Source: Gemmatimonadota bacterium
GTDB taxonomy: Bacteria > Gemmatimonadota > Gemmatimonadetes > Longimicrobiales > Gaopeijiaceae
Length of the DNA stretch: 64,000 nucleotides
Reading direction: 5' to 3'
Assembly: GCA_021295815.1 (NCBI GenBank)
Contig: JAGWBQ010000010.1
Location: 1 to 64,000, forward strand
In this document: one piece after another, positions 1 to 64,000 of the stretch
Numbering within the stretch: the first letter of the stretch is position 1
Layout: every line of letters starts with the position of its first letter
The notes under the pieces: generated by a model
The model's database searches: none
Told to the model about the DNA's origin: nothing
What the model saw: only the letters and a program-made list of their open reading frames with translations
Program-made: the position numbers and the translations under genes

Positions 1-296
1 AGCCCGGTCTCATCTACCAGCTCTCTCCTCGCGCACTCCTCCCAGGGTTCGTCCGCCCTGTCGGGTATTCCGGCGGGGATCTCCCAAATGTACCCTCCTG
101 CGGCGTAGCGGTATTGACGGATGAGCACGATCTCGCTTCCGCGGATCGGAACCACCGCGGCGGCGCCCGGATGCCGGATCATGTCGAGCTCGGCCTCGGA
201 ACCATCGGGCATGCGCACCTGATCGACCCGCACCTCGATGCGCCGACCCGTGTGGACGAGGGTCGACCGAAGCCTGCCCGGGGCTGTTCGCGGCAT
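1..296 (-). CDS. NUDIX hydrolase, ADP-ribose pyrophosphatase-like (3' end outside window)
   Basis: The N-terminal 98 codons read MPRTAPGRLRSTLVHTGRR, then a beta-rich stretch (AAAVVPIRGSEIVLIRQYRY) and IWEIPAGIP, followed by a Nudix box ending RRELVDETG. This is the layout of the ADP-ribose pyrophosphatase branch (NudF type), which hydrolyses nucleoside diphosphate derivatives using metal bound by the box glutamates. The box has DE where EE is usual and one extra residue before the first Glu. The ATG follows GGAGAAG with good spacing, 11 bases after the stop of the M16 partner gene, so it is the last visible gene of that operon. The C-terminal half is missing because the window begins inside the gene. 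Confidence 0.85.
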   Translation of the reverse strand, partial: MPRTAPGRLRSTLVHTGRRIEVRVDQVRMPDGSEAELDMIRHPGAAAVVPIRGSEIVLIRQYRYAAGGYIWEIPAGIPDRADEPWEECARRELVDETG

Positions 297-307
297 CTCG
301 CTTCTCC

Positions 308-1717
308 TCAACCCTCGTCCGGTTCGACCACGGTCACCTCGCCGATCCCGAGCGCCTCCAACGAGGGCTCGATCTTTTCGGCATCGCCCACGACGACGAT
401 CTGACATTCGGTGGGGCGCACGCGACGGCGGAGGGCCTCCGAGATCTCCTCGGACGTGACCTTGGAGACGCGTTCCCGGTAGCGAGGAAAGTGATCGCGC
501 GGGAGGCCGTGCACGAAGGCGTAGCTCAGTCGCGACGCCACCTGACCGGCGGTCTCCAGCCGCAGCCCGAAGGCGCCGATCGCGAAGTCGCGGGCAGCTT
601 CCGCCTCCGCGGCGCTCGCCCCTTCCTCCACGAGGCGTTCCAGTTCGGAGACGATCACACCGACGGCGGGAGCGGTGACCTCGGTTCCGACCGAGGTGGA
701 GACCTGGAAGGGACCGGGAAGAGAGCGGAAGCTGAACCCCGAGCGGGCTCCGTAAGTAAAGCCGTGGCGTTCGCGGAGCGAGAGGTTCAGGCGGCTGGAG
801 AACATTCCGCCCAGGATGAGGTTGCCGACCAGCAGAGCGAAGTGGTCGTCGGTCTTGACCGAGGCCCCGACGTGGCCCACGCGCAGGACCGACTGTACCG
901 AACCCGGCCGATTGACGACCCAAAGCCTGCGCTCTCGCGATGCCGGCCCGGAGCGGTGCGCATCTCGGGGCGGTGGCGAACCGTGCCAGTTCCCGAGCCG
1001 GTTCGTCGCCAGCTGTTCCACGGCTGCGGGCTCGACGTCGCCGACGACGATCAGGCCCGCATTCGCAGGCCGGTAACGGGCTTCGGTCAGCTCGCTCAGG
1101 CGTACGGGGGAGACTCCTTCCACAGACTCCGGGGTCCCGCTGCGCGGGCGAGCGAACGGATGCCCGGGGACGAAGTAGCGTCGGTTCGCTTCGGTCGTCG
1201 CCATACCCGAGGGGTCGCGGCGCATGTGCCGGATGCCGGCCAGTTGCTGGTCGCGCACCCGTTCGACCTCGCGCCGTGGAAAGGCCGGCTCCCTGATCAT
1301 TTCCGCAAGGAGCGGCAGCGCGGTGTCGAGATGGTCCGCCGAGCATTGGAGATGCGCTGCGGTGCCTTCCCAGCTCACGTTGATCGAGACCGCCGCACCG
1401 ATCCGCTCGAAGGCCTCGGCCATATCGGCCCCGCTCCGTCGGCCGCTGCCTCCGTCCAGGGCGGCTCCGGCGAGTACGGCCCAACCCGCGCGTTCCCGAG
1501 CCATGTCGAGCTCGCCGACCCGCATGAAGAGCGTGACCGAGACGAGAGGCAGGCGGGAGAGCCGGCATACTTGAAGGGACAACCCGTTAGCCAGACTAGA
1601 CCGGGTGACCGGGGGGAAGTCGAAGTGCGGCCTCGGCCCCGGCCCGGGAGGCCGGCTGCGGTCGAGCGGGACGGTAGGATCGGACGGGCGGCCCGGGTCG
1701 GGCGTGGCGGCGGTCAC
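308..1717 (-). CDS. M16 family peptidase-like protein, non-catalytic partner
   Basis: A 469-residue protein of the pitrilysin/processing-peptidase fold (LANGLSLQVCRLSRLPLVSVTLF, later a second M16 lobe ending near VVVGDAEKIEPSLEALG). It lacks the HxxEH zinc motif: the equivalent position reads RAGWAVLAGAALDGG. Such inactive subunits normally pair with a catalytic M16 subunit encoded next door, as here. The start is GTG at 1717, which overlaps the TGA of the upstream catalytic gene (GTGA); the open frame continues much further upstream but only as a shadow of that gene. It probably acts in the periplasm or on exported peptides, but no signal peptide is visible, so location is uncertain. Confidence 0.85.
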   Translation of the reverse strand: MTAATPDPGRPSDPTVPLDRSRPPGPGPRPHFDFPPVTRSSLANGLSLQVCRLSRLPLVSVTLFMRVGELDMARERAGWAVLAGAALDGGSGRRSGADMAEAFERIGAAVSINVSWEGTAAHLQCSADHLDTALPLLAEMIREPAFPRREVERVRDQQLAGIRHMRRDPSGMATTEANRRYFVPGHPFARPRSGTPESVEGVSPVRLSELTEARYRPANAGLIVVGDVEPAAVEQLATNRLGNWHGSPPPRDAHRSGPASRERRLWVVNRPGSVQSVLRVGHVGASVKTDDHFALLVGNLILGGMFSSRLNLSLRERHGFTYGARSGFSFRSLPGPFQVSTSVGTEVTAPAVGVIVSELERLVEEGASAAEAEAARDFAIGAFGLRLETAGQVASRLSYAFVHGLPRDHFPRYRERVSKVTSEEISEALRRRVRPTECQIVVVGDAEKIEPSLEALGIGEVTVVEPDEG

Positions 1718-2985
1718 GGTTTCGGGCGATAGGTGATCAGCGCCCGATTGCTCCCGATGAGCAGGTTGCGAGCGAACTCGCGCACGTCCTCGACCGTTAC
1801 GGACCGCACTCTGTCGAGCTCTCGGTTGACGCGTGCGGGGTCGTCGAAGTAAAGCTCGAACATGGACAGGATGTCGGCGCGGGTGGCGACGCTCTCCATG
1901 GCGCGGAGCAGGCCGGATTCGCACATGGCCAGAGCTCGCTCCACCTCGGAGGTCTCGACCTGGCTCAGCGCCTCCAGCTCCTCGACGAGGGCCGATTCGA
2001 GCTCGGTCGGGGCGGTGTCCGCGAACCCGGTGGCCGACGCCATGAGCGTGCCGGCGTCGCGCCGCAGAGGAATCACATGCGCCGAGGCGGAGCTCGCGAC
2101 ACGCCGTTCGCGAACCAGCCGTCTTCGCAGGAGGCCGGCTCGCCCCGTTCCCAGCAGGGCTGAAGCGACTTCGACGGTTGCGAAGCCGGGATCGGCAACC
2201 GGGGGCGTGCGCGCCGCGAAAAAGACGCGGGGCAGCGGAACCGCCGCCTCCACCTCGCACGAGAGCTCCTCGCCGATGACCGGCCCGGCCCGCGGACGTT
2301 CGGGGCCCGGAGCGGGGTCCGGAACCGCATCGTCTCCGATCTCCCCGAAGTACCGTTCGACGGCATCGAGCGCGTATCCGGCATCGAAGTGACCGGCGAC
2401 CGTGAGAACCGCGTTGCTGGGTCGGTAGTGGAGTCCGAAGAAGTCGTGAACGTCGGCGAGGGACGCGGCCTCGATGTCTTCCGTCAGACCGATTACTGGG
2501 TGGGAGTAGGGGTGTCCTTCCGGAAACACCATGGGAAGGATGCGCTCCACCCAGTCTCCGTAGGGCCGATTGTCGTAGTGCTCCCGCTTCTCGGCCAACA
2601 CGACCTGGCGCTGGTTTTCCAATCGGTCCCGGTCGAGTGTCGGCAGCATCCAGCCCATGCGATCGGCTTCGAGCCAAAGCGCCAGCTCCAACCTTTCCGG
2701 CGGCGTCACGGAGTAATAGTTGGTGCGGTCGAACCAGGTCGTGGCGTTGCTCGATCCTCCGACTCGCTCCATGTGCTCGAAATACCCGTTCTTCGGCACG
2801 TTGAGCGAGCCTTGGAACATCAGGTGCTCGAAGAGGTGCGCGAGTCCGGTACGTCCCGGGCGTTCATGGCCGGATCCGACGTCGTACCAGATGTTCACGG
2901 CCACGATGGGAGCCCCGGGATCCGGGGAGAGCACGATGCGCAGACCGTTGTCGAGCGTGTGACGGTCACAAGGGATGCTCAACAC
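1714..2985 (-). CDS. M16 family zinc metallopeptidase, catalytic subunit
   Basis: A pitrilysin-type peptidase of about 423 residues. From the chosen start the zinc motif HLFEH is at residues 50-54 and the distal glutamate lies in LAEKREHYDNRPYG near residue 132. The R/Y pair of the second lobe is not obvious by eye. GTG at 2985 begins VLSIPCDRHTLDNGLRIVL, where M16 domains usually begin; the frame is open up to 3105, but that would overlap the aminotransferase by 53 bases and adds low-complexity sequence. The next gene overlaps by four bases and encodes a non-catalytic M16 partner, so the two likely form a heteromer. No clear Shine-Dalgarno site marks the start. Confidence 0.85.
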   Translation of the reverse strand: MLSIPCDRHTLDNGLRIVLSPDPGAPIVAVNIWYDVGSGHERPGRTGLAHLFEHLMFQGSLNVPKNGYFEHMERVGGSSNATTWFDRTNYYSVTPPERLELALWLEADRMGWMLPTLDRDRLENQRQVVLAEKREHYDNRPYGDWVERILPMVFPEGHPYSHPVIGLTEDIEAASLADVHDFFGLHYRPSNAVLTVAGHFDAGYALDAVERYFGEIGDDAVPDPAPGPERPRAGPVIGEELSCEVEAAVPLPRVFFAARTPPVADPGFATVEVASALLGTGRAGLLRRRLVRERRVASSASAHVIPLRRDAGTLMASATGFADTAPTELESALVEELEALSQVETSEVERALAMCESGLLRAMESVATRADILSMFELYFDDPARVNRELDRVRSVTVEDVREFARNLLIGSNRALITYRPKP

Positions 2986-3052
2986 CGGGTCGGCCCTGCG
3001 GACGCGCGGCGGGGGGATGTGCGGCGAGTCGCCACGGCCGAGCTGCCGAGAA

Positions 3053-4243
3053 TCAGACGGCAGCGGCGAGCGCCGCTTCGTCGAAGGCGTCGCCGATGAG
3101 CGCAAGCCCCTCCGAAAGCTCGTCCCGAGGGTTGCCGAACCCTACCCTCAGGTAGCCGTCCATGCCAAAGTGATCGCCGGGCACCACGAGCAGATTCTTC
3201 TCGGTGCGGAGCTTTTCCGCGAAGTCGGTGGAGTTCACCGGGGCGTTGTAGCGGAGATAGCAGATCGCGCCGGCGTCCGGGGCCCGGTAGCTGAAGCGGT
3301 CGCCCTGCGCGTCGGCCCATTCGCGAATCAGGGCGAGGTTGGCTCCGACGATGCCCCGCGTCCGAGCGATCACACGCGGTCGCACCTCCGGGTGAAGCGC
3401 TACTGCGGCGAGGAGGTCCGAGAGGGTGGCTGGAGCGATGGTCGTGTAGTCCGTGCGCCCCCAAAGCTCGGCGACGAGCTCTTCGGGGCCGACGGCCCAT
3501 CCGACTCGCAATCCGGGAAGCCCGTAAGCCTTGGAGAGAGAGCCGGTCACGAGGACGCGATCATGGCAACCCCAGAACGACGGGGTTTCGGCCAGAGCGT
3601 CGGCTTCGAGGGGGGTCGACAGATTGGCGCCGGTCTCCGCGCCGCCGTAGACTTCGTCAGCGATGATCCACGAGCCGTGGAGCTCGGTTAGGCGTGCGAT
3701 TTCGCGCATGGATTCGGACGAAAGCGCGGCCCCGGTGGGGTTGTTCGGGTTGGTCACGAGCAGGAAGCGCGCTCCCGACTTGAGAGCTTGCTCCAGCGCG
3801 GCCAGGTCCGGCTGCCACCCTTCCTCCTCGATGAGTCTCACCGGGAGGATCCGGCCGGAGAACGAGGCGACGAGGCCGGGCACCTGCCCGTATGTGGGCA
3901 CCAGCGCCGCGGCTCGTCCCTGCTCTTCGGCGAGATGCCAGAAACAGGCGAAGTTGGCCTCGGCCCCTCCCACCGTCACCAGCACTGAATCCTCGTTCGC
4001 GGAGGGATAGAGCCGGGCGATGTTCGCACGAAGCTCGTCCGATCCGTTCGACTGACCGTAGCCGAGCGCGATGTCCTCGATGCGGGCCGTGAGGTCGCCA
4101 CCGGAGAAAGCCGGAGACTGGTCCGCCAGGTCGATCAGGCCGCGGGTGGAGAGCGGGGCGACTCCGCTTTCCGAGAGGTTGATGCCGACCCGATGCTCGT
4201 AGGTCGACTGGTACCGCTCCATGTCGAAGGGGACAAGGCGCAT
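3053..4243 (-). CDS. PLP-dependent aminotransferase class I/II
   Basis: A 396-residue fold-type I aminotransferase. NPNNPTG is at 165-171, DEVY at 196-199 and the PLP lysine (SLSKAYGLPGLRVGW) at 238, with the terminal Arg-containing YLRVGFGNP near 370. It transfers an amino group to a 2-oxo acid using pyridoxal phosphate in the cytosol. The substrate cannot be named from sequence. It is divergent from gpmI, sharing a 98-base intergenic region, and is the first gene of the M16/NUDIX operon, although nothing in those neighbours points to a pathway. Confidence 0.85.
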   Translation of the reverse strand: MRLVPFDMERYQSTYEHRVGINLSESGVAPLSTRGLIDLADQSPAFSGGDLTARIEDIALGYGQSNGSDELRANIARLYPSANEDSVLVTVGGAEANFACFWHLAEEQGRAAALVPTYGQVPGLVASFSGRILPVRLIEEEGWQPDLAALEQALKSGARFLLVTNPNNPTGAALSSESMREIARLTELHGSWIIADEVYGGAETGANLSTPLEADALAETPSFWGCHDRVLVTGSLSKAYGLPGLRVGWAVGPEELVAELWGRTDYTTIAPATLSDLLAAVALHPEVRPRVIARTRGIVGANLALIREWADAQGDRFSYRAPDAGAICYLRYNAPVNSTDFAEKLRTEKNLLVVPGDHFGMDGYLRVGFGNPRDELSEGLALIGDAFDEAALAAAV

Positions 4244-4341
4244 GACATGATCCGGGTGGGTTCCGTCCGGACCGGGCTGCGGTGACAGGCGCGGGCAGGG
4301 ACGATGGGCGTGGGCGAGGGGAAATCCGTTACACTTTCCCC

Positions 4342-5901
4342 GTGAAGAACGTTCTCCTGGTGGTCCTGGATGGCTGGGGCCACTCCGACTTCGGCCCGGA
4401 GCCCGAACCCGGCAATGCGATAGAGCTGGCGAAGGTCCCGGTCTTCAAGAGCATTTACCGAAGCTGCCCGCGGACCCGGCTCGCCTGCTCCGGCCTGGAC
4501 GTCGGCCTGCCGGACGGACTGATGGGCAACTCGGAGGTGGGGCACCTCAATCTGGGAGCCGGCAGGATCGTTCCGCAGGACATCGCGCGTATCGACCAGG
4601 CCCTCGAAGACGGCTCCCTCACCGGCAGGTTCGACATCGACGGGATGCTCGCGAGGCTGGAGGAGGGCGGGCGCCTGCACCTGATCGGACTGGTCTCGGA
4701 CGGCGGAGTACACAGTCACGTCCGCCACCTTCTGGGCCTGCTCGACCTGCTGCCCCCCGACGCTCCGGTCCGGGTTCACGCCATCACCGACGGCCGCGAC
4801 GCTTCTCCTACCGGTAGCGCGAAACACATCGAAGCCGTCGAAGAGAAGTTGACTAGGTTCGCCGACGGTCGCATCGCCACCGTCAGCGGACGCTACTGGA
4901 CGATGGACCGGGATCGGCGGTGGGAGAGGACCGAGAGAGCGTGGCGGGCCATCGTCGACGGTCGGGGAGCCGTCGAAACGGGAACGGGCTCCGCCTTCCT
5001 CCGACGGCGATACTCGGAACAGGTCACCGACGAGTTCGTCGAGCCCGCCGTGCTGGCCGGGCATGACGGAATCTCCGGGAAGGATGCCGTGATCCTCCTC
5101 AACTTCCGGGCCGATCGCATGCGACAGCTCGCGGCGGCCTTTGCCGAACCCGAATTCGACGGATTCGAGCGCGCGGGCGACCTTCCGGCCGAGTTCCGGA
5201 CCATGACGGAGTACCGTGCCGACCTGCGTGCGCGGGCGGCTTTTCCTCCGAAGCTCGTCCGCGACTGCCTGGGCGAGGTCGTTTCCCGCTCCGGCCTCCG
5301 CCAGCTCCGAGTCGCCGAGACGGAAAAGTACGCTCATGTGACCTATTTCTTCAACGGCGGGGAGGAGGAGCCCTTCCCGGGCGAGGATCGGGTTCTCGCG
5401 CCTTCGCCCAAGGTCGCCACCTACGACCTCCATCCGCGGATGAGCGCGCGCCAGGTCACCGACGCCGCGCTTCGCGGGCTGCAAGACGGGTACTCGTTCG
5501 TGCTCGTCAACTTCGCCAACCCCGACATGGTGGGTCACACCGGGTCGATTCCCGCAGCGGTCAAGGCGGTCGAGACCGTAGACGCCTGTCTGGGCGAGCT
5601 GCTCGACGCCGTGCGCTCAAGCAGGGAATGGGTGGCGCTGGTGACCGCCGATCACGGCAACTGCGAACGAATGCTCGGCCCGGACGGCTCAACCCATACC
5701 GCTCACACCGTCGGACCGGTCGACCTCGTCCTGGTCGATCCGTCGAGTCCGGAAGTCCGTCTTCGGGAGGACTCGGGCGATCCTCATCGACTGGCGGACG
5801 TCGCGCCCACGGTTCTGGGATACCTGGGGCTGGACCAGCCCGAGGTGATGACGGGCCGGGATCTGAGCCTCCGCTCGAAGCGAGCTAGGCGTAATCCATG
5901 A
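4342..5901 (+). CDS. gpmI: 2,3-bisphosphoglycerate-independent phosphoglycerate mutase
   Basis: Interconverts 3- and 2-phosphoglycerate in glycolysis and gluconeogenesis using two Mn ions and a phosphoserine. The 519-residue length is typical. D10 lies in VVLDGWG, the nucleophile Ser64 in MGNSEVGH, the substrate loop in TDGRDASP, and late metal ligands in VTADHGNCE and HTAHTVG. GTG at 4342 is chosen because VKNVLLVVLDGWG is the family's normal N-terminus; an upstream ATG at 4282 adds an unrelated Arg/Gly-rich tail. There is no Shine-Dalgarno site and TACACT lies just upstream of the GTG, so a leaderless message is possible. Confidence 0.96.
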   Translation: MKNVLLVVLDGWGHSDFGPEPEPGNAIELAKVPVFKSIYRSCPRTRLACSGLDVGLPDGLMGNSEVGHLNLGAGRIVPQDIARIDQALEDGSLTGRFDIDGMLARLEEGGRLHLIGLVSDGGVHSHVRHLLGLLDLLPPDAPVRVHAITDGRDASPTGSAKHIEAVEEKLTRFADGRIATVSGRYWTMDRDRRWERTERAWRAIVDGRGAVETGTGSAFLRRRYSEQVTDEFVEPAVLAGHDGISGKDAVILLNFRADRMRQLAAAFAEPEFDGFERAGDLPAEFRTMTEYRADLRARAAFPPKLVRDCLGEVVSRSGLRQLRVAETEKYAHVTYFFNGGEEEPFPGEDRVLAPSPKVATYDLHPRMSARQVTDAALRGLQDGYSFVLVNFANPDMVGHTGSIPAAVKAVETVDACLGELLDAVRSSREWVALVTADHGNCERMLGPDGSTHTAHTVGPVDLVLVDPSSPEVRLREDSGDPHRLADVAPTVLGYLGLDQPEVMTGRDLSLRSKRARRNP

Positions 5902-5943
5902 GCCGCATTCCCTGGCGGGCGACCAGCAGGTGACGCTTGGAGT

Positions 5944-6624
5944 TCACTCCACGAAAGTTGCGATCTCCTCCAGCGGCTTCTTTTCGATGACCGGCACTCG
6001 GGAGTTCTCGGCGGGAAAGCCGCATACCAGTATCAGGAACGGCCGCTCGTTCGACGGACGTCCAAGCGCCTGGTTCAGAAATCCCATCGGCGACGGGGTG
6101 TGCGTCAGCGTTGCGAGCCCGGCCCGGTGGAGCGCGGTGATGAGCATGCCGGTCGCGATGCCGACGGATTCCGTGACGTAGTAGTTCTTGGCCTTGGTAC
6201 CGTCGGCCCGGGCCTGATAGCTCTCCCCGAAGATCACGATGAGCCAGGGTGCGGCCTCGAGGAAGGGCTTGTGCTCGTCGGTGCCGAGATGCGCGAGAGC
6301 TTCCAGCCACTCAGGGGGTGCGCGACCGCTGTAAAAGGCGCGTTCCTCTTCTTCGGCCAGCTCGCGGATACGGGACTTGATCGTCGGATCTCCAACCACG
6401 ACGAAGTGCCACGGCTGACGATTGGCTCCGTTGGGAGCCGTGCCCGCTGCGAGCAGGCAACGCTCGATGATCTCTTTCGGTACCTTGCGATCAGAGAAAT
6501 CGCGAACGGTGCGTCGCCTGCGCAGCTCCGCCAGGAAGTCGTCCGCGCGACGCGCCATCTCCTGAAGGGAGAGCTCCCGGTAGTCGCGATAGGGGGTGTA
6601 GCGCGCCGGGCTATCCAAGGCCAA
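5944..6624 (-). CDS. nitroreductase family protein (iodotyrosine deiodinase-like branch)
   Basis: A 226-residue FMN-dependent nitroreductase-fold protein. [15 protein letters not shown] near residue 36-50 is the FMN-phosphate motif, followed by [17 protein letters not shown]; the C-terminal part has [25 protein letters not shown] and [16 protein letters not shown]. The [10 protein letters not shown] and helical YYVTESVG parts resemble the BluB/iodotyrosine deiodinase branch, but the actual substrate is not predictable. The ATG overlaps the stop of the preceding small secreted protein by 14 bases, making it the last gene of the sigma-factor operon. It is convergent with gpmI. Confidence 0.85.
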
Positions 6625-7204
6625 GCAGAATCGCGTAAATCTCCACGAAGCTCATGTCGCCGGCGGAAAGAAGGAGCGCCTCTTCGAATTCGCCCCCCGA
6701 AACTCCGGCGATCAGGCGCAGGTTGACGAAGGCGACCACCTCGTCGGCGGTCAGCTCCACCTCTTCCCAGTCCTTGACCGGCGTCCCCTCAAGCTCGGAA
6801 TACACTCTCGCCAGCGCACCTGCGGCGGTTCCTTGAGGGAGCGGAAGGTGCAGGCTCTCGACGCCGATGCCGTATCTTTCGAGTATACCGCTCCAATCGA
6901 CGCCCTCGCGCCAGATGGCCACGGCCGCTTCCGCGGACACTCCCGCTCGCTCCGCGACGAAGAGCGCGACCGGTATTTCGTCGGGGGGGAGATTCCAGTC
7001 GTGGAGGATGTCTATCTCCGCCCGGGGAACGTCGAAGAATTCAGCGACAGCCTGGAAGTACCCGTCGAGAACTATCGGGTCGGCGCCGTGTTCCTGGCCC
7101 GGCGCGGGTTGCGGCAGGAAGAGGAGCGCGAGCCCGGCTGCTGGCAGGCGCCGCCGGTTAAGGGCGCACCGCCTGCCGACGCGAACGCGTGTCAGCGTCG
7201 GCAC
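6611..7204 (-). CDS. small secreted protein of unknown function
   Basis: About 197 residues. The start is uncertain: GTG at 7204, overlapping the M28 stop by 13 bases, gives a basic N-terminus followed by [20 protein letters not shown], a plausible type I signal peptide. The mature part is acidic with repeated helical segments ([63 protein letters not shown]). No cysteines or catalytic motif stand out. Position between the M28 gene and the nitroreductase gene, overlapping both, shows it is part of the same transcription unit. I do not recognise the family. Confidence 0.6.
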
Positions 7205-8340
7205 AACTGGTCGATGTCGGTGCCGGGAGTCCACGCGGGACGCTCGTCGGCGTTGGCGATCTCGACTCCGAGATAGAAGATCAGTCTGGCGAGACGGGCG
7301 CCCTTTTCGGCATCGATGCGGTCCGGCTCGTCGTCGCGCCCGTGATAGTCTTCGTGAGTGCCGTTAAAGAAGAAGAGAATGGGGACGCCCTTGCGCGCGA
7401 AGTGATAGTGGTCCGATCTGCAATAGAAATTCTGTTCCGGCCACAGGTCGTCTATGGGCGTCATCCCGAGCTCCGGGTGCGCGGCGCCCACCCTTTCGAG
7501 GGTCTGCCCCAAATCTGAGTGCTCCTTGCCGATCGCGACGATGGTGTCGGTCCAGTTGCGCCCCACCATGTCGGCGTTCAGGTTGGCCACCATGGACTCG
7601 GTCGGTACGGTCGGGTTCTCGCTGAACCACGCGGAGCCCCAGAGCCCCTTTTCCTCCCCGCTGACGAGGATGAAGAGCGAGGAGCGACGGGGAGCCCGGG
7701 GAAGCGCGGCTATGGCCTGGGCGATCTCCATCACCGCAACGGTGCCGGAGGCGTCGTCGTCGGCCCCGTTGTAGATCGAGTCGCCGGATGCGTCGGCTGT
7801 CCCGGTGCCGACGTGATCCATGTGCGCCGAGTAGACGACGTACTCGTCTGCGAGTTCGGGGTCGCTTCCCGGGACGATGCCGATGACGTTGGGAACCCGG
7901 ACGAGCTCCCCTGCATCGACATCCGGGCCCGGGTCGTCCCGCAAGGGGAAATAGGCGATCCGAGCCGGGACCGAGCCGTCGTCCAGGGTATCCGTGCCCG
8001 CCACCGGAATCCGTTGCAACGGATAGCGCTGGATGTAGCCGCCGTCCTCGGCTCCGCCCCTGATTCCCATGGCGGCGAACTCCGAAGCTATCCAGGCCGC
8101 GGTCGCTTCGAGCCCGGGGCTTGGGGTGTCGCGCCCGCTCATGGAGTCGTGAGCGATGACCCCGACCCGGTAGGCGAAGTCGGTTTCGGTGATGGTGGAG
8201 GCCACTTCGTCGAGGACGGCCGCGTCCGATCCCGGCTGGCAGGCGATGGCGGCCGAGACCGCGACCGATGCCGCAGCGCGTCCGAGGGCGCCGGGTCGGG
8301 ACGATCTGCCGCTAAGCGAGGGAGCGGATATCCGGGACAT
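7192..8340 (-). other. possible independent start: M28 peptidase lipoprotein
   Basis: Inside the longer frame, ATG at 8338-8340 is preceded by CACGGAGAGCC (GGAGAG, about 4 bases spacing) and opens MSRISAPSLSGRSSRPGALG followed by a hydrophobic run ending AAIAC, a usable lipobox. Translation from here gives a 382-residue secreted lipoprotein peptidase of normal M28 length, topologically sensible, whereas in the full fusion the same hydrophobic run would lie outside the membrane. No stop codon separates it from the anti-sigma part. Confidence 0.6.
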
Positions 8341-9357
8341 GGCTCTCCGTGAGCTGGGATCGGGCGGATTCGGGTCCTGCGGCTCGACGCACGGGTCCGC
8401 CTCGTTCGGCGAAGCTTGAGCGAGCGCCCGTCGAGCTTCCATGGTGTACAGCGGAAGTCCCCGGGCGGTCCGTCCCGGGTCGGGCCCGATCGGCCGGAGT
8501 TCGAGCGCGGCCGGATTCAACGGGTTCCGTCTGTGGATGATCGGGGCTTGGTCCGCCGGTGTCGGTTCATCGGCGAACGTCGGCAATTCCGGAAGGACGA
8601 TCTCGCGGGCGCCCGCGGCGATCTCAGGGTCGGCTCCGGGCGCTCCGGGTTCGGCGTCGACGACCGCCATGGCCGGCACCGACCTGCTCGTCAGCTCCTC
8701 GTCGACGACCTCGCCGGCGGGAGAGGCTTCTTCGTCGGGTTCGTCTGGAGCGTCGGGTTCGTCTCGAAGGGCCGACGCGGTCTCCTCCAGCGTCGTCGTC
8801 TTCGGCTCCACCAGCCGGGCCGTGGCCGGGTCGGCCCTACCGCCGCCGCCGATGCCGTCCGGTCCGGGCGCCTCGTTCCCGAAAGCGGCGCCCAACTCCA
8901 TGGTTGCGCCACCCAAGTCTCCCGGATCGCCGCTCGCCTCCGCCGGATCGGCACCCACCTGGGGAAGGTTTACGGCGAGAGCGGTCGCCCTTTCTCCTTC
9001 GTCGCCTCCCCCCCCGAGCATCCAGCCCGCACCGAGCGCCGCCGCCAGGGAAGCCGCCCAAGCGAAGCGCATCGCCGGACCACGCTTCTCGGCAGAAGCG
9101 CTCGGCGTCGGGCCGAGCTCCGCCCTGCGTCGGAGTTCCTCGAGCGGCGGAACCTCGACCTTCCAGTTCGCGCTGGCCAGAATGGCCGCGGCCTCGTCGC
9201 GCAAGGCGCTTTCGGCCGCCAGCTTCTCCGCGCACGCTTCACACCGCTCCAGATGCTCCCTGACCTCGCGCGGCCTGCGCGCCACCGCGTCGAGCTCGCC
9301 GTCCAGGTAGGCGTGCAGCGTGCCGTCGTCCAGGTGTCCAGTTCTATTTGGCCGCAT
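7192..9357 (-). CDS. anti-sigma factor domain read through in frame into an M28 family metallopeptidase
   Basis: One 721-codon open frame. Residues 1-80 form an anti-sigma zinc finger (LHAYLDGELDAV, then HLERCEACAEKL, giving the HxxxCxxC pattern), residues ~95-115 a membrane segment (FAWAASLAAALGAGWMLGGG), then ~220 residues of acidic, Pro-rich sequence. From ~340 the protein is an M28 aminopeptidase: SAHMDHVGTG, NGADDDASGTVAVMEIA, VSGEEKGLWGS, LNADMVGRN and RSDHYHFARKG supply zinc ligands and the general base. The start overlaps the sigma-factor stop by 14 bases. An internal ATG at 8340 with its own ribosome site and lipoprotein signal suggests the peptidase can also be made alone (separate entry). 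Either a true fusion or a lost stop codon. Confidence 0.75.
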   Translation of the reverse strand: MRPNRTGHLDDGTLHAYLDGELDAVARRPREVREHLERCEACAEKLAAESALRDEAAAILASANWKVEVPPLEELRRRAELGPTPSASAEKRGPAMRFAWAASLAAALGAGWMLGGGGDEGERATALAVNLPQVGADPAEASGDPGDLGGATMELGAAFGNEAPGPDGIGGGGRADPATARLVEPKTTTLEETASALRDEPDAPDEPDEEASPAGEVVDEELTSRSVPAMAVVDAEPGAPGADPEIAAGAREIVLPELPTFADEPTPADQAPIIHRRNPLNPAALELRPIGPDPGRTARGLPLYTMEARRALAQASPNEADPCVEPQDPNPPDPSSRRAMSRISAPSLSGRSSRPGALGRAAASVAVSAAIACQPGSDAAVLDEVASTITETDFAYRVGVIAHDSMSGRDTPSPGLEATAAWIASEFAAMGIRGGAEDGGYIQRYPLQRIPVAGTDTLDDGSVPARIAYFPLRDDPGPDVDAGELVRVPNVIGIVPGSDPELADEYVVYSAHMDHVGTGTADASGDSIYNGADDDASGTVAVMEIAQAIAALPRAPRRSSLFILVSGEEKGLWGSAWFSENPTVPTESMVANLNADMVGRNWTDTIVAIGKEHSDLGQTLERVGAAHPELGMTPIDDLWPEQNFYCRSDHYHFARKGVPILFFFNGTHEDYHGRDDEPDRIDAEKGARLARLIFYLGVEIANADERPAWTPGTDIDQLCRR

Positions 9358-9853
9358 CTTTCAGTCCCCATTTCTCAATGCCTGCGTATACCTCGGCGAG
9401 CTTCTTGCGGGCTCGCGCCAGAGTGGTGCCCACCGCCCCCTTGGAGAGCCCCACCTGTTCCGCGATCTCCGTGTAACTGGCCCCCGAGTCCCAAAGCAGG
9501 ATTACGGCCCGGTCGCGTTCGTTCAGCTCCTGGAGAGTTGCGCGCACTCGCTTCCGGACCTCGTCCGCCTCGAGCACCTGCTCCGGAGTGGCCACGCCGG
9601 AGGCGGTCGCGAGCTCGCCCTTCAGAAGCGTCAGGTGCTTCTTGCGCCGCACCGCCGCGCGGGCCTCGTCGCGAGCCAGGTTGGCGCTCACCTGGAAGAG
9701 CCAGGCGCGAGGTTTCCTAGGCTTGTGCTGGAGCGCGCGCACGAAGGCCTCCTGGGCCAGATCCGCAGCTCGCTCCGGGTCCCACACGTACTTCTGCAAG
9801 AAGCGGACGAGTTCCGGGTAGGTGCTCCGGTAGAGCTCCGACCAGTCGGTCAT
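9344..9853 (-). CDS. ECF-family RNA polymerase sigma factor
   Basis: A 169-residue sigma-70 family protein with region 2 (YRSTYPELVRFLQKYVWDPE, DLAQEAFVRALQH, RAWLFQVSANLARDEARAAVRRKK) and region 4 (LNERDRAVILLWDSGASYTE followed by the recognition helix IAEQVGLSKGAVGTTLARARKKL). It directs polymerase to a small regulon, normally held in check by the anti-sigma domain encoded directly downstream. Its ATG overlaps the TGA of the VIT/VWA gene (ATGA), and its own stop overlaps the anti-sigma start by 14 bases. I could not find a convincing autoregulatory ECF promoter upstream of the operon. Confidence 0.93.
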   Translation of the reverse strand: MTDWSELYRSTYPELVRFLQKYVWDPERAADLAQEAFVRALQHKPRKPRAWLFQVSANLARDEARAAVRRKKHLTLLKGELATASGVATPEQVLEADEVRKRVRATLQELNERDRAVILLWDSGASYTEIAEQVGLSKGAVGTTLARARKKLAEVYAGIEKWGLKDAAK

Positions 9854-12171
9854 CCGCCCTCGCGGAACGCGCGCACGACCGCCGCGACCTCGGACGGATC
9901 GAGCTCCGGCCGGTCGAGGGCGCTCTCGGTGAAGCGCAGGCTCACGCCTACGCCGGCGATGGTCACTTCGGTCAACTCCTTCAGCACAGGCAGGATCTCG
10001 GGCAGGTCGCGGACCAGCGCGAACCAGGCGTCGCTGAAGTGCACGATCGTGACGGACTCGACGTCCTCTGCGTGGTGCACGTCCATCCAGACACCGTCTT
10101 CCTCCACGAAGCTGCGACCTCCGACCCGCCGCGCCGTTCCTGCAAATCCCGGGAGGGCGTGGCTCTCAACGGCCGCCGACATCACGACCAGGTTGTTGAG
10201 CGTCATCATCTCGGTCGCGCGACCTGCGGCTTCGACCGCCGCCTGTCCCGTCGCGTCCGAGCCCCGGGCCGCACCGGGCGTTCTCGGGACGCCGCCGGGA
10301 AGCATGGTCCGCCAATCGGGATCGATCGGGGCGTCGGTAACCACCACGCCCGGTTCGCGGACGAGGTAGGAGGTGTAGCGCGACGGAAGTCCGTAGCGAA
10401 GCGCCAAGGCCCGGATTTCCTCCAGCAGCTCCGGGGTCTCGCCTTCGGTCCACATCCTTCTCTCCAGGTGCCCGAGTTTCCGGGCCGCCCACAGACGCGG
10501 AATGAAGCCGTTGGCGGGTTCCGCCTCGGGGAAGACGAACTCGGTCTCGAACTCGAGTTCCTCCTGACCGCGGCGACCGGCTATCGATACCGAAGCCGGG
10601 CCGGAGCCCGAGAAGCGTCCGAAGAGAACGAGCTCCTGGCCGAGGAAGAGATCGGGAAGACGCGCGGGGTAGGAATCGGCGAACTCGACCGACGAGACGT
10701 TCACCTCAAGGTCCGTGAGAGCCGGATGCGAGACTCTCCGGGCCAGCTCTCCTACCGCTCGCTCCACGTTCTCTCCGGGTGCCACGTAGTCGGTTGCCCC
10801 TCTGCCGGCCTCGCCCAGACGATCGAGGAGATGGGTGTTGACGTCGTAACCGACCCCGAACGAGAAGATGCGGGTACGTCCCACCTTGCCCTCCACGCGG
10901 TCGGCGATGCGGGCCGGGGAGGTCTCGCCGTTGGTGGGCAGACCGTCGGTAAGGAAGACGACCACGGGAAGGCGATCCTCCGGGCTGACGATGCGGAGAG
11001 CCTCGTCGAGCGCTCCGCCGATGTCGGTGCCGCCGTTGGCCATGAGGCCGGCTATCCAGTCGCGGGCGCGATCGGTGGCCGCCCGGCTCCACGGCTCCCA
11101 GTCGTTGGAGTTAGTCATGACCCGGTTCGAGAAGGCGACCAGCCGGAAACGGTCGTCGGGTCCGAGGGAGTGGAGAAGTTGGACCAGGGCCCCCCGCGCC
11201 TGCTCGATCTTCGGACCGGCCATCGATCCCGAGATGTCGAGGACCGCCGTGACGTCCCGAGGAATCGATTCGGCGTCGGTGCTGCCGGGCGAGAGGGTGA
11301 GCATGAAGTAGCCGGCTTCGGTGGTCGGATGGTGGGTCGCGACGGTCACGCCCACGTACTCGTCGGCCAGCGGCAGGAAGAGAGCGAGCTTCCCGGCGCT
11401 GAAGTCGTTGACGTTCACGAAAAGATCGCCCCCCCGCCGTTCGACATCCAGCTCGTGGGTCGGAGAGAACGGATCGTGGAAGCGTTCCTCGTCCTCGACC
11501 CTGATGTGGAAGGAGGCGTCCACCGGCTCCGGCAGCGGCCGCAGCTCGACGTCTTCTCGGTCGGCCCGTCCCGCGCCAGGCTCGTCGCGCGTGCCGCGTC
11601 CGCTTCCGGGCATCGCGAAGCCCGGACTTCCGCCGCGAAGGGCACCGGCGTGTACGAGCCTGTATCCCGACCCCGAGCGAGCGAGGCGTTGGACATAGCG
11701 GATGGTGACCTTGCGTTCCTCTCCCGGACCGATGGGGAAGACTCGCGCTCGCAGAAGTCCGTGGCCGTGGTATTCGATAAGGGCGGGATCCTTCCTGCGG
11801 CGCACTATGCTCTCGTAGATCTCGCGCGCCTCGTCCGCGTCCATGATCTCGCCGCGAAGCTCCTCTTCGCCAAGGTAGAGGGAGAAGTCCTCGAAAACCG
11901 CCTCGCCCGGAATCGGGTAGAGGTAGTCGCCCTCCGCGACGCGAGCGCCGTCGTTCACGAACCACTCGGAAACGGTGACGTGGGCGAGGGACCCTTCCAC
12001 CATAACGTCCACTTCGCTGCGGACGCGGTCCACCGCGAACCCTCCGGCCAGGGGGGGAGGCTCGATCCAACCCTGAGCGTCCAGCGAAGAGGCCGGAAGC
12101 ACGGCGGCGAGGAGCGTGCCTGCAATCACGGCGAGGCGGCAGGAGTTTTCGGCGGGAGCGGTTCTGGTCAT
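9850..12171 (-). CDS. VIT and von Willebrand factor A domain protein, secreted
   Basis: A 773-residue protein. A signal peptide (CRLAVIAGTLLAAVLPASSLDAQ) leads into a VIT domain (SEVDVMVEGSLAHVTVSEWFVN, GDYLYPIPGEAVFEDFSLYLGEEELRGEI, EYHGHGLLRARVFPIGPGEER) and then a VWA domain with an intact MIDAS, DISGSMAG, and GGTDIGGAL and FLTDGLPTNGE further on. This is the inter-alpha-trypsin-inhibitor-like arrangement, presumed to bind partners through a metal ion on the cell surface. ATG at 12171 is chosen because AAGGAG lies 9 bases before it. First gene of the operon with the sigma/anti-sigma pair, hinting that its state may be linked to envelope signalling (inference). Confidence 0.88.
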   Translation of the reverse strand: MTRTAPAENSCRLAVIAGTLLAAVLPASSLDAQGWIEPPPLAGGFAVDRVRSEVDVMVEGSLAHVTVSEWFVNDGARVAEGDYLYPIPGEAVFEDFSLYLGEEELRGEIMDADEAREIYESIVRRRKDPALIEYHGHGLLRARVFPIGPGEERKVTIRYVQRLARSGSGYRLVHAGALRGGSPGFAMPGSGRGTRDEPGAGRADREDVELRPLPEPVDASFHIRVEDEERFHDPFSPTHELDVERRGGDLFVNVNDFSAGKLALFLPLADEYVGVTVATHHPTTEAGYFMLTLSPGSTDAESIPRDVTAVLDISGSMAGPKIEQARGALVQLLHSLGPDDRFRLVAFSNRVMTNSNDWEPWSRAATDRARDWIAGLMANGGTDIGGALDEALRIVSPEDRLPVVVFLTDGLPTNGETSPARIADRVEGKVGRTRIFSFGVGYDVNTHLLDRLGEAGRGATDYVAPGENVERAVGELARRVSHPALTDLEVNVSSVEFADSYPARLPDLFLGQELVLFGRFSGSGPASVSIAGRRGQEELEFETEFVFPEAEPANGFIPRLWAARKLGHLERRMWTEGETPELLEEIRALALRYGLPSRYTSYLVREPGVVVTDAPIDPDWRTMLPGGVPRTPGAARGSDATGQAAVEAAGRATEMMTLNNLVVMSAAVESHALPGFAGTARRVGGRSFVEEDGVWMDVHHAEDVESVTIVHFSDAWFALVRDLPEILPVLKELTEVTIAGVGVSLRFTESALDRPELDPSEVAAVVRAFREGG

Positions 12172-12280
12172 CTCGGGCAACTCCTTGGTTCGGATCGGTT
12201 TCGACAACTGGGTGACGAATCAGACCGCCCCGGTCGCACGTCCGGCAGGCACGGCTCCGCCGAAAATGTTAGCGTTAGAT

Positions 12281-13402
12281 ATGAAGATAGCGGTGCTGGG
12301 GTGCGGGCTCGTGGGATCCGCCATCGTCAGGGATCTCGCCGCGAGCGGCCACACGGTCGTCTGCGCCGACGCCGACGCGGAGCGTCTGGAGTCGGCAGAT
12401 CGCTTCTGCGCATCCGCCAAGCTCGTCGACCTGAGCGCGCCTTCGGCCGTTCGGGCCTTTGTCGCCGACTCCCATATGGCGGTCGGCGCCTTGCCGGGCT
12501 TCATGGGCTTCCTGGCGGTGCGCGCGATCCTCGAGACCGGAAGGCCCGTAGTGGACATCTCCTTCTTCCCGGAGGATTACCGCGAGCTCGACGAGGTCGC
12601 CCGATCGGCGGGCGTCACCTGCCTCGTCGATTGCGGAGTCGCTCCCGGCCTCAGCAACCTCGTCATGGGACGGGCCGAGGCGAGACTCGACCAGGTGGAT
12701 TCCTTTCGATGCCTGGTCGGCGGGCTGCCGGTGCGCCGAGATCCTCCCTGGGAGTACAAGGCCCCCTTCTCGCCGCTCGACGTGATCGAGGAATACGTCC
12801 GACCGGCGCGTTTGAGGCGGAGCGGGGAGGAGCTCGCGCTGCCGGCGCTCTCGGAGCCCGAGCTGGTGGAATTGCCCGGCGTCGGAATGCTGGAGGCCTT
12901 CAATACGGATGGCCTGCGCTCCCTTCTCGTCACCTCCAAGGCTTCGAACATGGTGGAGAAGACCCTTCGCTACCCGGGCCACCGCGCGAAAGTGGAGGCT
13001 CTGCGCGACGCCGGCATGTTCAGCGTCGAGCCGGTGGTGGTGGGGGGCGAGGAGCTCGTGCCCAGGCGGGTGACCGAAGCTCTGCTCCGCGAGACCTGGC
13101 GACTCGACGACGACGAGGAGGAGCTGACCGTGATGCGAGTGGAGATCGAAGGGGAGCTCGGCGGGCGCGGCTGGAGCCGGCGCTGGGATCTTCTCGACCG
13201 GCGGGACCCCACGACCGGGGTCTCGTCCATGGCCCGCACCACCGGCTACACCTGCACCGCGATGGTCGGACTGGTGGCCTCGGGAGCGTGGTCGACTGTC
13301 GGCGCCTTTCCGCCGGAGAGGGTTGGAGCCGACCGTACCTGCTACGACGGCGTCGTGACGCACCTGGCCGAGCGCGGCATCGCTCTGCGGGTAACCGGGT
13401 AG
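12281..13402 (+). CDS. saccharopine dehydrogenase family protein (lysine dehydrogenase-like)
   Basis: A 373-residue NAD(P)-binding oxidoreductase. The Rossmann motif MKIAVLGCGLVGSAIVRDLA starts at residue 1, followed by ADADAERL as the second-strand acidic end, and GVAPGLSNLVMG and EAFNTDGLRSLLVT in the catalytic half. The architecture matches the short saccharopine-dehydrogenase family members that act on lysine or similar amino acids, but substrate is not proven. The ATG at 12281 begins exactly at the Rossmann strand; the frame is open upstream without coding character. It is divergent from the VIT/VWA operon, with a 109-base shared spacer. Confidence 0.85.
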   Translation: MKIAVLGCGLVGSAIVRDLAASGHTVVCADADAERLESADRFCASAKLVDLSAPSAVRAFVADSHMAVGALPGFMGFLAVRAILETGRPVVDISFFPEDYRELDEVARSAGVTCLVDCGVAPGLSNLVMGRAEARLDQVDSFRCLVGGLPVRRDPPWEYKAPFSPLDVIEEYVRPARLRRSGEELALPALSEPELVELPGVGMLEAFNTDGLRSLLVTSKASNMVEKTLRYPGHRAKVEALRDAGMFSVEPVVVGGEELVPRRVTEALLRETWRLDDDEEELTVMRVEIEGELGGRGWSRRWDLLDRRDPTTGVSSMARTTGYTCTAMVGLVASGAWSTVGAFPPERVGADRTCYDGVVTHLAERGIALRVTG

Positions 13403-13482
13403 CGACGAACGGGCCGAGGCCCGTCCGGAGCGCACGAGCGTCCGCACGAGGGCTGGGATGGAACCCCGGGAAGGGTCTGCCC

Positions 13483-13511
13483 TTGACCGTGCGACTCGTG
13501 TCTCCTTAAGC
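13483..13511 (+). promoter_or_regulatory. possible promoter of the D-aminoacylase-like gene
   Basis: TTGACC at 13483-13488 and TTAAGC at 13506-13511 are separated by 17 bases. The -35 match is good and the -10 match poor. It lies about 60 bases before the chosen start. Weak evidence only. Confidence 0.35.
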
Positions 13512-13573
13512 TTCAACGTTCTTGCGGGCCGGGAGTGCGTCCGAGCGTCCCGCCAAATCAACCGAAGCCAGCC

Positions 13574-15283
13574 ATGTCACCTCGTCTCTCCCGCATCGCC
13601 ACCTTCGCCGTTCTCACCCTCACCGGCTGCGCCGTGGAGGAACGCCCCGGGGCCTCCGACGAGGCTGCGAGCTCGACGGTTCACTACGACCTGATAATCG
13701 AGGGAGGCTGGATCGTCGACGGCACCGGCAATGCGGCCTACCCCGGCGACGTGGCCGTCCTCGGAGACCGGATCGCGACCGTCACCGCTCCCGGCATGCT
13801 CGCCGAGGCCGTGGCGGCCACTCGCATAGACGCGAACGGCAGGATCGTGGCTCCCGGCTTCATCGACATCCAGAGCCACTCGCGCGGGAGCTTCGTCGGC
13901 GACGGCGACGGCCGGGTCGTCTCGAAGGTCACCATGGGCGTGACCACGGAGATCATGGGCGAGTCCACGAGCAACGGTCCCGTGACCGACTCGGTGCTCG
14001 TACAGGCTGGCGAAGACGCGGGCCGCACGGTCTTCTCCACCTTCGGCGATTGGATGGAGGCGATGGAGGAGCACGGCGCGAGCGTCAACTTCGGCTCCTT
14101 CGTAGGCGCGACCACCATCCGCATCTACGGCATGGGCCACGACATGGGCGCCGCAGGGCCGGAACAGCTCGAGCGGATGCGAGAAGCCGTGCGCGAGTCG
14201 ATGGAGGACGGCGCATTCGGCATCGGCTCCGCCCTGATCTACCCGCCTGGCAACTTCGCCTCCACCGAAGAGCTCGTCGCCATCAACGAGGCCGCCGCAC
14301 CCTACGGCGGCGTCTACATCACCCACCTCCGTTCGGAAGCGGACGGCTTGCTGGAGGCGATGGACGAGGCCATCCGCATCGGAGTTGAGGCGGGGGTGCC
14401 GGTGGAAATCTACCACCTCAAGGCCGCAGGACGGCGGAACTGGCACAAGGCCGCGCTGGCGGTGGCGAAGATCGATTCGGCCCGGGCGGCAGGCATTGAC
14501 GTCCAGGCCAACATGTACCCGTATACCGCCGGATCGACGGGACTCACCGCCTGCTTCCCGCCTTGGGCTTCGGCGGGGAACCGGCTTATGGAAAGGCTCG
14601 CCGATCCCGAAGAACGCGCACGCATAAGGGAGGAGATGGAGAACCCCAGCGGCACGTGGGAGGACCTCTGCGGTCTATCCACTCCCGAAGGGACCTTGAT
14701 CGTCGGCCTGGACAAGCCCGAGAACGAGCGCTACGTGGGCAGCTATCTCTCCGAGATCGCGGCGGACATGGGTAAGGACTGGATCGAGACCGCCTTCGAC
14801 CTCGTGGCGAGCGAGGAGCAGCGAGTGGGCACGGTCTACTTCATGATGAGCGAAGAGAACGTCGCCATGCAGATGGCACAGGAGTGGATGAAGTTCGGCA
14901 CCGACGCCGGCGGCTGGGACCCGGAGGGGGCCACCGGCCTGACCCACCCGCGGGCCTACGGCACGTTCTCGCGCATACTTGGGAGGTACGCGCGCGAAGA
15001 GGGCGTGCTCTCGCTCGAGGAAGCGGTGCGCAAGATGACCTCCGCCGTCGCCACCCGCATCGGGATCCGCGACCGGGGGCTCGTCGTGCCGGGCTACTTC
15101 GCCGACCTCGTGGTCTTCGATCCCGAGACCGTCGCGGACCACGCCACCTACACCGAGCCGCACCAGCTCTCCAGCGGAGTCGATCACGTCTTCGTGAACG
15201 GGGTGGCCGTGGTCGAGAACGGCGTACACACCGACGCCATGCCGGGCCGACCGGTCCGGGGGAGGGGGTGGAGGGGGCGGTAG
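13574..15283 (+). CDS. D-aminoacylase / N-acyl-D-amino-acid deacylase family amidohydrolase, lipoprotein
   Basis: A 569-residue amidohydrolase-superfamily enzyme with an N-terminal lipoprotein signal (IATFAVLTLTGC). It has the composite beta-sandwich start YDLIIEGGWIVDGTGNAAY, the barrel entry VAPGFIDIQSHSRGSF, VEIYHLKAAGRRNWHKA for later ligands, and the closing GLVVPGYFADLVVFDPETV. Family members cleave N-acyl-D-amino acids or related amides. The first metal motif reads QSHS instead of the usual HxH, so the metal site differs. ATG at 13574 starts the signal peptide. The last ~140 bases of the gene, with the promoter cassette behind it, are duplicated at 18388. Confidence 0.85.
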   Translation: MSPRLSRIATFAVLTLTGCAVEERPGASDEAASSTVHYDLIIEGGWIVDGTGNAAYPGDVAVLGDRIATVTAPGMLAEAVAATRIDANGRIVAPGFIDIQSHSRGSFVGDGDGRVVSKVTMGVTTEIMGESTSNGPVTDSVLVQAGEDAGRTVFSTFGDWMEAMEEHGASVNFGSFVGATTIRIYGMGHDMGAAGPEQLERMREAVRESMEDGAFGIGSALIYPPGNFASTEELVAINEAAAPYGGVYITHLRSEADGLLEAMDEAIRIGVEAGVPVEIYHLKAAGRRNWHKAALAVAKIDSARAAGIDVQANMYPYTAGSTGLTACFPPWASAGNRLMERLADPEERARIREEMENPSGTWEDLCGLSTPEGTLIVGLDKPENERYVGSYLSEIAADMGKDWIETAFDLVASEEQRVGTVYFMMSEENVAMQMAQEWMKFGTDAGGWDPEGATGLTHPRAYGTFSRILGRYAREEGVLSLEEAVRKMTSAVATRIGIRDRGLVVPGYFADLVVFDPETVADHATYTEPHQLSSGVDHVFVNGVAVVENGVHTDAMPGRPVRGRGWRGR

Positions 15284-15515
15284 GCGGTTCAGCGGTCGCT
15301 CGCCCGCGGACCGCGGATCACCCGAGCGTACGCCTCGGCATCAGAGCTGCATCGCATCATCCCGAAGCGCCTGCACGTGCCCGCCGAGGCGCATCCCCGT
15401 GCATGACACACCTCCGAAACGACGGCTCTTGACACCCGGGCGACACCCGCTATCTTGCTCGCCCTACGTCGCGATGGTCATCCCGACCTTCGAGACCGTC
15501 AATCACCTCTTGCTG
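15141..15515 (+). repeat. direct repeat copy 1 (D-aminoacylase 3' end plus promoter-leader cassette)
   Basis: This stretch reappears at 18388-18753 with a constant offset of 3247 bases, from the TACACCGA of the D-aminoacylase C-terminal region through its TAG stop, an untranslated spacer and the TTGACA/TATCTT promoter. By eye there are about a dozen mismatches over roughly 340 aligned bases and no indel until the end. The two copies bracket unit 1 of the propeller array. Confidence 0.85.
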
Positions 15516-15536
15516 GGCGAGCCGCCGGAGGACAGC
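15400..15536 (+). promoter_or_regulatory. promoter-leader cassette A
   Basis: A conserved upstream block (CATGACACACCTCCGAAAC) precedes TTGACA at 15429-15434, a 16-base spacer and TATCTT at 15451-15456, a near-consensus sigma-70-type promoter. The leader then shares GTCGCGATGGTCATCCCGAC with copies at 18655, 20470 and (reverse strand) 52320-52470. It ends at a strong ribosome site GGAGGA (15527-15532) before the leader peptide. The four copies precede different gene sets. Confidence 0.75.
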
Positions 15537-15614
15537 ATGAAATTCTTCACCGCCCCCCCCCTAAATGAGCTGACCGGTTGGCTCGACTGCGAGACCACCG
15601 GGGGGACCCAATAA
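15537..15614 (+). CDS. leader peptide A with poly-C tract (25 residues)
   Basis: ATG at 15537, five bases behind GGAGGA, encodes MKFFTAPPLNELTGWLDCET plus GGTQ. The run of nine C at 15553-15561 encodes the Pro residues. The stop TAA at 15612-15614 is two bases before the ATG of propeller A, so translation is likely coupled. The part up to NELTGWL matches what the leader of copy D would encode in another frame, where it would fuse to a signal peptide. Here the similarity ends after TGWL, as if the rest of a signal peptide had been replaced. Confidence 0.5.
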   Translation: MKFFTAPPLNELTGWLDCETTGGTQ

Positions 15615-15616
15615 GA

Positions 15617-16837
15617 ATGATGGAGCTTCCCTCGGTGCGTGTGTTCGTCGTCGAATTGACATTGATCGTAGGAGTAGTAACGGGAGATACTGTTCCTGTG
15701 CCGGCGCAGCAGGTTGTTGACCTGCCAGCGTTGGACCGCCCACTAGCAGTCGAATACAGGGAGTTGCAGCGATTCGGGGCCTTGACCCACGGATGGGATG
15801 CGTTCGCAAGAGTAAGCTCTGTGGCCTTTCTCTTAGACGGAGCGTTAGTAATAACTGATCTGCGAAGCCAAAGGGTGACGGTTGCGAATGTGATGACCGG
15901 TGAGCTCTTATCCGAAATATCCAAACAGGGTGACGGACCTGGTGAAATTCGCCAGATACATGACGTGCTGACTGCTCCCAATGGAATCACCGTGTACGAC
16001 AGAGGCAAGATGGCGTTTCAGGTCTACTCAATGAATGGAGAGCTTGAAAGTTACGTTCCCGTTGGTGTGGCGGCAAGGGAGTGGCTGTCGCCAGATCTCG
16101 TCGCGTCGTCTCAACACCTGGAGGTCATACACGTCCCCGAGGTCGTGTCTTACTCCACCCATCGTCCGATCATGCGGCTAACGCTCGATGGTGCAAGGAT
16201 GAAGAGCAGCCTGTGGGCTCATGCGTGGCGGTCTGGCGATCAAAGGAACGATAGCAACGACCAGTTTCGATGGGACCCGAGAACGGGTAGTTCAGGGCTC
16301 GACGCGTTCTATCCAGATTTGTATTTGGATGTGCTCCCTGACGGTAGCCTCCTAATGGTGGACTCGTCGGCCTATGAAATCAAGGTGGTCTCACCTGCTT
16401 CTGGGACCCTATCACGAATTATCCGTCGGCCGGTACCGCCTGTCAGGGTGACTGATGCGATAAGGGACGAGGAAAAAAGTCGTCGTCGTCGGGAGGCGGA
16501 CACAAGGGTCCCTCCCTCTCCTAGAGAGTTGATGGATGCTTACCTGGCGGCTATTGACGAGTTGGCGTTCTACCCCGAGCTGTCAGTCATCACTGCGATT
16601 CAAGCGAGCCGAGCGGGTGAGGTTTGGGTCCGTCGACGGTCATCGGTCGATCCGTTGGACGAGAACGGGCCGATCGATGTGATCTCCGCGAGTGGTGATT
16701 ACATGGGCACAATAGCCGCCTCGGATTTCGACATGCCGGCTGCTCTTGGTCCGCTTGGACTCGTGTCCTTTCTCGAGGTAGACGAACGCGGCGTCCAGAT
16801 CGTTGTCGTGGGGGAGCTCTTCCTGGAGGCCGGATGA
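15617..16837 (+). CDS. secreted 6-bladed beta-propeller protein A (low GC)
   Basis: A 406-residue exported protein: signal peptide (VRVFVVELTLIVGVVTGDTV, cleavage near PAQQ) then repeated propeller blades, with the family signature SKQGDGPGEIRQ near residue 100. Members of this 6-bladed beta-propeller family are exported and usually of unknown ligand; no catalytic residues are evident. Base composition is unlike its neighbours: 15661-15720 has 31 of 60 G+C and 15841-15900 has 30 of 60, against 40 of 60 in a sample line of the upstream gene. This suggests recent acquisition. The start is one of two adjacent ATGs. The following gene overlaps by four bases. Confidence 0.75.
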   Translation: MMELPSVRVFVVELTLIVGVVTGDTVPVPAQQVVDLPALDRPLAVEYRELQRFGALTHGWDAFARVSSVAFLLDGALVITDLRSQRVTVANVMTGELLSEISKQGDGPGEIRQIHDVLTAPNGITVYDRGKMAFQVYSMNGELESYVPVGVAAREWLSPDLVASSQHLEVIHVPEVVSYSTHRPIMRLTLDGARMKSSLWAHAWRSGDQRNDSNDQFRWDPRTGSSGLDAFYPDLYLDVLPDGSLLMVDSSAYEIKVVSPASGTLSRIIRRPVPPVRVTDAIRDEEKSRRRREADTRVPPSPRELMDAYLAAIDELAFYPELSVITAIQASRAGEVWVRRRSSVDPLDENGPIDVISASGDYMGTIAASDFDMPAALGPLGLVSFLEVDERGVQIVVVGELFLEAG

Positions 16838-17187
16838 CGAAGCGCAGGTCAACTTGGGTGTACAAGGCCGGACTTGTGGTGTGCGCCCTCTGGATCGTAC
16901 CCGTCGGTGCGTGGTCGACGCCGCTCAAGATGGTCGGCCCGGACTCGTGGGTGACGGTGCTGGAAACGGGCTCTCGACGACCGACAGGGTTGTGGGTGAT
17001 CGATCACCTTCGATCCAATCTCGGGATCGATGAACCCGTGGGTGACAGGAACGAGGCCTGGGGAGCCGCACTCGACGCATGTGTGTCCAATGGTACGCTT
17101 ACCCGGGTATCTCTCGGTAGCAAATGGACCTTCGATTGTGTACGCGAGCCCGCGAAGCGGGGCGACCCACTCACACCGGAAACGTGA
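16834..17187 (+). CDS. small secreted protein with two cysteines
   Basis: 117 residues, starting at an ATGA overlap with propeller A. The basic N-terminus MTKRRSTWVYKAGLVVCALW continues to a likely signal-peptide end near GAWS. The mature part is about 90 residues with two cysteines, in ALDACVSNGT and KWTFDCVRE, which could form one disulfide. It sits between two propeller genes, where other units carry longer small secreted proteins, but I see no sequence similarity to those. The stop TGA shares bases with the ATG of the next propeller (TGATG). Confidence 0.6.
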   Translation: MTKRRSTWVYKAGLVVCALWIVPVGAWSTPLKMVGPDSWVTVLETGSRRPTGLWVIDHLRSNLGIDEPVGDRNEAWGAALDACVSNGTLTRVSLGSKWTFDCVREPAKRGDPLTPET

Positions 17188-18308
17188 TGGCACCGAGGCT
17201 TGAGCGGAGTGCGTTCGCCCCCTGTGGTGGCTCTGATCGGTGGCGACGCCGTCGGCTCGGCTCAGCAGGTAGTCGAGGTCGACCACGACTCCGGGCGCGA
17301 TCGATCACCATTGGGTCCGAATCCGTGGCGTTGGACCGCATCGCGGGATGGATGTATGTTCAAGATGCTGCTGAAGATCCCGACGCTCTCATGGTGTTTT
17401 CGCTGGAGACCGGGGAGCGCGTGCGGACCATTTCCGTTCCTCGGGGTGGCGGCCCAGGGGAGCTCCCGGGAGGCTGGCTCGGCATCACGGCGGTACCGGG
17501 TGAGGGCGTCTTTGTCAAAGGGCACCATAAAGTCCTCGAATTCGATACCGCCGGGCAATTCATCTCCGCTTGGCACCCGAATGCCCCGGGAAGCACGGAT
17601 GTCTGCAATATCGGCGGACAGCCTGGTGTTCCGGTCCATAATGCCGTCTTGCAGCGAACGCCGGCGGGTGATCGAGGAATCGGTCCGCACTTCGTTCCCG
17701 GGAGACTGTCCGATCCGACCGGAGCTGTGTTTGTAGCGGACGTGGACTGTACGCAGGAGGTGGCGTACGTGCTGTCTCCGAATCTGGACGCGCCTTCGCT
17801 GAGGCGGGGTCAGGAGTCGAAGGTTTCAGATTACGAATCTCTGATCTCTCTGGTCGCATATTCGAGTTACCGCGAAACCGATATTCCCATTCCAAGCGAA
17901 TTGTTCGATTCGTCTGGCGGACCGCAAGGTCTATCTCTGGACGACCGTGGCAATCTCGTCCTACATTCTACATCTCGTAGCGTACCAGGCGGAATTGTCA
18001 GGCCAGACGGAGGGTGCTATGCGGTTGTTCGCACCGACGGTTCGGACAGACAGCACCAGTTCATGCGCGTGTACGCCGACAGCGCTCTGGTCTTCCGCCG
18101 GATCACGGACACGCGGGTCGTTGGCGGGAGAGAAACCAACATTATGTACTGGGACGCGGACGGCGTCTCGTTGCACCCGTTCCGCCATGTGAGCGGCGAT
18201 CCCTGTCCGGGCATCCTGCCCTCTTGGGATGAGGAGACCGGACGCGGCGAGGCCGAGTCCGCTCGGACCGACCAGCACGCCGAACCCGGGTCGGGCTGGA
18301 AAAGGTAG
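17187..18308 (+). CDS. 6-bladed beta-propeller protein c with scrambled signal peptide (two compensating frameshifts)
   Basis: The C-terminal ~300 residues (RGGGPGELPGGWLGI, GGCYAVVRTDG, YADSALVFRRITD, LHPFRHVSGDPCPGILPS) are clearly paralogous to the propeller at 50514-51671. The first ~40 residues in this frame are Arg-rich nonsense. The neighbouring frame over about 17217-17295 instead encodes PVVALIGGDAVGSAQQVVEV, matching the paralogue's signal peptide and AFAQQILEIDLGSG start. One extra C in the CCCCC run at ~17218 and one missing base near 17295 would explain this. As written, the protein would be made but not exported. ATG 17187 is coupled to the upstream stop. Confidence 0.7.
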   Translation: MAPRLERSAFAPCGGSDRWRRRRLGSAGSRGRPRLRARSITIGSESVALDRIAGWMYVQDAAEDPDALMVFSLETGERVRTISVPRGGGPGELPGGWLGITAVPGEGVFVKGHHKVLEFDTAGQFISAWHPNAPGSTDVCNIGGQPGVPVHNAVLQRTPAGDRGIGPHFVPGRLSDPTGAVFVADVDCTQEVAYVLSPNLDAPSLRRGQESKVSDYESLISLVAYSSYRETDIPIPSELFDSSGGPQGLSLDDRGNLVLHSTSRSVPGGIVRPDGGCYAVVRTDGSDRQHQFMRVYADSALVFRRITDTRVVGGRETNIMYWDADGVSLHPFRHVSGDPCPGILPSWDEETGRGEAESARTDQHAEPGSGWKR

Positions 18309-18331
18309 GGCAGGCAATCCCGACCCCCCCC

Positions 18332-18364
18332 CCGGTGGTCACGGTACCGCGCCGTGGTCACCGG
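18332..18364 (+). other. conserved 13-bp RNA hairpin, copy 1
   Basis: CCGGTGGTCACGG (18332-18344) can pair over 13 positions with CCGTGGTCACCGG (18352-18364), with two G-U wobbles and a 7-base loop. It begins 24 bases after the propeller c stop, just behind a run of ten C. A second copy at 20340 keeps all pairs despite base changes. There is no U-tract, so it may be a terminator-like or RNA-stabilising structure, not a classical intrinsic terminator. Confidence 0.55.
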
Positions 18365-18387
18365 GGCATGACTGCTACGAGACCCGC

Positions 18388-18530
18388 ACGCCCCCTACAC
18401 CGAACCGCACCAGGTCTCCAGCGGGGTCGATCACGTCTTCGTGAACGGGGTGGCCGTGATCGAGAACGGCGCGCACACCGACGCCATGCCGGGCCGACCG
18501 GTCCGGGGAAGGGGGTGGAGGGGGCGGTAG
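18388..18530 (+). pseudogene. duplicated 3' fragment of the D-aminoacylase-like gene
   Basis: Translates as YTEPHQVSSGVDHVFVNGVA and on to MPGRPVRGRGWRGR and TAG, nearly identical to the last 46 residues of the gene ending at 15283. It has no start and no upstream part. It travels with the promoter cassette as part of the ~370 bp direct repeat, marking the boundary of a duplication. Confidence 0.85.
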
Positions 18531-18753
18531 GCGGTTCGGCGGTCGCTCGCCCGCAGACCGCGGATCACCCGAGCGTACGCCTCCGCATCAGAGCTGCGTC
18601 GCATCATCCCGAAGCGCCTGCACGTGCCCGCCGAGGCGCATCTCCGTGCATGACACACCTCCGAAACCACGGCTCTTGACACCCGGGCGACACCCGCTAT
18701 CTTCCTCGCCTTACGTCGCGATGGCCATCCAGACCTCGCACTGTCACCACCTT
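18388..18753 (+). repeat. direct repeat copy 2
   Basis: Second copy of the 15141-15515 segment (offset 3247). Similarity ends in the leader just after CACCACCTT. Everything between the two copies is unit 1 of the propeller array. Confidence 0.85.
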
Positions 18754-18755
18754 GC
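18655..18755 (+). promoter_or_regulatory. promoter-leader cassette B
   Basis: TTGACA at 18676-18681, 16 bases, TATCTT at 18698-18703, inside the same conserved block as copy A. The leader diverges after ~18753, so the Shine-Dalgarno site and leader peptide of copies A and D are absent; a different small frame follows at 18825. Confidence 0.75.
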
Positions 18756-18824
18756 GAATGGCAGGGGAGCGCCTCCCCCTGGAATTACGCGTTCGCTAAA
18801 TTCCGGTACAACCCAGGAGGATAG

Positions 18825-18932
18825 GTGTCGCGCATGGCGGTTGCGGGATTCGTGATTTCCTTGGTGGCAATCGTTATTTCGGTGATCGAGCTTCGTGCCG
18901 GACGCAGGAAGCGGGAGAAGGGAGAAGGGTAG
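18825..18932 (+). CDS. putative 35-residue single-span membrane microprotein
   Basis: AGGAGG at 18815-18820 precedes GTG at 18825 (spacing 4) and an in-frame ATG at 18834. The frame encodes a 17-residue hydrophobic span (VAGFVISLVAIVISVIEL) followed by the basic tail RAGRRKREKGEG and TAG. This fits a one-pass inner-membrane microprotein, positive side in the cytoplasm. The stop is one base before a GTG that could start the next propeller, giving tight coupling. Too short for certainty and no homologue is known to me. Confidence 0.45.
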   Translation: MSRMAVAGFVISLVAIVISVIELRAGRRKREKGEG

Positions 18933-18933
18933 G

Positions 18934-20198
18934 GTGGTCCTACTTTGTTGGACAGTCCGAGGGCAAAGTCAAGGTGGATGCCGACTGGGGTTGAGAGCCC
19001 TCGGGGACCTGTGCAGAGCCGCCATTTCGGTGGCGGTTGTCTTGTTTCTGGGTACCGTGCCTTGTGCCAGCCAGCACACCGGGCCGACCCGGGCGATCGA
19101 CACTCAATTCACCGAGGTGTTCTGGATCGGTGACGAGGAATCGGAGCGGCAGTTCGGGGACGTTGCAGCGATGGAGTTCACCCCGGACGGCCGCCACCTT
19201 GTCGTGCTCGATAGGCTGGAATTCAGAGTTGTCGTGTACGACATGGAAGGTGCCGAGGTCGCGTCGTGGGGGCGTCAGGGCGATGGCCCCGGGGAGTTTA
19301 GACGCCCCCCTCGGGAGCTGGCCGTCTCCAGGGAAGGATTGATTGCGATCGGCTACTCGGGAAGCGCGGAGCTGTTCGACATCCATGGGAAACCGATCGA
19401 TACCCGTTCGTTCCGCGGACGCGGCGTTATCGGGATGTTCTTCGATGACCGAGAGCGGCTGCTGGTCGAGGCCGTTTCCCTGCGAGCCGTTTCTCTGGGA
19501 GAGGAACCGCCGTTGCAACTGATCCGTCTCGACGACGACGAGGTGCTATGGACGTCGAGACCCGTGCTCCACAAGCCGGGTGGGGTAAGGGTGCATCTTT
19601 ACGGTGCCGTCCCGATGATCGATCCCATTGGAGACAACCGCGTCGTGGTGGGACACACCGACCGCTACGATTTTGCCATCCTCGATGCCGGTACCGGACA
19701 GGAGGTGGGCAGGATCCGTCGGGAAGTGCCAGTCCGCGCTGTGACCGCAAACCACAGGAGGGCACGTATGGATCTCTATACCCATTTCAACGAAGTGACG
19801 TTCGCAGAATCCTTCCCCGTTGCTACCAGAGTGTTCGCTGGTCCTTCCGGTAGGTTGCTGTGGGTACGACGCGACATGGGGTGGGTGACGAGCTTGCTCC
19901 TCCGGTCGAGAGCATGATCGAGAGCCGGGAAAACCCGATCTGGCGACTTTACGACCTGTTCCGGTCGGACGGCGGCAATTACTATGGCACAGTGGAGGTT
20001 CCCGAGGGCTTCCTGCTCTTGGCGACAACTCCGGGATTCGTGGCGGGCGTTCACCGGGACGAATGGGGCCGCGAGTCCGTGCGCGTGTTTAGGGTCCGGG
20101 TTTCGATGGACGCTCCGCATCCCCGGGAGCCGATCGACGTGTCGACATCGCGATCGCGACCCGCAGCGACTGCACCGGCCGCGGTATCCCGACGTTGA
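18934..20198 (+). pseudogene. 6-bladed beta-propeller protein d, frameshifted in a poly-G run
   Basis: Very similar along its length to the intact propeller e at 21216-22382: RAAISVAVVLFLGTVPCASQ signal peptide, FTEVFWIGDEESERQFGDVA, RQGDGPGEFRRP, LDAGTGQEVGRI. Near 19877 this copy reads GGGGTGGG where e reads GGGGGTGGG; the missing G shifts the frame and ends the protein at 19917 (MGWVTSLLLRSRA). The remaining 105 residues (GDELAPPVESMIESRENP through SRPAATAPAAVSRR) continue in the next frame to 20198. GTG 18934 is chosen for its position behind GGAGAAGGG and the microprotein stop. Either decayed, phase-variable or a sequencing error. Confidence 0.8.
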
Positions 20199-20200
20199 CC

Positions 20201-20240
20201 ATGCCCCATCCTCGTGAAATCGATGCCGGCCGTCGCGTTG
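20201..20240 (+). pseudogene. remnant of the 5' end of a propeller f-like gene
   Basis: TTGACCATGCCCCATC and then GTGAAATCGATGCC follow the stop of propeller d, matching the TTGACCATGCCCATCATGAA junction between propellers e and f at 22380. The similarity fades within about 40 bases, so a second propeller gene once followed d and has been deleted. Confidence 0.45.
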
Positions 20241-20339
20241 GCTCCAATCGATGGCAATGCCGTCGGTCCTCTGCGGACAAGCAACACACTAAACCAGGTC
20301 GGGCAGGCTAGGCAGGACGGGGCCTCCGATAGACCCACC

Positions 20340-20373
20340 CCGGTGGTCATGGCTCACCCGCCGTGGTCACCGG
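20340..20373 (+). other. conserved 13-bp RNA hairpin, copy 2
   Basis: CCGGTGGTCATGG (20340-20352) pairs with CCGTGGTCACCGG (20361-20373) over 13 positions using G-U wobbles, with an 8-base loop. The C-to-T change relative to copy 1 keeps pairing (C-G becomes U-G). Flanking GGTCACCGGGGCA is also shared. It lies in the 450-base spacer between propeller d and the small secreted protein. Confidence 0.5.
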
Positions 20374-20469
20374 GGCACGGCTGCCGTGGTTCGGCTGGGC
20401 GAGGGACGGCCTACGCTGCCCCTCGCCTTCGATCCCGGTGCGCGGCCCCTGACCGAGACACATCCCTGT

Positions 20470-20600
20470 GCATGACACACGTCCGAAACGACGGCCCTTG
20501 ACACCCGGGCGACACCCGCTACCTTCGTCGCCTTACGTCGCGATGGTCATCCCGACCTCGCACTGTCACCACCTTTTACTTGGGCCTATGCCCCGGAGCA
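20470..20600 (+). promoter_or_regulatory. promoter-leader cassette C
   Basis: TTGACA at 20498-20503, 16 bases, TACCTT at 20520-20525, with the shared upstream block CATGACACACGTCCGAAAC. The leader retains TACTTGGGCC and CCGGAG, as in copy D, but the leader ATG has become ATC (ACATCCAGTTCTTG) and the poly-C tract is deleted. Confidence 0.75.
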
Positions 20601-20649
20601 AACATCCAGTTCTTGAGCCGGCTGGCTCATCCGGCCGATCCTGCTCGCC

Positions 20650-21219
20650 GTGGTCGCCCTCCTCCCGCTCATCGGCGCTCCCGCCGATGCCTCCTCCGCG
20701 ACCGTGCAGGACTTCCCGGCTACCGCAGCCGAGGTGGCCGGTCCTCCGCTCCCTGTCGGAGAAACCGTTCCACCGGTGTCTGATGCGATACCGGACCTCG
20801 CGACCGACGAGATGTCTTCAGTTCGCGGAACTTCGGTGGCCGTCGCGGATCATGCCGACGTAGCGCGTAGTTCTGGAGTGGTCCATCTTGGGCCGATGGC
20901 CGCCCGCAGGCTCCGTGGTTACCCGTTTGACGATGTGGTCGCCTTGGCGTCGGGTTGTGCGGCGCCGGACGCGGGTACCGGAAATACGGACCTGGGGTGG
21001 GCACCGTTACCCGGCGGTACTGCTGAGGCCTACGCTATGGACGCCGATCCATGTGACAAAGTCGAGGAAGCTATGATGGCCGCATGCATCGAGGCGGGCT
21101 TCATGCTTGGTGAATGGCAAGGCGGCAGAGCGACCGAAGAGGAATGGAAAAAGGCCAAGGCCCTGTGCGACGACCAATGGGATGTGTGGATGATACACTG
21201 TGAACTTTCACTCAATTGA
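20650..21219 (+). CDS. small secreted protein, conserved N-half and variable Cys-rich C-half (unit 3)
   Basis: 189 residues from GTG 20650; the reading frame reaches back through CTG 20641 (LLAVVALLPLIGAPADASSA), but the ancestral ATG is lost. Signal peptide ends near APADA. The next ~50 residues (VQDFPATAAEV, PPLPVGETVPPVSDA, VRGTSVAVAD) match the unit 4 protein at 51671-52270. The remainder is unrelated to it, helical and rich in Cys (SGCAAP, DADPCDKVEEAMMAACIEAG, KALCDDQWDVWMIHCELSLN). No enzyme motif. Translation start is doubtful because no ribosome site is visible. It is followed at once by propeller e. Confidence 0.6.
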   Translation: MVALLPLIGAPADASSATVQDFPATAAEVAGPPLPVGETVPPVSDAIPDLATDEMSSVRGTSVAVADHADVARSSGVVHLGPMAARRLRGYPFDDVVALASGCAAPDAGTGNTDLGWAPLPGGTAEAYAMDADPCDKVEEAMMAACIEAGFMLGEWQGGRATEEEWKKAKALCDDQWDVWMIHCELSLN

Positions 21220-22382
21220 TGGAAATGTTGTGCAGAGCCGCCATCTCGGCGGCGGTTGTCGTGTTTCTGGGTACCGTGCCTTGTGCTGGCCAGCACACCG
21301 GGTCGGCCCGGGCGATCGACGCTCAATTCACCGAGGTGTTTTGGATCGGTGACGAGGAATCGGAGCGGCAGTTCGGGGATGTTACCGCTATGGAGTTCAG
21401 CCCGGACGGCCGCCACCTTGTCGTGCTCGATAGGCTGGCATTCGGAATTGTCGTGTACGACATGGAGGGTGCCGAGGTCGCGTCGTGGGGACGTGAGGGC
21501 GATGGCCCCGGGGAGTTTAGAAACCGGCCTTTGCACCTGGCCGTCTCCGAAGAAGGAATGATTGCGGCCGGCACCGGCCGAAGCGCGGAGTTGTTCGACA
21601 TCAGCGGGGAACCGATCGAGACCCGTTCATTCCGTGGGCACACCGCTTTCGGGATGTCCTTCGACGACCGGGGGCGGCTGCTGGTCGAGGCCGTTTCCTG
21701 GCGAGAGACAGCGCCCGTCCAACTGATCCGCCTCGACGACGACGAGGTGCTTTGGACATCTAAACCCCTGATTCCCGCGCTGTCACCCGTGGTATACAGT
21801 GTCGGCCCCGTGATTGATCCTATCGGGAGCAACCGGATCGCGGTGGGAAACACCGACCGCTACGACTTTGCCATCCTCGATGCCGGTACCGGCCATGAGG
21901 TGGGCCGGATCGGTCGGAACGTACCGATCCGCGCTGTGACCGCAGACCACAGGAGGCGACTTAGCGATCGTCTCAGCAACTCCACCGAAGTGACTTTCGC
22001 TGACACCTTCCCCGTCGCCACAGAGGTGTTCGCCGGTCCTTCCGGTAGAATGCTGTGGGTACGGCGCGGCATGGGGGTGGGTGACGAGCTTGCTCCTCCG
22101 GTCGAGAGAATGGAAGACGCGATCTGGCGGCTTTACGACCTGTTCCGGTCGGACGGCGGCAACTACTATGGCACAGTGGAGGTTCCCGAGGACTTCCTGC
22201 TCTTGGCGACAACTCCTGGTCTCGTGGCGGGCGTTCACCGGGACGAACTGGCCCGTGAGTCCGTGCGCGTGTTTAGCGTCCGGGTTTCGATGGACGCTCC
22301 ACATCCCTGGGAGCCGATCGACGTTTCGACATCGCAATCGCGACCCGCAGCGGCTGCACCGGCCGCGGTATCCCGACGTTGA
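21216..22382 (+). CDS. secreted 6-bladed beta-propeller protein e
   Basis: 388 residues. It overlaps the stop of the small secreted protein by four bases at a TTGATG start region. Signal peptide RAAISAAVVVFLGTVPCAGQ, then blades with MEFSPDGRHLVVLDRLAFGI and the family signature REGDGPGEFRN at ~95-105, and later ASWGREG, FDISGEPIETRSFRGH, RYDFAILDAGTGHEVGRIGR. It is the intact homologue of the frameshifted propeller d, identical at most positions. Exported and presumably surface or periplasmic; ligand unknown. The Pro-Ala-rich C-terminus (RPAAAAPAAVSRR) is followed by the propeller f start within two bases. Confidence 0.75.
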   Translation: MMEMLCRAAISAAVVVFLGTVPCAGQHTGSARAIDAQFTEVFWIGDEESERQFGDVTAMEFSPDGRHLVVLDRLAFGIVVYDMEGAEVASWGREGDGPGEFRNRPLHLAVSEEGMIAAGTGRSAELFDISGEPIETRSFRGHTAFGMSFDDRGRLLVEAVSWRETAPVQLIRLDDDEVLWTSKPLIPALSPVVYSVGPVIDPIGSNRIAVGNTDRYDFAILDAGTGHEVGRIGRNVPIRAVTADHRRRLSDRLSNSTEVTFADTFPVATEVFAGPSGRMLWVRRGMGVGDELAPPVERMEDAIWRLYDLFRSDGGNYYGTVEVPEDFLLLATTPGLVAGVHRDELARESVRVFSVRVSMDAPHPWEPIDVSTSQSRPAAAAPAAVSRR

Positions 22383-22384
22383 CC

Positions 22385-23614
22385 ATGCCCATCATGAAAT
22401 CCGTGATTGCCGCAGCGTGCTTGACGCTTCTGGCGCCTTCCTTGATCAGGGCCGCGGTCGGAGAGCACGGCCTCATTCCACAAGCGCTCTCGGTCGACAC
22501 GACCGGGTCACATACCGTTGTGGTGACCGAACCCCTGCAACCGGACGCCGACGCTACCACTTGGCGCTTGGTCGAAGAGCTCAAGCTGGGTAACGTCGCG
22601 GGTGACGGACCGGACGGTTTCGGAGACCTCCGAGACCTTGCTGTAGACGGGATCGGGCGAATCTACCTGTTAGATGTAGCTGCGGAGGAAGTCCGAGTCT
22701 TCGGCCGGGATGGCGCCTACCTGGGGAGCATGGCTCGTGATGGTGACGGACCGGGCGAGTTCAGGTACCAGCGTTTCTCCGAACCGCGAATCACGTGGCG
22801 AACACCCGACCAGTTGTGGATCGGCGACGGCCAGCGGCATGTGGTGTTGGACACTCTCGGGCAAGAGTTGGCCCGATCCGCAAGCTGGCGTGGCTTTTTT
22901 TTGCCTGGCGAGTTCCCGACCTCAAGCAAGGTGATCGCCTCCGGAACCGACGGTTCCCTGTTCTCAGTCGTCGATGTGATCGCGATTCAGGGCCCTGACC
23001 AGGCCGTTGTTCCTTTACACACCTATGTCGTCCATTCGCCGGTCACCGCAGACCACGAGGTGCTCCCCGGTGACACCCTTGCGATAGAGACAAGGAACAC
23101 GGAGATGGGCGGAGGAGCGGAACCGCTTCAGGGTCGCGGTGGCAGCACGACTACACTTCAACGAATGCAGCCCCCGGAAGATCCACGGTTCGTGTGGACG
23201 GTCGAACGCCACGGAACGCTGTGGCTGGCGCACCGCTCGCGGTATCGCTTCGACAAACTGACGTTCGTGGGAGATACGGTCCTCACCGTGAAAATGGGGG
23301 AGATCCCGCCTCTGCCGAGTGCCGGGTCCGATTTCGCACCGGTTGTCGCGTCTCTCGCATCTTCACCGGAAGGGTGGCTATGGGTGGAGCGGCAGCATTC
23401 CACAACTGAAGAATCGACATGGGATGTGTTGGACAACTGTGGACGATACCGTGCGACGGTGACCGCCCCCGTTGGCCTGAGTAGGCCGGAGGTCGGTCAT
23501 GGAGGCGCGCTGTACGGAATCTCTTCCGACGAGCTGGGTGTCGATTTCGTCTACCGTTTTCGCCTTCAGGAGGAGGGCGGTGCGCAAGTTGCGCGAGAGA
23601 CCTGTCCTTTCTGA
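22385..23614 (+). CDS. secreted 6-bladed beta-propeller protein f
   Basis: 409 residues from ATG 22385 (a second ATG lies at 22394). Signal peptide MKSVIAAACLTLLAPSLIRA, then LRDLAVDGIGRIYLLDVAAEEVRVFG and the signature RDGDGPGEFRYQ. The C-terminal blades contain LDNCGRYRATVTAPVGL and ARETCPF, giving two cysteines. It is more distant from e than d is. Start is two bases after the stop of e, so it is translated from the same message, driven by cassette C. Function unknown. Confidence 0.75.
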   Translation: MPIMKSVIAAACLTLLAPSLIRAAVGEHGLIPQALSVDTTGSHTVVVTEPLQPDADATTWRLVEELKLGNVAGDGPDGFGDLRDLAVDGIGRIYLLDVAAEEVRVFGRDGAYLGSMARDGDGPGEFRYQRFSEPRITWRTPDQLWIGDGQRHVVLDTLGQELARSASWRGFFLPGEFPTSSKVIASGTDGSLFSVVDVIAIQGPDQAVVPLHTYVVHSPVTADHEVLPGDTLAIETRNTEMGGGAEPLQGRGGSTTTLQRMQPPEDPRFVWTVERHGTLWLAHRSRYRFDKLTFVGDTVLTVKMGEIPPLPSAGSDFAPVVASLASSPEGWLWVERQHSTTEESTWDVLDNCGRYRATVTAPVGLSRPEVGHGGALYGISSDELGVDFVYRFRLQEEGGAQVARETCPF

Positions 23615-23932
23615 CTGCCGGGGGATGCTGCCTGCGGTGCTATACCGCCGGGACGATTAACGGGGTTCGGGGCGAGTTCTCGTCGCCGCCTTCGTAAGCG
23701 GAGGCGTGGCGCGGGCTCGTCGCGAGGTGACCGAGGGGATCCCCGCGAGGAGGGCTCGCCCCGAGCTCTTGGTCCGGGTGCTTTTTGGGCAAGGTGGTCG
23801 GCCAGGTCTCTTCCGCTAACTTAAGGGGCTCTCCGGCGGCCAAGCTGCGGGCGGTCCGCTCGACGAGACGGGCCGTGCTTCAGGCGGATTCCGGGCCGGG
23901 GAGGTCTTCCCCCACAACAACAGGTTTACCGA
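23615..23932. other. intergenic stretch with nothing recognisable
   Basis: 318 bases between propeller f and the sulfocyanin gene. It contains the palindrome GGGGATCCCC near 23740 and some short GC-rich inverted pairs, but no open frame with coding character, no convincing promoter and no match to the propeller-array cassettes. Likely holds the sulfocyanin promoter. Confidence 0.4.
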
Positions 23933-24556
23933 ATGTCCTTTCCTTTCCGTCCTGCCGCCCCGACCGCTCTTCTGGCCTTTCTGTTCGCCGGTTGCGGCGG
24001 GAGCGACGAACCCGGAACCGACGCCGAAGGTCCCGAACCCGAGGCTGTCGAAACCCAAGTCGAGGAAGCTCCCGCTTCCAACGCACCGACCCCTCCGTCG
24101 GGCGAGCTGACCACGCCCGAATGGTTCACCGTGGATCACGACGCTCGCTCTGTTTCCATGACGCTCACCGCCGGCACCACCAACGCCAACAACTCCTGGA
24201 ACTACATGGGCACGCTCAACGGCGAGCTCTCGGTGACGGTTCCCGTCGGCTACCAGGTCTCGATCGAACTTGTCAACAACGACGCCGTGATGGCTCACAG
24301 CGTGGGCGTCTCGGAGGGCGACGGCACGTTCGGCGCGGTGGTCGAGGCCGTCGCGGCCTTCGAGGGCGCGATGACCGCCAATCCGACTTCCATGATCGAC
24401 GGCACCATGCCCGGCCAGTCGGACACCTTCACCTTCACGGCCGACACCGCCGGCACCTACCAGCTCGTCTGCTACGTCGCCGGCCACGCCATAACCGGCA
24501 TGTGGGCCTGGTTCATCGTCTCGGAGGACGGATCGGCGGGTGTGATCGGAGCGTAG
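23933..24556 (+). CDS. sulfocyanin-like blue copper lipoprotein
   Basis: 207 residues. Lipobox LFAGC with Cys21, an acidic Pro/Glu linker to ~60, then a cupredoxin domain. Type 1 copper ligands are all present: His122 in AHSVG, Cys180 and His185 in LVCYVAGH, and Met190 in ITGMW. WFTVD and NNSWNYMGTLNGELSVTVP match the sulfocyanin type. Such proteins carry single electrons, outside the cytoplasm, between a quinol oxidoreductase and a terminal oxidase. The alternative complex III operon 7 kb away is a plausible partner, but they are not co-transcribed. Confidence 0.88.
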   Translation: MSFPFRPAAPTALLAFLFAGCGGSDEPGTDAEGPEPEAVETQVEEAPASNAPTPPSGELTTPEWFTVDHDARSVSMTLTAGTTNANNSWNYMGTLNGELSVTVPVGYQVSIELVNNDAVMAHSVGVSEGDGTFGAVVEAVAAFEGAMTANPTSMIDGTMPGQSDTFTFTADTAGTYQLVCYVAGHAITGMWAWFIVSEDGSAGVIGA

Positions 24557-24706
24557 TCGAGCGACGCCGCATCCGCTGCCGGGACGCTGCGCTCGGTGTT
24601 GCCATTCAGGCGAAGAGCAGCGCTATTCGTCCCTCATCACGCCTTGCCGGTGCGCCGCATCGCCGCGCTCGGCGCTCGTGCGAGTTTCGCCAGGGACTGC
24701 TGGCGG

Positions 24707-25705
24707 CTAACTGCTAGCGGCTAGTGGGCCGGACATCAGGTGTCGGACGATCAGCTCGCCGTGCTCCCTGCCGTTCTCGATGAAGATCTTGTTGGCGTCG
24801 TGCCCCGCTGCGATCACGCCCGCCAGGTAGATGCCCCCGACGTCGGTCTCCATCGTGCTCGGGTCGTGGATGGGGACGTCGGTCGCCTCGTCTATCGCGA
24901 CGCCCAGTGAGCGGAGCGGGGCGTGATCGGCCTTCCAGCCGGTCAGAGCCAGCACGAAGTCGTTGTCGATCTCTTCCGCTTCACCGGTGTCTTCGCGACG
25001 TAAAACCACCGAACTCGGTCGGATCTCCGTTATCCGGCTGCGCCAGTGAACCGATATTTCGCGGTTACGGAGACGGTTTTCAATGTCCGGCACCACCCAC
25101 GGCTTTACGCCTCGGTCGACCTTGTCGCTGAAGTGCACCATCGTGACCCGCGCACCGTTGCGGAAGAGTTCTAGCGCGGCCTCGACCGCCGAATTTCCGG
25201 CTCCCACGACGACCACCTCTCGGTCGTAGTATGGGTAAGGCTCGTGGTAATGATGACGCACCTTGGCCAGGTCTTCCCCCGGCACTCCCAGAAGGTTGGG
25301 ACCGTGAAATCCGCCGGTGGCGAACACCACTGCGCCGGCTGAGACCCGTCGCTCCTCTCCGTCGCCGGTTTTCGTGTCCACGGTGAAGGCGCCGGCGCTT
25401 CCGCCGACCCGTGAGACCTCTTCGTACTGCCGTACCTCGAGATCCCAGTGCCGGACCACTCGTCGGTAGTAGGCCAGAGCCTCGCGCCGCGTCGGTTTCG
25501 GGTTCGGGATGGTGAAGGGCACGTTCCCGACTTCGAGCATGACCGCCGTGGAAAAGAAGGTCATATAGTAAGGGTAGCCGATCAGCGAGTTGGTGATGCA
25601 GCCGCGGTCGTAGAGCACGCAGCTCAGCCCTGCTCGCCGGGCGGCGACTCCGGCGGCGATGCCGCAGGGTCCGGCACCGACGACGACGAGATCGAATCGC
25701 TCCAT
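24707..25705 (-). CDS. ypdA: YpdA-family flavoprotein (putative bacillithiol disulfide reductase)
   Basis: 332 residues. FAD-binding GAGPCGIAAG at 9-18, the YpdA-typical block YDRGCITNSLIGYPYYMTFFS near 35-55, NADPH-binding VVVGAGNSAVEAALELF near 165, and a C-terminal GGIYLAGVIAAGHDANKIFIENGREHG. It lacks the CxxC of thioredoxin reductase, as YpdA does. In bacillithiol-using bacteria this enzyme reduces bacillithiol disulfide with NADPH; whether this organism makes bacillithiol is not shown here. ATG 25705 gives the normal family length; the frame is open further upstream without coding character. Confidence 0.85.
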   Translation of the reverse strand: MERFDLVVVGAGPCGIAAGVAARRAGLSCVLYDRGCITNSLIGYPYYMTFFSTAVMLEVGNVPFTIPNPKPTRREALAYYRRVVRHWDLEVRQYEEVSRVGGSAGAFTVDTKTGDGEERRVSAGAVVFATGGFHGPNLLGVPGEDLAKVRHHYHEPYPYYDREVVVVGAGNSAVEAALELFRNGARVTMVHFSDKVDRGVKPWVVPDIENRLRNREISVHWRSRITEIRPSSVVLRREDTGEAEEIDNDFVLALTGWKADHAPLRSLGVAIDEATDVPIHDPSTMETDVGGIYLAGVIAAGHDANKIFIENGREHGELIVRHLMSGPLAASS

Positions 25706-25913
25706 GCCCCAAAGGTAGCAGCGTACCCGACGGAGCCGTTCAACAGCGGTGGCCCATGCGGTGTCCTCAAGGATGTTCGCCCGCTGATCGGTCCTGCTCC
25801 GTGAGCCCCCGGGCCCGTCCGGCCGGGCCCGTCCGGCCGTCATTCGGCCTCCCCCCAAGCCGCATCTTCCGCGGCTCACGCACTCCACCCACGTGAACAA
25901 CCGACACTTCCCG

Positions 25914-28208
25914 ATGAACATTGCACGCTCAGCTTGGGCCCTCCTCGGGGCGCTCGGCCTCTCGGTGCTCACCGCGCCCGGCTTCGCCCTTGCGGCTCAG
26001 CTCGAATCCGACGCGGCGGCCGGCGCCGGCAGTGCGAGCGCGGTCCCGCTCACAGCTCACCGACTTGACGACGAACAGATCTTTCTCGACGGACGCATCG
26101 TGGAATCGGCATGGAACCGAGCGCTCTCCATCACCGACTTCACCCAGCAGGAACCCGTCGAAGGCGCCGAACCCACCGAGCCCACCGAGATCAAGGTCGC
26201 GTACGACTCGGACAACCTCTACATCGCTGCGATCCTCTACGACGACCCGGAAGGGATCATCGCCTACCAGCGGGAACGGGACGCGTACCTGTCCACGGAC
26301 GACCGCTTCATGTGGATCCTCGACACCTTCAAGGACGGACGCACCGGGTACTTCTTCGAGACCAACGCGAACGGCATGATGGGCGACGCGATCATGACCG
26401 GCGGTGGCGGCGGTGGTGGCGGCGGCGGACGCGGCGGCGGCGGACGCGCTTGGGACGGCATCTGGGAGGTGCGAACCGCTCGCCGGGACGATGGCTGGTC
26501 GCTCGAGGTGCGCATCCCGTTCCGCACGCTCAACTTCGATCCCTCGGCCGACGAGTGGGGGATCAACTTCCAGCGCACGATCCGACGCAAGAACGAGGAG
26601 ATACTCTGGCGGGGCTGGCGCAGGAACGAAGGACTGCGCCGCCCGGTCTTCGCCGGGACCCTGAGCGGCCTGAGCGGGCTCTCCCAGGGCCTGGGGCTGG
26701 AAGTGGTGCCTTCGGCCATCGGAAGCTGGAAGAGCATTCCCGGTGGAGGCGATCCCACGTCGTATCCTCGCGACGTCTCCTTCGACCTCAACTACAGCGT
26801 CACGCCGTCGCTGCGCTCCTCTCTCTCCATCAACACCGACTTCGCCGAGGTGGAGAGCGACCAACGCAGGGTGAACCTGACCCGGTTCCCCCTCAGATTC
26901 CCGGAGAGACGCGGGTTCTTTCTGGAAGGTTCCGGCGTGTTCACGTTCGCGCCCAGAAGCGGCCCTTCGCCCTTCTTCTCCCGCAACATAGGTCTCAGAC
27001 ACGGGCAGCAGGTCCCGATTCGCTTCGGCACGCGGGCGACCGGGCAGATAGGCGGCACCGAGGTCGGGTTCTTCCAGGTCGGAACGGGCGACTTGGACTA
27101 TTTGAGCGACGAGGCGCCGGTCCATGTCGATGCGGAACAGTTCACCGTGGCCCGCCTCCGGCAGCCGTTCTTCGAGCAGTCCACGATCGGGGGCATCTAC
27201 ACGCGCCGGGACCCGGGCGGCGAAGCCGGCGTGGTCGGACACACCGCCGGAGTCGACATCCAGCTCGCGTCGCGCAACTTTCTGGGCGACAACAATGCCG
27301 AGATGGAGGCGTTCGTGGTCTGGAATTCAAATCCCGACGCGAGCGTTTCCCGGAGCTTCGGCGATCTCTCGGCCCGCGGCCTCAGGGTCAATTTCCCCAA
27401 CGACATCTGGTCGGGGCACGTGTCCTACCGCGAGTTCGGCGACGACTACGACCCCACGCTGGGTTTCGTGACCCGCAACAACTTCCGCCGCATCGAACCC
27501 AGGATAGGGTGGTCTCCGCGCCCGGAGGCGATTGGCGCCATTCGCAACCTCGGGTTCGACGTGCAGTTCCGCAGCCTTTGGGGGATGGGCGAAGGCGGCG
27601 TGCTGGAAGAGCGGCAGTGGGAGTTCGGAGTGGTCGAGTTCAACTTGGAGAGCGGCGACAACATCGACTTCGAGATCACCAACACCTACGAATTCCTCGA
27701 CTACTCGTTCGACGTCAACGACGGCGTGTCGATCCTGCCCGGCGAGTACGATCTCTGGAGGTACGAGATCGGCGCGCGCACCGCGAGCAGGCGCAAGGTC
27801 TCTCTCTTCGGCAACCTGAACTGGGGCGAATTCTGGGACGGCGATCGCTGGGGCGGATTCGCTCGAGTCTCGGTGCGTCCGAATCCGGGCGTCACGGTCG
27901 CCACCAACATTCAGTACAACAACGTCACCCTGCCCAGGGGCAGTTTCACCGCGAACGTCTACGAGCTGGAGACCGACCTGAATCCGTCGCCGTGGGTCGC
28001 CGTGTCGACGCAACTGCAGTACGACGACGTCTCTCAGCTTGTCGGCCTCTTCGCGCGGCTGCGCTGGATAGTGAAACCCGGAAACGACGTATATCTGGTC
28101 TACACCCACAATTGGCAGAACTTGGGCACGGGTGTTCTGAACCACCGGGAGCTGACCACGCTCTCGCGCGGCGCGTCGATCAAGGCGAACTACACCTACC
28201 GGTTTTGA
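25914..28208 (+). CDS. CBM9-like / DUF5916 outer-membrane protein
   Basis: 764 residues. Signal peptide IARSAWALLGALGLSVLTAP. An N-terminal carbohydrate-binding family 9-like domain (LDDEQIFLDGRIVESAWNRA, KVAYDSDNLYIAAILYDDPE) is followed by DUF5916, predicted as a beta barrel (FPERRGFFLEGSGVFTFAPR, YTRRDPGGEAG, alternating aromatic strands to the C-terminal NYTYRF). A Gly-rich insertion interrupted by Arg is encoded at 26400-26447. The family is common in Bacteroidota and Gemmatimonadota; the substrate is unknown. A GTG at 25893 in the same frame is the alternative start. Convergent with the ABC transporter genes. Confidence 0.85.
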   Translation: MNIARSAWALLGALGLSVLTAPGFALAAQLESDAAAGAGSASAVPLTAHRLDDEQIFLDGRIVESAWNRALSITDFTQQEPVEGAEPTEPTEIKVAYDSDNLYIAAILYDDPEGIIAYQRERDAYLSTDDRFMWILDTFKDGRTGYFFETNANGMMGDAIMTGGGGGGGGGGRGGGGRAWDGIWEVRTARRDDGWSLEVRIPFRTLNFDPSADEWGINFQRTIRRKNEEILWRGWRRNEGLRRPVFAGTLSGLSGLSQGLGLEVVPSAIGSWKSIPGGGDPTSYPRDVSFDLNYSVTPSLRSSLSINTDFAEVESDQRRVNLTRFPLRFPERRGFFLEGSGVFTFAPRSGPSPFFSRNIGLRHGQQVPIRFGTRATGQIGGTEVGFFQVGTGDLDYLSDEAPVHVDAEQFTVARLRQPFFEQSTIGGIYTRRDPGGEAGVVGHTAGVDIQLASRNFLGDNNAEMEAFVVWNSNPDASVSRSFGDLSARGLRVNFPNDIWSGHVSYREFGDDYDPTLGFVTRNNFRRIEPRIGWSPRPEAIGAIRNLGFDVQFRSLWGMGEGGVLEERQWEFGVVEFNLESGDNIDFEITNTYEFLDYSFDVNDGVSILPGEYDLWRYEIGARTASRRKVSLFGNLNWGEFWDGDRWGGFARVSVRPNPGVTVATNIQYNNVTLPRGSFTANVYELETDLNPSPWVAVSTQLQYDDVSQLVGLFARLRWIVKPGNDVYLVYTHNWQNLGTGVLNHRELTTLSRGASIKANYTYRF

Positions 28209-28241
28209 CGGTCGGCGCCGGCGAGGCAGTCCGGCGTTCGA

Positions 28242-29150
28242 TTACCGGTCGTCGGTGTAGCGCAGGAAGATCTCGTGGAGCGAGGGTTCCAGCAGCTCGA
28301 AGCGCAGGATTCGTGCTCCGGCGGCGACCGCGCGCTCCAGAATGGGCTGGTGGTCGGCCCCGTCGCGGAGAACGAGCCTGGACCAACCGTCCATGTCTTC
28401 GACCGAGGCTATCTCCGGGCCGCCCATCCAATGGTCCGGACCCTCGAACTCGACGCCGACCGCGCCCTTCCGCTCCTCCCGCTTGAGCTCGCGCAGGTTC
28501 GAGTCGATGATCTTTCTAGAGCTTGAAATCAGGCAGACTCGGTCGCAGAGGCTCTCCGCCTGGTGCATAAGGTGCGTCGAGAAGATTATCGTCCTGCCCT
28601 GATCCCTGAAGTCCCGTACCAGTCGCTCGAGAGCGTCCTGATTTATGGGGTCGAGGCCGCTGAAGGGCTCGTCGAGAATGAGCAGCTCGGGTTCGTGAAG
28701 CACGGTACCGATGAACTGCACCTTCTGCTGCATTCCCTTGGACAGGGCCTCGGCCTTCTTGTCGGCCCATGCGGCCAGCTCGAAACGCTCGAGCCAGCGT
28801 CCGGCGCGTGCACGTCCCTCGGACTTCGAGAGCCCGCGTATCTCCGCCAGGAACGTGAGCTGTTCGAGGACCTTCATCTTGGGGTAGAGACCGCGCTCTT
28901 CAGGCAGGTACCCCACCTGCTTGCGGCGCGTGTGCTTGGGGTCGCCCCCGAAGAGCGAGACCGATCCGCGATCGGGCATGAGAATTCCCATGATCATCCG
29001 AAGGGTCGTGGTCTTACCGGAACCGTTCGGCCCGAGGAGTCCGCACACTCCGCCGCGCGGAATGGTCAGATCGAGCTCCGACACCGCCGTGTGGCCGGTG
29101 AAGCTCTTGGAGGCTCCCGCCATCGAGACCACCGCACCCGCGCTATCCAC
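28242..29150 (-). CDS. ABC transporter ATP-binding protein (NatA type)
   Basis: 302 residues. Walker A GPNGSGKTT at ~40-48, signature LSKGMQQKVQF, Walker B LLILDEPFSGLDP, and STHLMHQAESLCDRV for the H-loop. A ~75-residue C-terminal extension of the DUF4162 kind follows (VEFEGPDHWMGGPEI onward to LLEPSLHEIFLRYT), typical of NatA-like exporter ATPases. It powers the permease encoded upstream, with which it overlaps by 8 bases. Na+ export is the classic NatAB role but cannot be inferred for this pair. Confidence 0.92.
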   Translation of the reverse strand: MDSAGAVVSMAGASKSFTGHTAVSELDLTIPRGGVCGLLGPNGSGKTTTLRMIMGILMPDRGSVSLFGGDPKHTRRKQVGYLPEERGLYPKMKVLEQLTFLAEIRGLSKSEGRARAGRWLERFELAAWADKKAEALSKGMQQKVQFIGTVLHEPELLILDEPFSGLDPINQDALERLVRDFRDQGRTIIFSTHLMHQAESLCDRVCLISSSRKIIDSNLRELKREERKGAVGVEFEGPDHWMGGPEIASVEDMDGWSRLVLRDGADHQPILERAVAAGARILRFELLEPSLHEIFLRYTDDR

Positions 29151-30411
29151 GGATCACCCACCTCGCCAGCTCCCTGATCGACGGACGTTTGCCGGTCGAG
29201 AGGATGCCGATTCGATAAATGCGACCGGCGACCCAGGCGCAGCCCACGAGCGCCATCCCCATCAGAGCGAAAGACAACGCGATCTCCCAACCCGCTGCCG
29301 CGCCTGCGGCCACCCTCGCCCACATGAGCACCGGCGAGAACATGGGGAAGAGCGAGGCCCATAGCGCCAAGGTCGAGTTCGGCGCCTGGATGATCGGCAT
29401 CAGAATCATGATCTGGGCGACCATCAGCATGACCACGGGCATCGTCGCGTATTGCGCTTCCTGCTCGGATCCGCACATGGCCCCGACCGCCGCGAAAAGC
29501 CCGGCGAAGATGAAGTAGCCGAAGAGGAAATAGCCGAGGAACAGCGCCAGGATGGAGAGCCCCGGAAGTTGACCGCCGAAGGTGGCTAGGATCTGGCTCA
29601 CTTCTTCGGGCAAGAACCCCTGAACCAGACCGACGCCGAGCGCCACGGCCGCCAGAAGGCTTCCGACCCAAATGGCGAGTTGGGTCAGACCGGCGCTCCC
29701 CACTCCCAGGATCTTGCCGAGCATGAGGTGAGTCGGACGCACGCTGGCGACGATGACCTCGACTATGCGTGACTGCTTCTCTTCCAAGGTGGCGCGCAGG
29801 ACCGCAGATCCGTAGATCAGGATGGCCATGTAGAGCACGAATCCCCCTCCGAATCCCAACCCCAGCCCGACAGCCTCCCTGGCCTCCGCTTCGTCGACGG
29901 CGACCGCGTCGTCGGATTCCGTCGTAGACACGGTAACGGCCAGGGAACCGAAGCCGGATCCGGATCCCCTTTCGCCTAGCGCCGCGAGAACGACCGCGCC
30001 CTCGATCGCGGCTCTGCGCAGACCCGAAGGAACCTCGGCGGTATGGAACAGGGCCGAGCCGGTCTCGGGGCCGACGCTTCCGATGATGAGGACTCCGGTA
30101 TAGGTGCCGGTGTCGGCGGCGGCGAGCGCGGAGGTGACCTCGGAGGGCGGGTCGAGCGGAATATCCACGGTCGAGTAGCCGATGCGGGCGAGGCGAGGGC
30201 TCAGATCGTCGGCCAGGACGCCGGAAGAGTCCACCACAGCGATGAGGTTCCGGTTTTCGTCGTCTCCTACCGCCATCATCGCGAAGAACACCGAGAGAGC
30301 CATCATCCCGATCATCATGAGCGGGATGCCGAGAGTCGCCAGCACGAAGGCCTTGGATTTGACTCGCTGCTTGTACTCGCGACGGAGTATGGTCCACACG
30401 TCACCTGCCAT
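29143..30411 (-). CDS. ABC transporter permease (NatB / ABC-2 type)
   Basis: 422 residues. One N-terminal span (FVLATLGIPLMMIGMMALSV), a large extracytoplasmic domain of ~150 residues (ENRNLIAVVDSSGVLADDLS), then five or six more spans (GGGFVLYMAILIYGSAVL, LTQLAIWVGSLLAAVALGVG, ILALFLGYFLFGYFIFAGLF, EQEAQYATMPVVMLMVAQIM, SLFPMFSPVLMW, ALMGMALVGCAWVAGRIYRI). ATLEEKQSRIVEVIVAS is the characteristic cytoplasmic coupling motif of this family. First gene of the two-gene unit. Confidence 0.9.
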   Translation of the reverse strand: MAGDVWTILRREYKQRVKSKAFVLATLGIPLMMIGMMALSVFFAMMAVGDDENRNLIAVVDSSGVLADDLSPRLARIGYSTVDIPLDPPSEVTSALAAADTGTYTGVLIIGSVGPETGSALFHTAEVPSGLRRAAIEGAVVLAALGERGSGSGFGSLAVTVSTTESDDAVAVDEAEAREAVGLGLGFGGGFVLYMAILIYGSAVLRATLEEKQSRIVEVIVASVRPTHLMLGKILGVGSAGLTQLAIWVGSLLAAVALGVGLVQGFLPEEVSQILATFGGQLPGLSILALFLGYFLFGYFIFAGLFAAVGAMCGSEQEAQYATMPVVMLMVAQIMILMPIIQAPNSTLALWASLFPMFSPVLMWARVAAGAAAGWEIALSFALMGMALVGCAWVAGRIYRIGILSTGKRPSIRELARWVIRG

Positions 30412-30514
30412 CGTCGCTCCTCCGGGAGTCGTGAGCTTTCCGGGAACCCGAACCGACGATTCCGGGGCCTGAAGCCGAAACCGACGGGTTGAAGATATAA
30501 AGGGGCCAAGATGC

Positions 30515-30907
30515 GTGGGCGTTCGGAGCCCCGGGAGCCAACTGAAGTCCGACCGGGCCGACCGATCCGGAAATCAGACTAGATTACAAAGGAGCAGACG
30601 TAACGATGTCGGGACCTACAGGCCGCCGGCCGGGGACGAGCGCAGAGTGGCGATATTTCGAGAAGTCGGACGCGGGGAGGTTCCTTTGGGAGTGGGCGGA
30701 CGCATCACCATACCCTACAACATCCGGGAGAGCATGAAGCTGCTCGAGAAGGAGGGCAGCGCCACGCTCAACCTGCGGGTGGAGGAGACCCGAACCCGTC
30801 AGGGGGTCCGCCACCAACTGGTGGTCTGGGAGAAGCCCGCGCCGCCTCCCACCGAGAAGGCCGAACCGCCTCCCACCGAGAAGGCCGAACCGACCCCTAC
30901 CGAGTGA
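30515..30907 (+). CDS. hypothetical protein with C-terminal PPPTEKAE repeats, start uncertain
   Basis: The open frame is 130 codons, but only the part from about 30680 (GGRITIPYNIRESMKLLEKEGSATLNLRVEETR) looks coding. GTG 30647 is a possible in-frame start. However, the only good ribosome site, AAAGGAG at 30588-30594, serves ATG 30606 in another frame (MSGPTGRRPGTSAEWRYFEK, ending 30737), so a frameshift may have split a gene. The C-terminus is built on a 24-base unit repeated at 30842-30865 and 30866-30889, with a third partial unit. No family recognised. Confidence 0.4.
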   Translation: MGVRSPGSQLKSDRADRSGNQTRLQRSRRNDVGTYRPPAGDERRVAIFREVGRGEVPLGVGGRITIPYNIRESMKLLEKEGSATLNLRVEETRTRQGVRHQLVVWEKPAPPPTEKAEPPPTEKAEPTPTE

Positions 30908-30914
30908 CCGTTCG

Positions 30915-31190
30915 TTATCCGATCGCGGCGGCGGAGCGCAGCATCGCTACGAGCGTCCGTTCGTCGAACTCCCTTGCGGTCTGCACGGCGGTGTCATAGC
31001 TGTCTTCCACTATTATGACGGCGGTCGCGCGACTCGCCTCCGGATCCGCGTTCCCGGCGTCGAAACGAAGACGCCCCTGGAAGACGTCGGGCCGATGGGG
31101 GTTGTCGACGGCTTCAAGATACGCGTGCCAAAGCTCGCCCTCGAAGGCGACGGTGGCCAGGTGGGTGCCGCCGGATCCAAAATCTTTCAT
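30915..31190 (-). CDS. hypothetical protein, 91 residues
   Basis: ATG 31190 follows GAGAGG with 6-base spacing and reads MKDFGSGGTHLATVAFEGEL, then WHAYLEAVDNPHRPDVFQGRLRFDAG and TAVIIVEDSYDTAVQTAREFDERTLVAMLRSA. It is a soluble, mixed alpha/beta small protein without cysteines or signal peptide. It is divergent from the complex III operon, whose promoter lies between the two starts, and converges closely (7 bases) on the preceding hypothetical. I do not recognise the family. Confidence 0.6.
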   Translation of the reverse strand: MKDFGSGGTHLATVAFEGELWHAYLEAVDNPHRPDVFQGRLRFDAGNADPEASRATAVIIVEDSYDTAVQTAREFDERTLVAMLRSAAAIG

Positions 31191-31210
31191 CCCGAACCTC
31201 TCAACTGAAC

Positions 31211-31239
31211 TTGACACTAAGGTACCCCCTGCGTAGCTT
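31211..31239 (+). promoter_or_regulatory. promoter upstream of the alternative complex III operon
   Basis: TTGACA at 31211-31216, 17 bases, TAGCTT at 31234-31239. The predicted start of transcription near 31246 would leave a leader of about 115 bases before actA. This is the best sigma-70-type match in the region and is oriented toward actA. Confidence 0.55.
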
Positions 31240-31362
31240 ACGGCCCTCGTTCAAGGGGGGCCGCCGTCCGACGGTCAAGCGGTCGCGCCTCCCGGATACA
31301 CCTCCTCCAACCCCGCGTGCCGCGGGCCGCGTACCCGAGACGCCGATCGGACCGAGCCAAAT

Positions 31363-31932
31363 ATGACACGGCACTGGTTATTCGTCGGACTGAGCTGCGC
31401 GGCCGCCCTCGTGACGCTCGCCTTCATACAGGTCGAGCAGGATGCGGAACACGAGGAGGAGGAGGCGGCGGAGTCGGTCCAGCCCATCGCCTTCCCGCAC
31501 GATCAGCATTCCGGAAGCGAGCCCGGTCAGAACCGAATGGACTGCCAGTACTGTCACTTTTCGGCGGAGCGCTCGGTGGACGCCGGAATCCCTTCTGTCG
31601 CTTCTTGCTGGGGTTGTCATCAGGCGATTCCCGGCACCGACGCCCGGGCGGAGGTGGCCAAGATCGGGGAGTATGTGCGGTCCGGGGAGCCGATCCCGTG
31701 GGTGCGCATCTACAAGGTCTCCGATCACGTGCGTTTCCCGCACATGCGACACGTCAACGCGGGCCTGACCTGTCAGGAGTGTCACGGCGAGGTTCAGGAG
31801 ACGGGCGTCATCGAAGAGCCGTCGCCGGTCTGGGGAGGCGACAACATGGGGTGGTGCGTGAGCTGCCACCGTAAACCCGACGAGAACGGCGAGCAGCAGG
31901 CTTCCACCGACTGTGCCGTCTGCCACTACTAA
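31363..31932 (+). CDS. actA: alternative complex III subunit ActA, pentaheme cytochrome c
   Basis: 189 residues. An N-terminal membrane anchor or signal (WLFVGLSCAAALVTLAFIQV) is followed by five CxxCH haem sites: residues 61-65, 82-86, 137-141, 165-169 and 184-188. Five haems is the normal number for ActA, which lies on the outer face of the membrane complex that oxidises menaquinol and passes electrons to cytochrome c or a copper protein. First gene of actABCDEF; the stop is 14 bases before actB. Confidence 0.93.
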   Translation: MTRHWLFVGLSCAAALVTLAFIQVEQDAEHEEEEAAESVQPIAFPHDQHSGSEPGQNRMDCQYCHFSAERSVDAGIPSVASCWGCHQAIPGTDARAEVAKIGEYVRSGEPIPWVRIYKVSDHVRFPHMRHVNAGLTCQECHGEVQETGVIEEPSPVWGGDNMGWCVSCHRKPDENGEQQASTDCAVCHY

Positions 31933-31946
31933 AGGGAGCTGAGAGT

Positions 31947-34900
31947 ATGGCCGCCGGCATGGAACGGAGGGATTTTCTCAAAGTGGTCGGGGTTGGCGGC
32001 GCGGGCGCGACCGTCGCCGGCTGCTCGACGGGAGAGGTGGAAAAGCTTCTCCCCTACGTCACCCACCCGGAAGAGATCACTCCGGGCGTGGCGACCTGGT
32101 ACACCACGGCTTGCGGCGGCTGCGAAGCCGGCTGCGGCATGTGGGCTCGGACCCGCGAGGGCAGGGCGGTCAAGCTGGAAGGCAACCCCAACCACCCCGT
32201 GTCGCAGGGTGCGCTCTGCTCGGTGGGTCACGCCAGCCTTCAGCACCTCTACAACCCAGACCGTCATCCCGGGCCGCTCGTGCGCGAGGGCGACCGCGTT
32301 CGCAGCGGGGGGTGGGACGAAGCCGAGCGCTTTCTGGCCTCCAAGATCGGTCCCGAGACCAGGGTCCTCCTCCTTACGGGACGGTGTGGCCCGACGCTCG
32401 ACCGTCTCTTCGACGAGTTCACGGCCGCGGTGAACGGCACCCGGGTCAGGTACCTGCCCGGCTCCAACTCGCCCGCCCTGGCGGCCGCCGCCATCGTCTA
32501 CGGGGCCGACGCACCGTCCCTCGGCGACATCGGCGCGGCCCGCACGCTCATCTCCTTCGGAGACGATTTCACCGAAGGCACGGGATCGGTCGAAGGCGGC
32601 AGGGGCCTCGCCCGCTCGAACGCTCTTGCCCCCGACGGGAGCAAGGGCCGTTTCGTCTACGTAGGCCCCCGGCTCTCGGCCACGGGCATGAACGCCGACG
32701 AGTGGGTACCGGTCCGGCCGGGCACCGAGGCGCTGCTCGCGCTGGGCATGGCGTCGGCCATCGCGACCGATCCCGAGGTGGCTGGGTCTTGGGCTCCGCT
32801 TCTCCGGCAGCACACTCCCGCGACGACGGCTGCGGCCACCGGCGTAGAGGAAGCCGACATCCGCGAGCTCGCGCACCGCTTCGCCTCGGAGGGGCCGAGC
32901 CTCGCGCTGGGACCGGGGGCGGGCGGTTCGCACCGACGCGCCACCCAGGCCCATGTGGCCGTGGCGCTCCTGAATCACGTCGCGGGCGCCGCAGGCGGCA
33001 CGGTCAGGGTCGGCGCGGGTCCCAACCCCACGGGCAGCTACGGGGAAATGGCCGACGCGGTGGAGGCCATGGCCGCAGGTGCGGTAGACGTGGTGCTCGT
33101 GCACGGCATCAATCCCGTCTACGAAATGCCCCGAAGTTCCGGCTTCAGAGAGGCGTTCGAGCAGGTACCCTTCAAAGCGTCCTTCGCCCAAGCTCGAGAC
33201 GAGACTTCCGCGCTCGCCGATCTGGTACTTCCCGACCGCCATTTCCTCGAGTCGTGGGGCGATACGAACCCGCGGGCGGGAATCAGGGCGCTCCAACAGC
33301 CGGTCATGCAGCCGGTCCCGCACTTCGACTCGAAACAGACCGGCGACGTCCTGCTCTCGGTCGCCGCGCATCTCGGTAGCGATCCGGGCGCGAGCACGTT
33401 TTTCGACTACCTGCGCGAGGCCTACCGAGCCGAAGCCGGTGAAGGCGACTTCGACGCCAGGTGGCGCGAGTACCTCCGTAGCGGCGTGGTCGAGATCGGT
33501 GCCGATCCCGATCCCGAGGATACGGCGGACTCCGCAGCGGCTCCCGCCCTGATGCCGATGGGCGCCGTCGACTTCACCCCGGCCCGGTTCGACGAGGGCG
33601 GCGATCTTACTCTGCTGGTACATCCGTCGCCGCGTCTGGGATCGGGCGAGCATGCCAACCAACCCTGGCTCCAGGAGCTGCCCGACCCGGCCTCGAAGAT
33701 CACCTGGCACTCGTGGCTCGAGATCAATCCGCACACCGCCGAGGAGCGCGGACTCCGAGACGGCGACATCGTATCGGTCGCGTCGGCGCACGGGACAGTC
33801 GAAGTACCTGTGTGGCTTTATCCGGGCATCCGTGAAGACGCCGTGGCGCTCGCGCTCGGCGGCGGCCACACCGCCATGGGGCGCTGGGCCGACGGCAACG
33901 GCGTGAACGCCCTCGACCTACTCCCTTCGGACACGGACGAGCTCTCCGGGGCCTTCGCGGCGACGTCGGTCACGGTCACGGTCACGCCCACCGGCTCGCG
34001 GCGGGCTCTGGCCACGGTCTCCGGCTCCGACGACGACTTCGACCGTCCCATCGCCCCGGCCGTCGCCTTGGCCGATCTCGGCCACGCCGAAGAACACGAG
34101 GACGACCACCACGGCGAGCTCGACGAGCTTCAGGGGCTGGGCGGCTTCGTTCCGGTGCCCGCCGAAGACGGCGCGCCCACCGCGTTCCCGCTGGAGGGCT
34201 CCCGGCACGGACCTTACGAGAACTCGCACGAGAGCGAGCCGCGTTGGGCGATGGCGATCGACCTCGACAAGTGCACGGGTTGCAGCGCCTGCGTCACGGC
34301 CTGCCAGGCCGAGAACAACGTGCCTTGGGTCGGCGAGGAACAGCTTCTGGGTGGGCGCGAGATGAGCTGGATCCGGTTGGAGCGCTACTACAAGCAGGTG
34401 GACGCGACGCGGGCGGGTCCGCTCGACGTGCGCTTCCTGCCCATGCTCTGCCAGCACTGCGGCAACGCGCCCTGCGAGCCCGTCTGCCCGGTGTACGCGA
34501 CCTATCACACCCCCGACGGCCTAAACGCTCAGATCTACAACCGTTGCGTGGGCACCCGCTACTGCGCCAACAACTGCCCTTACAAGGTGCGGGTCTTCAA
34601 CTGGCTCCGCTACGCGGACGGCGTTCCCGAGCCTATGAACTGGCAGTGGAACCCCGACGTCACCGTGCGCGGCAACGGCGTCATGGAGAAGTGCTCCTTC
34701 TGCGTCCAGCGCATCCGTGAGGCCGAGAACCGGGCCGCGCTCGAAGAAGGGCGTCCGGTCAGGGACGGCGAAGTCGTGCCCGCCTGTCAGCAGAGCTGCG
34801 CGGCGGAGGCCATCGTGTTCGGCAACATCCGCGATCCCGAATCGCGGGTCGCGAGGGTCACCGACGACGAGCGCACGTATCGGGTTCTCGACGAGTTCAT

Positions 34901-34979
34901 CAACACCCAACCTGCGGTGAGCTATCTGAAGAAGGTCACGCACCACGCGGCCTCCTCCGGGGCGGGTCACGCACCGTGA
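31947..34979 (+). CDS. actB: alternative complex III subunit ActB, molybdopterin-oxidoreductase-like plus four-cluster ferredoxin domain
   Basis: 1010 residues combining a molybdopterin-oxidoreductase-like domain (1 to ~700) and an Fe-S domain. The N-terminus has a twin-arginine signal, ERRDFLKVVGVGGAG. CGGCEAGCGMW near residue 53 recalls the N-terminal cluster motif. The C-terminal part has CTGCSACVTACQ, CQHCGNAPCEPVCP, CANNCP and CSFC-QRI with a late C-QQSC, enough for several [4Fe-4S]/[3Fe-4S] clusters. In known complexes ActB carries electrons from quinol toward the haems and binds no molybdenum cofactor. The GTGA at its end overlaps actC. Confidence 0.93.
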   Translation: MAAGMERRDFLKVVGVGGAGATVAGCSTGEVEKLLPYVTHPEEITPGVATWYTTACGGCEAGCGMWARTREGRAVKLEGNPNHPVSQGALCSVGHASLQHLYNPDRHPGPLVREGDRVRSGGWDEAERFLASKIGPETRVLLLTGRCGPTLDRLFDEFTAAVNGTRVRYLPGSNSPALAAAAIVYGADAPSLGDIGAARTLISFGDDFTEGTGSVEGGRGLARSNALAPDGSKGRFVYVGPRLSATGMNADEWVPVRPGTEALLALGMASAIATDPEVAGSWAPLLRQHTPATTAAATGVEEADIRELAHRFASEGPSLALGPGAGGSHRRATQAHVAVALLNHVAGAAGGTVRVGAGPNPTGSYGEMADAVEAMAAGAVDVVLVHGINPVYEMPRSSGFREAFEQVPFKASFAQARDETSALADLVLPDRHFLESWGDTNPRAGIRALQQPVMQPVPHFDSKQTGDVLLSVAAHLGSDPGASTFFDYLREAYRAEAGEGDFDARWREYLRSGVVEIGADPDPEDTADSAAAPALMPMGAVDFTPARFDEGGDLTLLVHPSPRLGSGEHANQPWLQELPDPASKITWHSWLEINPHTAEERGLRDGDIVSVASAHGTVEVPVWLYPGIREDAVALALGGGHTAMGRWADGNGVNALDLLPSDTDELSGAFAATSVTVTVTPTGSRRALATVSGSDDDFDRPIAPAVALADLGHAEEHEDDHHGELDELQGLGGFVPVPAEDGAPTAFPLEGSRHGPYENSHESEPRWAMAIDLDKCTGCSACVTACQAENNVPWVGEEQLLGGREMSWIRLERYYKQVDATRAGPLDVRFLPMLCQHCGNAPCEPVCPVYATYHTPDGLNAQIYNRCVGTRYCANNCPYKVRVFNWLRYADGVPEPMNWQWNPDVTVRGNGVMEKCSFCVQRIREAENRAALEEGRPVRDGEVVPACQQSCAAEAIVFGNIRDPESRVARVTDDERTYRVLDEFINTQPAVSYLKKVTHHAASSGAGHAP

Positions 34980-36412
34980 GCCTGAGTCGGCCGGGGTCGC
35001 GAGCCCGGGGAGCCCTTCCCCACCCCGACGTAAGGGGTCACGGCGAGGTCAATCGCGATGTCCTGAAGATGCTCTCCCGGCCCGGCAAGGGCTGGTGGAG
35101 GCTTTTTGCCATCGCCGCGACCGGGGTCCTGGTCTTCCTCGGCTCGTGGGGATATCAGATATACGAGGGGATCGGCGTTTCGGGGCTGAACTCGCCGGTG
35201 GGCTGGGGCGTGTACATCACGACCTTCGTCTTCTGGGTGGGTATCGCCCACTCGGGTACTCTCATCTCGGCGATCCTCTTCCTATTCCGCGCCCCGTGGC
35301 GTCAGTCCATCTACCGCGCGGCGGAGGCGATGACGGTCTTCGCGGTCATGACGGCAGGTCTCTTCCCGCTCATCCACGTGGGGCGGGTCTGGCACGCCTA
35401 TTGGCTGATCCCGTATCCGAACTCGCGCTTCCTGTGGCCCAACTTCAAGTCGCCCCTGGTCTGGGACGTCTTCGCGGTCACGACGTACTTCACCGTTTCG
35501 GCGGTCTTCTTCTTCCTGGGTACCATCCCCGACCTTGCCGCCGCGAGAGACAAGGCGCGCGGTCTGCGCAGGAGGTTCTACCGGGTCATCTCGCTGGGCT
35601 GGCAGGGCACCGACCGGCAGTGGCACCACTTCGGCAAGGCCTACATCTTCCTGGCCGCTCTCGCGACGCCGCTGGTGCTTTCGGTCCACTCCGTGGTCTC
35701 GTGGGATTTCGCCATGTCGATCGTCCCGGGCTGGCATGCGACCATCTTCGCGCCCTACTTCGTGGCCGGCGCCATCTTCTCCGGCGTGGCCATGGTCATC
35801 ACGCTGGTGGTTCCGCTGCGCAAGGTCTTCGGGCTCGAGGCCTACCTGACGGTCCGCCACTTCGACATGATGGCGCGGCTCTGCCTGCTCACCTCTCTCA
35901 TCGTGCTCTACGCCTACCTCTCGGAGTTCTTCATGGCGTGGTACAGCGGAGAGGAGATCGAGCGCACCGCGTTCTGGAACCGCCTATTCGGCGATTACTG
36001 GTGGGCTTCGTGGACCATGCTCACCTGCAACGGACTCGTCCCGATCATGCTTTGGTTCAGGCGGGTTCGCCACTCGATACCGGCGCTCTTCGTGATCTCG
36101 ATCTTCATCAACATCGGGATGTGGTTCGAGCGCTACGTCATCGTGGTCACCTCGCTGCACCACGAGTACGAGCCCTTCGCGTGGGGCATCTACCAACCCT
36201 CGATCGTGGAGATCGGGATCCTGCTTGGCTCGTTCTGCTGGTTCGGGTTCTGGTTCCTGCTCTTCACCCGTCTGCTACCGCCGGTGGCCATCCAGGAGCT
36301 GAAGGAGGTCATTCCGCCCGCCTTCAAGGGGAGGAGATCGTCTCCCGTAGGCTCCGGAGCCGTCGCGGCGCCCGGCGTGGCCTCACCCGCGGGCAAGGAG
36401 GTGACCCTGTGA
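34976..36412 (+). CDS. actC: alternative complex III subunit ActC, NrfD/PsrC-type membrane protein
   Basis: 478 residues starting at GTG 34976 within a GTGA overlap. NrfD-family polytopic protein with about ten spans (LFAIAATGVLVFLGSWGYQI, WGVYITTFVFWVGIAHSGTL, VFAVTTYFTVSAVFFFLGTI, FGFWFLLFTRLL and others). It forms one of the two quinol-binding, proton-handling membrane bundles. Residues W/H in WGVYITTFVFWVGIAHSG and HVGRVWHAYW are typical of the family. It overlaps actD by four bases. Confidence 0.93.
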   Translation: MSLSRPGSRARGALPHPDVRGHGEVNRDVLKMLSRPGKGWWRLFAIAATGVLVFLGSWGYQIYEGIGVSGLNSPVGWGVYITTFVFWVGIAHSGTLISAILFLFRAPWRQSIYRAAEAMTVFAVMTAGLFPLIHVGRVWHAYWLIPYPNSRFLWPNFKSPLVWDVFAVTTYFTVSAVFFFLGTIPDLAAARDKARGLRRRFYRVISLGWQGTDRQWHHFGKAYIFLAALATPLVLSVHSVVSWDFAMSIVPGWHATIFAPYFVAGAIFSGVAMVITLVVPLRKVFGLEAYLTVRHFDMMARLCLLTSLIVLYAYLSEFFMAWYSGEEIERTAFWNRLFGDYWWASWTMLTCNGLVPIMLWFRRVRHSIPALFVISIFINIGMWFERYVIVVTSLHHEYEPFAWGIYQPSIVEIGILLGSFCWFGFWFLLFTRLLPPVAIQELKEVIPPAFKGRRSSPVGSGAVAAPGVASPAGKEVTL

Positions 36413-36945
36413 GCGCGCGACGAGCACTGCTTGCCTCCTACGAATACCTCGACTCGACCGTCAACGCCATCCGACGTCTGCGCAAGGCCAAGTTCGCGGT
36501 GAAGGCGTACAGCCCCTATCCCGAGCATCACATCGAGGACGCACTCGGCTACGGGCAGAGTCCCGTGCGGGTGTGGACCCTGGTAGGAGCGCTCACCGGC
36601 ACCGCCGCCGGCTTCGGCATCTCGATCTTCACCTCCGTCGACTGGCCGCTCGTGGTGGGCGGGAAGCCGATCGTGTCGATCCCGGCGTTCGTAGTGATCG
36701 GCTTCGAGCTCACCGTGCTCTTCGGAGCTCTCTCCACCGTCATCGGTCTCTTCGTGCTCTCGCGGATGCCGAACCTGCGGCCCCCGGTCATCTACGACCC
36801 CGAGTTCACCGCCGGACGCTACGGCGTCTACGTGGAGGCGCCGCCAGGGCGTTTCGAGGAGGCGCGCCGCATTTTGGAGGACGAAGAGCCGGCGGAGCTG
36901 AGGGAGGGCGAAGATGCCGCTGAAGGGGAGGCCGACCATGACTAG
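36409..36945 (+). CDS. actD: alternative complex III subunit ActD (DUF3341)
   Basis: 178 residues from GTG 36409, overlapping the actC stop (GTGA). N-terminal soluble part SARRALLASYEYLDSTVNAI and AKFAVKAYSPYPEHHIEDAL matches DUF3341; two membrane spans follow (VWTLVGALTGTAAGFGISIF and IPAFVVIGFELTVLFGALST), then DPEFTAGRYGVYVEA. A scaffold subunit on the cytoplasmic side. The open frame runs 1300 bases upstream only as a shadow of actC. It overlaps actE by eight bases. Confidence 0.92.
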   Translation: MSARRALLASYEYLDSTVNAIRRLRKAKFAVKAYSPYPEHHIEDALGYGQSPVRVWTLVGALTGTAAGFGISIFTSVDWPLVVGGKPIVSIPAFVVIGFELTVLFGALSTVIGLFVLSRMPNLRPPVIYDPEFTAGRYGVYVEAPPGRFEEARRILEDEEPAELREGEDAAEGEADHD

Positions 36946-37594
36946 GGCCGCCGGAGCATGGAGGATGCTGGTAGTAGCCGGGCTCGCGCTCGTCGCGGCG
37001 TCCGGCTGCAAGCCGCTCGACGACGCCATGGTGGCGGTCTTCGGTCGGAGCATGCGCGACCAGCGCTCCTTCGATCCTTACGAGAACACTCGGGGAGTCC
37101 CCGACAATTCGGTGGCTTTCGCCTCCGGCAACTACCCCGTCGCTCCCGGCGACGTGAACCTGGGCCAGGCCGAAGGCGCCGACGTTCCGCCATTCACGCA
37201 GCTCGACCTGGGCGTGCCCGGAGTGGGCGGCGAGGCGATCCAGGGGCTCGTGAACCCGATCGACCCCGACGACCCGGACGACCTGGCGCGGGGCGAGGAA
37301 ATTTACCTGCGCTTCTGCGTCGTGTGCCACGGTCCGGACGGGGTGGGCGCGAACGCCTACATCGCCGACAAGCACCTCGTGCTGCCCGCCTACAACATCT
37401 CGGGATCCGGCGTCGCCGGCTACAGCGACCAGTACATTTACGCCATCGTGAGGGTGGGACGAGCGGGGATGCCGGAATACGGTAGCAGGATCACCCATTT
37501 CGATCGCTGGCGCGTGGTGAACTACGTGCGCAGGCTCCAGCGCGAGGCCGGAAATCTTCCGGAGCCCGGGGACCAGGGCGAGGCAGGCAACTGA
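36938..37594 (+). CDS. actE: alternative complex III subunit ActE, monohaem cytochrome c lipoprotein
   Basis: 218 residues. ATG 36938 is chosen because GGGGAGG lies 6 bases upstream and because it starts a lipoprotein signal (MLVVAGLALVAASGC, Cys24). One haem site CVVCH at 127-131, with a likely axial Met in GRAGMPEYG. It passes electrons from the ActA/ActB haem and Fe-S chain toward the soluble acceptor. The stop shares one base with the actF ATG (TGATG). Confidence 0.92.
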   Translation: MTRAAGAWRMLVVAGLALVAASGCKPLDDAMVAVFGRSMRDQRSFDPYENTRGVPDNSVAFASGNYPVAPGDVNLGQAEGADVPPFTQLDLGVPGVGGEAIQGLVNPIDPDDPDDLARGEEIYLRFCVVCHGPDGVGANAYIADKHLVLPAYNISGSGVAGYSDQYIYAIVRVGRAGMPEYGSRITHFDRWRVVNYVRRLQREAGNLPEPGDQGEAGN

Positions 37595-38925
37595 TGGCGC
37601 ACCATCAAGTTCCCGACAGCATCGAGCGACGTTACCTGGAGCCGTCGGCTCGGGGTCGCACGGCGGTAGCGGGGCTAGTGGTCGTGGGGCTGGTCGCTCT
37701 GGTCTATCGTCTGATCGAGGATCCCCGAGGGGCGTGGATCTCGTACGTGAGCAACTGGCTCTTCTTCACCAGCGTCGCCATGGGCTCGGTCTTGCTGGCG
37801 GTGGTGACCTGGGTGGTCAAGGCGAAGTGGAACTGGCCGATGCGCCGGATCTCGCAGGCGGCGGTCGCCTTCCTGCCCATATCGTTTCTCCTGCTTGTGC
37901 CCATGCTGCTCTTCCTCGGGGAGAACTACTTCCCTTGGATCGCGATGATGGCCGACGATCACATCGTCCAGAACAAGGCGGCCTACCTGAACCGGCCATT
38001 CCTGGTCGCGCGCAACGCGGTCGGCGCTCTCCTCCTCTTCGGCATGGCCGTCTATTTCGTCTGGCACGCGGTCCGACCCGACCTGGGGTCCGACACCGAT
38101 CCAAGCGAGGGAAGCGGCAGGGAGGCCGCCCGGCGGAGCTTCTGGCGGCGGGAGCTCACCAGAGGCTGGATGGGGCAGGCCGAGGAAGAGGCGGTGTCGT
38201 ACAGGCGCATGACCGTGCTCGGACCCGCCATCATCCTGGTCTACGCCGTGGTGATGAGCATCTTCTCCTACGACTGGGCGATGTCCTTGGAGCCCCACTG
38301 GTTCAGCACCATGTTCGGGCCGTGGTTCTTCATGGGAGCCTTCTGGACAGGCGTGGCGTCCACCGCGCTGTGGAGTCTCCATCTGCGCACCAGGGACCCT
38401 TATCTCAGTCGTGAGATCGGGCTCCAGCAGCGCCACGACATCGGCAAGCTCGCCTTTGCCTTCTGCGTCTTCTGGACCTACCTCTTCTTCAGCCAGTACC
38501 TGGTGATCTGGTACGCCAAACTTCCGTGGGAGCAGGCTTGGATCGTGCGCCGATCCTATCCCGAGTCCTGGGGTCCGTTCTCGCTCGCCGTGCTCGCCTG
38601 CTGCTTCCTGATCCCGTTCGTCGGACTGATCGGACGGAAGTCGAAGCGGGTGCCGGGCCTGCTGGCGTTCTTCTGCGTGGTGGCTCTGGTTGGCATCTGG
38701 CTGGAGCGCTACGGGCTCGTCGCTCCGTCGCTCTGGCACGAAGGCGACCCGATCTTCACCATCTGGCATCCGGCCATCGGATGTCTCTTCCTGGGTCTCT
38801 ATCTGTGGGCGGTGAGGTGGTTCCTGCGCACCTTCCCCGCGGTTCAGCTCTGGCAGCCGCAGCCCGATCCCGAGCCGCTCGAGGCCGAGCTGCACGCTCC
38901 TGCGCCGGCGGGGGCCGAGGGGTGA
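37594..38925 (+). CDS. actF: alternative complex III subunit ActF, second quinol-binding membrane subunit
   Basis: 443 residues with about ten spans (AVAGLVVVGLVALVYRLIED, WLFFTSVAMGSVLLAVVTWV, ILVYAVVMSIFSYDWAMSLE, FAFCVFWTYLFFSQYLVIWY and others). SYDWAMSLEPHWFSTMFG and FSQYLVIWYAKLPWE are hallmark ActF segments. It pairs with ActC in the membrane. Last gene of the operon; no actG and no cytochrome oxidase genes follow, which many genomes have here. The 106-base region to the next stop holds only a short unconvincing frame. Confidence 0.93.
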   Translation: MAHHQVPDSIERRYLEPSARGRTAVAGLVVVGLVALVYRLIEDPRGAWISYVSNWLFFTSVAMGSVLLAVVTWVVKAKWNWPMRRISQAAVAFLPISFLLLVPMLLFLGENYFPWIAMMADDHIVQNKAAYLNRPFLVARNAVGALLLFGMAVYFVWHAVRPDLGSDTDPSEGSGREAARRSFWRRELTRGWMGQAEEEAVSYRRMTVLGPAIILVYAVVMSIFSYDWAMSLEPHWFSTMFGPWFFMGAFWTGVASTALWSLHLRTRDPYLSREIGLQQRHDIGKLAFAFCVFWTYLFFSQYLVIWYAKLPWEQAWIVRRSYPESWGPFSLAVLACCFLIPFVGLIGRKSKRVPGLLAFFCVVALVGIWLERYGLVAPSLWHEGDPIFTIWHPAIGCLFLGLYLWAVRWFLRTFPAVQLWQPQPDPEPLEAELHAPAPAGAEG

Positions 38926-39031
38926 AGGCCATGACGATGTCGGGAGCCGGAAAGGACTTGCGGCCCGTGTGCCTGGCGGAAGGCAAGACTGCGATGCGCC
39001 GCTGCCCGGTGGCCTGACGCGGAGCCGAACC

Positions 39032-40396
39032 TTACCCTGCGGTTTCCGTCAGAATCTCGACCACCTTCCTCTGCAGCGGACCGATGTCGGGATAACGCCC
39101 GTCGGCGCCCACCCCCGCATGCTGCCGGTTGGTCAGGAGCACGATCACCATCCGGCGAGCGGGCACGGCCAAAACCAGAGTGCCGGTGAATCCGGTGTGC
39201 CCGAAGCTGGCGGGCGGGGCGTAGTCCGGGAGTTGCCAGCCCAGCGCCTGCCCTTCGCCGGTGTCTTCGAGGAACTCGCGCACGGTCTCCGAGCCGAAGA
39301 ACCGCCGGTCGCGGTAGCGCCCTGCTGTCAGCATGAGGCCTACGAGTGTCGCGAGCTCGCCGGCGGTGGAGAAGAGTCCGGCGTGTCCGGCGACGCCGCC
39401 GAAAGCGTGGAAACCGTTGCCGTCGTTGACTTCGCCCACGAGGGTGTATTCCCTCCACCCGTTCCAGGCCAGCGGATCGAGATCGATCCGGTATCCGAAG
39501 GCCGCGTCGTGCACCATGCGCCGCTCGAAGGGATTGCCGCGGGAGGTTGCGGCGAAGACGGGGAGCGAACGTGCCGTCTCGGCGGATGGCGGCCGATCGT
39601 CGGCCGGTGACGGTCGGATGCGGGTGTCGTTCGGCTGTGAAGCGGACCCCCGGTCGAGCGGCCGGAAGCCGGTGGCCCGGAGTCCGAGCGGGCGGTATAG
39701 CTCCTCGAAGGCGAATCGGTCGAGGGGCTTGCCGCTAACCGTCTCGACCAGCCTGCCGAGCAGCATGAAGCCGAGGTCGGAGTAGCGGCGCTCCGCTCCC
39801 GGGATTCCGACGAGCGGGTGACGATGCACGAAGGCGTAGGCGGCGTCGGGGTCTTCGGCGTGGTAGTAGACCGGCCACCAGGGCGCGAGCCCGGAGCGGT
39901 GGGTGAGCAGGTGTCGAGCGGTGATCCGCTCCCTGCCCCCGCCGGTGAAGTCGGGCAGGTGGTCGGCGACCGGGGCGTCGAGATCGACCAGCCCCCGATC
40001 CACAAGAGCCATCGTGCTCATCGTGGTGGCCGCGACCTTGGTGATCGAGGCGAGGTCGAAGATCGTCCCGGCGGTCATGGGCACCGGTTCGTCCAACCTG
40101 CCGCCGTCGAAACGGAACGCGCTGGCGTGGCCGAGGGCAGACGACATTTCCAAGGGAAGCCGCTCGCGCCGCGACCACGGTCCCGGGGGGTCGGGATGAT
40201 GTCGAGCCAGCAGCACCGCGCCCGCCAGTTCCCCCCGCTCGATCCACGCCGCCACCTCGCGTTCGGCCGCCCGGAATCGGTCAAGTCGTTCGGATTCGAG
40301 CGTATCGGACGAACATCCCTGGCCGGCAAGGGTCGCGACCGACAGGACTCCGACGATCGTGGCGATCATCTTCCCGGCTCCACGCGCGGCCGGCAT
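39032..40396 (-). CDS. serine hydrolase, beta-lactamase/class C-like lipoprotein
   Basis: 454 residues from ATG 40396; a GTG at 40417 and an ATG at 40369 are alternatives. Lipoprotein signal KMIATIVGVLSVATLAGQGC. Catalytic SITK at 117-120, the Tyr motif YSDLG (ERRYSDLGFMLLGRLV), and HTGFTG near the C-terminus in place of KTG. This is the class C beta-lactamase/DD-peptidase/esterase fold; substrate unknown, acting outside the cytoplasm. It follows the hisN-like gene after ~120 bases on the same strand. Confidence 0.85.
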   Translation of the reverse strand: MPAARGAGKMIATIVGVLSVATLAGQGCSSDTLESERLDRFRAAEREVAAWIERGELAGAVLLARHHPDPPGPWSRRERLPLEMSSALGHASAFRFDGGRLDEPVPMTAGTIFDLASITKVAATTMSTMALVDRGLVDLDAPVADHLPDFTGGGRERITARHLLTHRSGLAPWWPVYYHAEDPDAAYAFVHRHPLVGIPGAERRYSDLGFMLLGRLVETVSGKPLDRFAFEELYRPLGLRATGFRPLDRGSASQPNDTRIRPSPADDRPPSAETARSLPVFAATSRGNPFERRMVHDAAFGYRIDLDPLAWNGWREYTLVGEVNDGNGFHAFGGVAGHAGLFSTAGELATLVGLMLTAGRYRDRRFFGSETVREFLEDTGEGQALGWQLPDYAPPASFGHTGFTGTLVLAVPARRMVIVLLTNRQHAGVGADGRYPDIGPLQRKVVEILTETAG

Positions 40397-40518
40397 CCGG
40401 GGAACCGAAGCTCTCACGACCCGGCGGCCCGTGCGGCGAGATTCTCGCGAGCACTTAGCGCAAGCGTCCAGCGCGGAGGCGGCGTCGCGCTGCCGCAGCA
40501 GGCTTCGTCCACGGGTTG

Positions 40519-41304
40519 CTAAACGCTCCCCAGCACGTCCAGAACCTCGTCGTGGAGGAGGCCGTTCGAGCTGACTCCCGAGTCACCGCGGATGGTGGCT
40601 TCTCCTTCGAGCGTGGTGAAGCGCCCGCCTGCCTCGGTCAGAATGGGCAGCAGGGGAGCGGCGTCCCAGAGATGGAGGCGCGGATCGACCTGAACATCGG
40701 CCCTGCCGGTCGCAACCAGCGCGTGGCCGTAGGCGTCGCCCCAGGTGCGGGCGAGCCCGCAGCGCGTTCTGAGTTCGGTCCAGCCCACTGCGGCTCGGCC
40801 TGCGGCGTTCGCTTTTTCGTCCGTGGTGCAAACGACCGCTTCGGCGAGTTCGGCCACTTCGGAGACCCGACACGGCTTCCCGTTCAAGGTGCAGCCCAGT
40901 CCGCGGCCTGCGGCCACGGTCTCGCCGAGCGCCGGAAAGTGGGCTATTCCGACGACGGCTTCGCCTTCCATTTCGATTCCGATCAGCACTCCGTAGAGCG
41001 GAACGCCGCGCATGAACGAGAGGGTGCCGTCGATGGGGTCGAGTATCCAGCGAACCTCCGCCCCCGGGTCGGATTCTCCGAACTCCTCGCCCAAAATTCC
41101 GTGCGCCGGGTAGCGAGAGGAGATGCCGCGTCGGAGAAGCCGCTCCGCAGCGCGGTCCACTTCGGTGACGGGCGATCCGTCCGACTTGTTCTCGAAGTCG
41201 AGCGCGAGGCCGAAGTGAAGGAGCGTAAGCCGCCCGGCCTCCTTGGACAGCTCTTCGGCGACCTCGAGCAACTCGCCCACGAGCCGAATCCCGGCATTCG
41301 TCAT
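40519..41304 (-). CDS. hisN: inositol-monophosphatase family phosphatase, histidinol-phosphatase-like
   Basis: 261 residues. Metal site motifs GEEFG (68-73), WILDPIDGTLSF (~86-97) and late WDAAPLLPILTEAGG are all present. The combination with RTWGDAYGHALVATGRADV resembles the HisN-type histidinol-phosphatases, which remove phosphate in histidine synthesis; inositol or other sugar phosphates remain possible because no his genes are near. The ATG overlaps the stop of the methyltransferase gene by four bases. Confidence 0.82.
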   Translation of the reverse strand: MTNAGIRLVGELLEVAEELSKEAGRLTLLHFGLALDFENKSDGSPVTEVDRAAERLLRRGISSRYPAHGILGEEFGESDPGAEVRWILDPIDGTLSFMRGVPLYGVLIGIEMEGEAVVGIAHFPALGETVAAGRGLGCTLNGKPCRVSEVAELAEAVVCTTDEKANAAGRAAVGWTELRTRCGLARTWGDAYGHALVATGRADVQVDPRLHLWDAAPLLPILTEAGGRFTTLEGEATIRGDSGVSSNGLLHDEVLDVLGSV

Positions 41305-42137
41305 GGACTAGGACTCTCGATACCGTCGGCGTGACTCGCGCCCGGCCGACTCCCGTCGACCCGCCGGTTCACGACGTGACGGACCTCGTGTCCGATGGCC
41401 GCCAGGAGTCGCGCTTCGCGGAGATCCGGTCGTGCCCGTCCGATTACGGTGCGGAGGGTGCGCATGATCGCGCTCGGTCTTCTCGCCTTGAAGAAGTCGA
41501 TGCTCGCCAGTCCTTGTTCGAGCGCCGCGTATGTCGCCTCCATCTCCTCGTGGGTCGGGGGTCTTTCGGCTCTCCTGCCCTCGACGAGCGGGGGTCTGGG
41601 TGCGCGAGCGGCCAGGAACACTTCGTAAAGCAGAAGCAGCACCGCCTGTGCCAGGTTGAGCGACGGGCGCTCCGGGCTTGTGGGGACGACCACGGTCGCG
41701 TGGCAGAGATCGAGATCCTGGTTGGTGAGCCCGCGGTCTTCCCTTCCGAACACGATCGCGACCCGGGCTCCAGCGTCGTGCCCCCCGCCATGAACGTCCG
41801 GTTCCAGCGCTTTCACCAAGCGGTGCGCGGCAGCTCGCGGGCGCAGGTAGTTGCGACCTTCGGTCCGGGGTCGCGCGGTCGATCCCAGCACCCAGACGCA
41901 ATCGGCCAGAGCTTCCGCAAGGCTCGAGTGCATCGTGGCGGCGGCGACCAGAGTTTCGCTCCTGTGCGCGATCCCCTCGACGCGATGCGGGTCGAAGGAG
42001 TCCGGCTCGACCAATCTGAGGGAGCCGACTCCGAAGTTCATCATCGCCCGAACCACACCCGCGATGTTGACGAGGCGCTTCGGATGATCGAGCACCACGA
42101 CGAGGTTGTCCAACGCGGCCGGTTCTCGGCGCGTCAC
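41301..42137 (-). CDS. TrmH/SpoU-family RNA 2'-O-methyltransferase (TrmJ-like)
   Basis: 278 residues. SPOUT knot motifs: LDHPKRLVNIAGVVRAMMNFG (motif 1), VAIVFGREDRGLTNQDLDLC (motif 2) and PERPSLNLAQAVLLLLYEVF (motif 3). The C-terminal helical tail (THEEMEATYAALEQGLASID, FFKARRPSAIMRTLRTVIGR) matches TrmJ, which methylates position 32 of tRNAs. The exact RNA target is inferred. It sits 13 bases after tatA in the same unit. Confidence 0.88.
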   Translation of the reverse strand: MTRREPAALDNLVVVLDHPKRLVNIAGVVRAMMNFGVGSLRLVEPDSFDPHRVEGIAHRSETLVAAATMHSSLAEALADCVWVLGSTARPRTEGRNYLRPRAAAHRLVKALEPDVHGGGHDAGARVAIVFGREDRGLTNQDLDLCHATVVVPTSPERPSLNLAQAVLLLLYEVFLAARAPRPPLVEGRRAERPPTHEEMEATYAALEQGLASIDFFKARRPSAIMRTLRTVIGRARPDLREARLLAAIGHEVRHVVNRRVDGSRPGASHADGIESPSP

Positions 42138-42150
42138 TTTCGTCGGCGTG

Positions 42151-42414
42151 TCACTTCGGTCCGTGTTCGACCTCCGTGATCTCGGGCTCGGCGTCGTCCT
42201 GCGGTGCGGTGAGCGCCCCCTTGAAGTTGCGGATTCCCGTACCCAGACCCCGGGCGAGCAAGGGTAGCTTCTTCGCGCCGAAGAACAGTATGAGGATGGC
42301 GAGGACGATCCCGATCTCCAGGGGACCGAAGGTGATCGCCAGGTGCGGTTCCAGAACGTCGCCTCCGGACATCGGGCCTCCGGGCGTCGTGCTCCCGGGC
42401 ATCGGGCCGCTCAT
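42151..42414 (-). CDS. tatA: TatA-type twin-arginine translocase subunit
   Basis: 87 residues with the membrane helix and amphipathic helix of TatA: GPLEIGIVLAILILFFGAKK then LPLLARGLGTGIRNFKGALT, and an acidic tail. It forms the pore-building part of the Tat system, which would export the ActB precursor seen in this window. There are about 28 residues before the helix (MSGPMPGSTTPGGPMSGGDV), longer than usual; ATG 42372 would shorten this. The longer start is kept because it overlaps the preceding stop (ATGA). Confidence 0.85.
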   Translation of the reverse strand: MSGPMPGSTTPGGPMSGGDVLEPHLAITFGPLEIGIVLAILILFFGAKKLPLLARGLGTGIRNFKGALTAPQDDAEPEITEVEHGPK

Positions 42415-43571
42415 CCGAGAATCGCTCTGGCTATGGTCTGCTTCTGCATATTCGACGTTCCTTCGTAGATGGTGCCGATCTTGGCATCCCGATAGAGCTT
42501 TTCGACCGGATATTCCTTGGAGAACCCGTAACCTCCGTGAAGGTCCACGCAGATGGACGCCACGCTCTGGGCAACCTCGGACGATTTCAATTTGGCCATC
42601 GCGCTCTCGATGCGATAGGGTCGCCCCGAATCCTTGAGCCGGGCCGCGTTATAGACGAGAAGGCGCGCCGCCTCTATCTCCGTAGCCATCTCGGCCACCT
42701 GGAACTGCACGGCCTGGAAGTCGGCTACCGGGCGTCCGAACTGCTCCCGTTCCTTGACGTAGCGCCCGGTGTGATCGAGCGCGCCCTGCGCCAGACCGAC
42801 CATCTGAGCTCCGATCCCGATCCGCCCTTCGTTGAGAGTCTCGATGGCGACCTGGTAGCCTCGACCGACCTCTCCGAGCACTCTTGCTCCCGATACCCGA
42901 ACATCCTCGATAACGAGCTCGGTGGTCGAAGACGCCCGGATGCCGAGCTTGTCCTCGTGCTTGCCCACCGTGACCCCGGATGCATCGCGCTCGACGAGGA
43001 ACGCGGTGATGCCCTTGTAGCCGGCCCCCGGATCCACCGTGGCGAAAACGATGAAGAAGGACGCCTCTCCACCGTTGGTGATCCACATCTTGCGCCCGTT
43101 CAGCACCCAGTCGCCACCGTCCTTAACGGCGCGGCAGCGCAGCGCGAAGGCGTCGGAGCCGCTTCCGGCCTCAGAGAGCGAATAGGCTCCTACGGTGTCA
43201 GCGGCCAGTCGCGGCAACAACCAGGCGCATTGCTCCTCGCTCCCCCAGCGCATGATCGCGCTCGCGACCAGCGTGTTCTGGACATCCACGAAGACCCCGA
43301 CCGACGGATCCACGCGCGAAAGCTCCTCGACCACGAGGACCGTGGTGAAGAAGCTCGCTCCCGCACCTCCCATCTCCACCGGAATCTCGACACCCATCAG
43401 CCCCATCCCGAACAATTGCTCGATAACGTCGGGCGGTATCCTGCCCGCTCGTTCCATCTCGTCGACGCGAGGCGCGATCTCGGTCTCGACGAAACCTCGA
43501 ACGGCGTCGCGGAACATGGTCTCCTCCTCGTTCAGGAGAGTGAGGCCGGGATTGACGATGGCGGTGTCCAC
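42411..43571 (-). CDS. acyl-CoA dehydrogenase
   Basis: 386 residues from GTG 43571. FAD enzyme that forms the 2,3-double bond of acyl-CoA in beta-oxidation or branched-chain degradation. Motifs: AYSLSEAGSGSDAFALR, WVLNGRKMWITNGGEA, REQFGRPVADFQAVQF and the C-terminal GGYGFSKEYPVEKLYRDAKI followed by IYEGTSNMQ, where the Glu is the usual catalytic base of short-chain-type enzymes. The frame is open to 43661 but the extra residues are Pro/Arg-rich. First gene of the unit with tatA, methyltransferase and phosphatase. Confidence 0.93.
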   Translation of the reverse strand: MDTAIVNPGLTLLNEEETMFRDAVRGFVETEIAPRVDEMERAGRIPPDVIEQLFGMGLMGVEIPVEMGGAGASFFTTVLVVEELSRVDPSVGVFVDVQNTLVASAIMRWGSEEQCAWLLPRLAADTVGAYSLSEAGSGSDAFALRCRAVKDGGDWVLNGRKMWITNGGEASFFIVFATVDPGAGYKGITAFLVERDASGVTVGKHEDKLGIRASSTTELVIEDVRVSGARVLGEVGRGYQVAIETLNEGRIGIGAQMVGLAQGALDHTGRYVKEREQFGRPVADFQAVQFQVAEMATEIEAARLLVYNAARLKDSGRPYRIESAMAKLKSSEVAQSVASICVDLHGGYGFSKEYPVEKLYRDAKIGTIYEGTSNMQKQTIARAILG

Positions 43572-43807
43572 GGTCGGCAAGTGTCTTCGAGGCGGATGAG
43601 GGGAGGGGAAGGGGCGCGGCAGCGGGCGTCGGCACGCACCAGGAGTGCGCGACGCCAACATCTACCCCGATCTGCGGCTGCGAGTTCGGAAGCCGCTGCC
43701 CCGAACCTCTAACGTTTTACGTGGGTGGGCTGTCTAATGGACGACACGCTCCGGGGGCTTCGGAAGACGCTTCCGGGATTCTCGATCCGCCTTTCGGACG
43801 AAAAAGC

Positions 43808-44650
43808 ATGAAAGTACCGGCCTTCTCTTCAGTTCTTACGGCAATCGCCGTCGCGGCTCTCGGCGTCTCCCCCGCGGTCGCTCAGACATCGGGTGAGATC
43901 ACTTACACGCACACCGTCAAGCTGGAGTTCGATCTTCCTCCCGAGATGGCGGCGTTCAGGGACAGGATGCCCGAGTCGCGGGAACGGACGATGCTCGTGC
44001 GCTTCACCGGCGAAGCGTCGAACACGACCTTGGAACGCGGCCGAGGGCGCGGCGGTCCCGCCGCAGGCAGGGTGGAGTTTCGCCGCAGAGGCGGAGGAGG
44101 AGATATCGTCGTCCGCGGAAGCGACCGCAGGGTCAACATCGAACTCGGCGCCCTCGAGGCGATGCGCGGGGGCGGTCCGGCAGGAGGAGGGGCGGCCAAC
44201 ATGGGCGTGGTGTTGAACACCTTCCGGAGCTTCGAGACCGGCGAGATTATCGAGACCCGCGACCTGCTCGGGCGTAAGTTCCGGATTCCCGCCGAAGCTG
44301 CGGACATCGACTGGCGCATGACCGCCGAGCAGGCGATACACGAGGGGCACATGGTGATAAAGGCGACGGCCGATGTCGACGGCTCCGTCGTCGAGGCCTG
44401 GTTCACCCCCGAGATTCCCGTCCAAGGCGGGCCTGGGGCTTACGGGGGGCTCCCGGGCATGATCCTCGTCCTCAACATCGATGAAGGGCGCGAGCAGTAC
44501 TTCGCGACCGAGATCAAGCTGGGCGAGGTGGCTGAAGGATCGGTAACGCCACCTGAGGACGGCGAAGAGATGTCGCTGGAGGATTTCACGAAGATCGCTG
44601 AAGAGAAAGCCGAAGAACTAAGGAGCACAAGGCGTCGGGGGCGTGGATAG
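43808..44650 (+). CDS. GLPGLI-family exported protein
   Basis: 280 residues. Signal peptide FSSVLTAIAVAALGVSPAVAQ, then ITYTHTVKLEFDLPPEM, Gly/Arg-rich loops, ETRDLLGRKFRIP, DWRMTAEQAI and AWFTPEIPV followed by YGGLPGMILVL, the motif that names the GLPGLI family. Function is unknown; in Bacteroidota these genes lie beside TonB-dependent-receptor-like barrels, as here, where the next gene overlaps or follows within one base. Confidence 0.82.
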   Translation: MKVPAFSSVLTAIAVAALGVSPAVAQTSGEITYTHTVKLEFDLPPEMAAFRDRMPESRERTMLVRFTGEASNTTLERGRGRGGPAAGRVEFRRRGGGGDIVVRGSDRRVNIELGALEAMRGGGPAGGGAANMGVVLNTFRSFETGEIIETRDLLGRKFRIPAEAADIDWRMTAEQAIHEGHMVIKATADVDGSVVEAWFTPEIPVQGGPGAYGGLPGMILVLNIDEGREQYFATEIKLGEVAEGSVTPPEDGEEMSLEDFTKIAEEKAEELRSTRRRGRG

Positions 44651-44651
44651 G

Positions 44652-47513
44652 ATGAACTGCTTGAAGACGATGTGGACAGACGTGCGGAAGATCGGGGCGG
44701 GATGCGCCAGAGCGGGATCGAGTGTCGGGCTCGTCCTAGCGCTCGCCGGGTCGGCGCTCCTCGGCGGTCCGGTGGCGGACTCGCTGGCCGCGCAGGAGTA
44801 CCAGGTCCGCGGTGTGGTGGCCGACTCCTTAGGCGGAGGGGTCGAGAACGCGATGGTGGTCGCGCTGACGCGGCCGGATTCGGTGCTCGCGCGCTACAGC
44901 CTCACCAGCGCGGAGGGCAACTTCATCGTGAGCGGGCTCGGGCCCGGAGAGTACATCCTCCAGGTCACAATGATCGGATATGCGCCTTTCCGACGGGATT
45001 TCGCCATCATCGACTCGGATCTCGACGCCGGGGAGGTCAACCTCGTGGTAACCGCCCTGGAGCTGGACGAACTCGTGGTGAGCGTGGAGCACGTTCCCTT
45101 CGTCAACACCCGCGACACGCTTTCCTACAATCCGATGGCCTTCCAGACGCCGCCCAACTCCACGGTGGAGGACCTCCTTCGCAGACTTCCGGGAATCGAA
45201 GTGGACGACGACGGCTCGATCACGGCCCAAGGAGAGGACGTGGAGCAGGTCCTCGTGGACGGCAAGGAGTTCTTCGGCGGCGACCCGACGGTCGCCACCC
45301 GCAACCTCCCCGCCGACGCGATCAAGCAAGTCGACGTCTACGACAAGCAGTCCGACATGGCCGAGTTCACGGGGATCGCGGACGGCGACGACGAGCGCAC
45401 CATAGACCTCAAGCTCCGGGAAGAGGCGAAGGTGGGCCACTTCGGAAACGCCGGCGGAGCCCTCGGCAACGGCATGGGAGGCGTTCCGGCCCTCGTCGAC
45501 TTCCCCGAGGTCACTACCGGACCTTCGGGCGAGGGAGCCCGGTACAGCGGTTCGCTCAACCTCAACCGCTTTTCTCCGGAAACCCAGGTGACGTTGATCG
45601 CGGCAGGCAACAACGTCGGCCGGGCCGGGGTGGTTTCCGTCGGCGCCCGGGGTGGGGCCTTCAGCTCCGGTTCCGGTATCGGCGGAGGCGGCGGCGGATT
45701 CACGGAGAGCCTGAACCTGGGACTGAACGGCAGTCGTGACTTCGGGGAGGACAACTGGCTCAGGGGGAGCTACTTCTTCAACAACGCCGAGAACCTGAGC
45801 GACCAGGCCCTGCAGCGGAGCGGCCTCATCGGCCCGACCGCCGGCACGTTCTCGGACGAGACGAGCCGACGCGCCAGCGACAACCTCAACCACAGGCTGA
45901 ACCTCAACGCGCAGGTGTCGTTCTCGGAGGGTCACGATCTCCGTCTGCGAATGAACGGCGGCCTTCGGTCCAATTTCTCGTCGATGCAGTCCGCCGAGGT
46001 GACGCGTTCGCTGGTGGGGGATCTCATCAACTCGGCGATCACGGACAACAATTCCGATTCCGACGAGCTGAACGGGAGCGGCACGCTGACCTGGCGCAAG
46101 CGGCTGCGGGAGAACGGACAGAGCCTGATAGCGGAGGTGCGCAGCAGCTTCGAGGAGACCGACGACTCCACCGACCTCGTCTCGACCCTGACCGGCGTCG
46201 ATCGCGCCGGTGACGGGATACGGGAGATCAATCAGTTCCAGTCGCTCGACGGGCAGACCTGGAGCAATTCGGTTCGTCTCTCTCTGACCCAGCCCCTCAC
46301 CGAAGGCAACACGCTAGAACTCTTCGCTCGTCGCAACGCGACCCTGGAAGATCGCGACAATCGGGTGAGCGATCTTCTGAACGGATCCTACGTACTCAAC
46401 CCGCAGCAGAGCTCCGGCTTCGAGCGTGCCTACTCATACCTGCGCGGCGGGGCCCGTTTCAGCCACAGCAACGAAAGCTCTTGGGCCACGCTCGGCCTGC
46501 AGGTCCAGCGCTCGAATCTCGACGGCACTGTCGTCGGCAGGGACGAGAGCATCGAGAACGGATACACCCACCTGATCTCCAATCTGGAGTACAAGAGCCA
46601 GCCCAAGGACGGGCACACCGTCACCCTCAGCTACGGCGGATCGACGCGGGAGCCTTCCCTCAACCAGCTCCAACCCTACTCGAACAACACCAACCCGCTC
46701 AACGTCTACGTCGGTAACCCGGACCTGCAACCCGAATACAGACACCGGATCAGGGCGGACTATCGCTTTTTCGACCAGTTCAGCTTCCTGAACATCTTCA
46801 CCTACACCGGATTTACGTACACGCACAACGACATTTCCACCGCGCGCACCTTCGACGAGCGCGGTTTCCAGACTCGGACGCCCATAAATCTGGGGTCGTC
46901 CTGGAATACGAACGTCGGGGTCAACTTCGGTACCCCGGTGCGCAGGCTGGGACTCGACTTGGACCTCGACTATCGCTTCGATTGGGCGGAGTCGAGCGAG
47001 CGGATCAACCTGCTTGCCAACGACAACCGGGTGATGGGCAACAGCGTCGAGATCGGGATCGACAACCGCTCCAAGGACCGGATCGACATCAGGGCGTCTG
47101 CGGAATTCAACTTCAACGACGTGCGCTACTCCCTGAACGAGGAGCTCAACCGCACCTACATGAACAGCAGCTACTCGACCACGGGCACCCTGTACTTCGG
47201 GGACGGATGGGAGCTGGAGTCGGCGGCGCGCTACCAGGTGTACGACCAGGACGTGCTCGGCGAGGGAGCGGAGATCCAGGTCGAGAACGCGGTTTTCTGG
47301 AACGCCGAGCTCTCAAAGCGTCTGATGAACGACCGCGTGTCGCTGGTGCTGGGGGTGTCCGACATTCTCGACCAGAACCAAGGCATCGACATCGCGAACA
47401 CCGCCAACTACATCCAGGAGAGCCGCTCGACCTCCCTCGGGCGTCTGATCATGCTCCGCCTCGACTACCGGCTGGGCACGAATCTCATGCGCATGGGGAG
47501 AGGACGGAGGTAG
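44652..47513 (+). CDS. TonB-dependent-receptor-like outer membrane protein with carboxypeptidase-regulatory domain
   Basis: About 953 residues from ATG 44652 (GTG 44643 overlaps the GLPGLI stop). Signal peptide SSVGLVLALAGSALLGGPVA, a CarboxypepD-regulatory-like domain (YQVRGVVADSLGGGVENAMV to GEVNLVV), a plug (TVEDLLRRLPGIEVDDDGSI, GEDVEQVLVDGKEFFGGDPT) and a ~650-residue beta barrel ending LRLDYRLGTNLMRMGRGRR. No TonB box stands out. Likely works with the GLPGLI protein in the outer membrane; cargo unknown. Confidence 0.83.
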   Translation: MNCLKTMWTDVRKIGAGCARAGSSVGLVLALAGSALLGGPVADSLAAQEYQVRGVVADSLGGGVENAMVVALTRPDSVLARYSLTSAEGNFIVSGLGPGEYILQVTMIGYAPFRRDFAIIDSDLDAGEVNLVVTALELDELVVSVEHVPFVNTRDTLSYNPMAFQTPPNSTVEDLLRRLPGIEVDDDGSITAQGEDVEQVLVDGKEFFGGDPTVATRNLPADAIKQVDVYDKQSDMAEFTGIADGDDERTIDLKLREEAKVGHFGNAGGALGNGMGGVPALVDFPEVTTGPSGEGARYSGSLNLNRFSPETQVTLIAAGNNVGRAGVVSVGARGGAFSSGSGIGGGGGGFTESLNLGLNGSRDFGEDNWLRGSYFFNNAENLSDQALQRSGLIGPTAGTFSDETSRRASDNLNHRLNLNAQVSFSEGHDLRLRMNGGLRSNFSSMQSAEVTRSLVGDLINSAITDNNSDSDELNGSGTLTWRKRLRENGQSLIAEVRSSFEETDDSTDLVSTLTGVDRAGDGIREINQFQSLDGQTWSNSVRLSLTQPLTEGNTLELFARRNATLEDRDNRVSDLLNGSYVLNPQQSSGFERAYSYLRGGARFSHSNESSWATLGLQVQRSNLDGTVVGRDESIENGYTHLISNLEYKSQPKDGHTVTLSYGGSTREPSLNQLQPYSNNTNPLNVYVGNPDLQPEYRHRIRADYRFFDQFSFLNIFTYTGFTYTHNDISTARTFDERGFQTRTPINLGSSWNTNVGVNFGTPVRRLGLDLDLDYRFDWAESSERINLLANDNRVMGNSVEIGIDNRSKDRIDIRASAEFNFNDVRYSLNEELNRTYMNSSYSTTGTLYFGDGWELESAARYQVYDQDVLGEGAEIQVENAVFWNAELSKRLMNDRVSLVLGVSDILDQNQGIDIANTANYIQESRSTSLGRLIMLRLDYRLGTNLMRMGRGRR

Positions 47514-47533
47514 CGGGGGGGATAGACACGCTC

Positions 47534-47574
47534 GGCCCCGCAGTGTTGATGAATCGCGTCATGGATGCGGGGCC
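47534..47574. terminator. hairpin between convergent genes (bidirectional terminator candidate)
   Basis: GGCCCCGCA (47534-47542) pairs with TGCGGGGCC (47566-47574); an inner TGATG/CGTCA stem can extend it. It lies 20 bases after the barrel stop and 13 before the stop of the convergent gene. No U-tract on either side, so termination is inferred from position. A related block occurs at 48150-48192. Confidence 0.5.
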
Positions 47575-47587
47575 GCCTACTAACCTC

Positions 47588-48037
47588 CTACCCTCGCCTT
47601 CCAACGAGCCGGGCGCCGAATACCGCGCCGACGACGCCCAGCACGGGATTGACGAAAGCCATCCACATGGGCTGCCGTGCCGTCGTCATGGCGGCCGCCA
47701 TGTCCACGTCTACGGGACGCGGTCCCGGTGCGGTGCCGGGTTCGGTCATCTGGAGGAACGCAGAGAGGATCCCGGTCAGGATCACGATGCCCACCAGTAT
47801 CCAAAGTCCCGCCGGCCCGTCCGAGATCTTCGCGCAGGTCGCGCCGCCCGCCACAGCCGCCGCCAGCCCGACCGCGATCGACCCCACGATCCAGCCCGAT
47901 GAAACATCCCAGGCTTCCGGCTGAAAGGCTCCGTCCGGGCCGAGGATCGTCCATAGGGCGGACATGAGACCGAACACGAGCGCGGTCATGGCGATCCAAC
48001 CGACCACGGCTGCTCCGATATTTCGTGCAGAGGGCAT
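47588..48037 (-). CDS. hypothetical integral membrane protein
   Basis: 149 residues with four predicted spans: GAAVVGWIAMTALVFGLMSA, WIVGSIAVGLAAAVAGGATC, GLWILVGIVILTGILSAFLQ and MWMAFVNPVLGVVGAVFGAR. ATG 48037 has GGGAGA about 9 bases upstream. No conserved motif I can name. It stands alone between a terminator-like hairpin and the vapC end, flanked by an imperfect repeat (see findings). Confidence 0.65.
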   Translation of the reverse strand: MPSARNIGAAVVGWIAMTALVFGLMSALWTILGPDGAFQPEAWDVSSGWIVGSIAVGLAAAVAGGATCAKISDGPAGLWILVGIVILTGILSAFLQMTEPGTAPGPRPVDVDMAAAMTTARQPMWMAFVNPVLGVVGAVFGARLVGRRG

Positions 48038-48227
48038 TGTAGAGTTCTCCCAAAGTGAGATTGCGAATCGATCCGCGTACCGAGACCCTAATACTACCTT
48101 GGGAGGTGCGCCCCCGGCAAGCGGCGGCGACGCTCGACCCTAGGACCGGAGCGGTGTTGCGGGATCGGGTCATGGGTGCGGGGCCGCTTCACCCAGCATC
48201 GGTAGACTCCATGGGATTCCGGCCTGT

Positions 48228-48608
48228 TCACAGCGGTCGCCCGACCGACCCCAGCTTTTCGAAGTCGGAATCGGCGGACTCGAGTTCGGCGTCGTGCTGG
48301 AGAGCGCATGCGGCAATCAAGACATCAGTAGCCGGAACCGTCACCCCTCGGGTCCGAGCCTGCGCTGCCAACCCGAACGCCGTGGTCCACACGTCGGCGT
48401 CGATCGGTGCCTCCGGCAGCACTCGAGCGAACTCTCGCAACACCTTTCGCTCTCGGGCACCCCGGGCGCCGTTCCAGAGTTCGAGCTGCACAATGGGGCA
48501 CCAACAGGCTTCCCCGCTCTTGAGTGCCGCCTGTACGCGAGCACGGACGGCGGTGTCGCCATTCGGGCGAAGCAGGTGAATCCAGGACGACGTGTCCACG
48601 AGTATCAA
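48228..48608 (-). CDS. vapC: VapC-family PIN-domain toxin
   Basis: 126 residues. PIN-domain acidic residues are in place: Asp5 (ILVDTSSWI), Glu43 (VQLELWNG), Asp95 (VPATDVLIAA) and Asp113 (ESADSDFEK). These bind Mg for cleavage of RNA, typically a tRNA or rRNA. The ATG lies four bases after the stop of the antitoxin gene, so the pair is one operon. Confidence 0.9.
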   Translation of the reverse strand: MILVDTSSWIHLLRPNGDTAVRARVQAALKSGEACWCPIVQLELWNGARGARERKVLREFARVLPEAPIDADVWTTAFGLAAQARTRGVTVPATDVLIAACALQHDAELESADSDFEKLGSVGRPL

Positions 48609-48612
48609 TCGT

Positions 48613-48816
48613 TCATCCCCGCCGCCTAGCTGCCTGAAGTTCTTCGGGAGTGATCAGGTCGGGGCAGGTTCCTGCGTACCTGGCGAGTTCCGCCATTCGC
48701 ATGCGCTGGTTGAAATACACGATTGCGCCGACGACCGCTTCCCGCTTCGTCTTCGCTTTGGTGAAGCGAATCGCATCCGCCAATTCCTGATCGGGAATAT
48801 CTACGGTGGTCTTCAT
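48613..48816 (-). CDS. vapB: VapB-family antitoxin
   Basis: 67 residues, MKTTVDIPDQELADAIRFTK then AKTKREAVVGAIVYFNQRMR, a ribbon-helix-helix/type II VapB start, followed by a flexible C-terminus (CPDLITPEELQAARRRG) expected to block the toxin's active site. It should bind the AT-rich promoter region just upstream and repress the operon. No Shine-Dalgarno site precedes the ATG. Confidence 0.88.
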   Translation of the reverse strand: MKTTVDIPDQELADAIRFTKAKTKREAVVGAIVYFNQRMRMAELARYAGTCPDLITPEELQAARRRG

Positions 48817-48822
48817 GGTTAC

Positions 48823-48851
48823 AGAATAATAGGAATGAGAATATCACGCAA
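48823..48851 (-). promoter_or_regulatory. vapBC promoter, probably giving a leaderless transcript
   Basis: On the minus strand TTGCGT (48851-48846), 17 bases, TATTCT (48828-48823). The ATG is only six bases beyond the -10, so transcription would start at or next to the start codon. The surrounding AT-rich block contains GAATATTC and partly symmetrical ATATTC elements that could be antitoxin operators. Confidence 0.5.
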
Positions 48852-49054
48852 CGATCAGAATATTCCGCCGAGGGGATACGACACGGGGGTTCGACGGGGC
48901 CGGCCCTTATGGGGTACCCGCATGCTTGCCGGTCGGCGACGTGGTATTCACTGTCTGGCCGGACACTGAATGGGAGCTCACCCTGGCCGCTCCTTTCGCC
49001 GCCCCGAACCGCGTCCGCTCGGCTTCGAGGGCTACCGGTAGCTTTCTACCCGCG

Positions 49055-50344
49055 TCAACCCTCCGCCAGTCCGATTCTCCAGATCCGTCCGACCTTGGAG
49101 TCGCTCACGTACACCGCTCCGTCGGGCCCGACCGCCACGCCCGTCGGGCGGTAGGCGGCCTGCGCCGGCGAGGTGACCTGGCCGCCGGAGAAGCCGTCGG
49201 CGAAGACCTCCCAGTCTCCGGTCGGGCTTCCGTTCCGGAATGGAACCCAGACCACGCTGTAGCCGCCCTGGACGGGAGATCGGTTCCAGGAACCGTGGAA
49301 GGCTACGAAGGCGCCGTCACGGTATTCCTCCGGCAAGGGCTCTCCGACCGAAAACGCCATTGCGTTCGGCGCCCAGTGAGCCGGTAGCCCGAGCTCCGGG
49401 GAATCGACGTCCGCGCAACGCCCCTGGGCGGATCCGTCGCCGCCGTACTCCGGCGCCAGAATCTTCCGGTTCGCGCCGGGGTCGTGGTAGCAGTAGGGCC
49501 AGCCGAAATCCGCGCCTTCCGTGAGGTGGACGAACTCCTCGGACGGATTCTCGGATCCCTCTTGGGAGCTGTAGAACTGGGGCCAGAGCTCACGCAACTG
49601 ATCCCGACCATGGACCACCGAGTAGAGCTCGTGCGTCGTCGGGTGGACGGCGAGCGCGGCCGCGTTGCGAACCCCGGTGGCGAACCGGACGCCGTCGGAC
49701 TGCCCCTGCCCTGTGAGGTCAGTCCTGAAACGCCAGACGCCCGCGCGGCGTTCCAGTGCGTCGCAGGGGTCCTTGCCGGCCACGCCGGGAGTGCGCGGCG
49801 GGTCCTGGCAGGCGTTCCCCGGAGAGCCGATGCCGACGAAGATCCAACCGTCGGGGTGGAGCGCGACGCTCTTGTGGCGGTGGTTGCGGTTGGCGGGGAG
49901 GCCGGAGACCACCACCTGCGGCGTCCCGACGGGGGTGAGCGAACCGGAAGCGAGCGCGTAGCGGAGCACGGAGGACTCGGTGGCGAGATAGAGCGTCTCC
50001 GCACCCAGCGCGATCCCGCTTCCACCGTTGTCGCCCCAGCGTTCGGTCAGATCGGCGCGACCGTCGCCGTCGGTGTCGCGGAGGGCCACGACCCCGCCTC
50101 GGCTGCTCGAATTCCTGATCGCGACGAAGACGTCGCCGTTGGCCGCGACCGCGAGTTGCCTGGCCGCGCCCACGCCAGTGTGGAAGACGCGGGCGCAGAA
50201 TCCGTCCGGGACGTTTATGGAGCGATCGCAGAGCGAGGTGGGCGGAGGTTCGGTCGTCACCTCCGGGGCGTGGGTGTCGCCTCCGCACGCGGCCAGCGCG
50301 AGCGCGGCCGCGGCTGCGAGGGACAAGCGGTTTGGTCTGAGCAT
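49055..50344 (-). CDS. sorbosone dehydrogenase-like beta-propeller lipoprotein
   Basis: 429 residues. Lipobox LALAAC. Propeller repeats with VALRDTDGDGRADLTERWGD, NRNHRHKSVALHPDGWIFVG, GVRNAAALAVHPTTHELYSV, DFGWPYCYHDPG and AFHGSWNRSPVQGGYSVVWV, the pattern of the PQQ-dependent L-sorbosone/glucose dehydrogenase family. Several cysteines (LCDRS, CARVF, ACQDPP, PCDAL, RCADVD) may form disulfides. It probably oxidises a sugar or related compound outside the cytoplasm, but cofactor binding is not proven. The 200 bases before vapB and 170 before propeller g hold nothing clear. Confidence 0.8.
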   Translation of the reverse strand: MLRPNRLSLAAAAALALAACGGDTHAPEVTTEPPPTSLCDRSINVPDGFCARVFHTGVGAARQLAVAANGDVFVAIRNSSSRGGVVALRDTDGDGRADLTERWGDNGGSGIALGAETLYLATESSVLRYALASGSLTPVGTPQVVVSGLPANRNHRHKSVALHPDGWIFVGIGSPGNACQDPPRTPGVAGKDPCDALERRAGVWRFRTDLTGQGQSDGVRFATGVRNAAALAVHPTTHELYSVVHGRDQLRELWPQFYSSQEGSENPSEEFVHLTEGADFGWPYCYHDPGANRKILAPEYGGDGSAQGRCADVDSPELGLPAHWAPNAMAFSVGEPLPEEYRDGAFVAFHGSWNRSPVQGGYSVVWVPFRNGSPTGDWEVFADGFSGGQVTSPAQAAYRPTGVAVGPDGAVYVSDSKVGRIWRIGLAEG

Positions 50345-50513
50345 CGGGAATCGTCGGCGAGGAAACGGTCACCACAGCGTTGGTATACGCCGGAGGCTGG
50401 AGAGTATTCCAAGGGCGGGCGGCTAACCCGTCGCGTTCGTCAGCGACTTTGCCCCGCCTGCCGTAGCTCCGGCGGCGCAGCGAGGACCTGCGCCGCCGGA
50501 GTACACCTCGCCG

Positions 50514-51671
50514 TTACGAGGGACGCCGACGCTCCCGAACAACGATGTCGGTTTCGGTCGGGTCGGTGCCGGCCCCCAGAGCCGGGTCATTCTCGTGCTC
50601 AGACCGTTGGGACTCCGAGGTCAGTGACGGAAACATCCCCGGACAGGCCTCGCCGCTTATCCGCCGAATCGGGTGCAGTTTGACCAGGCCTGAGGTGTAG
50701 AGCACCGTCCGAGTCGGCCGGCCGTTCCGGACGGTATCCTCATAGTCCTTGTACAAGACCAAGGCGCTGTCCTCCACGATGCCTCCGAATGAGATGGTGG
50801 GATTCGGGTCGTTTATCCGTATCACCGCGTAGCAACCGCTCCGGGGGTCGATCACCGCGCCCGCGACTTCGAGGACAATTCCCCTGACCAGCACCAGGTT
50901 GCCGTGTCCGTCTCCTGCCAGGCGCAGTTTCCGATTCCACGGGACCCGGCCTTCGGCGAACTCGGACGGGGGAAGAATCTTTCCCTCCCCACCGTTCAGG
51001 CTGTAGCTGAACACCGTGTCCGCGGCATCCTCGAAGGCGGCCACGGTGTAGGCCGACTCGCCAATGCAGAACATCGAGGTAGGCCGACTGGTAACCTTAG
51101 CTACGATTTCCTGCACGGTCCCGTGGAAGGGGAGCGCCTCTCCCTGAACGACGCCGGCGCCAAGAATCTTGTCCCCCGAGCGACCCTTTCTGACCACTCC
51201 GCCCCACGACGGGACGGCAGGTGAACCGCCGAGGTCGCACACTGCGGAACCGCCACCCGGAACCACCGGCCGCCAAAAATCTTCGACGACCTGGCCCAGT
51301 GAGTCGAGGTGCAGAACCCGGCCGTCACCGAGGACGTACAGTCCTCCGGCGGATGCCTGCGACACCGCCCTGACCGTGCTGGGGAGTTCGCGCGGACCCT
51401 CGCCCTTCGGTATCCGTACCAGACGATCCGGTTCACCGGTAAGAAGCGAGAAACCCATGACGTCGTCCGGGTGCTCCAGGTCGACCGCGTACAGGAGGTC
51501 GCGTTCGTGGTCGACGAGGAAGCGCCCGCCGGGGAGAATGGCCCTCCACTCGTCGTTGATCACGTCCCTGCCGGAGCCGAGGTCGATCTCGAGAATCTGC
51601 TGGGCGAAGGCGGTCTCCCCGCCGGCAAGCACAGCGATGGCTCCCAAGACGGTTCTGGTCAGCAGGGTCAT
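50514..51671 (-). CDS. secreted 6-bladed beta-propeller protein g (unit 4)
   Basis: 385 residues from ATG 51671, which shares a base with the stop of the small secreted protein upstream (TGATG). Signal peptide LTRTVLGAIAVLAGGETAFA, mature start QQILEIDLGSGRD, signature PKGEGPRELPS, and C-terminal SGCYAVIRIND, VEDSALVLYKDYED, LHPIRRISGEACPGMFPS. It is the intact paralogue of propeller c (17187-18308) in unit 1, although on the opposite strand and 33 kb away. Ligand unknown. Confidence 0.78.
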   Translation of the reverse strand: MTLLTRTVLGAIAVLAGGETAFAQQILEIDLGSGRDVINDEWRAILPGGRFLVDHERDLLYAVDLEHPDDVMGFSLLTGEPDRLVRIPKGEGPRELPSTVRAVSQASAGGLYVLGDGRVLHLDSLGQVVEDFWRPVVPGGGSAVCDLGGSPAVPSWGGVVRKGRSGDKILGAGVVQGEALPFHGTVQEIVAKVTSRPTSMFCIGESAYTVAAFEDAADTVFSYSLNGGEGKILPPSEFAEGRVPWNRKLRLAGDGHGNLVLVRGIVLEVAGAVIDPRSGCYAVIRINDPNPTISFGGIVEDSALVLYKDYEDTVRNGRPTRTVLYTSGLVKLHPIRRISGEACPGMFPSLTSESQRSEHENDPALGAGTDPTETDIVVRERRRPS

Positions 51672-52270
51672 CAGGTCACTTGGACGACGGGGTAGGCAAT
51701 CCAACCACAGTAACCGTAGTCGCATACGAGCACCTGAAATGACAACGAGGGGCCGATCGTGAAGGGCCCGATGGTGATCCCGACCGAGACGACAGTGACC
51801 AAGTGTTGATCCTGTAGATAGCACGTGTGCTCGTAATCCATCCCTTCACCACTCATGGCGGCCAGATCAAACCACATCCAGAAGTCGACATTTGCCAGAC
51901 TCTTCTCTTCCTCGCATACCCCCAAGCTGGAGGCCAGAGCAGCGCTTCCGGTTGTCGTTGCCTTGAAAGCGTGGGGCGCGGCACCGGCAGACTCTGTGTC
52001 AGAAACCTCAACGTCGTCACGGGCATCAATGTCACGGACATCGGCGCACACCGCAGGAGCCACATCCACGACGGCCACCGCAGTTCCGCGAGCGGGAGCA
52101 ATCCCGCCGGGCAGCAAGCCCAGCGTCGCATCAGAGACCGGTGGGATGGCCTCGTCGACCGCGAGCGGAGGATCGGTGAACCGGGCGGTGACCCGGTGGT
52201 CCTGCACGGCTGCGGAGAAGGCATCGGCGGGAGCGCCGATGAGCGGGAGGAGGGCGATCACGGCGAGCAT
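51671..52270 (-). CDS. small secreted protein, conserved N-half and variable C-half (unit 4)
   Basis: 199 residues from ATG 52270: LAVIALLPLIGAPADAFSA signal peptide, then VQDHRVTARFTDPPLAVDEA, IPPVSDA and RGTAVAVVD, matching the unit 3 protein at 20650. The C-terminal ~110 residues are different: beta-rich, with Cys in LGVCEEEKS, EHTCYLQD and VLVCDYGYCGW. The conserved upstream leader (52294-52329) stops out of frame; one more C in its ten-base poly-C run would fuse leader and this protein into one longer signal peptide. Followed directly by propeller g. Confidence 0.65.
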   Translation of the reverse strand: MLAVIALLPLIGAPADAFSAAVQDHRVTARFTDPPLAVDEAIPPVSDATLGLLPGGIAPARGTAVAVVDVAPAVCADVRDIDARDDVEVSDTESAGAAPHAFKATTTGSAALASSLGVCEEEKSLANVDFWMWFDLAAMSGEGMDYEHTCYLQDQHLVTVVSVGITIGPFTIGPSLSFQVLVCDYGYCGWIAYPVVQVT

Positions 52271-52293
52271 GATCGGACGGATGAGCCAGCCGG

Positions 52294-52329
52294 TCAGCTC
52301 ATTTGCGGGGGGGGGGCGAAAAATTGCAT
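52294..52329 (-). CDS. leader peptide D with ten-base poly-C tract
   Basis: ATG 52329 behind GGGAGATGAC encodes MQFFAPPPQMS and stops at TGA 52294. The C-run occupies 52307-52316 (G on the plus strand). With eight or eleven C the frame continues through NELTGWLIRPIMLAVIALLP into the secreted protein. Copy A has nine C but a two-base difference after the run, leaving NELTGWL in frame. Confidence 0.5.
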   Translation of the reverse strand: MQFFAPPPQMS

Positions 52330-52475
52330 GTCATCTCCCGGGCATTCGGCCCAAGCAGAAGGTGGTGACGGTTCGAAGGTCGGGATGACCATCGAAATTG
52401 CCGCGAGGATCGTAACAGGTTCTCTCCAGAGTGGCAAGAGCCGTGGTTTCGGATGTGTGCCGTATGCCGTAAACG
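52330..52475 (-). promoter_or_regulatory. promoter-leader cassette D
   Basis: Most diverged copy. The upstream block CACACATCCGAAACCACGG and TTGCCA (52437-52432), 17 bases, TACGAT (52414-52409), then the leader ATGGTCATCCCGACCTTCG and CACCACCTTCTGCTTGGGC shared with copies A and C. It drives unit 4 on the minus strand. Confidence 0.65.
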
Positions 52476-52642
52476 AAAGGGGTGGTCCTTCGATCTGCAC
52501 CGCGCGCCAGGACTCGTCCGTCGGCCGCGCAACAGCACCAAAGCGCAGGGGCACACGACGGCCCCCATCCAAGATCATACCATCCTTCGACTACGACGCC
52601 CCCTTGACGTCCGGCTCGCCGGATCGTTTCCTTTACTTGAGC

Positions 52643-52678
52643 ATAAGACCGTCCGCGTCCATAAGACCGTCCGCGTCC
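52643..52678 (+). repeat. two perfect tandem copies of an 18-bp unit
   Basis: ATAAGACCGTCCGCGTCC occurs at 52643-52660 and again at 52661-52678, 54 bases before the amidohydrolase start. It may be an operator or a slippage product. The rest of 52476-52642 shows no clear gene; a TTGACG at 52604 lacks a good -10. Confidence 0.8.
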
Positions 52679-52731
52679 GTCGCGAGCCGGCGATTCCCAG
52701 GGGGTTCCGCTCCCGCCACGAGAGGATCACC

Positions 52732-53871
52732 ATGTCGAGAACCCGGTGCCTGACACTACTCGCCGCCTCGTGTCTCCTTGGCTGCGCCGATGCCGAAGCC
52801 GGCGAGGCCCTGCCCGCCAGCTCGCCGCCGCCGCAGGACGTCACCGTGGTGGAGTACGAGCCGCGCAACACCCTGGTCGTTCCGGAGAACCCCGTGACCC
52901 GGGCGCGCTTTCCCTTCGTCGACGTCCACGGACATCAGCGCGGCGGTTCGATGACGGCGGAGGCCGTCGGAGGCCTGGTCGCGGAGATGGACGAGCTCAA
53001 CATGGCCGTGATGGTGAACCTGTCGGGCGGCACCGGCCCCGAGCTCGTGAACGGTTTGTCCAACATGGCGGGTCGTCATCCGGGAAGATTCGTATTCTTC
53101 GCCAACACGACCTTCTTCGGGGTGGGCGAGGCGGACTGGGGCGAGCGAGCGGCAGCCCGGCTCGAGGAGGACGTGAGCAACGGCGCCGCCGGCCTCAAGA
53201 TCTTCAAGGGACTCGGCATGGCGGATCGCGACATTGCAGGTGACCGGATCCCGGTCGACGATCCGCGCCTGGTCCCGCTCTGGGACAAGGCGGGCGAACT
53301 CGGCATTCCGGTGCTGATCCACTCGGCCGACCCGGCTGAATTCTGGCAGCCCCACGACCGCTTCAACGAACGCTGGCTCGAGCTCCGTCTCCGCCCCAGA
53401 CGCATCCGACCGCCTGACCGCTTCCCGTCCTTCGAGCAAATCATCGGGGAGCAGCACAACCTCTTCCGCAACCATCCTGAAACCAACTTCATCGCCGCCC
53501 ATCTGGGGTGGCTGGGGCACGATCTCGAGCGGTTGGGCCGGATCCTCGACGAGATCCCCAACATGTACGTCGGGCTCGGGGCCGTGGTCTACGAACTGGG
53601 CCGCCAGCCCCGGTTCGCCCGCGAGTGGCTGATCGAGTATCAGGACAGGGTGCTCATGGGCAAGGATTCCTACAACCAGGAGGAGTTCCACACCTATTTT
53701 CGCGTCTTCGAGACGGAAGACGACTACTTCGACTACTATCGTCGCTATCACGCGTTCTGGCAGATGTACGGGCTGGGGCTGCCCGACTCCGTGCTCAGGA
53801 AGATCTACTACGAGAACGCTCTCAGGATCGTTCCCGGGCTCGACCGCAGCCTCTTTCCCGGGACAGGTTGA
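52732..53871 (+). CDS. amidohydrolase (Amidohydro_2-like) lipoprotein
   Basis: 379 residues; ATG 52732 has GAGAGG 6 bases upstream. Lipobox ASCLLGC. TIM-barrel metal ligands: VDVHGH (HxH), VLIHSADP, IAAHLGWLGHD and a late Asp in MGKDSYNQEEF. These enzymes hydrolyse or decarboxylate small cyclic or aromatic substrates; the actual one is unknown. The lipid anchor places it outside the cytoplasm. It ends four bases before the membrane-protein gene of the MoxR locus and may be co-transcribed with it. Confidence 0.8.
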   Translation: MSRTRCLTLLAASCLLGCADAEAGEALPASSPPPQDVTVVEYEPRNTLVVPENPVTRARFPFVDVHGHQRGGSMTAEAVGGLVAEMDELNMAVMVNLSGGTGPELVNGLSNMAGRHPGRFVFFANTTFFGVGEADWGERAAARLEEDVSNGAAGLKIFKGLGMADRDIAGDRIPVDDPRLVPLWDKAGELGIPVLIHSADPAEFWQPHDRFNERWLELRLRPRRIRPPDRFPSFEQIIGEQHNLFRNHPETNFIAAHLGWLGHDLERLGRILDEIPNMYVGLGAVVYELGRQPRFAREWLIEYQDRVLMGKDSYNQEEFHTYFRVFETEDDYFDYYRRYHAFWQMYGLGLPDSVLRKIYYENALRIVPGLDRSLFPGTG

Positions 53872-53875
53872 CCGC

Positions 53876-54826
53876 ATGTCCATTCTCCCCATGCGTCCGC
53901 TCGGCTTCGGCGAAGTCCTCGACGGCGCCATTCAGCTCTATCGGAGGGATTTCTGGCGTTACTACCTCATCGGTCTGATCGCCACCTTCGCAAGCTTCCT
54001 GATGGGCGCGTTCATAGATGTTTCCACGTTGATGGAAGCCTTGGCGGCGATGACGATCATGAGCGAGTCGGAGGAGCCGGATTTCCAAACGATGGCCTCG
54101 ATTCTGTCGGACCTGGTTCCGGTGTTCCTCGCCGGCCTCGTGTCGAGCCTGCTGACCTGGTACTCCGTGCTGGCGACCACCGCCGCCATGGCCGACAGGG
54201 TGGAGGGTGGCTCGGTGAACGTCGGGAGGGCCTTCGTCACCGCCCTCGAACGAACGCCCAGCGCTTTGGGGGCGACCCTGACCATCATCGTCGCGGGCCT
54301 CGTCGTCATGGTCGTCTTCGGGCTCTTTGCGTTCCTTGTGACAGCGATACTAGCCGGCACGGGCACGGTCGGAGTGATCGCGGTAGTGGTGATCGTCGTC
54401 ATCGGGATGGCGATCGGTCTGCTGATGACCATGCTCGGCGCAGGTCTCAGCGTCGCCGTCCTGCCGCCGGTGGTTGTCGAAAAATGCGGGCCCTTCGCGG
54501 CCATCGGGCGCCTCTTCTCCCTGGCCAGAGGCAGTTGGCTCAAGGTGATCGGGGTGATGGTCGTCAGTCTGGTCGTCCTGTGGCTCGTGACCACCGCAGC
54601 ATCCCTGTTCACCGGGTTGCCGGTGATCTTCTCGACCCCGGAGGACTATGACGTCGGCCCCTTGCAGTGGGCGCTCGCGAACGCCGCCGCCTATGTCGTC
54701 ACGCCCCTCGCCCTCCCCTTCCTCGCCGGTGGCTTTCTGGTGCTCTTCCACGATCTCAGGGTGAGGTCGGAAGGGTTCGATATCGAGATGATGGCCGGGT
54801 CGATCGCTTCTCGGGACGAGCGGTGA
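53876..54826 (+). CDS. integral membrane protein of the MoxR/DUF58 locus
   Basis: 316 residues. After LGFGEVLDGAIQLYRRDFWR come about six spans (YYLIGLIATFASFLMGAFID, FLAGLVSSLLTWYSVLATTA, LGATLTIIVAGLVVMVVFGL, GVIAVVVIVVIGMAIGLLMT, VIGVMVVSLVVLWLVTTAAS, YVVTPLALPFLAGGFLVLFH). Its opening, LGEVLDGAIQLYRR, is typical of glycerophosphoryl-diester-phosphodiesterase-like membrane domains without the catalytic part. Overlaps the DUF4129 gene by four bases. Function unknown. Confidence 0.75.
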   Translation: MSILPMRPLGFGEVLDGAIQLYRRDFWRYYLIGLIATFASFLMGAFIDVSTLMEALAAMTIMSESEEPDFQTMASILSDLVPVFLAGLVSSLLTWYSVLATTAAMADRVEGGSVNVGRAFVTALERTPSALGATLTIIVAGLVVMVVFGLFAFLVTAILAGTGTVGVIAVVVIVVIGMAIGLLMTMLGAGLSVAVLPPVVVEKCGPFAAIGRLFSLARGSWLKVIGVMVVSLVVLWLVTTAASLFTGLPVIFSTPEDYDVGPLQWALANAAAYVVTPLALPFLAGGFLVLFHDLRVRSEGFDIEMMAGSIASRDER

Positions 54827-55467
54827 CCGCATTGGCGCAAGCCGCTCGGGAGCTTCCTTCCGCCGACGAGGTTCAGGGAGCGATTCGGGAGATCACCGCC
54901 TCGGGGGAATTTGCCAGTGCGGACCAGGGAACCTCCTCGGTTGGGGAATGGATTCTGGAGAAGCTCAACCAGCTCTGGGAGTGGTTCGTCGAGGTCGGCC
55001 AAGGCTCGCCGTGGAGATTCGTCGTGGTGTTCGCGGTGATCCTGGCGGTGGTGGCCATCGTCTGGACGGTGGTGAGCCGGCATGCGCCGAGGCTCCGCGG
55101 CCGGACGCCGAGCTTCGAGGAGCGGGAGCTTCCCATGACCTCCGAGGAGTGGTTCGCACGGGCGGCCAAGCTTGCGGAGGAGGGTGAGTGGCGGCAGGCG
55201 GCCTCCGCCGTCTACCGAGGCTCCCTTCTCATCCTTGAGAAGCGCGGATACCTGAGTTTCCACAGCTCGAAGACCCCCGGGGACTACATCCGCGAGATTG
55301 GGCGTGGAAGCGGGAGCTCCGCAGTTGGATTCATCGAGCGTTTCCAGGTGTTCTCCTTCGGAGCCGAGCCTCCGAACGGCCGGGACTATCGGACCTTGAT
55401 ACGGGCAGCGCGGGAGTCCGGCTGTCTGACGGCAGCCGTCTCGTCCCGTGAGAAGTCGCAGGTTTGA
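54823..55467 (+). CDS. DUF4129 domain membrane protein
   Basis: 214 residues from GTG 54823 (GTGA overlap). One span (WRFVVVFAVILAVVAIVWTV) with an N-terminal outside segment, then a cytosolic DUF4129 domain: EWFARAAKLAEEGEWRQAAS, VYRGSLLILEKRGYLSFHSS, KTPGDYIREI and FIERFQVFSFGAEPPNGRDY. It is a standing member of MoxR/DUF58 clusters, with an unknown structural role. The TTGA at its end overlaps the DUF4350 start. Confidence 0.82.
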   Translation: MTALAQAARELPSADEVQGAIREITASGEFASADQGTSSVGEWILEKLNQLWEWFVEVGQGSPWRFVVVFAVILAVVAIVWTVVSRHAPRLRGRTPSFEERELPMTSEEWFARAAKLAEEGEWRQAASAVYRGSLLILEKRGYLSFHSSKTPGDYIREIGRGSGSSAVGFIERFQVFSFGAEPPNGRDYRTLIRAARESGCLTAAVSSREKSQV

Positions 55468-56696
55468 GTGCGCTCAGGAAGGCCGGCTCCACCCCGACCT
55501 TCTGGGTCGGGGCGATCGTGCTGGCGACCCTGGCGATCGCCCTCCTGGTTCGTCCGTCCACGGGAAGGACCGATCGCGAACTGCGCAGCTCCTTTCGCAC
55601 ATCGCCGGACGGCGTCGCAGCCTTGTTCCGTTCGTTGGAGCGCTTCGGGGTAAACGCCGCTCCCCGGCTCACACCGCTTGTCGAAGCGGATCCGGTGCGA
55701 GGCACCATCGTATTGCTCGAGCCCGTCGTATTTCCGAGCCCCAGAGAGGCGCGAGCGCTGCTCCACCACGTTCGTGCCGGAGGCACGCTGCTCTACGCTC
55801 CGCGAGCGCGGACTTCGTTGCAGGAATTCGGCCGGATGGCGGTCACTCCCCTCATGGATTCGCTGGGCATCGAACATCGATTCAATAACGCGTACGAGCG
55901 GCTGACCGAGGCGACCTTCAGCGATCCGGTCTGGGAAGACCATCCTCTGACCGACGGACTGCCGTCGGCCCACCGCCCCCGTCATGTGATCTCGCTGAAC
56001 GACGAAGAGGGCGAGACGACCGATCTGCTGACGGCCGAATCCACGGACGGGCGACGCGATTACGGCGCGGAGTGGAGCGTCGTGTCCGAAATCGGGATGG
56101 GCGCGGGACGGGTGGTCGTCTTCGCGGAGAGCGCCGGCCTCTCGAACGGCGAGGCTGCGGAAGACCCGCTGGCGGCCCTGTTCGTGCGTGCCGCAGTCGC
56201 CTACACGGAGCCCGCCGACACAGTCTTCTTCGACGAGTACCACCTAGGAATCGGCACCTTGAGGAGCCGAGCCGAGATCGTAACCGGCTTTTTCACAGGG
56301 AGCCCGGGCGGACGAGCCCTGCTCCAGCTTGTGCTCATCGGCGCCCTGGCTCTGGCCTGCGCAGGCTTGCGCTTCGGGTCCCCCACGCCCGCCGTAGCGC
56401 CGCCGGACCGCGAACGCCGCTCGCCGCTGGAACATGCCGACGCGCTGGGCGATCTGTACCGGAAGTCCGGTGCGTCGAGGACGGCGGGACTGCTGCTGGT
56501 CAGCCGTCTGGCGCGGGTCTCCCGTCTGAGTCCGCCGCGCAACCGGAAGCAGGCGAGGGAACTCCTCGACCGCGTCGACCGCCGGGGAGACGTCACCCTC
56601 GATTCGGTCAAAGCCGACCTGCACGCGTCCAAGCCCGACCTCGTTCGGATGAGCGCGGGTATCGACAAGTACATCGCCTGGAGGAACACCAAGTGA
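55464..56696 (+). CDS. DUF4350 domain membrane protein
   Basis: 410 residues starting at TTG 55464 inside the TTGA overlap. A span at the N-terminus (FWVGAIVLATLAIALLVRPS), then a GATase1-like DUF4350 domain (SPDGVAALFRSLERFGVNAA, GTIVLLEPVVFPSPREARAL, GAGRVVVFAESAGLSN, FFDEYHLGIG) and a second span (LLQLVLIGALALACAGLRFG). The DEYH and VVFAES motifs match the family. Overlaps moxR by four bases. Confidence 0.82.
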   Translation: MSALRKAGSTPTFWVGAIVLATLAIALLVRPSTGRTDRELRSSFRTSPDGVAALFRSLERFGVNAAPRLTPLVEADPVRGTIVLLEPVVFPSPREARALLHHVRAGGTLLYAPRARTSLQEFGRMAVTPLMDSLGIEHRFNNAYERLTEATFSDPVWEDHPLTDGLPSAHRPRHVISLNDEEGETTDLLTAESTDGRRDYGAEWSVVSEIGMGAGRVVVFAESAGLSNGEAAEDPLAALFVRAAVAYTEPADTVFFDEYHLGIGTLRSRAEIVTGFFTGSPGGRALLQLVLIGALALACAGLRFGSPTPAVAPPDRERRSPLEHADALGDLYRKSGASRTAGLLLVSRLARVSRLSPPRNRKQARELLDRVDRRGDVTLDSVKADLHASKPDLVRMSAGIDKYIAWRNTK

Positions 56697-57709
56697 GAGA
56701 CACCGAATCCACCATCCCCTCCGACCTCGAGCAGGCTCTTCCGCAGGATGTCGCGGGGGAGCCTCGGGTGACGGGAGCCGAAACCGCCGTCCGTCTTCTC
56801 GAGCAGCTCGACAGCGTGGTGCTCGGACAGGAGCGCACCCTCAGACAAATGATGGTCACGCTGCTCGCCCGCGGCCACGCTCTTCTGGAAGGTGTCCCTG
56901 GAACAGGCAAGACGCTGGCCGTGCGCACGCTCGCCGAAGGGATCGGGATAGATTTCGGACGCGTGCAGTTCACGCCCGATCTCATGCCAAGCGATCTCGT
57001 GGGTACGAGCGTTCTCGACGAGGCCGACTTCATTTACAAGCCGGGACCCGTCTTCGCCGACCTTCTGTTGGCAGACGAGGTGAACCGCGCCCCGCCCAAG
57101 ACCCAGGCCGCCCTGCTCGAGGCGATGGAGGAGCGACAGGTCACGGTGGACGGCGGAACCCGCGCGCTCCCCGCGCCGTTCACCGTCTTCGCCACCCAGA
57201 ACCCGGTGGAATACGAAGGTACCTATCCGCTGCCCGAGGCGCAGGTGGACCGGTTCCTGATGAAGATCGTCGTCGACTATCCGCCCGAGGAGGCCGAACG
57301 CGACATTCTGCGCCGATACGAGGAAGGATTTCGGGCCGACGACGAGCGGACGTTCGGGCTGGACGCTCCCGTCAGCGCGGACGCGCTCCTGGCCATGCGC
57401 GGCGCGGTCGGGACCATACACATGGAAGAGCGGGTTCGGAACTACATCACCGACATCGTGCGGGCCACGCGCGAGGACGCCGCCTTCGCCCTGGGCGCCA
57501 GTCCGCGGGCCGGAGTCGCCCTCTTCCAGGCCGCCCGCGCCGAAGCCTTCCTCAACGGTCGCGACTTCGCGATCCCGGACGACGTGAAGTCGCTGAGCTT
57601 CCCGGTTCTTCGCCACCGCGTGGTCCTCACGGCCGAGGCGGAGGTGGAGGGGCGTACCTCCGACGAGGAGCTCGAAGCCCTGCTCGGCACGTTGGAGGCG
57701 CCGAAGTAG
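56693..57709 (+). CDS. moxR: MoxR-family AAA+ ATPase
   Basis: 338 residues from GTG 56693. Walker A GVPGTGKT at 67-74, Walker B LLLADEVNRAPPKTQAALLE, sensor region FTVFATQNPVEYEGTYPLPE, arginine finger in QVDRFLMKI. MoxR chaperone ATPases work with DUF58 or VWA proteins to mature or activate envelope complexes; here the DUF58 partner is the next gene, 18 bases on. Confidence 0.93.
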   Translation: MRDTESTIPSDLEQALPQDVAGEPRVTGAETAVRLLEQLDSVVLGQERTLRQMMVTLLARGHALLEGVPGTGKTLAVRTLAEGIGIDFGRVQFTPDLMPSDLVGTSVLDEADFIYKPGPVFADLLLADEVNRAPPKTQAALLEAMEERQVTVDGGTRALPAPFTVFATQNPVEYEGTYPLPEAQVDRFLMKIVVDYPPEEAERDILRRYEEGFRADDERTFGLDAPVSADALLAMRGAVGTIHMEERVRNYITDIVRATREDAAFALGASPRAGVALFQAARAEAFLNGRDFAIPDDVKSLSFPVLRHRVVLTAEAEVEGRTSDEELEALLGTLEAPK

Positions 57710-57727
57710 GGTGCGTCGGGTACCCGA

Positions 57728-59047
57728 GTGAAGATCGAGTTCGTACCCAGCGCAAGGGGCCTGGCGCTGCTGGCCGGAGCGTCTCTCCTCTTCTTGGTGA
57801 GCGTTCCGGCGGCGCTGCTGGCGGACGCGGCCATACTATGGCTCATCTGGCTCGACGCCAGCCGAGTCCGGCCGCCGCGCGCGAGCAGGACGCCACCCCG
57901 GATCTCGGCTCTGGCGACGGTTTCGGAAGTGAAGGTCCGGGTCGACAACCCGGCGGCGCGAGCGGCGCTGGCTCTCGTTACCGACGACCTCGACGCCTGC
58001 CTGCGACGCCTGCCGGATCGGGCTGACGAGGACGAATGGGAGCGCGGCAAGCGCGTGGAGCTTCCGGCCGGAGGAGGCGTGGATCTCGTCTACCGCGTGG
58101 AGCCGAGAACGCGTGGTCACCTGACCTTGGGAGACATCCACCTCCGGACGCTCGGACGCCTGGGGCTGGCCTGGCGGAGGTCGCGGACCCCGGCCAGTCA
58201 CACGCTCCGGGTCCAGCCCGGAATCGAGGATCTACTCCGAGACAGGAGCGCGCACGCGCTGAAACGGCTGAGGGCTCCCGGTCAGCGCAGGGTCCGTCTC
58301 TGGGGTGAAGGACGAGAGTTCGAAAGCCTGCGCGACTACGCTCGCGGCGACGACCCGCGCACGATCGATTGGAAGGCGACGGCCCGACGACGAAAGCACG
58401 TGGTGCGCAACTACGAGGCGGAGCGGAGCCAGAATATCGTGATCGCCATCGACTCGGGGCGACTGATGCGGGAACGGCTCTCGACCAAGCGCGAGAGGAT
58501 AGACTACGCGCTGGCGGCAAGCATGATGCTCGCAAGTCGGGCTCAGCGCTACGGCGACCGCGTCGGCCTCATGGTCTTCGACGACCGCATCCGCCACATA
58601 TCGCCCCCTCGGCGCGTGAAGCCCGCGGCCATGGCGGCGGTTCTGGCCGGAGCGGAGACGAGCACCGCCGAGCCCAACTACCCGATGGCTTTCGCAACCC
58701 TGGGCCGCACCTTCCGCAAGCGTTCGCTCGTGGTCCTTTTCTGCGACGTGGTGGACGGAGCCGTCTCCAGGGCCCTGACCGCCTCTTTCGCGCGGACCAC
58801 GCGTGGCCACCTGCCGCTCGCGGTCGCCATCCGCAACCCCATGCTCGAGGAGGCCGCCGCTCGCCCGGTCGCCCGGAAAGCCGCAGCGTACCGCCGAGCC
58901 GCAGCCGAAGAGCTGCTCCAGGCCCGACGCGACGCCCTGACGGTCATGCGGCGCACCGGCATACTCGTGGTGGACACCCTTCCCGGCGAGGCCTTGGTGA
59001 ACACCCTCGACAAGTACGTCGAGATCAAGGAGCGCGGGCTGCTCTGA
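57728..59047 (+). CDS. DUF58 domain protein
   Basis: 439 residues from GTG 57728. N-terminal membrane hairpin (LALLAGASLLFLVSVPAALL, ADAAILWLIWL), then EGREFESLRDYARGDDPRTI, DWKATARRRKHVVRNYEAER and SQNIVIAIDSGRLM, the DUF58 core with a VWA-like fold; the MIDAS DxSxS is DSGRL, degenerate. It is the usual client or partner of MoxR. Its last 23 bases overlap the convergent RDD-SpoIIM gene. Confidence 0.88.
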   Translation: MKIEFVPSARGLALLAGASLLFLVSVPAALLADAAILWLIWLDASRVRPPRASRTPPRISALATVSEVKVRVDNPAARAALALVTDDLDACLRRLPDRADEDEWERGKRVELPAGGGVDLVYRVEPRTRGHLTLGDIHLRTLGRLGLAWRRSRTPASHTLRVQPGIEDLLRDRSAHALKRLRAPGQRRVRLWGEGREFESLRDYARGDDPRTIDWKATARRRKHVVRNYEAERSQNIVIAIDSGRLMRERLSTKRERIDYALAASMMLASRAQRYGDRVGLMVFDDRIRHISPPRRVKPAAMAAVLAGAETSTAEPNYPMAFATLGRTFRKRSLVVLFCDVVDGAVSRALTASFARTTRGHLPLAVAIRNPMLEEAAARPVARKAAAYRRAAAEELLQARRDALTVMRRTGILVVDTLPGEALVNTLDKYVEIKERGLL

Positions 59048-60902
59048 CTCGCGGGCGCGACTCCGCAGATCCGGGGCCGGGGGGAATCGGCCGGCGATCC
59101 GCACCGCCGCGCGCGCGTCCACGTCCCGAAAACCCGAGGTAGAGGCCCAGAAGCACGACGGTCGCTCCGCCGAATGCGAACTTCGAGGCGGCCGGAAGCG
59201 TCGAGGGGGAGTAGAGGCCTTCGATGAGGGCGGCGACCACGAGCATCAGCGACACGCCGCCGATCAGGACGAGGAAGCTCCGCCCGCGCTCCATCAGCGC
59301 CTCGGTGCGGGTCCGCCGCCCAGGTGCGAAGAGGGCCGACGCCAGTCCGAACCCGGCGCCGCCCGAGATGCAGATGGCGGTGAGCTCGATGAATCCGTGC
59401 GGAAATACGAAGGCGAGAATCACGCCGCCGACGCCCTCGTTGAAGTAGGATCCGAGCACCGCGCCCAGCACGACGCCGTTCGCCACGAGGACGGTGAAGG
59501 TTCCCAGCCCCGCCAGCGCTCCGGCGGCGAACGCGAGGAGCGCGACGCTGATGTTGTTGGTCATCAGTTGCGAGACGAACGAGACGCCCGGGTCCACCTC
59601 CACGTACCGCGCCTCGATGTCGTCCCTCTCGGTGTTCTCCGCCCGAGTGAGCATGCTGGGACCCGACATGGCGCGACCGAAGGCGGGGTCCGCCCGGGCC
59701 GCCAGGAAGGTGGCGGTTCCCGAGCCGTAGAAGAGGACCCCTGCGAGCAGCGACAACTTCCAGTAGCGACGGAAGGCGCAGGGGAAGTCCGAAACCACGA
59801 AGCGGACCAGGGGGAGAACGGCTCGCCGACGACGCTGGTAGAGAAGGTTGTGGCCGGCCCCGACCCACCGCCGCAGCCTTCCCGAGAGACCGGGTGAAGC
59901 GCGGTAGGTGTGCGTGCGCGCCAGGTCGGCCGTCATCCCGCGGTACAGGCGGCCGAAGTCTCTGATCTCGTCTTCGGAGAGGGCTCCCAGCCCGCTCGCC
60001 CGCGCCCGTCTGACGAGGGCGGCGTACCGGATCCAGTCTTCACGACTCTCCTTCACCAGGAGGCTCGCTTGAACGCTCGCATCAGGTCTGGCGGCGGCGT
60101 GGCGGGGGGCCTCGATCCGATGGAGCTCGCTCAGGCGTTCTTCCACGACTCTCGGAAGTTCGATCTTCGGATCTCCGAGCTCCTCAGACAGAGCCTGATC
60201 CACCGAAGCCGCTACTCGGGCCCGGACCGCAGGTCGGAAGTCGGTTCTGCGGGCGATGAAGTTGGAAAGCAGCTCGAAGCTCTCCGGCGAGAGCAGCGGT
60301 CGCCCTTGGCGGGCGTCGGGGAGCGGAGCTGCGGCGATGATGTCGCCTTCCGCCTCGTCCCGCACCACTATGGTTCCCGCCACGAGGTCGCCGAGGCGCT
60401 GCGCCCTGCTGGTCGCCAGAATCGAGACCGCTCCAACGACTCCGACCCCGGGTTGCAGATCGACCACGCGCAGCAGGTTCCGCAGGACGGCTCCCTGGAA
60501 GGAGAGCGACTCGCCCGTGGCGTGGATCACGCGCAGTCCCAGCGCCCGCTTGCCAGGGGTACGTCCGCCCGTCAGCCCCTCGAAGAGCAGGAAGTAACCC
60601 CATTGAAGCAGGAAGATCGCCAGGTAGACCACCGCCTCGGCGGCGCCCCAGATCGCTGGGAGGCCTATCAGGAATCCGCCGACCAGACCCAGTGCGAGCG
60701 CCCCCGCCAAAAGCACGCAGATGTCCAGCAGGAATGCGGCCACCCGCGACCCGAGATCCGCCAGAACATACTCGAGGCTCACATGCTCGGGCGTGTCGAA
60801 GGCTATCCTGCGATGGAGCGGCTCCGAGGCACGCGAACGCGCACCGGAAGAGCTGCTTGGCGTCGTCGCCGGGAGCGAGCTGGGGTTGGATCGGCGGTGC
60901 AT
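59025..60902 (-). CDS. RDD domain - SpoIIM-like fusion membrane protein
   Basis: About 625 residues (a GTG/ATG pair at 60902-60908). Residues 35-190 are an RDD domain (SLEYVLADLGSRVAAFLLDI, GLTGGRTPGKRALGLRVI, RLGDLVAGTIVVRDEAE). The rest is a stage II sporulation protein M-like domain (ESFELLSNFIARRTDF, then spans FGRAM..., SQLMTNNISVALLAFAAGAL, FVFPHGFIELTAICISGGAG, LVLIGGVSLMLVVAALIEGL). In most genomes these are two neighbouring genes of the MoxR/DUF58 locus; here they are one frame on the opposite strand. The C-tail is Arg/Pro-rich. Confidence 0.83.
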   Translation of the reverse strand: MHRRSNPSSLPATTPSSSSGARSRASEPLHRRIAFDTPEHVSLEYVLADLGSRVAAFLLDICVLLAGALALGLVGGFLIGLPAIWGAAEAVVYLAIFLLQWGYFLLFEGLTGGRTPGKRALGLRVIHATGESLSFQGAVLRNLLRVVDLQPGVGVVGAVSILATSRAQRLGDLVAGTIVVRDEAEGDIIAAAPLPDARQGRPLLSPESFELLSNFIARRTDFRPAVRARVAASVDQALSEELGDPKIELPRVVEERLSELHRIEAPRHAAARPDASVQASLLVKESREDWIRYAALVRRARASGLGALSEDEIRDFGRLYRGMTADLARTHTYRASPGLSGRLRRWVGAGHNLLYQRRRRAVLPLVRFVVSDFPCAFRRYWKLSLLAGVLFYGSGTATFLAARADPAFGRAMSGPSMLTRAENTERDDIEARYVEVDPGVSFVSQLMTNNISVALLAFAAGALAGLGTFTVLVANGVVLGAVLGSYFNEGVGGVILAFVFPHGFIELTAICISGGAGFGLASALFAPGRRTRTEALMERGRSFLVLIGGVSLMLVVAALIEGLYSPSTLPAASKFAFGGATVVLLGLYLGFSGRGRARGGADRRPIPPGPGSAESRPRVRAARAP

Positions 60903-61020
60903 GGTCACGGCTGAGCTTCGGCTCGCGCGCGCGTTCTGTCAACAGGTCTTGACCCTGTCGCTCTTTCTCGCGAAAGTGTGGGCGTAGCAGACCCCCTCCC
61001 CCCTGAAGGAGATGGAAAGC

Positions 61021-61413
61021 ATGTCCGACATTCCCCAGGACCTCCTTTACAGCGAGGACCACGAGTACGTGAAGCGCACGTCCGACGACGGCGACGAGGT
61101 CCTGGTCGGTATCACCGACTTCGCCCAAGGAGAGCTCGGAGACATCGTATACATCGAGCTGCCCGAACCCGGAACCGCCTTCAACAACGGAGAGGTTTTC
61201 GGCACGATCGAGGCCGTGAAAGCGGTTAGCGACCTCTACTGTCCGGTCGAGGGCGAGGTGCTTGAGGTGAACGACGGCCTCGACGACGATCCCGCGGTGG
61301 TGAACACTGACCCCTACGGCGAGGGGTGGATGCTCCGGTTGAAGGTGGTCCACGTCGAAGACCTCGACGCTCTGCTCTCTTGCGACGCATATGCCGATCT
61401 CGTTTCGCACTAG
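61021..61413 (+). CDS. gcvH: glycine cleavage system H protein
   Basis: 130 residues; carries the lipoyl arm that shuttles the aminomethyl group in glycine cleavage. Lipoylation site Lys67 in GTIEAVKAVSDLYCP, preceded by DEVLVGITDFAQGELGDIVY. ATG 61021 is chosen because AAGGAG (61006-61011) is nine bases away, while the in-frame ATG at 61012 touches it. The gene lies 63 bases before gcvP, without gcvT in between. Confidence 0.96.
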   Translation: MSDIPQDLLYSEDHEYVKRTSDDGDEVLVGITDFAQGELGDIVYIELPEPGTAFNNGEVFGTIEAVKAVSDLYCPVEGEVLEVNDGLDDDPAVVNTDPYGEGWMLRLKVVHVEDLDALLSCDAYADLVSH

Positions 61414-61476
61414 CTCGCGCAAGCGCCGGAGGGCGAACCACAACTCGGAACCACCTTTCGCCGGAAGCGCAGGCTG

Positions 61477-64000
<2,524 letters not shown>

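Follow-up and report, generated by a model that had tools for sequence, protein, structure and literature searches.

The 64,000-nt stretch of Gemmatimonadota DNA analyzed here (the window) carries an array of exported beta-propeller genes behind a repeated promoter and leader. On balance, the array probably encodes cognate pairs, each consisting of a small secreted protein and a matching exported propeller that would bind one another and act together outside the cytoplasm. Two kinds of small protein are found, each with its own kind of propeller, which suggests that they are dedicated partner proteins at the surface of a symbiont.

Layout of the array

The host genome, a member of the Gemmatimonadota, comprises 2.47 Mb in 35 contigs and is 96% complete. 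An earlier note on this DNA described five propeller genes (A, c, d, e and f) and a further unit on the other strand, all behind a repeated promoter and leader. This array is real, and all five genes as well as the one at 50514-51671 are present, with the correction that c and d are frame-broken. Its features are given below; signal peptides on the small proteins and propellers were read by eye from their N-termini.

15380-15614, plus strand: leader copy U1, with promoter TTGACA at 15429 and TATCTT at 15456, SD, short ORF 15537-15614 (MKFFTAPPLNELTGWLDCETTGGTQ) and 9-C tract 15553-15561
15617-16837, plus strand: propeller A, P3 type, exported; scores weakly against DUF5128 (PF17170), though above the gathering cut-off
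16834-17187, plus strand: small secreted ORF of 117 aa, in the partner position ahead of c
17188-18308, plus strand: propeller c, P1 type, frame-broken near 17298; 71% to a P1 copy on contig C24, in two frames
18627-18753, plus strand: leader copy U2, promoter part, then a 32-aa membrane peptide ORF at 18834-18932
18979-20198, plus strand: propeller d, P2 type, frame-broken at ~19878
20192-20375, plus strand: P1 propeller remnant, 5' 64 nt (83%) and 3' 110 nt (86%), with ~1 kb deleted between them
20453-20690, plus strand: leader copy U3, promoter and degenerate leader; poly-C tract lost, start codon uncertain
20641-21219, plus strand: U3 small secreted protein, type 2 partner; shared N-terminal region and twin C-x10-C domain (CDKVEEAMMAAC ... 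CDDQWDVWMIHC)
21219-22382, plus strand: propeller e, P2 type; its start codon shares TGATG with the stop codon of the small protein
22385-23614, plus strand: propeller f, P3-like
~52284-52480, minus strand: leader copy U4; SD/ATG and signal peptide are separated by a 10-C tract (52307-52316), frame off by one
51671-52270, minus strand: U4 small secreted protein, type 1 partner; shared N-terminal region and C-terminal domain ending CDYGYCG
50514-51671, minus strand: propeller g, P1 type; modeled by AlphaFold2 as an all-beta propeller with mean pLDDT 81

The gene junctions overlap, through ATGA at 16834 and TGATG at 17185, 21217 and 51673, as the 1-4 base overlaps claimed earlier would have it. 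The 117-aa ORF at 16834-17187 has no family match and fits neither of the two small-protein types described below, and no small partner is recognized for propellers A and f. Behind c lies a 16-bp inverted repeat whose stability is unremarkable (z = -1.5).

A repeated leader block

Each unit had been said to start with the same promoter block, and the window indeed holds four copies of a leader of ~120-200 nt. Three of these (15380-15489, 18627-18753 and 20453-20575) are 91-95% identical among themselves, and the fourth (~52480-52283, minus strand) is 75% identical to them. A core 31-mer of the leader occurs three times against 0.00 expected by chance, and two of the window's blocks have a perfect TTGACA followed 16 nt on by TATCTT. 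Outside the window the genome has at least five more copies, of which contig C24 holds three and contigs C13 and C9 one each. Copies uncut by assembly gaps carry a promoter-like TTG[AC]CA with a T-rich partner hexamer, and most of them share the start region ATG-x-x-TTTTTC-poly-C. On C24 the conserved leader start opens directly into propellers of a P4 type; what follows the C9 and C13 leaders is a remnant and a gene truncated at the contig end.

The earlier note had proposed following the leader DNA into related genomes. Its expected tie to propellers held within the home genome, where what follows each of the nine copies found is a propeller, whether whole, broken or reduced to a remnant; the search itself returned no strong match in 97 relatives, only two matches of 27-30 nt. 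A single homologous leader is found in another genus, in genome G024, and leader DNA is otherwise confined to the window's genome. On the same lack of strong DNA matches, the leader was rejected as a widespread mobile element. Its sigma-70 promoter and protein start sites led us to set aside a reading of it as an RNA element.

The poly-C tract of the leader differs between paralogues and the relative: 9 C in U1, 10 C in U4, 8 C, T and 8 C in the C13 copy, and 21 C in G024. In U4 and C13 the frame opened by the conserved ATG misses that of the signal peptide by one base; in C9 the ORF is in frame, and in U1 it is in frame but ends after 25 codons. The G024 leader (MRNLPPPPPPPLNELSTYLWA...) carries its long run in frame and is followed first by the gene for a secreted protein of 227 aa and next by that for a C13-type DUF5128 propeller. 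These differences in tract and frame, together with the in-frame run of G024, suggest that export may be controlled by slippage, and the tract hints at phase variation. Extended to the whole array, this would give a phase-variable combinatorial partner system, in which slippage of a poly-C tract immediately behind the start codon of a conserved M..[FL]PPP-x-NEL leader switches small-protein export on and off while interchangeable partner domains are matched to propellers. If true, the symbiont would gain a switchable set of host-facing protein pairs, a prospect that we regard as unlikely. Proven phase variation was not accepted, as runs of at least nine C occur at chance frequency in the window, and a search for the leader pattern across the family added chance-like sites only, in two other genomes.

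Two small-protein types and their propellers

The small proteins form two unrelated types with one propeller type each. Type 1 (52270-51671) ends in C-x-[YF]-G-x-C-G, has five invariant cysteines and precedes P1 propellers; type 2 (20641-21219) has four invariant cysteines in twin C-x10-C pairs, with a spacing of 10 residues in nearly all members, and precedes P2 propellers. In a six-frame motif scan, the strict C-x-[YF]-G-x-C-G terminus turned up at 14 distinct loci, each time at the end of a small ORF with a P1 propeller immediately downstream; at one of them, L120, this ORF stands ahead of the first of two tandem P1 genes. Across 121 whole genomes of the family, a type 1 profile gave 20 matches in 10 genomes, of which 18 are directly followed by P1; the other two score poorly, one with E = 4e-5 over 28 residues and one with E = 8e-4. 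A type 2 profile gave seven strong matches in the same genomes, each followed by P2; among its weak matches, one is a cross-match to a type 1 protein and another lies inside a long unrelated frame. Among the strong profile matches in the 121 genomes there is no cross-pairing of type 1 with P2 or of type 2 with P1. Since the seeds of both profiles were picked beside propellers, only the absence of strong matches elsewhere and the five type 1 matches outside the seed set (L193-L197), all of which precede P1, are unbiased. The type-matched pairing is kept between genera at 35-40% propeller identity, and on contig L089 (G116, MAG SB0672_bin_21) both pairs stand in series as type 2, P2, type 1, P1. 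The earlier note would have fallen had the small proteins lacked homologues outside the contig; both families do occur in other genomes, directly before the matching propellers.

The P1 propellers comprise g, c and two copies on C24, with relatives at 58 loci of GTDB genomes. About 16 of these loci have a small partner, and the many P1 genes without one indicate that the propeller can exist alone. Relatives of the P2 propellers (e and d) are present in 11 of the 121 family genomes, most of them preceded by a small secreted protein, intact or as a remnant, that has two C-x10-C pairs as in 20641-21219. Among 394 sampled genomes of the class, just 2 of 143 genera carry the type 1 protein. When partner and propeller trees were compared, congruence was significant for 12 pairs (r = 0.76) and not significant for the nine non-redundant ones (r = 0.34, 354 of 5000 permutations).

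Carriers of P1 are almost all Gemmatimonadota MAGs with names from sponge studies, with a single record under the title Gammaproteobacteria. Ircinia sponges are the source of the jk18x MAGs (PMC9531527), and MAG names with RHO, COS, APA and SB suggest a sponge origin in the light of PMC8163846.

Duplication, swap and decay

A 300-nt repeat (15140-15439 and 18387-18686, 95%) includes the 3' end of the upstream amidohydrolase gene. As this gene end was carried along, unit 2 arose by segmental duplication of unit 1. A different kind of change is seen in the small proteins of U3, U4 and C24 (C24a), which have a common N-terminal part (57-65% over 61-100 residues) and different C-terminal domains. 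U3 and U4 are 58% identical over ~73 N-terminal residues, and U3, of type 2, and C24a, of type 1, reach 65% over ~100 N-terminal residues before they diverge. Because the N-terminus is common and each C-terminal domain matches the downstream propeller, a domain swap has taken place. The earlier picture of a shared N-terminus with variable C-termini needs amendment in its second half only, in that the C-termini are not random and instead represent two families matched to the propeller.

Part of the array is also decaying into pseudogenes, as seen from the frame breaks in c and d and from the deleted third copy, of P1 type, between d and unit 3. Propeller d has four G where e has five, at ~19878. 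Contig C24 shows similar damage: a small protein there no longer has a signal peptide, and a propeller loses its frame close to the end. Errors of assembly may account for some of these defects, though hardly for the 1-kb deletion.

Family matches and predicted folds

Gene A scores 24.1 bits against PF17170 (DUF5128, 6-bladed propellers), for which the cut-off is 22.9, and f comes close. The P1 propellers g and c match no Pfam family and fall below PF17170; g also matches no NCBIfam family. Genes of the PF17170 type number 17 in the window's genome and 70 in G024, and the family was detected in a Bacteroides control genome as well. The P1 model predicts ~24 strands in a circular array of four-stranded blades. 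It has 549 PDB matches at E <= 0.001, led by kelch, NHL and SMP-30 propellers, with TM-scores to PDB propellers of 0.4-0.6, which are too low to fix the exact blade count.

The core of type 1 (residues 49-110 of L117) is modeled as a four-stranded antiparallel beta meander with pLDDT > 90 and has no PDB match at E <= 0.001; the type 2 domain has no PDB sequence match. Neither small family matches Pfam, NCBIfam (U3, U4 and five relatives for these two), PADLOC or the PDB, and the PADLOC anti-phage models gave no match for seven proteins. Membership in an NVEALA, toxin or defense family was rejected on these results.

Proposed cognate pairs and competing explanations

Several features together argue for stoichiometric cognate partners outside the cytoplasm: stop and start codons overlap, both proteins have signal peptides, the types match across genera, and domains have been swapped. 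Both members of a pair, usually translationally coupled, would be exported by Sec, and the small protein, presumably disulfide-bonded, would dock on the propeller encoded next door. The complex may then serve as a binding or adhesion/ligand module, either periplasmic or on the cell surface, of a host-associated bacterium of sponge type. Its repertoire would change by duplication of whole units, by exchange of the partner domains that follow a common promoter and N-terminal region, and by loss. The earlier description of a distinct, modular exported system stands, because every leader precedes a propeller or remnant and the small families precede matching propellers in other genomes; the modules are type-matched pairs.

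A secreted toxin or bacteriocin-like protein with its immunity protein could produce a similar gene order: the small cysteine protein would be a diffusible antagonist, neutralized by the propeller, and orphan propellers would serve as extra immunity. Small, variable, cysteine-bearing secreted proteins with a common N-terminus and a type-matched downstream neighbor are what one would expect, as are many orphan propellers, duplication and decay. However, no toxin or defense family is matched, signal peptides are present on both proteins, the gene order is constant, and neither the twin C-x10-C domain nor the beta-meander core is recognizable as a toxin, all of which makes such a pair rather improbable. 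The array could also be a new lineage of an arrangement known from Bacteroidota, in which small secreted NVEALA peptides adjoin 6-bladed propellers. The anatomy is the same, a small exported cysteine protein adjoining a DUF5128-like propeller, and PF17170 is found both in the Bacteroides control and 17 to 70 times in these genomes. Yet neither small family matches Pfam or NCBIfam and P1 is unmatched by PF17170, so that no link was found to these peptides, which the earlier note named for comparison, and we hold the kinship to be equally improbable.

It is also conceivable that small protein and propeller are ordinary operon hitch-hikers, functionally unconnected neighbors that descend together from a segment undergoing duplication. 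Segmental duplication is evident, pseudogenes are frequent, and congruence of the non-redundant pairs is not significant. This explanation is already weakened by pairing that holds between genera, by the absence from 121 genomes of any strong small-protein match without its propeller type, and by the overlapping stop and start codons. Moreover, in the swapped U3, U4 and C24 proteins it is the C-terminal domain, not the common N-terminus, that tracks the propeller. Mere co-inheritance seems a little less probable still than the two preceding explanations.

In host-associated Gemmatimonadota, each of two small secreted families that match no database is thus tied to a single propeller type. These genomes encode a very large number of propellers of unknown function, and for part of them a testable partner is now on offer. 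If the pairs bind, the propellers would be partner-dependent modules and not generic repeat proteins, and the tandem arrays would form a readable repertoire for symbiont-host or symbiont-symbiont contact.

Comparison with known systems

Several known systems share features with the array. Like members of DUF5128 (PF17170), its propellers are exported, and A passes the gathering score; in contrast, P1 is unmatched by Pfam and NCBIfam, and the type-matched small partner genes lie outside the family definition. NVEALA peptides are likewise small exported cysteine proteins adjoining a propeller gene, but their cysteine patterns differ, the array belongs to Gemmatimonadota, and its small proteins have no Pfam or NCBIfam match; no NVEAL-type motif was seen by inspection of the type 1 and type 2 alignments. 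The helical-looking type 2 domain, with two C-xn-C pairs and ~10 residues between cysteines, recalls the eukaryotic twin CX9C/CHCH helical hairpins, although no sequence relation is found, the type 2 proteins are bacterial and secreted, and their spacing is 10 in nearly all members. Phase-variable contingency loci also place a mononucleotide tract between the start codon and the rest of the gene, as the poly-C tract does; here, however, runs of 9-10 C occur at chance frequency, not rarer, in the window, and the comparison covers one genome per species. Finally, sponge symbionts carry eukaryotic-like repeat proteins, including NHL and WD40 (PMC9531527, PMC8163846). The array propellers resemble these in fold, the best fold matches of P1 including NHL, kelch and SMP-30, and differ from them in having no NHL or WD40 family match (with one sub-threshold exception) and in coming with a dedicated small partner gene.

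Cassette copies and associated elements

The true copy number of the cassette, a repeated promoter and leader block ahead of exported beta-propeller genes, is probably higher than the number counted, because runs of N marking assembly gaps in locus L041 (own contig C24, at about 7260-7570 and 10010-10330) coincide exactly with leader copies. Further elements lie beside the propeller genes of the window and of G024, a relative from another genus:

Window 18330-18366 and 20349-20384: 16-bp inverted repeat CCCCGGTGGTCACGG...CCGTGGTCACCGGGG, recurrent downstream of copies of the P1 propeller type
Window 18834-18932: ORF for a 32-aa membrane peptide, MAVAGFVISLVAIVISVIELRAGRRKREKGEG, with a good SD, upstream of the frame-broken P2-type propeller d
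G024, contig C1 (L229), about 3813440, minus strand: run of 21 C immediately 3' of the start codon of a gene for a 227-aa secreted protein

The folding stability of the window's inverted repeat is unexceptional (z -1.5). A peptide resembling that ahead of propeller d, with a TM and the motif RRKKKPDK, occurs upstream of a P2-like propeller in genome G021 (L171).

Related loci in other genomes

In a record titled Gammaproteobacteria (L102, VYDD01000390), a P1 propeller and a remnant of its small secreted type 1 partner are both near-identical to their Gemmatimonadota counterparts, a likeness that would reflect either mis-binning or recent transfer. A distinct small four-cysteine secreted protein, encoded upstream of an apparent secreted PDZ-domain protein (L198, G118:C2), possibly forms with it a different kind of pair.

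DUF5128-type propellers are highly abundant: the window's genome yields 17 matches, and G024 yields 70. In G024, the gene for the 227-aa protein stands upstream of one such propeller, and the leader peptide at this locus is homologous to that of the window.

What the first reader, a model, noticed from the sequence alone, without database searches (positions are those of the whole stretch)
52294..52329. Poly-C tract in the leader could switch a signal peptide on and off
Leader D has ten C and ends after 11 residues. With eleven (or eight) C the same ATG, which has a proper ribosome site, reads through NELTGWLIRP directly into MLAVIALLPLIGAPADA of the secreted protein. Leader A has nine C and is in the NELTGWL frame. 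Copy C has lost both the ATG and the tract. Homopolymer slippage in a translated leader is a classic phase-variation design.
Basis: partly seen in the sequence, partly recalled or inferred. Interest (0 to 1): 0.66.

Follow-up and report, generated by a model that had tools for sequence, protein, structure and literature searches.

The report
C-tract frame switch in secreted-protein leader
A run of ten C's near the start of a bacterial gene for a small exported protein puts that gene out of frame as assembled, and a one-base change in the run would restore it and probably its partner gene; this looks like a known kind of on/off switch, but a plainly broken gene copy cannot be ruled out without reads or other strains.

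Summary
Leader D has SD GGGAG and ATG 52329, a C10 tract at 52316-52307, and stops after 11 codons. C8 or C11 would give one 218-219 aa ORF through the signal peptide of the secreted protein.

New facts:
(1) The leader (promoter, 5'UTR, SD-ATG, tract) occurs ten times in this 2.47-Mb genome. A profile built from it found no convincing match in any other genome searched (up to 395 of the phylum).
(2) Copies without a long tract read straight into the following ORF, so D's frame is the derived, broken one. A second copy, on contig C13, is broken in the same phase.
(3) D's protein is the first gene of a pair. Its TGA overlaps the ATG of a 385-aa second gene that has no SD, so tract length should set both.
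(4) Relatives in another genus have equivalent pairs: small secreted proteins ending C-x-Y-G-x-C-G, beginning MKK/MKR behind an SD and without a C tract. D's internal ATG is therefore an unlikely normal start.

Against a switch: other copies have decayed, D and C show no purifying selection in their shared N-terminal part, mismatch-repair genes are present, and long C/G runs also occur in dxr and beside acs. Slippage phase variation leads (about 0.45), decay next (0.27). Partly supported.

The parts
52409..52437 (-). Promoter-like -35 TTGCCA (52437-52432), 17-nt spacer, -10 TACGAT (52414-52409) of leader D
   Evidence: Read from sequence; aligned with the same position in the other leader copies, e.g. 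TTGACA/TATCTT in A. Consensus match only.
52330..52390 (-). Conserved 5'UTR of leader D with GGGAG Shine-Dalgarno at 52339-52335
   Evidence: Most conserved part of the ten-copy leader family
52294..52329 (-). Leader ORF as assembled, MQFFAPPPQMS*, ATG 52329-52327, TGA 52296-52294
52307..52316 (-). C10 homopolymer tract that sets the frame (C8 or C11 restores one ORF)
51671..52270 (-). Small secreted protein, 199 aa from the internal ATG without an SD (219 aa from 52329 in the C11 frame); ends VLVCDYGYCGWIAYPVVQVT
   Evidence: family with CxYGxCG ending
50514..51671 (-). Second cistron, 385 aa, probably a secreted beta-propeller-like protein; ATG overlaps the TGA of cistron 1 (TGATG) and has no SD
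15429..15614 (+). Leader A: promoter-like TTGACA/TATCTT (15429-15456), SD GGAGG, ATG 15537, C9 15553-15561, 25-aa ORF ending TAA 15612-15614, 2 nt before the propeller ATG 15617
15617..16837 (+). 6-bladed beta-propeller protein downstream of leader A
   Evidence: PF17170 E 2.5e-5, above cut-off; A/B/C profile matches NHL propellers in the PDB
18631..18762 (+). Leader B: promoter and 5'UTR only; SD, ATG and tract lost; following propeller frameshifted near 19887
20498..20641 (+). Leader C: ATG changed to ATC, tract deleted
20650..21219 (+). Small secreted protein of copy C, TGA overlapping the ATG of the propeller gene 21219-22382

Best explanation
The C tract lies in the N-terminal coding part of the first gene of a two-gene transcript: small secreted protein, then a translationally coupled second secreted, probably propeller-like, protein. 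Replication slippage changes the C count. In frame (C8, C11), ribosomes starting at the SD-ATG translate the whole secreted protein and are delivered onto the SD-less overlapping ATG of the second gene (ON). Out of frame (C10, as assembled, or C9), they stop after 9-11 codons, about 620 nt short of the second gene (OFF). The same leader serves several operons, so each could switch independently; A is as assembled in the coupling frame, D and the C13 copy are not. Shown by sequence: leader family, frames, SD pattern, overlaps, in-frame ancestral state. Inferred: slippage, reversibility, coupling, and benefit.
For: Ten leader copies with conserved promoter, UTR and SD-ATG. Copies with short or interrupted tracts (contigs C7, C9; C24b, C24c) are in frame with the following ORF, so in-frame is ancestral; D and C13 are both broken, and in both the only frame lesion seen is at the tract (C13 is seen only to the contig end). 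D's two ORFs are otherwise open, and the CxYGxCG ending and the conserved positions of cistron 2 are kept. Internal ATG 52270 lacks an SD; upstream ATGs have GGAG 5-6 nt away; second-cistron starts have weak or no SD and overlap or nearly abut. Homologues start upstream with MKK/MKR. Tract length differs at this site in nearly every copy. In N. meningitidis, homopolymers of 8 or more were predominantly variable in deep sequencing (PMC5084427).
Against: No length variation observed in any strain or read. Sibling copies decay by other lesions: B propeller -1, C24b propeller +2, C start and tract lost. dN 0.24 against dS 0.20 between D and C over 75 codons. MutS, MutS2 and MutL domains present. 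C/G runs of 10-14 also occur in dxr (in frame) and beside acs, so such runs are not reserved for surface genes. The tract is absent from homologous operons of genus g37.
Confidence: 0.45

Rival explanations
1. Decay. D is a duplicated gene copy whose frame was broken by an irreversible (in practice) slip in a C run, one of several dying copies of a multicopy secreted-protein operon in a small genome.
For: B propeller has a 1-nt loss in a G run, C24b propeller a 2-nt insertion, C lost its ATG and tract, B lost its SD-ATG; D/C dN/dS about 1.2; genome 2.47 Mb against mostly 3-4.5 Mb in the family.
Against: D has no other lesion in about 600 codons; the C-terminal CDYGYCG motif and the TGATG overlap are intact; the break sits exactly at the tract in both broken copies, D and C13.
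Confidence: 0.27
2. Assembly or consensus error: the true tract is C11 or C8, or the population is mixed, and D is simply in frame.
For: Fragmented 35-contig assembly with N gaps at other copies of this very leader (C13, C24), so reads at these repeats are hard to place; homopolymers are error-prone.
Against: A G10 run in dxr is assembled in frame; D's region has no gap; two independent copies share the broken phase.
Confidence: 0.12
3. Programmed slippage: -1 ribosomal frameshifting at C CCC CCC, or transcript slippage on the C run, makes a fraction of full-length protein from the fixed C10 allele.
For: D and C13 both need the same -1 shift; P- and A-site CCC codons can re-pair; a small hairpin follows about 5 nt downstream in D.
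Against: Hairpin is not stronger than shuffles in D (z -0.67) and shows no covariation; in-frame copies have the same sequence without needing a shift; transcript slippage is described chiefly at A/T runs (PMC3711429).
Confidence: 0.09
4. Short upstream ORF with reinitiation, or control by tract length at RNA level (as with RepG in H. pylori): the 11-aa or 25-aa leader peptide tunes translation of a protein that starts at the internal ATG (D) or the propeller ATG (A).
For: Stop-to-internal-ATG distance is 23 nt in both D and C13; A's 25-aa ORF ends 2 nt before the propeller ATG; graded control through a homopolymer in an mRNA leader is known (PMC8295292).
Against: Internal ATG has no SD and gives a signal peptide without positive charges; it is CTG in copy C; homologues start upstream; the contig C7 and C9, C24b and C24c copies read through. 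No sRNA was searched for.
Confidence: 0.07

Closest known systems
Homopolymer (poly-C/poly-G) slipped-strand phase variation within coding regions of surface proteins, Neisseria and Campylobacter (PMC5084427; PMC3711429)
   Same: C tract of at least 8 near the 5' end of an ORF for an exported product; one-base changes switch a full-length and a truncated product
   Different: Length variation not observed; multicopy leader shared by several operons; a lineage not known for it; the tract lies before the hydrophobic core of the signal peptide
Helicobacter pylori tlpB-hp0102 mRNA leader G-repeat controlled by the sRNA RepG (PMC8295292)
   Same: Homopolymer in the mRNA leader of a two-gene transcript, affecting both genes
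   Different: There the repeat is a graded sRNA target; here the tract is inside a reading frame and no sRNA is known
6-bladed beta-propeller / NHL proteins (PF17170 DUF5128)
   Same: Gene after leader A matches PF17170 above cut-off; A/B/C profile matches NHL propellers in the PDB
   Different: D's second gene matches no Pfam or NCBIfam family and only weakly resembles the A/B/C profile

Membership tests
Slipped-strand (homopolymer) phase-variable gene | Homopolymer of about 8 or more within coding sequence or promoter | tested here: met
   C10 at 52307-52316 between an SD-ATG and the ancestrally fused ORF
Slipped-strand (homopolymer) phase-variable gene | Unit changes switch between full-length and truncated product | tested here: met
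   C8/C11: 218/219 aa; C9/C10/C12: 9/11/10 aa
Slipped-strand (homopolymer) phase-variable gene | Tract length differs between strains or within a population | not testable with these tools
   No other genome of the genus found; leader not found in family, order or phylum sets; no reads
Slipped-strand (homopolymer) phase-variable gene | Length differences at the site among homologues | tested here: met
   Paralogues only: C10, C8TC8, C9, C7, C7TTC5, TCCCC, deleted. Divergence and slippage not separable
Slipped-strand (homopolymer) phase-variable gene | Expression shown to switch | not testable with these tools
   Needs an experiment
Translationally coupled gene pair | Stop of gene 1 overlaps or abuts start of gene 2 and gene 2 lacks its own strong SD | tested here: met
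   TGATG in D, C and C13; 2-nt gap in A and C24a; weak or no SD at these starts. Coupling itself not measured
-1 programmed ribosomal frameshift site | Slippery heptamer plus conserved downstream stimulator structure | tested here: not met
   C CCC CCC present; hairpin z -0.67 and no covariation
Known RNA family or riboswitch in the 5'UTR | Rfam match | tested here: not met
   No match at gathering score in the window

The most novel reading that the evidence does not exclude
One multicopy promoter-leader cassette carries a mutable C tract in front of several coupled operons for small secreted CxYGxCG proteins and propeller-like partners, so this bacterium shuffles which secreted pairs are made, each copy switching on its own. 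The secreted CxYGxCG/propeller pair would be an undescribed system.
Probability: 0.3. Interest if true: 0.65.

Novelty: new member of a known kind. Interest (0 to 1): 0.42.

Why it matters
[quoted passage not shown] A multicopy, tract-bearing leader in front of secreted-protein operons in a little-known lineage would be a case where a whole repertoire sits behind one kind of switch, and it can be tested simply by counting C's in reads. It also draws attention to an unnamed family of small secreted proteins (ending CxYGxCG) encoded just ahead of propeller-like genes in related genera.

Tried and rejected
Looking for the leader outside this genome: relatives, family (121), order (154) and phylum (395) genomes with a sequence profile gave only sub-threshold, chance-like hits such as DnaK and permease coding regions. 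A 20-base gapped pattern over 84,980 species gave 36 scattered matches; the best-scoring by profile is inside a permease gene. Viral contigs: none. Rfam: none. 5'UTR hairpins: no covariation; hairpin after the tract: no covariation. Loss of mismatch repair as a cause of tract growth: MutS, MutS2 and MutL domains present. AlphaFold model of cistron 2 from four window sequences was poor (pLDDT 47) and was not used for fold search. PDB and NCBIfam searches of D's proteins: nothing useful.

Full report
Check of the observation. On the minus strand a promoter-like pair (TTGCCA, 17 nt, TACGAT) is followed by a 5'UTR, GGGAG (52339-52335), ATG 52329 and, 13 nt after the A of that ATG, ten C (52316-52307). 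As assembled the ORF is MQFFAPPPQMS and stops at 52296-52294. Changing the C count shows that C8 and C11 give single ORFs of 218 and 219 aa through NELTGWLIRPIMLAVIALLPLIGAPADA, while C9, C10 and C12 stop after 9-11 residues. Leader A with nine C reads MKFFTAPPLNELTGWLDCETTGGTQ and stops at 15612-15614; copy C has ATC for ATG and no tract.

More than chance? In the window, C10 runs are expected about once by composition, so length alone is not striking. In the whole genome, distinct C/G runs of 8 or more number only 35 in 2.47 Mb. Four of them lie in the first 45 nt of the ten leader copies, against 0.006 expected, but these copies share one ancestral site.

A leader family. A 301-nt query found ten copies in the window's own genome and nothing of note in 38 relatives. 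A profile built from nine copies found the same ten plus one sub-threshold hit (E 0.08), and no convincing match in 121 family, 154 order or 395 phylum genomes. The alignment shows conserved promoter hexamers, UTR, SD and ATG. The tract site is C10 (D), C8TC8 (contig C13), C9 (A), C7 (contig C9), C7TTC5 (C24b, C24c) and TCCCC (contig C7), and is deleted in C and C24a; B has lost everything after the UTR.

Which frame is ancestral? The contig C7 copy reads MSFTLTSSPNELTRSLSGVVRCAVPLLVVVAAIGAPVGA... straight into a 378-aa protein related to the C24 propeller-type ones. The contig C9 copy reads MLPPLIELFAKLIPPIMLAVVAPLPLIGAPAG. C24b and C24c also read through into their propeller-type ORFs. Hence the stretch after the tract was coding and in frame with the upstream ATG. 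D and the C13 copy are both broken, in the same phase, and the only frame lesion seen in either is at the tract (the C13 operon is visible only to the contig end).

What the tract controls. D's 199-codon ORF ends GTGACCTGATGACC: its TGA overlaps the ATG of a 385-aa second gene. The same overlap occurs in C and in C13, and a 2-nt gap in C24a and A. These second starts have weak or no SD, whereas leader ATGs have GGAG 5-6 nt away; D's internal ATG 52270 has none. By established principle (translational coupling; see PMC3711429) frame loss at the tract should silence both genes. That is inference, not measurement.

What the products are. Homologues of D's second gene, about 40% identical, abound in another genus (g37, up to 16 per genome). 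Several are preceded by a small secreted protein that begins MKK/MKR, usually behind an SD such as AGGAG, and ends with C-[D/Y/S]-Y-G-x-C-G or a close variant (loci L127, L131, L135, L137, L140, L151, L152). D's first protein ends VLVCDYGYCGW and so belongs with them by motif and gene position. None matches Pfam or NCBIfam at threshold. Those homologues have no comparable C tract at their start, so the tract is particular to this lineage. Because they start before the hydrophobic core with lysines or arginine, D's internal ATG (MLAVIALLPLIGAPADA, no positive charge, no SD) is an unlikely natural start. A's second gene is a PF17170 6-bladed propeller, and the A/B/C profile matches NHL propellers. 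D's second gene shares a GEGPRELP/GDGPGE motif with them but is otherwise unassigned, and its model was poor.

Evidence that cuts the other way. Sibling copies are decaying: the B propeller has a 1-nt deletion in a G run and the C24b propeller a 2-nt insertion; C has lost ATG and tract. Between D and C over 75 codons dS is 0.20 and dN 0.24, and between C and C24a 0.33 and 0.23, so constraint on the N-terminal part is weak. MutS, MutS2 and MutL domains are present. A G10 lies in frame inside dxr (gene named from its protein motif, by inspection) and a C14 lies shortly before the likely start of an acetyl-CoA synthetase gene, so long C/G runs are not confined to surface genes. No second strain or read set was available, and the assembly has N gaps at other copies of this leader.

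Programmed frameshifting was considered because D and C13 need the same -1 shift at C CCC CCC. The hairpin that follows in D is no stronger than shuffles (z -0.67) and shows no covariation. RNA-level control by tract length, as in the RepG system of H. pylori (PMC8295292), cannot be excluded.

Verdict. The frame-setting role of the tract in an ancestrally continuous, probably coupled secreted-protein operon is well supported (about 0.85). That it is a reversible switch is plausible but unproven (0.45). Decay of a duplicated copy is the main rival (0.27). Kind: homopolymer phase variation, a new candidate member in a new gene family.

Noticed in passing
window 51671-52270 (-); loci L127, L131, L135, L137, L140, L151, L152: Unnamed family of small secreted proteins ending C-[DYSE]-Y-G-x-C, mostly with G after, encoded directly before (often overlapping) beta-propeller-like genes in this genome and in genus g37 of the same family; no Pfam or NCBIfam match.
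   Followed up: partly
G000:C7:213804-213817 (L025, L164): C14 tract, the longest C/G run listed, 17 nt after an ATG with GGGAG and in frame with it, just before the likely start of an acetyl-CoA synthetase gene; C15 or C16 would break that extended frame.
   Followed up: partly
window 18324-18333: C10 run next to an inverted repeat (GGTGGTCACGG...CCGTGGTCACC) after a propeller-like gene, a possible terminator; partly repeated near 20334.
   Followed up: no
window 15140-15439 and 18387-18686: 300-nt direct repeat, 95% identical, upstream of leaders A and B: recent duplication of the promoter region and the upstream gene's 3' end.
   Followed up: no
window near 19887: Propeller gene after leader B has a 1-nt deletion in a G run relative to the copy after C, so it is split.
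   Followed up: yes
window 52643-52679: Tandem CATAAGACCGTCCGCGTC duplicate between leader D and the divergent amidohydrolase-like gene (about 52733-53871).
   Followed up: no
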